Source: a virus. Taken from it: a stretch of 21,452 nt of DNA. Both the position numbers and the translations under genes were made by a program. Shown here piece by piece: positions 1-21,452 of this stretch; position 1 is the stretch's first letter, and each line of letters opens with the position of its first letter. The DNA is taken from IMG/VR virus record IMGVR_UViG_3300025769_001003, positions 1 to 21,452 of that record, one strand, 5' to 3'. Under the pieces are notes generated by a model. That model saw nothing but the letters and a program-made list of their open reading frames with translations. It was not told the DNA's origin and did not search any database.

Positions 1-54
1 GCACGGCTCGATGGAGCAAAGGCGATCTTTGATATCATCAATGGCAATGTCTGA
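1..54 (+). CDS. C-terminal end of an upstream gene (partial)
   Basis: The first 17 codons of the window read open in frame 1 and give a natural-looking C-terminus (LDGAKAIFDIINGNV) that ends at a TGA at 52-54. The start lies outside the window. The fragment is too short to assign a function. Its stop leaves a 19-nt gap before the next start at 74, which argues that the next gene does not begin at the earlier in-frame ATG at 11. Confidence 0.5.
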   Translation, partial: ARLDGAKAIFDIINGNV

Positions 55-61
55 TCCATCA

Positions 62-73
62 ACCAATCAATAT
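62..73 (+). promoter_or_regulatory. SD-less leader motif ACCAATCAATAT before a start
   Basis: The 12-mer ACCAATCAATAT sits directly against the ATG at 74. Almost the same 12-mer occurs twice in tandem before the start at 392. No Shine-Dalgarno sequence is present. The motif is inferred to be a translation-initiation leader, and it helped choose the start of the downstream gene. Confidence 0.4.
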
Positions 74-307
74 ATGAAAAATTCAAAATACATCGTCCCT
101 GTCATCGCTTCCGACAACTTTTACGTGGTTCGCTCCACGTATAATCCGTTTGCTCGACATCAAGAAACAGGGGAGTTCAATGGTACGGAGTACAACTCAT
201 TCTCCTCCGAGCAGAAGGCTCTGGACTATGCGTCCAGTATGGTAGAGGTCGGCGACGTAACGTCCGTGGAGGTGCGACACATAATCCGCATCGTCCACAA
301 AATATGA
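74..307 (+). CDS. Hypothetical protein, 77 aa
   Basis: Small soluble protein of unknown function with no signal peptide or membrane segment. It begins MKNSKYIVPVIASDNFYVV and has an alternating hydrophobic pattern suggesting beta strands, a short acidic helix in the middle (SSEQKALDYASSM) and a final basic beta strand. The start at 74 is preferred over the in-frame ATGs at 11 and 47 because an upstream reading frame ends at 54 and because the ATG at 74 directly follows the ACCAATCAATAT leader also found before the next gene. I do not recognise the family. Confidence 0.6.
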   Translation: MKNSKYIVPVIASDNFYVVRSTYNPFARHQETGEFNGTEYNSFSSEQKALDYASSMVEVGDVTSVEVRHIIRIVHKI

Positions 308-315
308 TAGTCGAA

Positions 316-352
316 ACAGGCGAGAGCCTGTCTTGCAGGTTGGCAACTGCAA
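316..352 (+). other. Two adjacent RNA hairpins in an intergenic gap
   Basis: Positions 316-331 form ACAGGC-GAGA-GCCTGT, a perfect 6-bp stem closed by a GNRA-type tetraloop. Positions 333-352 form TTGCAG and CTGCAA around an 8-nt loop. There is no T-run, so these are not ordinary intrinsic terminators. They could be an RNA processing or mRNA-stability element between the genes at 74-307 and 392-688. Confidence 0.4.
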
Positions 353-366
353 CTGATGAGACAGCC

Positions 367-390
367 ACCAATCAATACACCAATCAATAC
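367..390 (+). repeat. Tandem 12-mer ACCAATCAATAC x2 before a start codon
   Basis: Two perfect head-to-tail copies of ACCAATCAATAC (367-378 and 379-390) end one base before the ATG at 392. A third copy with one change lies at 62-73, also next to a start. Related C/A-rich stretches such as AATACAATACACC precede other starts. It is probably a non-SD leader; an operator function is the alternative. Confidence 0.5.
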
Positions 391-391
391 T

Positions 392-688
392 ATGCTAATT
401 AAAATACCTACACTATCCGCAAACAATCACCAAAAAATGGTAGAAATGCTCTCCGTGCTATTCGAGGCAGGAGACCCAAGCAATACAATCAAGGGGGTCG
501 CAAGTGCCTGCACGTTTCAAGCTGCTAACCTCAATGATGACGCAATTAAAAAGGGTATGATTGAGGACGAGTACTTGGGTGCTGTGACTGCAATATCCCC
601 GATGGAAATCGGTACGACAATCGACGTACTCATGTCCCTCGCTTACCAAGCCGGACTCAAAGCTGGAAAGGAATCAATCGAATCATGA
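392..688 (+). CDS. Hypothetical protein, 98 aa
   Basis: Unrecognised, mostly alpha-helical soluble protein. It begins MLIKIPTLSANNHQKMVEML and ends in a helix (DVLMSLAYQAGLKAGKES). An in-frame ATG at 356 would add 12 residues encoded by the leader repeats, so the ATG at 392, directly after the tandem ACCAATCAATAC repeat, is taken as the start. Its TGA overlaps the next ATG as ATGA (685-688), so it is probably translationally coupled to the cell-wall hydrolase that follows. Confidence 0.6.
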   Translation: MLIKIPTLSANNHQKMVEMLSVLFEAGDPSNTIKGVASACTFQAANLNDDAIKKGMIEDEYLGAVTAISPMEIGTTIDVLMSLAYQAGLKAGKESIES

Positions 689-1101
689 GGCTACTACTCA
701 CAGTCACCGCACTATTCTGGTGCGCCACGGCCAGTGCCTACAACAGCACTGAGATTGTCACAGCAACGCTCATCCTCGAAGCTGGGGGTGAGTACCACGA
801 TGGGGCAATGGAGGCCGTACACGAGGTCATACTGACCCGCTCGGCCAAGCGTAGGCTCACACCTATGCAGGTCTGCTTACAGCGGTTGCAATTCTCCTGC
901 TGGAATAGCGGGAGGATCGACCAGCTAATCGCCAAGGCCAAGCGTCACCCAAGATGGGGCGAGGCTTTGTTTATTACACAATCACCAGCCACCAACTATA
1001 CCGGAGGGGCTGATCACTACCATGCGGATTACTGCAATCCGTACTGGGCAAAATCATTGACCCGCACTACCAAGATTGGTAGGCATATCTTCTATAAGTA
1101 A
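685..1101 (+). CDS. SleB-type cell-wall hydrolase (endolysin) with signal peptide
   Basis: Predicted peptidoglycan hydrolase of the Hydrolase_2/SleB family (lytic transglycosylase fold), 138 aa. Residues 1-18 form a signal peptide (MRLLLTVTALFWCATASA) with likely cleavage after ASA, so the enzyme should be exported by the host Sec system. The motif LEAGGE at 31-36 matches the family's catalytic glutamate box (E32). QFSCWN (69-74) and the C-terminal block GADHYHADYCNPYWAKS followed by IGRHIFYK are the usual conserved tail of the family. It overlaps the preceding gene by ATGA. Its expected role is host lysis at the end of infection. Carrying its own signal peptide suggests it needs no large-hole holin for export. 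The small membrane protein at 2196-2342 is a possible partner. Confidence 0.85.
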   Translation: MRLLLTVTALFWCATASAYNSTEIVTATLILEAGGEYHDGAMEAVHEVILTRSAKRRLTPMQVCLQRLQFSCWNSGRIDQLIAKAKRHPRWGEALFITQSPATNYTGGADHYHADYCNPYWAKSLTRTTKIGRHIFYK

Positions 1102-1112
1102 TACAATACACC

Positions 1113-1424
1113 ATGAAAACAGTAGAACTATTCCGCATTCGCAACCTCGCTACAGGCGAGATCGTCCGCAACCAACTGTCTCAGGCAGGAGTCGATCAAG
1201 ACCTTCTGACACTAGAAGCCCTTGGGGTGGACACTTCCTCCGACTTCTCCGTCGAGAGTGAAGGTCATTTTACATATCGTGAAGTGACTACCAAATACAA
1301 CTCAATGTCACAGGCTGACATCGACAACGGGGGCGACAATGACCCCTACGAATTAACCCACCGAATCTATACGCCAGTCAATGGCATGACACACCATGAA
1401 GAAATCAGTACAACAATCCGCTGA
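1113..1424 (+). CDS. Hypothetical protein, 103 aa
   Basis: Unrecognised soluble protein beginning MKTVELFRIRNLATGEIVRN. Its N-terminus looks like a beta hairpin, and an acidic, asparagine-rich loop (ADIDNGGDNDPYE) lies near residues 69-82. It starts at an ATG preceded by AATACAATACACC with no Shine-Dalgarno sequence. The last 29 bases overlap the next gene in another frame. It lies in the run of small genes after the lysis enzyme, and no function can be given. Confidence 0.6.
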   Translation: MKTVELFRIRNLATGEIVRNQLSQAGVDQDLLTLEALGVDTSSDFSVESEGHFTYREVTTKYNSMSQADIDNGGDNDPYELTHRIYTPVNGMTHHEEISTTIR

Positions 1425-1608
1425 CCATCTCAGCAAAGCAATCGACGCACTCACCGAGGTGCGGGCGATTTTACACGAGACAATCGACAGCCCTTACTTC
1501 AAGGGCGACGTTGCCTCAGTTCAGGACAGATACTACGAGGTCGATGCAATCATCGACGACCTCGATTCCGCTCACCAATACATCACCGACATCAACCTTG
1601 ACTTCTAA
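1396..1608 (+). CDS. Hypothetical helical protein, 70 aa
   Basis: Small protein predicted to be two long alpha helices. The first (residues 1-32) has regular hydrophobic spacing (DHLSKAIDALTEVRAILHE) and the second (40-63) contains VQDRYYEVDAIIDDL. It could dimerise or bind a partner, but no family is recognised. It overlaps the preceding gene by 29 nt and is followed after 5 nt by the next gene, consistent with one operon. Confidence 0.55.
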   Translation: MKKSVQQSADHLSKAIDALTEVRAILHETIDSPYFKGDVASVQDRYYEVDAIIDDLDSAHQYITDINLDF

Positions 1609-1613
1609 TTATT

Positions 1614-1901
1614 ATGCACGACCACACATACTACCTACGCCTCGCTTCACAGCACTACCTGACCGACGAGATTCCAGAGAACTGGGATAGTCTCACGATA
1701 GAGGAGCAGGATAAGTTCCTGTCCGACAACGCTTGGCAACCATTCCAAGACATGGAGCCGGAGGAATTGATCGACCATATCGAAGACCTCGCCAATGCCT
1801 TTGAGCAAGTCGCCCACAAAGAACGCAGGGCGACACTCGACGAGGTCAAAGACAGGATCAGTCCAACCGGAGAACTCAGTAAAGTCATCAACGCATCTTA
1901 A
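1614..1901 (+). CDS. Hypothetical acidic protein, 95 aa
   Basis: Acidic soluble protein, rich in D and E, beginning MHDHTYYLRLASQHYLTDE. It is predicted helical, including EELIDHIEDLANAFEQVAHK near residues 51-70. It starts at an ATG preceded by AATTATT, without a Shine-Dalgarno sequence. It is the last gene before the structured terminator at 1907-1986. Small acidic phage proteins of this kind sometimes bind host proteins, but nothing in the sequence shows a function. Confidence 0.6.
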   Translation: MHDHTYYLRLASQHYLTDEIPENWDSLTIEEQDKFLSDNAWQPFQDMEPEELIDHIEDLANAFEQVAHKERRATLDEVKDRISPTGELSKVINAS

Positions 1902-1906
1902 TTCCA

Positions 1907-1986
1907 TAAGGAACTTCTATCCCCTTACTGAATCCGACCCGCCCTTGCGGGGGCGGTCGGTTCTTTAAGTGAGACGGGGTTCCTTA
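1907..1986 (+). other. Extended folded RNA element enclosing a terminator
   Basis: Beyond the terminator hairpin, the flanks pair with each other. CTTACT (1924-1929) pairs with AGTGAG (1968-1973), CCC (1921-1923) with GGG (1976-1978), and TAAGGAA (1907-1913) with TTCCTTA (1980-1986). This makes a closed structure of about 80 nt in a gap without genes. It could be a regulated terminator, a processing site or a small RNA. The pairings were found by eye. Confidence 0.4.
1934..1966 (+). terminator. Rho-independent terminator after the first gene block
   Basis: Strong GC-rich hairpin: CCGACC, one bulged C, GCCC, loop TTGCG(G), then GGGCGGTCGG, followed by TTCTTT. It lies 32 nt after the stop of the gene ending at 1901. 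The next gene starts at 2008, after the hairpin. Confidence 0.8.
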
Positions 1987-2007
1987 AGTAACGAAACCAT
2001 CAACACC

Positions 2008-2199
2008 ATGTCAAATCAGAAACACATATCAAAACAGAAACCAGAAAACATCGAACCCAAGGTCACTTGCTGGAGGGATATGCCGGAGGCAAAAGAAATC
2101 CTTGCATTCCTACAGTTCCTCAACCATCGTGCTACGGATGAACACGTAGTCAACCTGCCCGCAGGCAGCTACGATTTTCTTAACCACATACATCAATGA
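2008..2199 (+). CDS. Hypothetical basic protein, 63 aa
   Basis: Small protein beginning MSNQKHISKQKPENIEPKV, with a basic, probably disordered N-terminus and a helix around residues 28-42 (EAKEILAFLQFLNHR). The ATG at 2008 (context CAACACC-ATG) is preferred over a GTG at 1969, which lies in the terminator's downstream arm. The TGA overlaps the start of the next gene as ATGA (2196-2199), implying coupled translation. Family unknown. Confidence 0.5.
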   Translation: MSNQKHISKQKPENIEPKVTCWRDMPEAKEILAFLQFLNHRATDEHVVNLPAGSYDFLNHIHQ

Positions 2200-2342
2200 C
2201 AACATCAATGAAACCAATTGACGACATACCATTAGTATACAAAGGGCGCAGCACCTTTTTCTCAGCATATGCTCTACTGATCTCCATTCTGGGGGTCGGT
2301 CTAATTCTAATCATAGCAACCATAATACACCTATGCAACTAG
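2196..2342 (+). CDS. Small single-span membrane protein, 48 aa (possible holin)
   Basis: A short gene between ATG 2196 and TAG 2340-2342. Residues 1-20 are polar, with an internal basic patch (YKGR). They are followed by a hydrophobic stretch of about 26 residues, from FFSAYALLISILGV through GLILIIATIIHL, ending in CN. This is one transmembrane helix. It is coupled to both neighbours: ATGA overlap upstream and a 10-nt overlap with the ATG at 2333 downstream. Small one-span membrane proteins near an endolysin gene can be holins or antiholins, so a lysis role is possible. The endolysin is 1.1 kb away across a terminator, so this is only an inference. Confidence 0.6.
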   Translation: MTTSMKPIDDIPLVYKGRSTFFSAYALLISILGVGLILIIATIIHLCN

Positions 2343-2722
2343 ACATACACACATACCCGCAAGGGCAGCAGCTTTCCGATGGGGAGCTAGTACAACGCCA
2401 AGTCATCCAAAACGGGCGGCTTGTTTTCACGGACGCTTACTTCGGCGAACTTTCGGATGGTGACAGGTACATCATCCCAAGTCAGGTAGAGATGCCTCTC
2501 GCCAGTGACACCGAGATCCTTGACTTCCTAGTCAAGAACCAGCCGAAGATCGGTTGGACTATCTCGGAGTTCAAGTGGAGAGAGGAGTCCTGTGTTCACG
2601 CATTCACCCGTGACGATATGGAAGACATCGGCGAGCGACTGTACGATACTGGGGACACGGCTGACCTTCTCGGAGCGTTCCGAGAGTTGTTCACCGAGAT
2701 CATTAACAACGAGGAACTCTAA
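2333..2722 (+). CDS. Hypothetical acidic protein, 129 aa
   Basis: Soluble acidic protein beginning MQLDIHTYPQGQQLSDGELV. The first half looks beta-rich (GRLVFTDAYFGEL, DRYIIPSQVEM). The second half is helical and acidic, ending in AFRELFTEIINNEEL. No recognised domain, signal peptide or membrane segment. Its start overlaps the end of the small membrane protein by 10 nt. It is followed by a promoter-like sequence and a terminator before the nuclease gene. Confidence 0.6.
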   Translation: MQLDIHTYPQGQQLSDGELVQRQVIQNGRLVFTDAYFGELSDGDRYIIPSQVEMPLASDTEILDFLVKNQPKIGWTISEFKWREESCVHAFTRDDMEDIGERLYDTGDTADLLGAFRELFTEIINNEEL

Positions 2723-2723
2723 T

Positions 2724-2752
2724 TTGACATCAAGGGTGGGGCTCGCTTGTAT
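2724..2752 (+). promoter_or_regulatory. Possible sigma70-type promoter before the nuclease gene
   Basis: A perfect -35 box TTGACA (2724-2729), then a 17-nt spacer and a weak -10 TTGTAT (2747-2752; 3 of 6 consensus bases). The predicted start would be near 2759, inside the terminator hairpin at 2735-2771, so the two signals compete for the same DNA. Confidence 0.35.
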
Positions 2753-2771
2753 GTGGGCTCCACCTTTTTTT
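2735..2771 (+). terminator. Terminator/attenuator abutting the start codon at 2772
   Basis: A 10-bp stem GGTGGGGCTC (2735-2744) pairs with GGGCTCCACC (2755-2764), including two G-U pairs, and is followed directly by seven T's (2765-2771). The ATG of the nuclease gene begins at the next base. This has the form of an intrinsic terminator. Because no room is left for a ribosome-binding site, it could be an attenuator controlling the nuclease gene. Confidence 0.7.
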
Positions 2772-3533
2772 ATGGCTCACTTCTACAACTGCGAGGTCAT
2801 CAGTGACCCAACATTTAATCCCGATATTGAAACTCCGGCACAGGCACGGAAGCACCGCAAGGTGTACCCGTCCGTGACTACAGTCCTCGGCATCGTGAAG
2901 GATGCTTTCTTGGACAGCATTTATAAGCCACGCATGATGGCTCAACTAGCTAGGGAAAAGCCCAACCTTCACTGGAAGGACATCGAACGGCTGACCTACG
3001 GCACACGGGAGCATCCGATAACAGGAGAGATGATCGAGTCCTCCCAGTTCGGCACGACTGTGCATAAGGTGATCGAGGATCACATAAACTATTTCTGGTT
3101 CCAGCAGGGGCAGCACCCCGAGGACACCGCTTGGAACAAGTGGGCTGAACCATTCGTCCAATGGGTAGAGGCCACTGGGGTCAAGCCTATATCCTGCGAA
3201 AGGGTCGTCGCTAATAACAGGATCAAGATAGCTGGGAGCGTGGACTTCATTGGTCACGATGCGGAGGGTAAACTATTCCTAGCTGACTATAAGTGCAGGG
3301 CGAACACCAAGGGCAAGGCTAAGGTCTACGAAAAGGACTGCCAGCAGTTAGCTATCGAGGCTTGGATGCTACAGATGGAGCATGGGCTCGGCTACCTGCC
3401 AGCCTGCCGATCAGTGATCGTTGACTGCGACACCGCCGAACATATGCACCACAACTGGCCGAAGGATGACCTGATCAAGGGCATCAAGGTTGCCAAGAAG
3501 TGCGCCGAACTTTACTGGCTGCTGAGGATGTAA
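2772..3533 (+). CDS. PD-(D/E)XK nuclease, RecB/Cas4-like exonuclease family
   Basis: 253-aa predicted nuclease. In order: YPSVTTVLG (32-40), typical of the N-terminus of phage RecB-like nucleases; FGTTVHKVIEDH (93-104), with the family histidine (H98); GSVDFIG (155-161), with a metal-binding Asp (D158); ADYKC (171-175), the D-x-K core (D172, K174); and QQLAIEAW (191-198), matching the QxxxY-type final motif. These are the hallmarks of the PD-(D/E)XK superfamily. It probably resects or degrades DNA for recombination or replication, alongside the ERF annealing protein at 5466-5909. The start is the only ATG before the conserved YPSVTT block and directly follows the T-run of a terminator. The stop overlaps the next start as TAATG. 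Confidence 0.8.
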   Translation: MAHFYNCEVISDPTFNPDIETPAQARKHRKVYPSVTTVLGIVKDAFLDSIYKPRMMAQLAREKPNLHWKDIERLTYGTREHPITGEMIESSQFGTTVHKVIEDHINYFWFQQGQHPEDTAWNKWAEPFVQWVEATGVKPISCERVVANNRIKIAGSVDFIGHDAEGKLFLADYKCRANTKGKAKVYEKDCQQLAIEAWMLQMEHGLGYLPACRSVIVDCDTAEHMHHNWPKDDLIKGIKVAKKCAELYWLLRM

Positions 3534-3769
3534 TGAGACTCAAGTACCATGACTACATAGACGAGGCCGAGGTCGGTGCAATCCGTTTCGACGGCTACGA
3601 TTCCGCCATTCTGGGATTGGATGCCAACGGATTTCTTGTGTACGATTACGACAAGATGGTACGCATACCTATGGAGCAGGGCATGAGTATGCAGGAAGCA
3701 ATTGAATGGCTTGACTACAATGTACTTTGTGTAATGGGTGGACAGGGCTTCACTGTACTGTACCGATGA
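3533..3769 (+). CDS. Hypothetical protein, 78 aa
   Basis: Small soluble protein beginning MRLKYHDYIDEAEVGAIRFD, apparently mixed beta/alpha, with a strand pair (AILGLDANGFLVYDYDKMV) and a helix (SMQEAIEWLDYN) near residues 50-61. It starts inside the upstream stop (TAATG) and ends by ATGA overlap with the next gene, so it belongs to the recombination operon. It may be an accessory to the flanking nucleases. I do not recognise a named family. Confidence 0.6.
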   Translation: MRLKYHDYIDEAEVGAIRFDGYDSAILGLDANGFLVYDYDKMVRIPMEQGMSMQEAIEWLDYNVLCVMGGQGFTVLYR

Positions 3770-4212
3770 AGAAACAATTCGACCAGTCCCTTTTTGAAAA
3801 GCACGATGCCGCCGCCAGAGCGGCTACATCTGCCTTCATTCGGGATCGAGGTTGGGAAGTCCGAGAGAACCCGGACATCTACGCACAGGATCTCATAGCC
3901 ACCAAGGATGACGACGAGTTACTCATTGAGTGCGAGGTCAAAGTAGTCTGGGATGGCGGTGCTTTCCCCTTTGATACAGTGCAGCTACCTGAGAGGAAGA
4001 GGAAGTTCTTCACCTCGAATACAATTTTCTTTGTATGGAATAAGGATCTATCCGATGCCGTTTACTTCTCGGCACGGGACATTCAGGGACTCAAGCCCGT
4101 GCTGGTCTCTAACAAGTACATCAGATCCGGCGAGTACTTCTTTCAAGTACCGATGAATGTAACCAAGCTAGTCAGTAATGCACCAGTACAGGATTCAGTA
4201 CAGGAGAACTGA
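3766..4212 (+). CDS. PD-(D/E)XK-like endonuclease candidate, 148 aa
   Basis: Predicted small nuclease-fold protein. After an N-terminal helix (residues 4-28), the segment ENPDIYAQDLIA supplies a possible active-site Asp (D42). It is followed by a strand carrying LLIECEVKVVW (52-62), an E-x-K pair (E57, K59), which together give the D-(x)n-ExK arrangement of restriction-enzyme-like folds. A later strand, NTIFFVWNKDLSDAVYFS, resembles the edge strands of that fold. The probable role is DNA cleavage in phage recombination or host DNA breakdown, but the assignment rests on the motif only. ATG 3766 overlaps the upstream TGA; the C-terminus overlaps the next gene by 35 nt. Confidence 0.5.
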   Translation: MKKQFDQSLFEKHDAAARAATSAFIRDRGWEVRENPDIYAQDLIATKDDDELLIECEVKVVWDGGAFPFDTVQLPERKRKFFTSNTIFFVWNKDLSDAVYFSARDIQGLKPVLVSNKYIRSGEYFFQVPMNVTKLVSNAPVQDSVQEN

Positions 4213-4363
4213 TATGCCGGAGGGTTACATCGGGCGTGCGGTCAAGCACGCTCGGGACGAGAAGGAGGCAATGAAGTACATCGGCAGCAGGCCGGACAAG
4301 AAAGGTTTCTTTAGATTAAAACGAGGCGGAGTCGCCGAACTTATATCTATTAACAAACTATGA
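4178..4363 (+). CDS. Small basic conserved phage protein, 61 aa
   Basis: Begins MHQYRIQYRRTDMPEGYIGR. The pattern is beta strand, RRTDMPEG turn, then a basic helix (AVKHARDEKEAMKYI) and a second strand ending in ELISINKL. It resembles small unnamed proteins I associate with marine phages, but I cannot name the family. The ATG at 4178 is kept over the one at 4214 because the upstream residues form a convincing first strand. Its TGA overlaps the next ATG (ATGA). Function unknown; nucleic-acid binding is possible from the charge. Confidence 0.55.
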   Translation: MHQYRIQYRRTDMPEGYIGRAVKHARDEKEAMKYIGSRPDKKGFFRLKRGGVAELISINKL

Positions 4364-4656
4364 AAATAACGATAGAACATTACGATGAAGTCGCCACACT
4401 TGAAGTCAGCGATAATGAATGCAACATCGAAACCTTTGCCGATCACCTTGAAAGAATCCTGATGGTGATGTGGCTACCGGAACAGGTTGAAAAAATCCTT
4501 GGACATCACTATTATGACGAGGGTTATGACAATGGCTACAAGGAGGGCTACAAAGAAGGTATGCATACAGTATCACCATCGACTATTCGCAACAGCAAAG
4601 AAGTCATCGACTACCCCAGAGATGCACTAGGAAATATAAAAAGCAATCCGTCCTAA
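4360..4656 (+). CDS. Hypothetical protein, 98 aa, with G-Y repeat
   Basis: Starts MKITIEHYDEVATLEVSDNE, a beta-rich N-terminus, followed by a helix (ETFADHLERILMVMWLPEQV). An imperfect four-residue repeat follows near residues 52-67 (DEGYDNGYKEGYKEG). The C-terminus is polar and probably disordered. No known domain. It is linked to its neighbours by ATGA (upstream) and TAATG (downstream), so it is translated with the recombination genes. Confidence 0.6.
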   Translation: MKITIEHYDEVATLEVSDNECNIETFADHLERILMVMWLPEQVEKILGHHYYDEGYDNGYKEGYKEGMHTVSPSTIRNSKEVIDYPRDALGNIKSNPS

Positions 4657-5102
4657 TGACGTACTTACCACAGAACAAACTGGCCAAGTGGCGTGAAGCC
4701 AACAAGCCGGGTCGATGCCCGATACTGAATGATCGGAAGTCGGACTGGGTAGTTGACCACGACCACAGAACCGGGATGGTTCGTGGTGTCATCTCACGGA
4801 TGGGCAACAGTCTCCTCGGAAAGATTGAGAACTTCCTGTACCGGAGGTGCGGCCAATCCCCCGAAAATTTCTCCAGTATTCTTAGAAACATCGCTGACTA
4901 TCTGGATCAGGAAAGTACAGATGTCCTTCACCCCGTGGGTCTTACACAACTTACCAAGCGGTTTGCCTACAACTTGACGGCTGAAGAACAATGCCAAGTA
5001 TTACGTGACTTAGGGGCTGACCAACGAACCCTTGATTCACTTACCAATTCTAAGCAACGGGAGTCCTGCTTCCGGAAACTAACCAAACAAAAACATGAAT
5101 AA
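4656..5102 (+). CDS. Endonuclease VII-like Holliday-junction resolvase
   Basis: 148 aa. Residues 21-56 resemble the recombination endonuclease VII family (T4 gp49, His-Me finger fold): CPIL (21-24), WVVDHDHRTGMVRGVI (31-46) with the D34-H35-D36-H37 catalytic cluster, and GNSLLGKIENF (50-60) with the conserved Asn. Such enzymes cut branched DNA during replication, recombination and packaging. The CxxC zinc pair that normally surrounds this core is missing: only C21 is in place, and its partners are replaced by L24 and by R/M in ISRMGN. The fold may be zinc-free, as in shortened marine-phage relatives. The C-terminal half is helical and unassigned. The start overlaps the upstream stop (TAATG). 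Confidence 0.75.
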   Translation: MTYLPQNKLAKWREANKPGRCPILNDRKSDWVVDHDHRTGMVRGVISRMGNSLLGKIENFLYRRCGQSPENFSSILRNIADYLDQESTDVLHPVGLTQLTKRFAYNLTAEEQCQVLRDLGADQRTLDSLTNSKQRESCFRKLTKQKHE

Positions 5103-5463
5103 CATATGCAAATCAAATTCACCTGACTGCGTTCTTTCACTTGTATGTGAGATCGAAAAGAAGGTTCCAATCGAAGAGGTTGTACGGGAGTACGTTGGCG
5201 ATGGAGTGATCCATCTCGAAAGCAGTACAAGGTTCTCAAGTCCATTTGTCGAAAATGACGATGAGTGTTCTCTTTATGTCCACAACGGACGGAACGCTTG
5301 GAAGTGTTTCAAGTCCGGCAAGGGCGGGAATGTTATTGATTTTGTAGTGCAAGCCCAGCAACTTAATGAATTTACTGAGGGACGTACTGTAAATTCAGAG
5401 GACTACGCTTTTGCAATCGACAGGATTGTAGAAAAATACAGCGACAAACTTAACCACAACTAA
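5095..5463 (+). CDS. CHC2 primase-like protein with degenerate zinc site
   Basis: 122 aa. The block AWKCFKSGKGGNVIDFV (68-84) closely matches the second half of the CHC2 zinc domain of DnaG-type primases (consensus WxCFGCGKGGDxIDFV). SSPFVENDDECSLYVHNG (48-65) matches the first half (CPFHxExxPSFxV). In a normal domain C, H, C and C hold zinc; here three of the four are replaced (S49, V52, S74) and only C71 remains. The catalytic TOPRIM part of a primase is absent. It probably kept a DNA-binding or helicase-partner role beside the DnaB helicase (7081-8406) rather than primer synthesis. It overlaps the resolvase gene by 8 nt. Confidence 0.7.
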   Translation: MNNICKSNSPDCVLSLVCEIEKKVPIEEVVREYVGDGVIHLESSTRFSSPFVENDDECSLYVHNGRNAWKCFKSGKGGNVIDFVVQAQQLNEFTEGRTVNSEDYAFAIDRIVEKYSDKLNHN

Positions 5464-5465
5464 AC

Positions 5466-5909
5466 ATGAGTCATAACATACGACAAAAATTACAGGGGAT
5501 ACAGTCCTCTTTGAAAGCCCCGAAGGGGCAGATTAACAAATTCGGAGGGTACAATTACCGCTCCTGTGAGGACATCCTTACCGCATTGAAACCTCTGCTC
5601 GCTGAGTGGGGTTGCTCGTTGACTATCTCAGATGAGATGGTTGAGTTAGGAGTAGATAGCAGGGTCTACGTCAAGGCTGAGGCAAACCTATTGGATAATG
5701 ATTCCGATAGTTTTATCTACGCATCAGGCTACGCTCGTGAAGCATCATCCAAGAAGGGTATGGACGAGGCACAGATTACTGGCTCCGCTAGTTCTTACGC
5801 TCGTAAGTACGCACTCAATGGTCTCTTCGCTATCGACGATACGAAAGATCCGGATGCTACCAACGACCACGGCAAGAGTGCCAAGACAACATCCAACCAA
5901 GGGTTCTAA
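5466..5909 (+). CDS. erf: ERF-family single-strand annealing protein
   Basis: 147-aa member of the ERF family (P22 Erf-like recombinases), which coat single-stranded DNA and anneal complementary strands in phage recombination. Conserved blocks are QSSLKAPKGQINKFGGYNYR (13-32), SCEDILTALKPLL (33-45), and the diagnostic GYAREASSKKGMDEAQITG (88-106) with SASSYARKYALNGLFAIDD (107-125). The C-terminal 20 residues are polar and probably flexible. It lies between the primase-like gene and an SSB-like gene, as expected for a recombination module, and works logically with the RecB-like nuclease at 2772-3533. The start is 2 nt after the upstream stop; the end overlaps the next ATG (TAATG). Confidence 0.88.
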   Translation: MSHNIRQKLQGIQSSLKAPKGQINKFGGYNYRSCEDILTALKPLLAEWGCSLTISDEMVELGVDSRVYVKAEANLLDNDSDSFIYASGYAREASSKKGMDEAQITGSASSYARKYALNGLFAIDDTKDPDATNDHGKSAKTTSNQGF

Positions 5910-6205
5910 TGTTCGGATCAAAAAATATACTAGCACTTCAATCCCAGATTGATTCACTTCAGTCCGAGTTAAAGGATCTCAAGGACTCAGTCTACAGGTT
6001 CGCACTTGACATCGGCAAAGCCCACAGGGAGGAGATGGAGGAACTCGAAGAGTCCATCTCAGTCCTCAAGGATAGCTACGAGATTGTGGATAAATGGGAT
6101 CACATGACACGGGCTAAGTTCCGTGCCATTGAGAAGCACTTCGGAATCAGCATTGATCGTGTCTTCATAGACGGCGCATACGAAGTCAAAGAGAACAGTG
6201 ACTAA
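5909..6205 (+). CDS. Coiled-coil protein, 98 aa
   Basis: Residues 8-56 form a continuous amphipathic helix with heptad-like spacing (ALQSQIDSLQSELKDLKDSV, then EEMEELEESISVLKDSYEIV), so a coiled-coil dimer is likely. The C-terminal part, FRAIEKHFGISIDRVFIDGA, looks like a small globular domain. It overlaps the ERF stop (TAATG), suggesting it is made together with ERF. No enzymatic motif is seen. It could be a recombination accessory or a structural partner, but this cannot be decided from sequence. Confidence 0.6.
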   Translation: MFGSKNILALQSQIDSLQSELKDLKDSVYRFALDIGKAHREEMEELEESISVLKDSYEIVDKWDHMTRAKFRAIEKHFGISIDRVFIDGAYEVKENSD

Positions 6206-6237
6206 ACAATTCTTACAACCGATAACCAATAATACAT

Positions 6238-6525
6238 ATGAAATACAAAGCAAATACAGGACTCCTTGGAATCAATGATCGCAAGGAAAAGGACACTCAT
6301 CCGGACTACAACGGCAAAGTCTATGTCGATAAGCCGGGGCTCTACTACCTGAAGGGGTGGAAGAAGACAACCAAGAGTGGCAGTCCCCTGCTATCCTTGG
6401 CACTGGACTACGCCGATGAGGGCAAGCAAGCGGAGGCACGGGACACCTACGAGGTTCAATCCTACGAACCTCAAGCTGCGTCCGTAGCACCGGCCATGAC
6501 CACCTCGGATACTGTCCCGTTCTAG
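6238..6525 (+). CDS. Small SSB-like protein with PF-type tail
   Basis: 95 aa. Residues 14-60 form a short basic beta-rich domain (HPDYNGKVYVDKPG, LYYLKGWKKTTKSGSPLLSL) that resembles short ssDNA-binding or OB-like phage proteins. A flexible segment (65-88) and the C-terminal tip SDTVPF follow. Ending in an acidic residue and Pro-Phe at the very C-terminus copies the partner-binding tail of bacterial SSB (DDxPF). Together with the ERF gene 330 bp upstream, this suggests a single-stranded DNA-binding or SSB-mimicking role. The fold itself is an inference. The start follows AACCAATAATACAT with no Shine-Dalgarno sequence. Confidence 0.5.
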   Translation: MKYKANTGLLGINDRKEKDTHPDYNGKVYVDKPGLYYLKGWKKTTKSGSPLLSLALDYADEGKQAEARDTYEVQSYEPQAASVAPAMTTSDTVPF

Positions 6526-6526
6526 A

Positions 6527-6856
6527 ATGAATGAGTTCGACAAGGTCTGGTGGGCTGAGTTCCGTGAGCAGGAGGTTGATTACATAATGAACCTTACTGC
6601 GAAAAAGAACTCGGACTACACTGGTGGGGAGACTAACGACAATCCGTTCGCTAACTTCGATTCCAGTACAGAGTTCGGGGTTGACCCACTCACAGGCATC
6701 TGCATTCGTATGCAGGATAAATTCCAGAGAGCTAAGGCTTTCTGTTCCGATGGCTCCCTCTCGGTGAACTCCGAGGGGGATAAAGCCAAGGACATTTTTC
6801 GGGATCTCATTGGTTACTCATTGATAGCCATAGGGATGCTGGAAAGACAGGGTTAG
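6527..6856 (+). CDS. Nmad1 / DUF1599-like protein
   Basis: 109 aa. KKNSDYTGG (26-34), NPFANF (39-44), GVDPLTGICIRMQDKFQR (51-68) and DIFRDLIGYSLIAIGML (89-105) match the pattern of the DUF1599 family, now called nucleotide modification associated domain 1. It is an all-helical domain found in phages with altered nucleotides or near nucleotide-metabolism genes. It probably acts on nucleotides or modified DNA, but the biochemical role of the family is not firmly known to me. The ATG lies one base after the SSB-like gene's stop. It is the last gene before the folded spacer at 6872-6925. Confidence 0.65.
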   Translation: MNEFDKVWWAEFREQEVDYIMNLTAKKNSDYTGGETNDNPFANFDSSTEFGVDPLTGICIRMQDKFQRAKAFCSDGSLSVNSEGDKAKDIFRDLIGYSLIAIGMLERQG

Positions 6857-6871
6857 TTGAAACGTCTTATG

Positions 6872-6925
6872 GTAGGATGCTTGGCCTCTCGTAACTCGGC
6901 GGGGGGTCAAGTATCTCTATCCTAT
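6872..6925 (+). other. Folded RNA element in the spacer before the helicase genes
   Basis: The gap 6857-6938 contains nested inverted repeats: GTAGGAT (6872-6878) with ATCCTAT (6919-6925), and inside it CTTGGCCTC (6880-6888) with GGGGTCAAG (6903-6911). The apical loop is 6889-6902, with a 7-nt asymmetric bulge on the 3' side. There is no T-run, so it is not a simple terminator. It could be a leader element of the helicase operon or an mRNA processing site. Confidence 0.4.
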
Positions 6926-6938
6926 TTATTTAAAACAC

Positions 6939-7109
6939 ATGAACGAACACATATCAGAAGCCACCGAAATCACCCTTAACCTTTACGATTCAATTGATTC
7001 GTACAAGTTCACTCCAGAAGTGCAGGTGAAATACAAAGCTCTTGGTCAGTGCTTACGTTCAATCATGGAGATACTTCAGGATGAACGAAGAAAACGCACC
7101 ACCGCATAA
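6939..7109 (+). CDS. Hypothetical helical protein, 56 aa
   Basis: A short gene beginning MNEHISEATEITLNLYDSID and ending in a basic helix (IMEILQDERRKRTTA). Its start follows TATTTAAAACAC. The frame stays open into, and overlaps, the first 29 bases of the DnaB-type helicase gene, which would allow translational coupling. Codon use is like that of the neighbours. Function unknown; a helicase partner is only a guess from position. Confidence 0.45.
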   Translation: MNEHISEATEITLNLYDSIDSYKFTPEVQVKYKALGQCLRSIMEILQDERRKRTTA

Positions 7110-8406
7110 CTTAGAAGCCGAGACTAGCCTGATCGCATCCTGTCTGGATGCATCCGATTCGTCAGTCTTCGACACCGCATCAACCATCGTCAACGCTGGC
7201 GATTTTTATTCAGCACGTGGGAGATTCCTCTGGGAAGCTCTCCACAAGCTGGCCAACACTGGGTTACCCATCGACGAGATCCACCTTTGCGAGGCCCTGA
7301 AGGGGTCAAATACGCTGGATGAGATCGGGGGAGTAACAGGTATCATGTCCCTCATGGACTCCGCTACAACGGAGCCACAGGCCCTGCATTACGCTAGGCT
7401 GGTAGCCGAGAAGTCTAACCTGAGAAAACTTATCCGGGAGTGCCGGATCGCTCAGGAGAAGGCAACCAACGAGGGCTATGAGTTCAATGACATTCGGTCC
7501 GAACTCGAGACCAATGTCCTCGAGATTAATTCACGTGACTCACTTGGGTACAGCGTCAAGGAGTCCTTGGACTCCATCGTATCGGACATCGAACTAATGC
7601 AGTCCGGTGAGTACGTAGCCGATGTAGTCAAAACAAATGTCGGCAGGCTGGACGGATTCCTAGGGAACGGAGGGATCGCCGCCGGGGAAGTGCTTACACT
7701 TGCAGCACCCACCTCCTGCGGGAAGTCAGCACTCGCACTGTACATCACAGCGAGAACTATGATCGACCAAGGGACACCCGTTGCTTACTTCTCCTTCGAG
7801 ATGCCGCAGAAACAACTGATGAAGCGGATGGTTCAGACCATATCAGGAGTGAACATCCGTTCCATTGAGCAGGGTTACGCTACGCCGCAGGACATCACAG
7901 CCTTCAGTGAAGCGACTGACCGATTAGCGGGGCTGCCTATCAGTACTGTTCATTCAGTCAAGGGTGCTGATGACCTCGCCAGTCAGTCCAGATACCTAGT
8001 CAGGAAGAAGGGCGTTAAGCTCATCGTCATTGACTACCTCCAACTGATCGGGTTTAACTCAAAGTTAAGCAAGGCAGAGGGGATCGCCGGCATCAGCCAC
8101 AGAATCAAAGAGATAGCACTGGACCTCAACGTCTCAATCGTACTGCTCGCTCAAGTAAATCGTGAAGGAGCCAAGAGGGAGACAGGCCTAAGCCTGTACG
8201 ACCTCAAGGACTCCGGCGATATTGAGAACGATGCCGACATCGTGATGCTTATGTGGCCTTACAATGGAGATGTTGAATCCAGCAAGGACAAAGATTACCG
8301 AGGCCCTTACACTGGACTCTCTTACAGGATAGCAAAGAATCGTGAGGGTGAACGTGACGTAGGGGACTATTTAAAATTCTATCACCAAACAGGAAGGTTT
8401 ATGTAA
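7081..8406 (+). CDS. dnaB: DnaB-like replicative helicase
   Basis: 441-aa helicase of the DnaB/SF4 family, which unwinds the phage replication fork as a hexamer. The N-terminal domain begins APPHNLEAETSLIASCL (6-22), the standard DnaB opening. The RecA core has Walker A APTSCGKSA (209-217), YFSFEMPQKQLMKRM (236-250; the FSxEM motif), Walker B LIVIDYLQLIG (314-324), IVLLAQVNREGAKR (353-366) with the sensor Gln, and GDIENDADIVML (379-390). Length is normal for the family. The start at 7081 is chosen because it gives the conserved N-terminus; a TTG at 7042 would add 13 unlikely residues. It overlaps the small upstream gene by 29 nt and the next gene by TAATG. No full primase is visible nearby, so priming may depend on the host or a gene elsewhere. 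Confidence 0.93.
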   Translation: MNEENAPPHNLEAETSLIASCLDASDSSVFDTASTIVNAGDFYSARGRFLWEALHKLANTGLPIDEIHLCEALKGSNTLDEIGGVTGIMSLMDSATTEPQALHYARLVAEKSNLRKLIRECRIAQEKATNEGYEFNDIRSELETNVLEINSRDSLGYSVKESLDSIVSDIELMQSGEYVADVVKTNVGRLDGFLGNGGIAAGEVLTLAAPTSCGKSALALYITARTMIDQGTPVAYFSFEMPQKQLMKRMVQTISGVNIRSIEQGYATPQDITAFSEATDRLAGLPISTVHSVKGADDLASQSRYLVRKKGVKLIVIDYLQLIGFNSKLSKAEGIAGISHRIKEIALDLNVSIVLLAQVNREGAKRETGLSLYDLKDSGDIENDADIVMLMWPYNGDVESSKDKDYRGPYTGLSYRIAKNREGERDVGDYLKFYHQTGRFM

Positions 8407-8753
8407 TGCATATCAATGACGAATTATTTTTCAACGACAGGAGCCAGCAGGGTAAATTTCTGGACTGGGCGCACGAGAGAATCAAAAAAGAAATCGAGGA
8501 CATCGAGTACATGGAGGAGGAGTACGGCACGGCTGAGTGGACAATCCCAACGGTCGAAAGAAAACCCAGCCAACGGCTGACCGATGAACAGAAGTTAAAA
8601 ATTATTGAGCAGGTGGACGGGCTGCGTGATGATGGGTACACCTATCGACTGGCTTGTGAGTGCTGCGACGTAGCGCATTCGTCGTACACCAAGTGGAGAA
8701 AGAAGTTCGGCTTACCGGAATACAAACAAGGGGGTGCAGGGATTTCGACTTAA
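8406..8753 (+). CDS. Helix-turn-helix protein, 115 aa
   Basis: The N-terminal half (1-50) is an acidic, probably coiled helix (IKKEIEDIEYMEEEYG). The C-terminal half (57-107) has the layout of a transposase- or repressor-type helix-turn-helix: LTDEQKLKIIEQVDGL, GYTYRLACECCDVAHSSYTK, then WRKKFGL. It may bind DNA as a regulator; no catalytic domain is attached. It starts in the stop of the helicase gene (TAATG). Its last eight codons and stop lie inside the tmRNA-like element starting at 8730, so its final residues (GGAGIST) are dictated by that RNA's sequence. The functional protein may end nearer residue 107. Confidence 0.65.
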   Translation: MHINDELFFNDRSQQGKFLDWAHERIKKEIEDIEYMEEEYGTAEWTIPTVERKPSQRLTDEQKLKIIEQVDGLRDDGYTYRLACECCDVAHSSYTKWRKKFGLPEYKQGGAGIST

Positions 8754-8795
8754 CCTCGGTTAAGGACGCTGGTTCGACTCCAGCCACCTCCACCA
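8730..8795 (+). ncRNA. tmRNA tRNA-like domain without mRNA part (mimic or attP)
   Basis: A 66-nt element with all parts of the tmRNA tRNA-like domain. Acceptor stem GGGGGTG (8730-8736) pairs with CACCTCC (8785-8791) over seven pairs, including G3-U70 (8732/8789), the alanine identity pair. Discriminator A (8792) is followed by encoded CCA (8793-8795). The D-loop analogue holds GGGATTTCGAC, matching the conserved tmRNA 5' box. GGAC (8764-8767) and T-arm GCTGG-TTCGACT-CCAGC (8768-8784) match the 3' end of ssrA genes. Between the two, where normal tmRNA has about 300 nt of reading frame and pseudoknots, there is only a hairpin (CTTAAC-CTCG-GTTAAG, 8749-8764). It could be a tmRNA-mimicking small RNA, or a phage attachment site copied from a host ssrA gene. 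No integrase lies in the window. Confidence 0.75.
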
Positions 8796-8804
8796 ACCTC
8801 TAAC

Positions 8805-8833
8805 TTGACAAATTAAACACAAATACCTAGCTT
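8805..8833 (+). promoter_or_regulatory. Possible promoter before the coiled-coil mini-gene
   Basis: TTGACA (8805-8810), 17-nt A-rich spacer and TAGCTT (8828-8833; 3 of 6 consensus bases). Six bases separate this from the ATG at 8840, so a transcript would start at or near the start codon. TAGCTT also fits the TAnnTT form of Bacteroidetes promoters, with TTG about 20 nt upstream. The call is weak because of the -10 box. Confidence 0.35.
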
Positions 8834-8839
8834 GCATTT

Positions 8840-8998
8840 ATGAATGAAAACCTAGAACGCATACAGACTCAGATCGAAATGATCCGCAATGAGTCCCGTA
8901 TCCTATCGTACCGCATCGAGCGTATGACCGAGCAAAGAAAGGAACTACAGGACGAAAAGCGTAGACTCAAAGAACTACTGAGTACGTATACTGTATAA
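8840..8998 (+). CDS. Coiled-coil mini-protein, 52 aa
   Basis: A short gene from ATG 8840 to TAA 8996-8998 encoding an almost uninterrupted charged helix: ENLERIQTQIEMIRNESRIL, then RIERMTEQRKELQDEKRRLK. Heptad-like spacing of I, L and M predicts a coiled coil. It is the last gene of the + arm, following the tmRNA-like element and preceding the terminator. It has no Shine-Dalgarno sequence and possibly a nearly leaderless transcript. Function unknown; transcription- or translation-modulating phage proteins can have this form, but nothing here proves it. Confidence 0.5.
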   Translation: MNENLERIQTQIEMIRNESRILSYRIERMTEQRKELQDEKRRLKELLSTYTV

Positions 8999-9004
8999 TA
9001 TTTC

Positions 9005-9038
9005 CGAGGCCGGGTGTGTGTTCCCGTTGTGGGCCTCG
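9005..9038. other. Long-loop inverted repeat at the arm junction
   Basis: CGAGGCC (9005-9011) and GGCCTCG (9032-9038) are a perfect 7-bp inverted repeat around a 20-nt loop. The loop holds GGG and CCC that could pair further. There is no T-run. It lies just upstream of the terminator between the convergent arms and may strengthen termination or act as a protein-binding site. Confidence 0.4.
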
Positions 9039-9049
9039 ATTGGTGGTGA

Positions 9050-9088
9050 CCCCATCTCTCTGCGTAGCGGGGGGGTGGGGTTTTTTTT
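9050..9088 (+). terminator. Rho-independent terminator ending the + arm
   Basis: CCCCATCT (9050-9057) pairs with GGGTGGGG (9073-9080) using two G-T pairs, followed by eight T's (9081-9088). The T-run overlaps the stop codon of the minus-strand gene ending at 9087. It separates the two convergent transcription units. Confidence 0.8.
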
Positions 9089-11747
9089 ATAATGCACCCG
9101 GAGGTATGAAGGTAGGAAGCTCTCCCTCCCTCAGCCTTCGCTGGAACTCACGTTGTTCCCCTGCTCTACCGAATCCAAATAATCTATTTAATACATCCGA
9201 CATCGGGGCCAGTGTAACTAATTTACTATCCGTGATTGCACGTTGCCCGGACAGGACACGCTGCACGGCAGCAGTGTTATCCACGAATTGCTGTATTCCT
9301 ACTGGAGTTATGAAATCAAAAGCCGCCTGACCTATGCCTTCTTTTCGTGCCACAAAAGTTTGGTAACGGCTGATGCCGAACAAACGAGCAACCCCGTTGA
9401 ACATGTAATCACTGAAGTACCCAGACCGTCCGGCAAGGAAGTCCTTGAGTGCGTCCGCTGGCATCCCCACCATTAACATGAAGAACATAAGTTTAGCTAA
9501 CTCCGTTGAACCACGAAGGGCTTGTGCGGCGTTGCCTGTACCAATACCCTGCGCAATGTCATTGAGCATATTATTCTTCACGAAGGCAAGCTGTTTAATC
9601 ATGAATGACTTCATGGTGTAGAGCATACGCAGGTTCGGATTATCGCTCACAGCTAGTGGCATCTCGAGCCTATTCACTGGCTGGAACTCCAATAACTTAC
9701 GCAAAAGAACCTCACGAACAAACGGATTGTTTCGATCCCCTTTTGCAAAAGCAGCTATGGCTGCATCCGCATCATCCCCGAGTATAAAATCCAATTCGGT
9801 TTTAAGCTTAACTGAATTTTTTGAATTACGATTCTTTAAGTAACCACGGGATAGACTCCTTATGCGCTTGTAGTTCGCACTCAATGTTGTCTCCTTCATT
9901 AGTTGGTCCATCCGGGAAAACCCTGTTGCCTTTAGCCCAATCCGGAGCGCATCAGCCATGAACTTTTTTTCGTTCCGGAACTCAGCACCAATATCATCCT
10001 TGCTGATTCCTACATCCTCGAGACGGAACTCCTTACCGCCGAGCAATGATCCAATAGTACGGAAGAATCCGTTTTGGTACATCTGAAATGGTAGGTCAAA
10101 AATCTGGGAGATAGTTGTGGTTGGCTCAACCAGTAAAGTGAAGTAGCTGAAGGTACGCATGCTGGCCAGCAATGAGTTCTCCTTCATTATTGGATTCAGG
10201 ATAACCTTTGCTAAGTCCGGTAGGGTTCCATAGGCTTGCTCCGAATCAATCTCCCCGTTCTGAAGTAATTCCTGAATCAGTAAACCTAGTTCACCGGGAC
10301 GATCTTGGTTCGGAGAAATAAGCTGCCCATTGTCAGTCTCGTATCTCCTGCCCAGTAGACGCATAGTCTCGGTAGCGGTTGTCATGTTACTGATATATAC
10401 TTCAATAGCCTGACCGGGATCAGCATAGAAATCAATAGCACTATCCTCAATGAACTCGTACGTTCTGGCCTTGGTATGCTTAGTCATTATACCACGCTTA
10501 GTGTACATACCGGAGCGTATATATTTATCGAACTCCAATGCCTCCTCGGTTGAACCCTCCTCGATGATAGGTTTTCTTTTGGTAATATCCGTTTCCTTTG
10601 CCCGGTCCTCGTTGATCCTTTGTATGTAGGAACGGAAGTCCACAGCAACAGTCTTGCCGAGGACCTGTTCTAATTTAGCTAGATCCAGAACACGCCGGGG
10701 AAAATAATCCTCGAGGTAATCAACATCCATACCCTGCTCGTTCGCCTGCTGCCGGATGTCGTCCAGTATCGGTCGTACAACTAGGTTGTATTCATTGAAC
10801 ATACCGTACTTCTGGAGTAGTAGATCCCTTTCCCTGCTTAATTCCACAGCGTCCTGACTGCCCTTTACCGATGGGCTGTAGTACAATAACTGTTTCAGCC
10901 TACGCTTGTCTTCTTCATTCCTTATGCCATTAAACTTTTTTATGAATGGGCTGATGCTCTTCAGTCGTTGCTGAATGGTGGAATCCACCTTGTTCAAGTA
11001 CTGCTGAAACAATCTTTCAATCCTTGGGCTGATGTCGCTTAGAACCGTACTGGCTGTATTTATGAACTTATCATAGAAACCAATCTTCTTCTTTTTGCTG
11101 GGCGGGTTAGCTGCATTAACAATGATATCCGTATCAATAGCACCCTTCCCTTCAGCACGATCAGCAATCCTACGTGCCTCACTTGAAATCTTTTGGTTAG
11201 TAATACGTGCCTCCGGATCAGAACGAAGAACAAGATCAACCGAGTCACGGACAACAGCGGCGGCTTCTGGGTTAGTCTCGATGTCCTTGCCAAGTGTTCT
11301 CGCAAGGAACCGTTGAACGGACTTGAGCAGGGACTTGATTGTTTCCCAAGACTTACCACCCACAACGTACTGCTCGGTCACGTTACCATACAGCAGGTAC
11401 TGTATAGCTGCACGAGAATACTCAGCACCGAACTGATGATCCTCTTGCAGGTTAGTGTATACACCAGCAATCGCATCTCTTTGCTCCTGTGTGAGGTCCT
11501 TACCGAGCTTGCCCATGAAGTCCAGCCACGCATTATTGCGGGACTTTGACGGGCTTCTCTGCATCAAAACCTTGTGCATAGCAGCGTGGATAATCTCTTC
11601 ACGCATTGCAGCACGGGTTCCGTCCTGTGTGCGGTTAGTGAACATTGAGCGTGGGTTATACTCGATGTATCCTTTCGTTACATTGTACCGAGCGTCAGTA
11701 GATATCGTGTAGTTCGGTACTATATCTACACCCACCTTGGATGCCAC
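9087..11747 (-). CDS. Giant virion/polyvalent protein, C-terminal part (886 codons)
   Basis: Very large phage protein, probably an internal virion or ejection protein. From a GTG at 11747, residues 5-58 resemble a metalloprotease-like N-terminal domain (VGVDIVPNYTIS; EEIIHAAMH at 50-58). The first zinc His of HExxH is replaced by Glu, so it may be inactive. A long helical region follows (225-330), then DYFPRRV (347-353), a motif I associate with very large phage virion proteins. Near the C-terminus is a hydrophobic stretch (LAKLMFFMLMVGMPADALKD). No good start is seen: no ATG precedes the conserved domain, and coding-like sequence continues upstream of the GTG (RQLEEFIRDNFKAV) up to a TGA at 11805-11807. 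It is therefore more likely the continuation of the 1258-codon ORF through a -1 frameshift than a separate gene. Confidence 0.75.
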   Translation of the reverse strand: MASKVGVDIVPNYTISTDARYNVTKGYIEYNPRSMFTNRTQDGTRAAMREEIIHAAMHKVLMQRSPSKSRNNAWLDFMGKLGKDLTQEQRDAIAGVYTNLQEDHQFGAEYSRAAIQYLLYGNVTEQYVVGGKSWETIKSLLKSVQRFLARTLGKDIETNPEAAAVVRDSVDLVLRSDPEARITNQKISSEARRIADRAEGKGAIDTDIIVNAANPPSKKKKIGFYDKFINTASTVLSDISPRIERLFQQYLNKVDSTIQQRLKSISPFIKKFNGIRNEEDKRRLKQLLYYSPSVKGSQDAVELSRERDLLLQKYGMFNEYNLVVRPILDDIRQQANEQGMDVDYLEDYFPRRVLDLAKLEQVLGKTVAVDFRSYIQRINEDRAKETDITKRKPIIEEGSTEEALEFDKYIRSGMYTKRGIMTKHTKARTYEFIEDSAIDFYADPGQAIEVYISNMTTATETMRLLGRRYETDNGQLISPNQDRPGELGLLIQELLQNGEIDSEQAYGTLPDLAKVILNPIMKENSLLASMRTFSYFTLLVEPTTTISQIFDLPFQMYQNGFFRTIGSLLGGKEFRLEDVGISKDDIGAEFRNEKKFMADALRIGLKATGFSRMDQLMKETTLSANYKRIRSLSRGYLKNRNSKNSVKLKTELDFILGDDADAAIAAFAKGDRNNPFVREVLLRKLLEFQPVNRLEMPLAVSDNPNLRMLYTMKSFMIKQLAFVKNNMLNDIAQGIGTGNAAQALRGSTELAKLMFFMLMVGMPADALKDFLAGRSGYFSDYMFNGVARLFGISRYQTFVARKEGIGQAAFDFITPVGIQQFVDNTAAVQRVLSGQRAITDSKLVTLAPMSDVLNRLFGFGRAGEQREFQRRLREGELPTFIPPGAL

Positions 11748-11804
11748 TGCCTTGAAATTGTCCCTGATGAACTCCTCAAGCTGCCTAACGGAAGCAACCC
11801 ACCT
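11726..11804 (-). other. Overlap of two giant ORFs: likely -1 frameshift zone
   Basis: The upstream ORF (frame of 15502) stays open to 11726, but its last ~20 residues (LRSSSGTISRQWHPRWV) look non-coding. In the -1 frame, open from 11804 onward, the same DNA encodes VASVRQLEEFIRDNFKAV, which leads smoothly into the second ORF. No canonical X-XXY-YYZ slippery heptamer is visible in the overlap. A recent mutation or assembly error is therefore as likely as programmed frameshifting. Confidence 0.5.
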
Positions 11805-14800
11805 TCAGGGGCCGATGGTCGCTGTGCTGTAATAGCCTCAGCCGAGACATCAGATCCTACGGTTACTTCGGATTCCTCTAAGTATTCTTTGGCAGCATCG
11901 ACGAATCGGTCAACCCTTGTTTCGACGGGGATTTCCCCGAAGACTTCCGGGGCGACACGCTGTCCAACCTCCGCAAGTTTTTGTCCGTATTGCTCCCGAA
12001 GACGAACGAGCCTGTCCCGAATCTCCGTTGTGACTCCTCCGGACTGTATTTCTTGTAAATAACTTTCCCCATTTTTTTTATCTCTCCAATCGTTTTCTGT
12101 AAAAGTAGCAATTGCACTATCATCGTCAACTATTAAATCATTTCGTGTTAAAGCGAACTCCTCAAGAAGTGGTTTCAGTGCATTGACCTTTGCTTCCGTC
12201 AATGCTGCGGGTTCTCCGTTTCTGTTGGTTACGCCGAAGATAATGATCCCGGTTCCGTCTAATGAAGGACGACTAGAGAAACCCTGTATAGCCTTTGCAG
12301 CGTTAGCTATTTTCTTATTTGGATCATTTCTTTTTGATTCAATAAACTCAACAAAATCACCAATGTCAGCTTCGTCTAAATTACGAAGAGTCAATGCTCT
12401 ATTGTTTTTGCCGCCCTTGCCCATAACAACGCTGGCTGTGCCAGCCTGCTCAGTAACCCAAGCGAGCGCATTCGTAAAGACACGAACTGCTTCCTCGGAA
12501 CCCATTAGATAGAACTGCCCTGATGGTGCAAGGTTACCTTCCCATGAACCCACGCCGAACTGCGAATCACGCAGAGTTATGGACGGAGCCATTAATTCAA
12601 TCACCGCCGGCACAATGTCGTTCAGAACCTCTTCTGTGACTTGGGTCTTCTGATCCTCGTTCAATTCGTCGAACTTCGGATAGATGCTCGTAATTGCCCC
12701 TCCAAGGCCGTAATCAACCTCAGCGGATACTCGGTAAGTATTTTCAATAAAGGACGTTTCTAGGTCGGATTCCTTGAGTCCGTACTGCCTTAGCGTACGC
12801 ATCCACCCGACCGCTTGGATCTGCGCCGGAAGCCAGTCGCTCTTTCCCTTCCAGCTAATCTTATTCAGGTAATCCGTTAGATCATTTCCCCATTCAGCAA
12901 TCGCTTCGTATTCATTGTTTGATGGAGAACCCTCGAGATCCCGTAGAAGAGTGATTTCTTGCGTTACAACCTGAGGACCTTTTTCAGTAACCTTTGTTTC
13001 ATTGTACCGAAGAACGGCCTCCTCCGGAACAATCTTGTCCTGTTTCTTTTTTGTTTTAGTTATGACAACGGTTGCTGGCTGGCCGTCAACGGTCAGTCGC
13101 CCTGCGTCAGAAAATTCTTTCAACCTCGTAAGGGTCTGCTGATCCAGCTTACCCGAATCCCGGCCCGTATGCACATCAGCAACGAACGGACGACCACCTT
13201 CGAGGTTGTCACCCATGATTGTTCTTGTAGTCCTGCCGTTACCCGCATCAATGAAATCCGATAGCTTTGCGCCTAGACCTTTTTCGGGAACCTGATCCCG
13301 GAAAATGGATTCGAGTTTAGCGTCAGCTAGTCCGCCCTTTTTGCCGTGCTTGATTCCTACTAGACGGTCAATGACCCGGAACGTATTCTGAATACCAGCT
13401 GATGGGGATGCGTTCTGCTGGGACGCAAGCCAAGCAAGCATCATCTTTGGGCCACGATCCGGACCGAACTCCTGAATGAACCGATCCTCTAGTCCATCGT
13501 ACCAAGAACCAGCAGTAAAGATTTCATCGTCAGTGAACCAAGCAGAGGTTTCCTCAGCCCAGCCAGCAAACGATTTACCACCAACGGATCTATCATTACC
13601 AATATGCAACGGCAAGCCATCGACCTCTAGACGAATTGATTCATTCTTGCCCTCGCCTGTACCCTTCTGGCGATTCTTTTTAGCCCTAAGGTTCTGCTTC
13701 GGATCACCTGTTGCGCCACGAATGAACTCAACTGAACCAACCCCGGCCACTACGTCCGGTTCCCCTACGGTAACACGATCATAGACCGGATGCTTCTTGC
13801 CACGTACCTCAATCTCCCCGACCTTATTACCGAGCTTGACTTCGCCTCGTGTAGTTGGGCGACCTCTTGGCTCTGACTTCTTGTCAGGATATGTCTTCAG
13901 TGTCAGCGGTTTGCCGCTGGTGAAGTCCAAGGTATAGTAGTGCTTGCTCCCTTGCTCGACGGATACAATTGTGCTTGGCTCACCCTCTGGGGCCTGCGTC
14001 CACTTCCATCCAGCCTTCTGCTTGAATAGATTACTACGAACCAAAGCACCTTCTTCGGATGGCTTGCGTTCCATGATGGAATCCGTGCTGGTGTCGCTTG
14101 TCTCCAAGACAGGGCTACCACCCTCGATGCGAATACTTCCACCCTCGAAGGTCTGGTCACTAAGATCCTCGGTTGTTTCGAGATCAACAAAGCGGCCCTC
14201 GTCGTATTGTTCGGGCTGGAACTTCTTGAAGAACGGAGGTGCGGCCTCGGCTCTTTCGCCCACGAACCGCTGTGGTATGTAAGTACCCATTGCCTCCGCT
14301 GTAACCTCAGCACCCGGTTCACTAATAATAAATTGCTCATCGAGGTTCGCATCAGTAATTATCTCAAGTGCTGTTCTTTCAGCCTCCTGCTCGGACGATG
14401 CTTGTACTGGTCGAGTTCTTTGGTTCCCGGAATTGTCAGTGTAAGTCACCTCAAAAATCTTTTGACCCCCCGTGGACACGGCTTTGGTCTCACGTGGTTG
14501 GAACAAAGTTCCACGTGACGCTCTTTCAAATGCACCGAAGCCGCCCGCTGTACCGCCACCCACAACACCGCCAATAAGGAACTCATTGAACCTCTGCCCG
14601 AGAACATTCATTGACATTAGTTCACGGTCATCGTCATAGGTTGCATTAGCAAACGAATCAAGTAGCTGGCCCTGTGCTGATTCAGTAAAGCCCTCCGCAG
14701 CGAAGCCCTCGGCGACCTCACGCTTGAGACTCTTCAGTTGTCCGGATGTAAGTTTACCCCCACCCCGTAAGAAATTTTTGAGTCCCGGAACAGTCTTGAG

Positions 14801-15502
14801 AAAGCCAGCACTTTCAAGCGCAGTCCCCAGAACCACATAACCCATGGATGACATAGCGACTTGATTTCTCTCCTCGCTGTCCATTTGAGTAAAAGATTTT
14901 TTAAGAGTCCCTTCGGCATCATTGATTGCTTCGCTAATCATCTGCGGTGCAGCGGAAGCCACAACGCCAGCTACAGCACCGGGAACGCCACCGACTGCAC
15001 CACCGACTGCGCCTGCTGCTAGGCTAACCGGAACCTGCCCGAAGCCCTGAACTATCTGTCCCGGAAGGGATTGGGCGAAGTCCTCATCTAGCCCGATCCT
15101 TTCGCCTATGCTACTAGCTAGGTCACGTAGACGCACTGCATTATCCAGTGCCTTGTTCTTGGCCTGATTCTTCTTTATACGGTGCTGAAGAACTTCCTCA
15201 CGGGTCAACCCTAGCTCCGGCGGTTGCTGGGCTATGTAGGCATCAATAGCCTCATCGCTGGTGTCCTCGTCCTCCGGCATTAGCATACCACGGGCTTGCT
15301 CGAAACCAGCACCTGCATTGATTGCAGCCTGAAGGCCGCCTGTCAGTAGACCCTTGCCTATATCCACCAGAAGACCATCGTCATCAGTAGATGTCTCGAA
15401 CTGCCTTGCAGCGAACGCAATGATCTGATCCTCCGTAGCACCCTCCGGGTGGTTGATACGAAGAACCTGACCGCTTGGAGTATTAACGGAGGTTATAGGC
15501 AT
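11726..15502 (-). CDS. Giant virion ejection/polyvalent protein, N-terminal part (1258 aa)
   Basis: Begins MPITSVNTPSGQVLRINHPE, then GATEDQIIAFAARQF (21-35), a short helical motif common at the start of phage internal virion and polyvalent proteins. Residues 149-185 (VPVSLAAGAVGGAVGGVPGA and following) and 308-325 (FLIGGVVGGGTAGGFGAF) are Gly/Ala-rich hydrophobic stretches resembling glycine-zipper membrane segments, as expected for proteins that enter the host envelope during DNA ejection. A conserved-looking block at 667-700 has WYDGLEDRF and MMLAWLASQQNASP. No lysozyme or transglycosylase active site was identified. The gene lies after the 534-aa gene with a 1-nt gap and before the 886-codon ORF, with which it probably forms one ~2150-residue protein. 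Confidence 0.75.
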   Translation of the reverse strand: MPITSVNTPSGQVLRINHPEGATEDQIIAFAARQFETSTDDDGLLVDIGKGLLTGGLQAAINAGAGFEQARGMLMPEDEDTSDEAIDAYIAQQPPELGLTREEVLQHRIKKNQAKNKALDNAVRLRDLASSIGERIGLDEDFAQSLPGQIVQGFGQVPVSLAAGAVGGAVGGVPGAVAGVVASAAPQMISEAINDAEGTLKKSFTQMDSEERNQVAMSSMGYVVLGTALESAGFLKTVPGLKNFLRGGGKLTSGQLKSLKREVAEGFAAEGFTESAQGQLLDSFANATYDDDRELMSMNVLGQRFNEFLIGGVVGGGTAGGFGAFERASRGTLFQPRETKAVSTGGQKIFEVTYTDNSGNQRTRPVQASSEQEAERTALEIITDANLDEQFIISEPGAEVTAEAMGTYIPQRFVGERAEAAPPFFKKFQPEQYDEGRFVDLETTEDLSDQTFEGGSIRIEGGSPVLETSDTSTDSIMERKPSEEGALVRSNLFKQKAGWKWTQAPEGEPSTIVSVEQGSKHYYTLDFTSGKPLTLKTYPDKKSEPRGRPTTRGEVKLGNKVGEIEVRGKKHPVYDRVTVGEPDVVAGVGSVEFIRGATGDPKQNLRAKKNRQKGTGEGKNESIRLEVDGLPLHIGNDRSVGGKSFAGWAEETSAWFTDDEIFTAGSWYDGLEDRFIQEFGPDRGPKMMLAWLASQQNASPSAGIQNTFRVIDRLVGIKHGKKGGLADAKLESIFRDQVPEKGLGAKLSDFIDAGNGRTTRTIMGDNLEGGRPFVADVHTGRDSGKLDQQTLTRLKEFSDAGRLTVDGQPATVVITKTKKKQDKIVPEEAVLRYNETKVTEKGPQVVTQEITLLRDLEGSPSNNEYEAIAEWGNDLTDYLNKISWKGKSDWLPAQIQAVGWMRTLRQYGLKESDLETSFIENTYRVSAEVDYGLGGAITSIYPKFDELNEDQKTQVTEEVLNDIVPAVIELMAPSITLRDSQFGVGSWEGNLAPSGQFYLMGSEEAVRVFTNALAWVTEQAGTASVVMGKGGKNNRALTLRNLDEADIGDFVEFIESKRNDPNKKIANAAKAIQGFSSRPSLDGTGIIIFGVTNRNGEPAALTEAKVNALKPLLEEFALTRNDLIVDDDSAIATFTENDWRDKKNGESYLQEIQSGGVTTEIRDRLVRLREQYGQKLAEVGQRVAPEVFGEIPVETRVDRFVDAAKEYLEESEVTVGSDVSAEAITAQRPSAPEGGLLPLGSLRSSSGTISRQWHPRWV

Positions 15503-15503
15503 A

Positions 15504-17108
15504 CTAGTTGTCTACAGAAAATCCGGGAAATTTATTGAGACCGAATGATGAAAGTATGGCCCTGCCTCCGGCAGTCTGATTCAGCAGATTAACCGCACGA
15601 TTGTACTCAGCGGAACCGGGCTTTAGTTTCTGGGTAGGCGTTCTGAGATTACCCTTACTATCAATTGTCAGACCACCCTCCCCGATCCGGTCAACCCCGA
15701 GGGACTCCAATGAAGCATTAATCTGGCTAGATTTTACTGGATCTTGTTCGGGATTCAATAAATTTATAAGATCAGCCTGCGCTGCTGCTAACTGAACTTC
15801 CTTGGTTCTTGTCGTAAGTTCCGCTTGAGTTAGTTTAGCAAGATTAGCTTCACGTTGCTCCGGAGTAAGCATTGCAGTGTCAAGACCCGGCAGGCCACCC
15901 AGTGCTTGGCCAATAGAACTCCTTGCGAATCGAGCCAGTCTATCGACTTCGTCCTGAGTACGCATGGATGATTGTTTAGAAAGTATTCCAGTAATCTCGC
16001 TGGGAATATTTTGTGCGGACGGTAACTGTATTTGCCCTCGCTGATCAATCATTCCTGACGGAACATTGCCCCCGAAATTATCACGAAGCATTTGTTGACG
16101 AACTAGTCGTTGTTCACGCTCGTCAAGTGGCTGGCCCGGTCCACGCATACGTTCACGATCCATCCGATCTAGCTCCTGTATCTGTGAAATAGTTGGTGCG
16201 CCCGTCCTTCCACCCAAGCTGGACTGACTCAGTATTGCTTGCTGTGTAGCAGCTACACCCCTATCCATGACCGGAGCGGAGCCCATTGCTCCGTAACCTT
16301 TCTCGGGATCAAAAGTAGTACCCATTGATGCAGCGTATATTTTAGCTTGCTCTGTTTCAAAATCATTCAATGGTCCACTCTTGATACGATTTTCAAAGTT
16401 ATCCTGCGGGGACATCGCATCAGGCGTTTCCCGGTTTATAGCTGAATCAAGTAGGATAGTCCCCTCGTTGTCCATGCGTGGACCAACCGATCGAGCGGGG
16501 GCTGATGCGCCCGCTGTGTCAAAGAAACGAGTAGCATCGGGTGTGTATTGAACGCCCCCTCCAACAAGTGGTAATCCTTGTACCGATGTAGCCTCCTTAG
16601 CTACCTCCATTGGTGTACGATCTCCTTGTCCCGTTAAGTCCTGAACCGTTTGGCTTACACCCCTCAAAACAGCAGCCGGAAAATTAACTGTTCCAGTTGG
16701 GTTTAGAACCTGATTATTAATAGCCTGACCCGGTCCCCCGTACTCAGTGGAATTTCTAACAATTTCTGAGTAAGGATTAAAAATGTCGGCCTGCATCATG
16801 CCCGGAGCCATATTCATTTCTCCAAGCGTGGGGGTGCTATCAAACACCGGGGCTTTGGGTTCATCAACACCATTCGCTTGTGGCACTGAAGTCCCTGCAT
16901 TCTGTTGGGAGTCATTTGCACCACCCGTTGCGGTTTGATTCGGGATCATCCCGAACCTGTACGCATTACGAAGCCCCTCGTCCCCTATGGGGGAAAAGGG
17001 GAGAGTGCTTTCCGCCGTTGAGGTTTCACCGAATGCACGAGTATCCCGCAGGATTTTTTTAAGCTGCTCGTCTTCGTCGATTGTGTTTCCAAATGGGTCT
17101 ATAGCCAT
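15504..17108 (-). CDS. Virion-associated protein candidate, 534 aa
   Basis: No recognised domain. It begins MAIDPFGNTIDEDEQLKKIL. Much of it is rich in G, P, Q, T and N and probably disordered (including MDRERMRGPGQPLDEREQRL), with a helical region near residues 380-460 (RLARFARSSIGQAL; AELTTRTKEVQLAAAQADLI) and a C-terminus ending FPGFSVDN. Position directly before the giant protein, and the composition, suggest an internal-core or scaffolding-like virion role, but this is inference. It has its own consensus promoter at 17115-17143, with the predicted transcript start at the ATG. It ends TAG-T-ATG with the next gene. Confidence 0.6.
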   Translation of the reverse strand: MAIDPFGNTIDEDEQLKKILRDTRAFGETSTAESTLPFSPIGDEGLRNAYRFGMIPNQTATGGANDSQQNAGTSVPQANGVDEPKAPVFDSTPTLGEMNMAPGMMQADIFNPYSEIVRNSTEYGGPGQAINNQVLNPTGTVNFPAAVLRGVSQTVQDLTGQGDRTPMEVAKEATSVQGLPLVGGGVQYTPDATRFFDTAGASAPARSVGPRMDNEGTILLDSAINRETPDAMSPQDNFENRIKSGPLNDFETEQAKIYAASMGTTFDPEKGYGAMGSAPVMDRGVAATQQAILSQSSLGGRTGAPTISQIQELDRMDRERMRGPGQPLDEREQRLVRQQMLRDNFGGNVPSGMIDQRGQIQLPSAQNIPSEITGILSKQSSMRTQDEVDRLARFARSSIGQALGGLPGLDTAMLTPEQREANLAKLTQAELTTRTKEVQLAAAQADLINLLNPEQDPVKSSQINASLESLGVDRIGEGGLTIDSKGNLRTPTQKLKPGSAEYNRAVNLLNQTAGGRAILSSFGLNKFPGFSVDN

Positions 17109-17114
17109 AGCGGT

Positions 17115-17143
17115 ATTATATCATATAGGGTTAGAGAATGTAA
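17115..17143 (-). promoter_or_regulatory. Consensus promoter with predicted leaderless start
   Basis: On the minus strand: TTACAT (17143-17138), a 17-nt spacer and a perfect TATAAT (17120-17115). Only six bases separate the -10 box from the ATG at 17108, so transcription should begin at or within about two bases of the start codon. It would allow separate expression of the 534-aa and giant-protein genes. Confidence 0.6.
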
Positions 17144-17147
17144 AAAA

Positions 17148-17765
17148 TTAAGTAGTCGCAGCCATAGTAATGGATACAGCAAGGTCAGTTGTGTCATTGT
17201 CTAAGGTAATAGCTGCCGTAGTAGCTTGCATTTCTATTATCACCCTAACTGGAACCACGGAGGCGGGACAATCCAGAGTGGAGTTATAGGAAGCCGAAGT
17301 ATCGGGATCGCCAGATACCCCCGTATCAGTCACGGAGACCTTGGAGACTCCACCTACAGTAGCACTAATAATAGATTTCGTTTCGTTGACTGGACCAGAA
17401 CCACCTGCGTGATTCTGACTACTTGCGGTTGCGGAAAAGTTTAGATTGAATTGAAAATCAACAGCAGCTTGATACGAAAATTCTATACTTTGAAATAAAT
17501 TAACATTGCTTGGGTTATTGCCTGTTATTGTGGCAGTTCTATTTTTAGTAAATGGCAAACCAACTACTTCTTCCAAATTACTAGATCCAGTTCCTGTAAA
17601 AAAAACATTATCCGTTGCCCACTTATGCAGGTCGTCTGGGTCGCCCCTGTCCACCCAGTCTTGTTTATTGCAGTTCACATATATGCCAGTACTCCCACTT
17701 GGACCCTGAAAAGTGTTCCCGCTAAAAGTGGCAAAAGGCCCTGATCTAAGGATGGGGTTAGGCAT
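17148..17765 (-). CDS. Beta-rich structural protein candidate, 205 aa
   Basis: Begins MPNPILRSGPFATFSGNTFQ. The composition is rich in S, T, N, V and A, with few charges and an alternating strand pattern throughout (for example VDFQFNLNFSATASSQ and VVPVRVIIEMQATTAAITLD). No signal peptide or membrane segment. This is typical of virion decoration, tail-fibre or receptor-contact proteins, but no family is recognised. Its start shares an A with the stop of the upstream gene (TAATG), and it is followed by a 39-nt gap with a promoter. Confidence 0.55.
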   Translation of the reverse strand: MPNPILRSGPFATFSGNTFQGPSGSTGIYVNCNKQDWVDRGDPDDLHKWATDNVFFTGTGSSNLEEVVGLPFTKNRTATITGNNPSNVNLFQSIEFSYQAAVDFQFNLNFSATASSQNHAGGSGPVNETKSIISATVGGVSKVSVTDTGVSGDPDTSASYNSTLDCPASVVPVRVIIEMQATTAAITLDNDTTDLAVSITMAATT

Positions 17766-18235
17766 TATGTGGCCTTAGTTAAGAAGATCCTCGTCCCAGC
17801 GGTATTATTTGACTGAACAATATCTAAGGTTTGTTCAGCGAACCCAAATAGTGTTTCATCCGCTTCTTCGCTTCCTCCTTGTCCGGGGTCAAGATTTTTA
17901 GTAGCATCTGGGGCAATAGTGCTATCAGTACCACGCTGACTTATATCTGAATTAGCATCAGTCTGGTTTTTGCTTGGCTCGTATTCAGTAGATAAATCAA
18001 ACAAAGCCTTATCACGGGCGGCATCTGCGGCCTCCTTTATTTGTCTTCTTCGTGATGCGGATGTAGCACGAGACAATGCTTCACGTTCCTGTCTTCGTAT
18101 GTTTCTGCGAATCCTACCCTCTTCACGGGTTCCTCGTTGTCGATCAAGGGACTCCTTTTTAGATCGGGCTTTTTCTTCCTTAGCTAAATCACGATCCAAA
18201 TAAGCACTCTGCCTGAACTCATCGAACTCATCCAT
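17765..18235 (-). CDS. Charged helical protein, 156 aa (virion-associated candidate)
   Basis: The first 85 residues are a very charged helix (RDLAKEEKARSKKESLDRQR, then RNIRRQEREALSRATSASRR) likely to be coiled coil. A polar linker follows (90-125), and the C-terminus is a less charged segment (ETLFGFAEQTLDIVQSNN, then TRIFLTKAT). Size and position among structural genes recall small internal virion proteins such as T7 gp14, but sequence similarity was not seen. It lies one base after the start region of the 634-aa gene's stop and ends by TAATG. Confidence 0.55.
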   Translation of the reverse strand: MDEFDEFRQSAYLDRDLAKEEKARSKKESLDRQRGTREEGRIRRNIRRQEREALSRATSASRRRQIKEAADAARDKALFDLSTEYEPSKNQTDANSDISQRGTDSTIAPDATKNLDPGQGGSEEADETLFGFAEQTLDIVQSNNTAGTRIFLTKAT

Positions 18236-18236
18236 A

Positions 18237-20141
18237 TTACATATTTCCTACTGCCGTACAGGTAGCGATTACAATTTGCTTTTGAAATATGTTAGTCCCG
18301 TCCTTGTCCGTAAACGCTTTCTTAACATTTACATCAAGTGTATACTTTTGCCCGACAGGGTCCGGGGGACCACCAGAAACTTTTAATCTACCAGAAGCAT
18401 TGAATCCAACTCTACGGCCTTCTATTGACGCTACACGACTTGCGATTGCTTGGCTATTTACAGTAGTGCTGCGAGCAGTTGTTATGATTTCTTCTTCACT
18501 TGTCGAAGGAACTTCAACAATTAAATCAGTACCCCAATTCGCATCAGAGGGTAGTGTTTCGGTTCCGTCAGCAGCCTGTTTGACTGTCGTAAATGCTACA
18601 TTCAAGTCACCGGGTCTATCGTATGATGATTGATAACTGTCAGTCCCCGAAGCAGCATTTCTTCTGGTTGAACTTATGACTCTATAGGTTGTATCACTTG
18701 TGTTGGAGGTAAAGTCAGCGGGGTCATTTCTTGAGACATCATCTTTAAATTTAATAATCCATCTTGTTCCATCGTATTCGACTCTAACAGTAATTCTCCC
18801 GCTTATAAAGTAGCTTTTTGTACTCGTGCCTTGCCAAGTGCCACTAGCGGGACCACCTGAACTCCAAGTTTGTACTTGGTACTTTCCTGAATCAATTACA
18901 TATGATATTGGATCTGATTGAAATGCAACTTTACCGTTTACCAAAGATCCCTCTTGTTCTAGATGAATATTTTCTATAACGGTACTAACCACTTTGTAAG
19001 GATCAGTAGCTGTGTCTATTTGAAGCCCGCCCTCTCTGGAAAGAACTCCTGTGTCCCCAGTAAGCGTCAAGGAGGATCTAGTTCTGTAACCTCTTAAACC
19101 TTGATTGTTATGATAAGCTGGCTGTATACGACTATTCTCAATAAACGGAGAAATAAATGCTTCTTTTTTCGCCCAGCTACTTGGGTTCCATAAACCCAAA
19201 GAACTCTCTTTGGTAAAATCACCGTCTACAATATCTGCTGATCTTTGGTAATATGTATAAATGTCAGCCTTTACAATAGCTTCTACAGGTGCTTCTAATT
19301 TAGTAAAAACAGAGCTACCGATTCTCTCAACGTTTACAACCCCCGGAAAAGTAAAGGGGACTAGTTTCTCGTACTCGAAGGCAAGCTTCTCCCCACCGCC
19401 TGAACTAGTTAAAGTAGTTCCATCTGACTTAGAAATAAAAGATGTAGTAAATCTTTTAAGCCCCGAAAAATTATCTGTGTCCTGAGAAATTATGTAGTTA
19501 TCAGCATTAATGGTAGGAGCCGTAACTAGATCCTGCTGGGTAGTTTGCAGTACACCATCCCCGATTGGACGAATATCTTTAGCCAATGTACCTGCTTGAA
19601 TAAATGTTTGCGTAAGGGTCCTTGATGAATCCGTATCATCAACTTCAAATGATGCCAAGAAACAACGGACAGCGGTCTCCGAATCTATTTGGTGATCAAT
19701 GAAATCACTACCTACCGTATCCTCCGAAGAAGGAACATCCGTACCCGCTAGTGCTATCTTTTCTCGTTGTACTCTCCGTAACCCATTTAGCTCTAAGTCC
19801 ACGGTATCGTCCTTTACTTGAACAAATGTTCCGCTTAGCGTTTCGTAGACTAACTCAATGACGTAATCATCTCCACGACCAATGGACTCAGTGGTAACGA
19901 GTCGCATATTGTCGTAGGCTTCACCAGATCTGTTATCTAGCCCATCAACAACTGGGCTACCCGTATCAGAATACAGACTACCATATGTAAGGAATATGTT
20001 AGCCTTGTTTGTATTGAACCAATCGTTCCGAGGGTTCAGGGGCCTGCATCGCAGAGTAAGCCGATAACGGCCATTCTGTAGCTGTTCTACGGCTGGCTGA
20101 TTGATTAACTTTAGCCGATTAGTTCTGTGCGATATAGACAT
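18237..20141 (-). CDS. Large beta-rich tail/virion protein candidate, 634 aa
   Basis: Begins MSISHRTNRLKLINQPAVEQ. Nearly all predicted strands: an N-terminal domain (GRYRLTLRCRPLNPRNDWF; ANIFLTYGSLYSD), a central part with aromatic and Gly/Ser-rich loops (KYQVQTWSSGGPASG), and a C-terminal domain ending IFQKQIVIATCTAVGNM. No enzyme motif. This fits a tail or host-contact structural protein, but no family was recognised. The ATG at 20141 is preferred over a TTG at 20153 because it forms the TAATG stop-start overlap seen through this gene cluster. Confidence 0.6.
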   Translation of the reverse strand: MSISHRTNRLKLINQPAVEQLQNGRYRLTLRCRPLNPRNDWFNTNKANIFLTYGSLYSDTGSPVVDGLDNRSGEAYDNMRLVTTESIGRGDDYVIELVYETLSGTFVQVKDDTVDLELNGLRRVQREKIALAGTDVPSSEDTVGSDFIDHQIDSETAVRCFLASFEVDDTDSSRTLTQTFIQAGTLAKDIRPIGDGVLQTTQQDLVTAPTINADNYIISQDTDNFSGLKRFTTSFISKSDGTTLTSSGGGEKLAFEYEKLVPFTFPGVVNVERIGSSVFTKLEAPVEAIVKADIYTYYQRSADIVDGDFTKESSLGLWNPSSWAKKEAFISPFIENSRIQPAYHNNQGLRGYRTRSSLTLTGDTGVLSREGGLQIDTATDPYKVVSTVIENIHLEQEGSLVNGKVAFQSDPISYVIDSGKYQVQTWSSGGPASGTWQGTSTKSYFISGRITVRVEYDGTRWIIKFKDDVSRNDPADFTSNTSDTTYRVISSTRRNAASGTDSYQSSYDRPGDLNVAFTTVKQAADGTETLPSDANWGTDLIVEVPSTSEEEIITTARSTTVNSQAIASRVASIEGRRVGFNASGRLKVSGGPPDPVGQKYTLDVNVKKAFTDKDGTNIFQKQIVIATCTAVGNM

Positions 20142-20386
20142 TAGCAATCCCAAGCCCTGCGGCTCCAGTAGTTAGCGGATAGTTTACTGTTAGCTCCCTT
20201 GATGCCAGCACTTCTTGAGCAGTAGCTCTTCTTTCTGGCAGGGATGTTTTTCTTGATTGTCATATTGGCATCACCAAATCGGATGAGTTTTTCTTTGCCA
20301 CCTTCGCAGCCCTTCACGACGAACTTCTTCCCACCCTGAACTTCACGGCGGGGGACGTTGCACTTCATCTTTGATTTGTCAGCCAT
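20141..20386 (-). CDS. Small basic Cys-containing protein, 81 aa (DUF6321-like)
   Basis: Begins MADKSKMKCNVPRREVQGGK. Lysine/arginine-rich with four cysteines (residues 9, 28, 56 and 81). The later part, IRFGDANMTIKKNIPARKKS followed by YCSRSAGIKG, then LSANYWSRRAWDC, resembles the small DUF6321-type proteins of marine phages and large algal viruses; the family name is given from memory. Possibly DNA-binding or a minor virion component. Both ends overlap neighbours by one base (TAATG). Confidence 0.55.
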   Translation of the reverse strand: MADKSKMKCNVPRREVQGGKKFVVKGCEGGKEKLIRFGDANMTIKKNIPARKKSYCSRSAGIKGANSKLSANYWSRRAWDC

Positions 20387-20748
20387 TATTTTATTGCTTT
20401 CCTTGAGTAAAATTTTCCGTCATCACCCTCGTACATTTCGTAACCAGCTTTCTTTTCGCCAGCAATGGTTTTATAGAATGTTGGGTGATACATACCTTTT
20501 AGTATCTGACCAGATGGACTCCTTGAGGGCATATGACCACTCTTGTCTCTTTTGAGACTAGCCTTACGAGCGGCTCCAGAATCGTATCCAGCACCCCTTG
20601 GGTCAAACGCAACAGCACTAGGACCTAGCAATTTACGAACTCCTTGATCTACCTTTTCCAGTGCCTCGGCTTTCTTAGCCGCTTGGCTACGCTTTGCCAC
20701 GAAGGGATGCTCTACATCGAGTGGGAATTTTTTAATTTTTTTTGCCAT
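20386..20748 (-). CDS. Conserved small phage protein, 120 aa
   Basis: Begins MAKKIKKFPLDVEHPFVAKR, strongly basic at the N-terminus, with a helix (SQAAKKAEALEKVDQGVRKL). The second half has a pattern I associate with widespread unnamed marine-phage proteins: YDSGAARKASLKRDKSGHMP, ILKGMYHPTFYKTIAGE, then GYEMYEGDDGKFYSRK. Soluble, no membrane segment. Function unknown; a capsid-associated role is plausible from its place in the structural arm. TAATG overlaps on both sides. Confidence 0.6.
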   Translation of the reverse strand: MAKKIKKFPLDVEHPFVAKRSQAAKKAEALEKVDQGVRKLLGPSAVAFDPRGAGYDSGAARKASLKRDKSGHMPSRSPSGQILKGMYHPTFYKTIAGEKKAGYEMYEGDDGKFYSRKAIK

Positions 20749-20990
20749 TATTTTTTTCGTACCTTTGCTTTGGGTGTATTAGCGACTACGGTCTTCCCCT
20801 TGGCTCCTTCTCGCTTTTTCTTTCTTGCTGTTGCAGCTCTCTCAGTTTTCGTAAGGCTGAGTGCCTTACGTTTCGGTAAGCATCTGTCTGGATTTTTCGG
20901 ATTCTTAGAAGTTCCGCAAGGGCCTTTAATTGATCCATCAGTACCAATCCTTACCCAGTTCTCTTTGAGCCATTGTTGTAGTTGAGCCAT
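20748..20990 (-). CDS. Small basic protein, 80 aa (DUF5872-like)
   Basis: Begins MAQLQQWLKENWVRIGTDGS. The motif WLKENWVRIGTDGSIKGPCG, a CG/CLP cysteine pair (GPCGTSKNPKNPDRCLPK) and a lysine-rich tail resemble the DUF5872-type proteins of large DNA viruses and marine phages (recalled from memory). The C-terminal 35 residues are almost all K, R, A and T and should bind nucleic acid. It may condense DNA in the virion or infected cell. TAATG overlaps at both ends. Confidence 0.6.
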   Translation of the reverse strand: MAQLQQWLKENWVRIGTDGSIKGPCGTSKNPKNPDRCLPKRKALSLTKTERAATARKKKREGAKGKTVVANTPKAKVRKK

Positions 20991-21163
20991 TACTTGCCTT
21001 TACGTTTTCCACCTTTTGATTTCTTTGCGTAGTTCGGGTCCTTGCAGTACTTAGAAGCCGCAAGGTTTGCGTAAGCACTGGGGTATGTATCGAACGTACG
21101 TCTCGCCCAAGCCTTACCTTCAGGGCAGATCTTGCCTCCGCTCTTTGCTCTTTTTGCTGGCAT
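20990..21163 (-). CDS. Small basic protein, 57 aa
   Basis: A short gene reading MPAKRAKSGGKICPEGKAWA, then RRTFDTYPSAYANLAASKYC, ending in a K/G-rich tail (KKSKGGKRKGK). The ICPEGKAWA and SAYANLAASKYCKDPNYA pattern, with two Cys, recurs in small proteins that I associate with marine phages. Strong positive charge suggests nucleic-acid contact. Its ATG overlaps the upstream stop, and its stop overlaps the next ATG. Confidence 0.6.
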   Translation of the reverse strand: MPAKRAKSGGKICPEGKAWARRTFDTYPSAYANLAASKYCKDPNYAKKSKGGKRKGK

Positions 21164-21291
21164 TATTTTACAAGCTTTCGTTTCTTTGACATTTTAGCGT
21201 CAACGATTTTCCTAAGAACTTTTGCTTGCCCAGCGTGAGCCTTGGATGCTTGCTCTAGTTTTGAAGCAACCTCTAGTATCTGTCTATGCAT
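21163..21291 (-). CDS. Tiny basic helical protein, 42 aa
   Basis: A short gene reading MHRQILEVASKLEQASKAHA and ending VDAKMSKKRKLVK. It is predicted as a single amphipathic helix with a basic end. It fits between its neighbours by one-base TAATG overlaps on both sides, the main evidence that it is real. Function unknown. Confidence 0.5.
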   Translation of the reverse strand: MHRQILEVASKLEQASKAHAGQAKVLRKIVDAKMSKKRKLVK

Positions 21292-21404
21292 TACTTCTTC
21301 TTCCGTTTAGCCATTTTCTTGGCAGTTTTTTTCATACCCATAGCCTTTGCAGCTTTGGATGGTCTTCCCACTTTGCTTCCGTATGTTCCTTTTCCCATTG
21401 GCAT
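21291..21404 (-). CDS. Tiny lysine-rich protein, 37 aa
   Basis: Reads MPMGKGTYGSKVGRPSKAAK followed by AMGMKKTAKKMAKRKKK. The opening MPMGKGTYGSKVGRP is a motif I recall from small marine-phage proteins; the tail is almost all Lys and Arg. A purine-rich AAAGGAAAAT lies before the ATG, one of the few Shine-Dalgarno-like sequences in the window. An alternative start is the second Met, two codons downstream (21398). Likely a nucleic-acid-binding or virion-packaged peptide. Confidence 0.55.
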   Translation of the reverse strand: MPMGKGTYGSKVGRPSKAAKAMGMKKTAKKMAKRKKK

Positions 21405-21408
21405 AATA

Positions 21409-21452
21409 TTATTTTCCTTTTTTGTTATGAAAGTCAAAAAGTACCTTGACCT
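21409..21452 (-). CDS. C-terminal end of a further upstream gene (partial)
   Basis: One minus-strand frame is open from the window edge to a TAA at 21411-21409, giving VKVLFDFHNKKGK. Four bases then separate this stop from the next ATG, a spacing consistent with the dense packing of this arm. The fragment is too short to prove that it is coding. Confidence 0.25.
   Translation of the reverse strand, partial: VKVLFDFHNKKGK

Follow-up and report, generated by a model that had tools for sequence, protein, structure and literature searches.

The 21,452-nt stretch of DNA analyzed here (the window; a 21.5-kb virus record from an uncultured phage) carries on its + strand, at 8730–8795, a 66-nt tmRNA reduced to the tRNA-like domain (TLD), hereafter called a mini-tmRNA. 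The initial annotation had described a stand-alone TLD with the messenger part swapped for a small hairpin, and this was confirmed. In the reading that we favor, with a probability of roughly 0.6, the element is a functional phage TLD-only tmRNA gene, whose charged RNA would compete with host tmRNA and blunt tagging.

The acceptor stem of 7 bp is formed by 8730–8736 (GGGGGTG, with G3 at 8732) and 8785–8791 (CACCTCC, with U70 at 8789), and G8732–T8789 corresponds to the G3–U70 pair; the 3' portion (8785–8795) continues through A73 and an encoded CCA (8792–8795). Between the two strands lie the D-loop box TTCGAC (8744–8749), the GGAC box (8764–8767), and a T arm of 5 bp with the 7-nt loop TTCGACT (8768–8784). 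All of these parts, including the A discriminator, were found where they had been reported earlier. Minimum free energy folding of the 66-mer returned exactly the expected three-helix TLD, with a folding z-score that is weak by itself (−1.6). In place of the messenger domain, 14 nt separate the TTCGAC and GGAC boxes, and P2 is a capped hairpin (CTTAACCTCGGTTAAG, 8749–8764; 6 bp with a CTCG loop) that replaces the mRNA-like domain and pseudoknots. The Rfam tmRNA model RF00023, proposed earlier as a check, matched 8730–8795 over its full span (model positions 1–374; 57.6 bits against a cut-off of 47; E 1.9e-20) with a deletion of approximately 310 positions, which, together with the fold, established the small hairpin in the messenger position. 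The whole-model score, the acceptor with G3–U70, the T arm, and both boxes are those of a tmRNA, whereas the mRNA-like domain with a tag reading frame and pseudoknots, a criterion of tmRNA membership, is absent. As a phage RNA gene with little beyond the TLD, the element is of the kind described for mycobacteriophage DS6A. The permuted two-piece tmRNA model RF04321 reached 24 bits, under the 47-bit cut-off. ARAGORN, run on the window, made no call at the mini-tmRNA, and the usual annotation pipeline would therefore miss it; this silence and the missing D stem and anticodon arm also led us to reject an ordinary tRNA.

Compensatory changes preserve the fold. For 17 distinct variants of 64–69 nt, the covariation score was 0.504, compared with 0.140 (sd 0.019) for shuffled alignments, and none of 500 shuffles reached it; slid-alignment controls gave 0.102 at most. 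Pairing was observed in 96.7% of the cells, a value lowered rather than raised by two sequences (L141 and L154) that were off by one at the 5' end of the alignment, and 12 of 18 pairs changed on both sides. The covariation that the initial annotation proposed to look for in the acceptor and hairpin was present in all three helices, including five of the six hairpin pairs. The 5' acceptor strand and D-loop box, which it had pointed out as present and still pairing, proved to lie in a half as conserved and covarying as the 3' half. As compensatory changes in many related phages preserve both the fold and the alanine-charging mark, the window element is very probably a working RNA.

Pattern scans of IMG/VR retrieved at least 140 contigs with GGGG/CTCC acceptor ends and 18 further contigs with GGGT/ATCC ends. 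Because the patterns fixed A73, TTCGAC, GGAC, and G3–U70, the constancy of A73 and of both boxes among the matches is no evidence; acceptor pairs 5–6 (one scan) or 5–7 (another) were left free. Among the matches listed, 139 of 140 viral contigs had seven of seven acceptor pairs and five of five T-stem pairs, and the sole exception (L132) is probably a chance match. Positions 5–7 were paired, by many pair types, in every one of 117 distinct sequences, which came from viruses, genomes, and a single isolate. A pattern scan of 84,980 prokaryote genomes found the element on only 11 contigs, mostly from metagenome-assembled genomes, compared with at least 139 viral contigs; the mini-tmRNA is therefore mainly viral. 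Nine of the ten mini-bearing prokaryote assemblies searched also had a separate full-length ssrA and SmpB. SmpB was absent from the window and from all 34 larger carrier records, and the 34 carriers also lacked a full one-piece tmRNA, every RF00023 match above the cut-off being a mini-tmRNA. Partial blastn matches in Acinetobacter, Alcaligenes, and Pseudomonas phages yielded no mini-tmRNA by the block parser.

Two architectures were distinguished. In the first (64–69 nt), P2 is a short hairpin, whose loop is CTCG in the window and the classical cUUCGg in two relatives (L135 and L142). In the second (72–85 nt), P2 usually has 4–9 bp and is followed by a URAAR-like bulge and a small inner hairpin, the loops of which interchange among CATG, CACG, and GNRA. 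P2 of the longer class was visible in single folds and position-wise pairing; RNAalifold found no structure in the MAFFT-aligned inserts, because their stems are misaligned. For this class, a tiny tag frame was considered and rejected, since the GCA by the inner hairpin is unconserved and the loops swap.

Among phage isolates, Stenotrophomonas virus Jojan60 has an unannotated mini-tmRNA (61.8 bits) on the same strand as four tRNA genes, the closest of which is 191 nt away. Streptomyces phages LuckySocke, pSt2308, and BRock have unannotated mini-tmRNAs (57–64.5 bits) within tRNA arrays. Streptomyces phage GiJojo has a 97.4% match beneath an annotated protein gene, and the Alone3 isolate has a degraded copy (36.8 bits). 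The hypothetical protein over the GiJojo element (gene 44, 1499–1741; L167, PP725410.1) is probably an overcall. In Jojan60 (L128, ON045087.1), the deposited strand of the four tRNAs at 1795–2309 is opposite to that given by ARAGORN and Rfam. Full-length tmRNAs occur in other Streptomyces phages (Muntaha and Blueeyedbeauty) and in Mycobacterium phage Kumao.

As ssrA is a frequent integration site, the element could be an attP or an imprecise-excision relic of a host ssrA, and six of the 34 carriers do encode a tyrosine integrase. The initial annotation had argued for more than a simple attP, and this held: the TLD is complete and covaries as a whole, its 5' half included, and the window and 28 of the 34 carriers lacked a tyrosine integrase (PF00589), the one integrase type that the searches covered. 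Where present, the carriers' integrases lie 1.4–36 kb from the mini-tmRNA. In nine assemblies with both genes, paired through assembly binning and used as proxies for the window phage's own host, the 3' 28 nt of the mini-tmRNA and full-length ssrA shared 18–27 positions in runs of only 4–21 nt, shorter than the common core of 30–45 bp described in PMC10865867. Conservation restricted to the last 30–45 nt with a variable 5' half, the pattern that would have reduced the element to an attP, was thus not what we observed, and the copies are not 30–45 nt ssrA fragments. On these three lines of evidence, an attP origin was rejected as highly improbable. Equally improbable is that the element is half of a split tmRNA with its messenger piece elsewhere. 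Two-piece tmRNAs are known from marine phages (PMC9004378), but their acceptor strands are on different RNAs, whereas the 66-nt RNA contains both, and the tetraloop that closes P2 (cUUCGg in L135 and L142) leaves no docking end for a second piece; a split tmRNA was rejected on both counts.

tmRNA invariably has G–U at pair 3, a potent determinant for alanyl-tRNA synthetase (AlaRS) (PMC3985003). As our patterns fixed G3–U70, control scans with an altered pair 3 were performed. Neither G3–C70 nor A3–U70 retrieved a single contig, and in the background of a U–A pair 4, 18 contigs had U70 and none had C70. Over the 78 nt aligned, the sole difference of LuckySocke from one contig (L059) is pair 4, where both sides change (G–C to U–A) and G3–U70 is kept; the BRock acceptor (GGGTTTG/CAAATCC) also has G3–U70. 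The zero matches in three control scans and the pair-4 switches that keep U70 indicate that selection maintains the AlaRS identity pair in the mini-tmRNAs. PMC4131195 describes a TLD-only RNA as inhibitory to tmRNA "whether or not chargeable", so that simple titration alone leaves the retention of G3–U70 unexplained. The strict pair suggests that the natural mini-tmRNA may act in its alanine-charged form on the ribosome, beyond titration of SmpB, which refines the earlier decoy idea.

In the decoy reading, the mini-tmRNA would be co-transcribed with the early + strand genes and, most likely, cut from the early transcript by host tRNA-processing enzymes. Host AlaRS would alanylate it via G3–U70, and host SmpB and EF-Tu would bind the charged RNA, the TLD being the crucial SmpB-binding region (PMC3022190). 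It would then enter ribosomes stalled on truncated mRNA in competition with host tmRNA. As the mini-tmRNA has no tag reading frame, there would be no template on which to resume, nascent chains would stay untagged, and the host tagging and degradation route would be blunted during infection. Transcription, processing, charging, binding to SmpB and the ribosome, and a benefit to the phage are what we infer from the gene. Precedent supports a decoy role: according to PMC4131195 and PMC11915505, an RNA similar to the TLD-only tmRNA of DS6A strongly inhibits tmRNA, and phage tmRNA has been suggested to counteract host tagging (PMC5648845).

A charged mini-tmRNA with SmpB might instead take the nascent chain and free the ribosome untagged, aiding phage translation. 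Such tagless rescue has been suggested for tag-less organelle tmRNAs, which in mitochondria co-occur with a mitochondrion-targeted SmpB (PMC11915505). It fits the strictly conserved charging signal, and the positions beside tRNA arrays in large phages suggest translation support. However, with the stop codon missing, no release step is evident, and PMC4131195 reports inhibition rather than rescue; we consider tagless rescue possible but clearly the less probable explanation. Some other use of a small alanylated RNA, such as sequestration of AlaRS, EF-Tu, or alanine, or a regulatory role unrelated to SmpB, is unlikely. G3–U70, the acceptor, and the T arm would suffice for AlaRS and EF-Tu, but the deformed D-arm region with TTCGAC, which faces SmpB (PMC3985003) and is unneeded for either, is kept in the window and isolates, with the caveat that the box was fixed in the collection patterns.

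The kind of molecule is already known from DS6A and from organelles. According to PMC4131195 and PMC11915505, which cite Mao et al. 2009, DS6A has a "TLD only" tmRNA, like the window element a phage-borne RNA with little beyond the TLD; DS6A is a different phage, and the likeness is one of description. The CDS-less plastid tmRNA of Mallomonadaceae (approximately 65 bp; PMC11915505) has the same size and no tag frame but is an organelle gene. Jakobid mitochondrial tmRNAs (cited in PMC3985003 and PMC11915505) have also lost the mRNA-like region but are mitochondrial and one- or two-piece. The tmRNAs of Muntaha, Blueeyedbeauty, and Kumao have the same TLD but retain the messenger domain (280–407 nt as annotated), and those of the two Streptomyces phages sit in a tRNA array. 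The TLD fragments used for SmpB co-crystals (cited in PMC3022190) also have no messenger domain but are man-made. P2 is shortened in such fragments.

In the largely open-access literature searched, DS6A was the one phage with a TLD-only tmRNA on record, and the breadth, the two architectures, the selection for charging, and the named isolates were not found. What is new is that viruses commonly have TLD-only tmRNAs, that ARAGORN misses them, and that they are conserved for charging. Widespread, charging-selected mini-tmRNAs make it directly testable whether RNA decoys are a routine means by which phages disable or commandeer trans-translation, and LuckySocke, GiJojo, pSt2308, BRock, and Jojan60 are named isolates that bear one.

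The + strand of the window holds the replication module (exonuclease, endonuclease VII, DnaG-type zinc-finger protein, ERF annealing protein, and DnaB). The DnaB helicase gene (7042–8406; Pfam PF03796 and PF00772), presumably in the same operon as the mini-tmRNA, is followed by a 115-aa HTH_Tnp_1-like ORF with homologues in relatives (8406–8753), the mini-tmRNA, a 52-aa ORF conserved in relatives (8840–8998), and a strong terminator-like hairpin (9048–9082; 16 pairs and then a T run) that would end the unit. Large − strand genes converge on this unit; those at 9087–20153 (886, 1258, 534, and 638 aa) presumably encode virion proteins.

Where matched, DnaB of related phages is 28–68% identical to that of the window. 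Their mini-tmRNAs lie on the strand of the early genes at varying sites: directly after DnaB (L058) or 12 nt after it (L093 and L127), before endonuclease VII (L142 and L143), adjoining a p4178 homologue (L145 and L015), or upstream of an exonuclease or hydrolase (L119, L136, and L140). HTH ORF homologues lie nearby in L142, L093, L127, L015, and L145. The mini-tmRNA behaves like a mobile yet retained cassette. It is dispensable in places, as the Alone3 copy is decayed and a search of the related phage C75C1 found none.

The HTH ORF of the window overlaps the mini-tmRNA by its last 24 nt, and its TAA stop (8751–8753) coincides with TLD nucleotides 22–24, where the p4178 homologue (L015 and L145) also stops. 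Since these stops are inside the mini-tmRNA, the mRNA of the HTH ORF or the p4178 homologue would become a non-stop mRNA once the RNA was excised. A broader proposal, speculative and rather doubtful, is that phages commonly turn charged, template-less tmRNAs against ribosome rescue, in two architectures (64–69 nt with a capped P2, and 72–85 nt), and that the window phage also uses one as a switch, in which excision would remove the HTH stop and the HTH protein made from the non-stop mRNA would accumulate untagged only once host tagging is blocked.

The window phage belongs to a poorly known lineage: five − strand proteins queried against PHROGs had no match, and tblastn of the 638-aa protein against 50,697 phage records found nothing. 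A type II hammerhead ribozyme (RF02276; 40 bits, cut-off 37) lies at 309–370 (+), where the early module starts, 5' of a 110-aa ORF. Another contig (L006) also has a type II hammerhead (9834–9895) together with a RAGATH-24 RNA (10429–10624), and L119 has sub-threshold twister-P1 (40.2 bits) and RAGATH-24 (31.8 bits) matches at 9433–9595, approximately 0.9 kb from its mini-tmRNA. Phages of this group may commonly carry self-cleaving RNAs.
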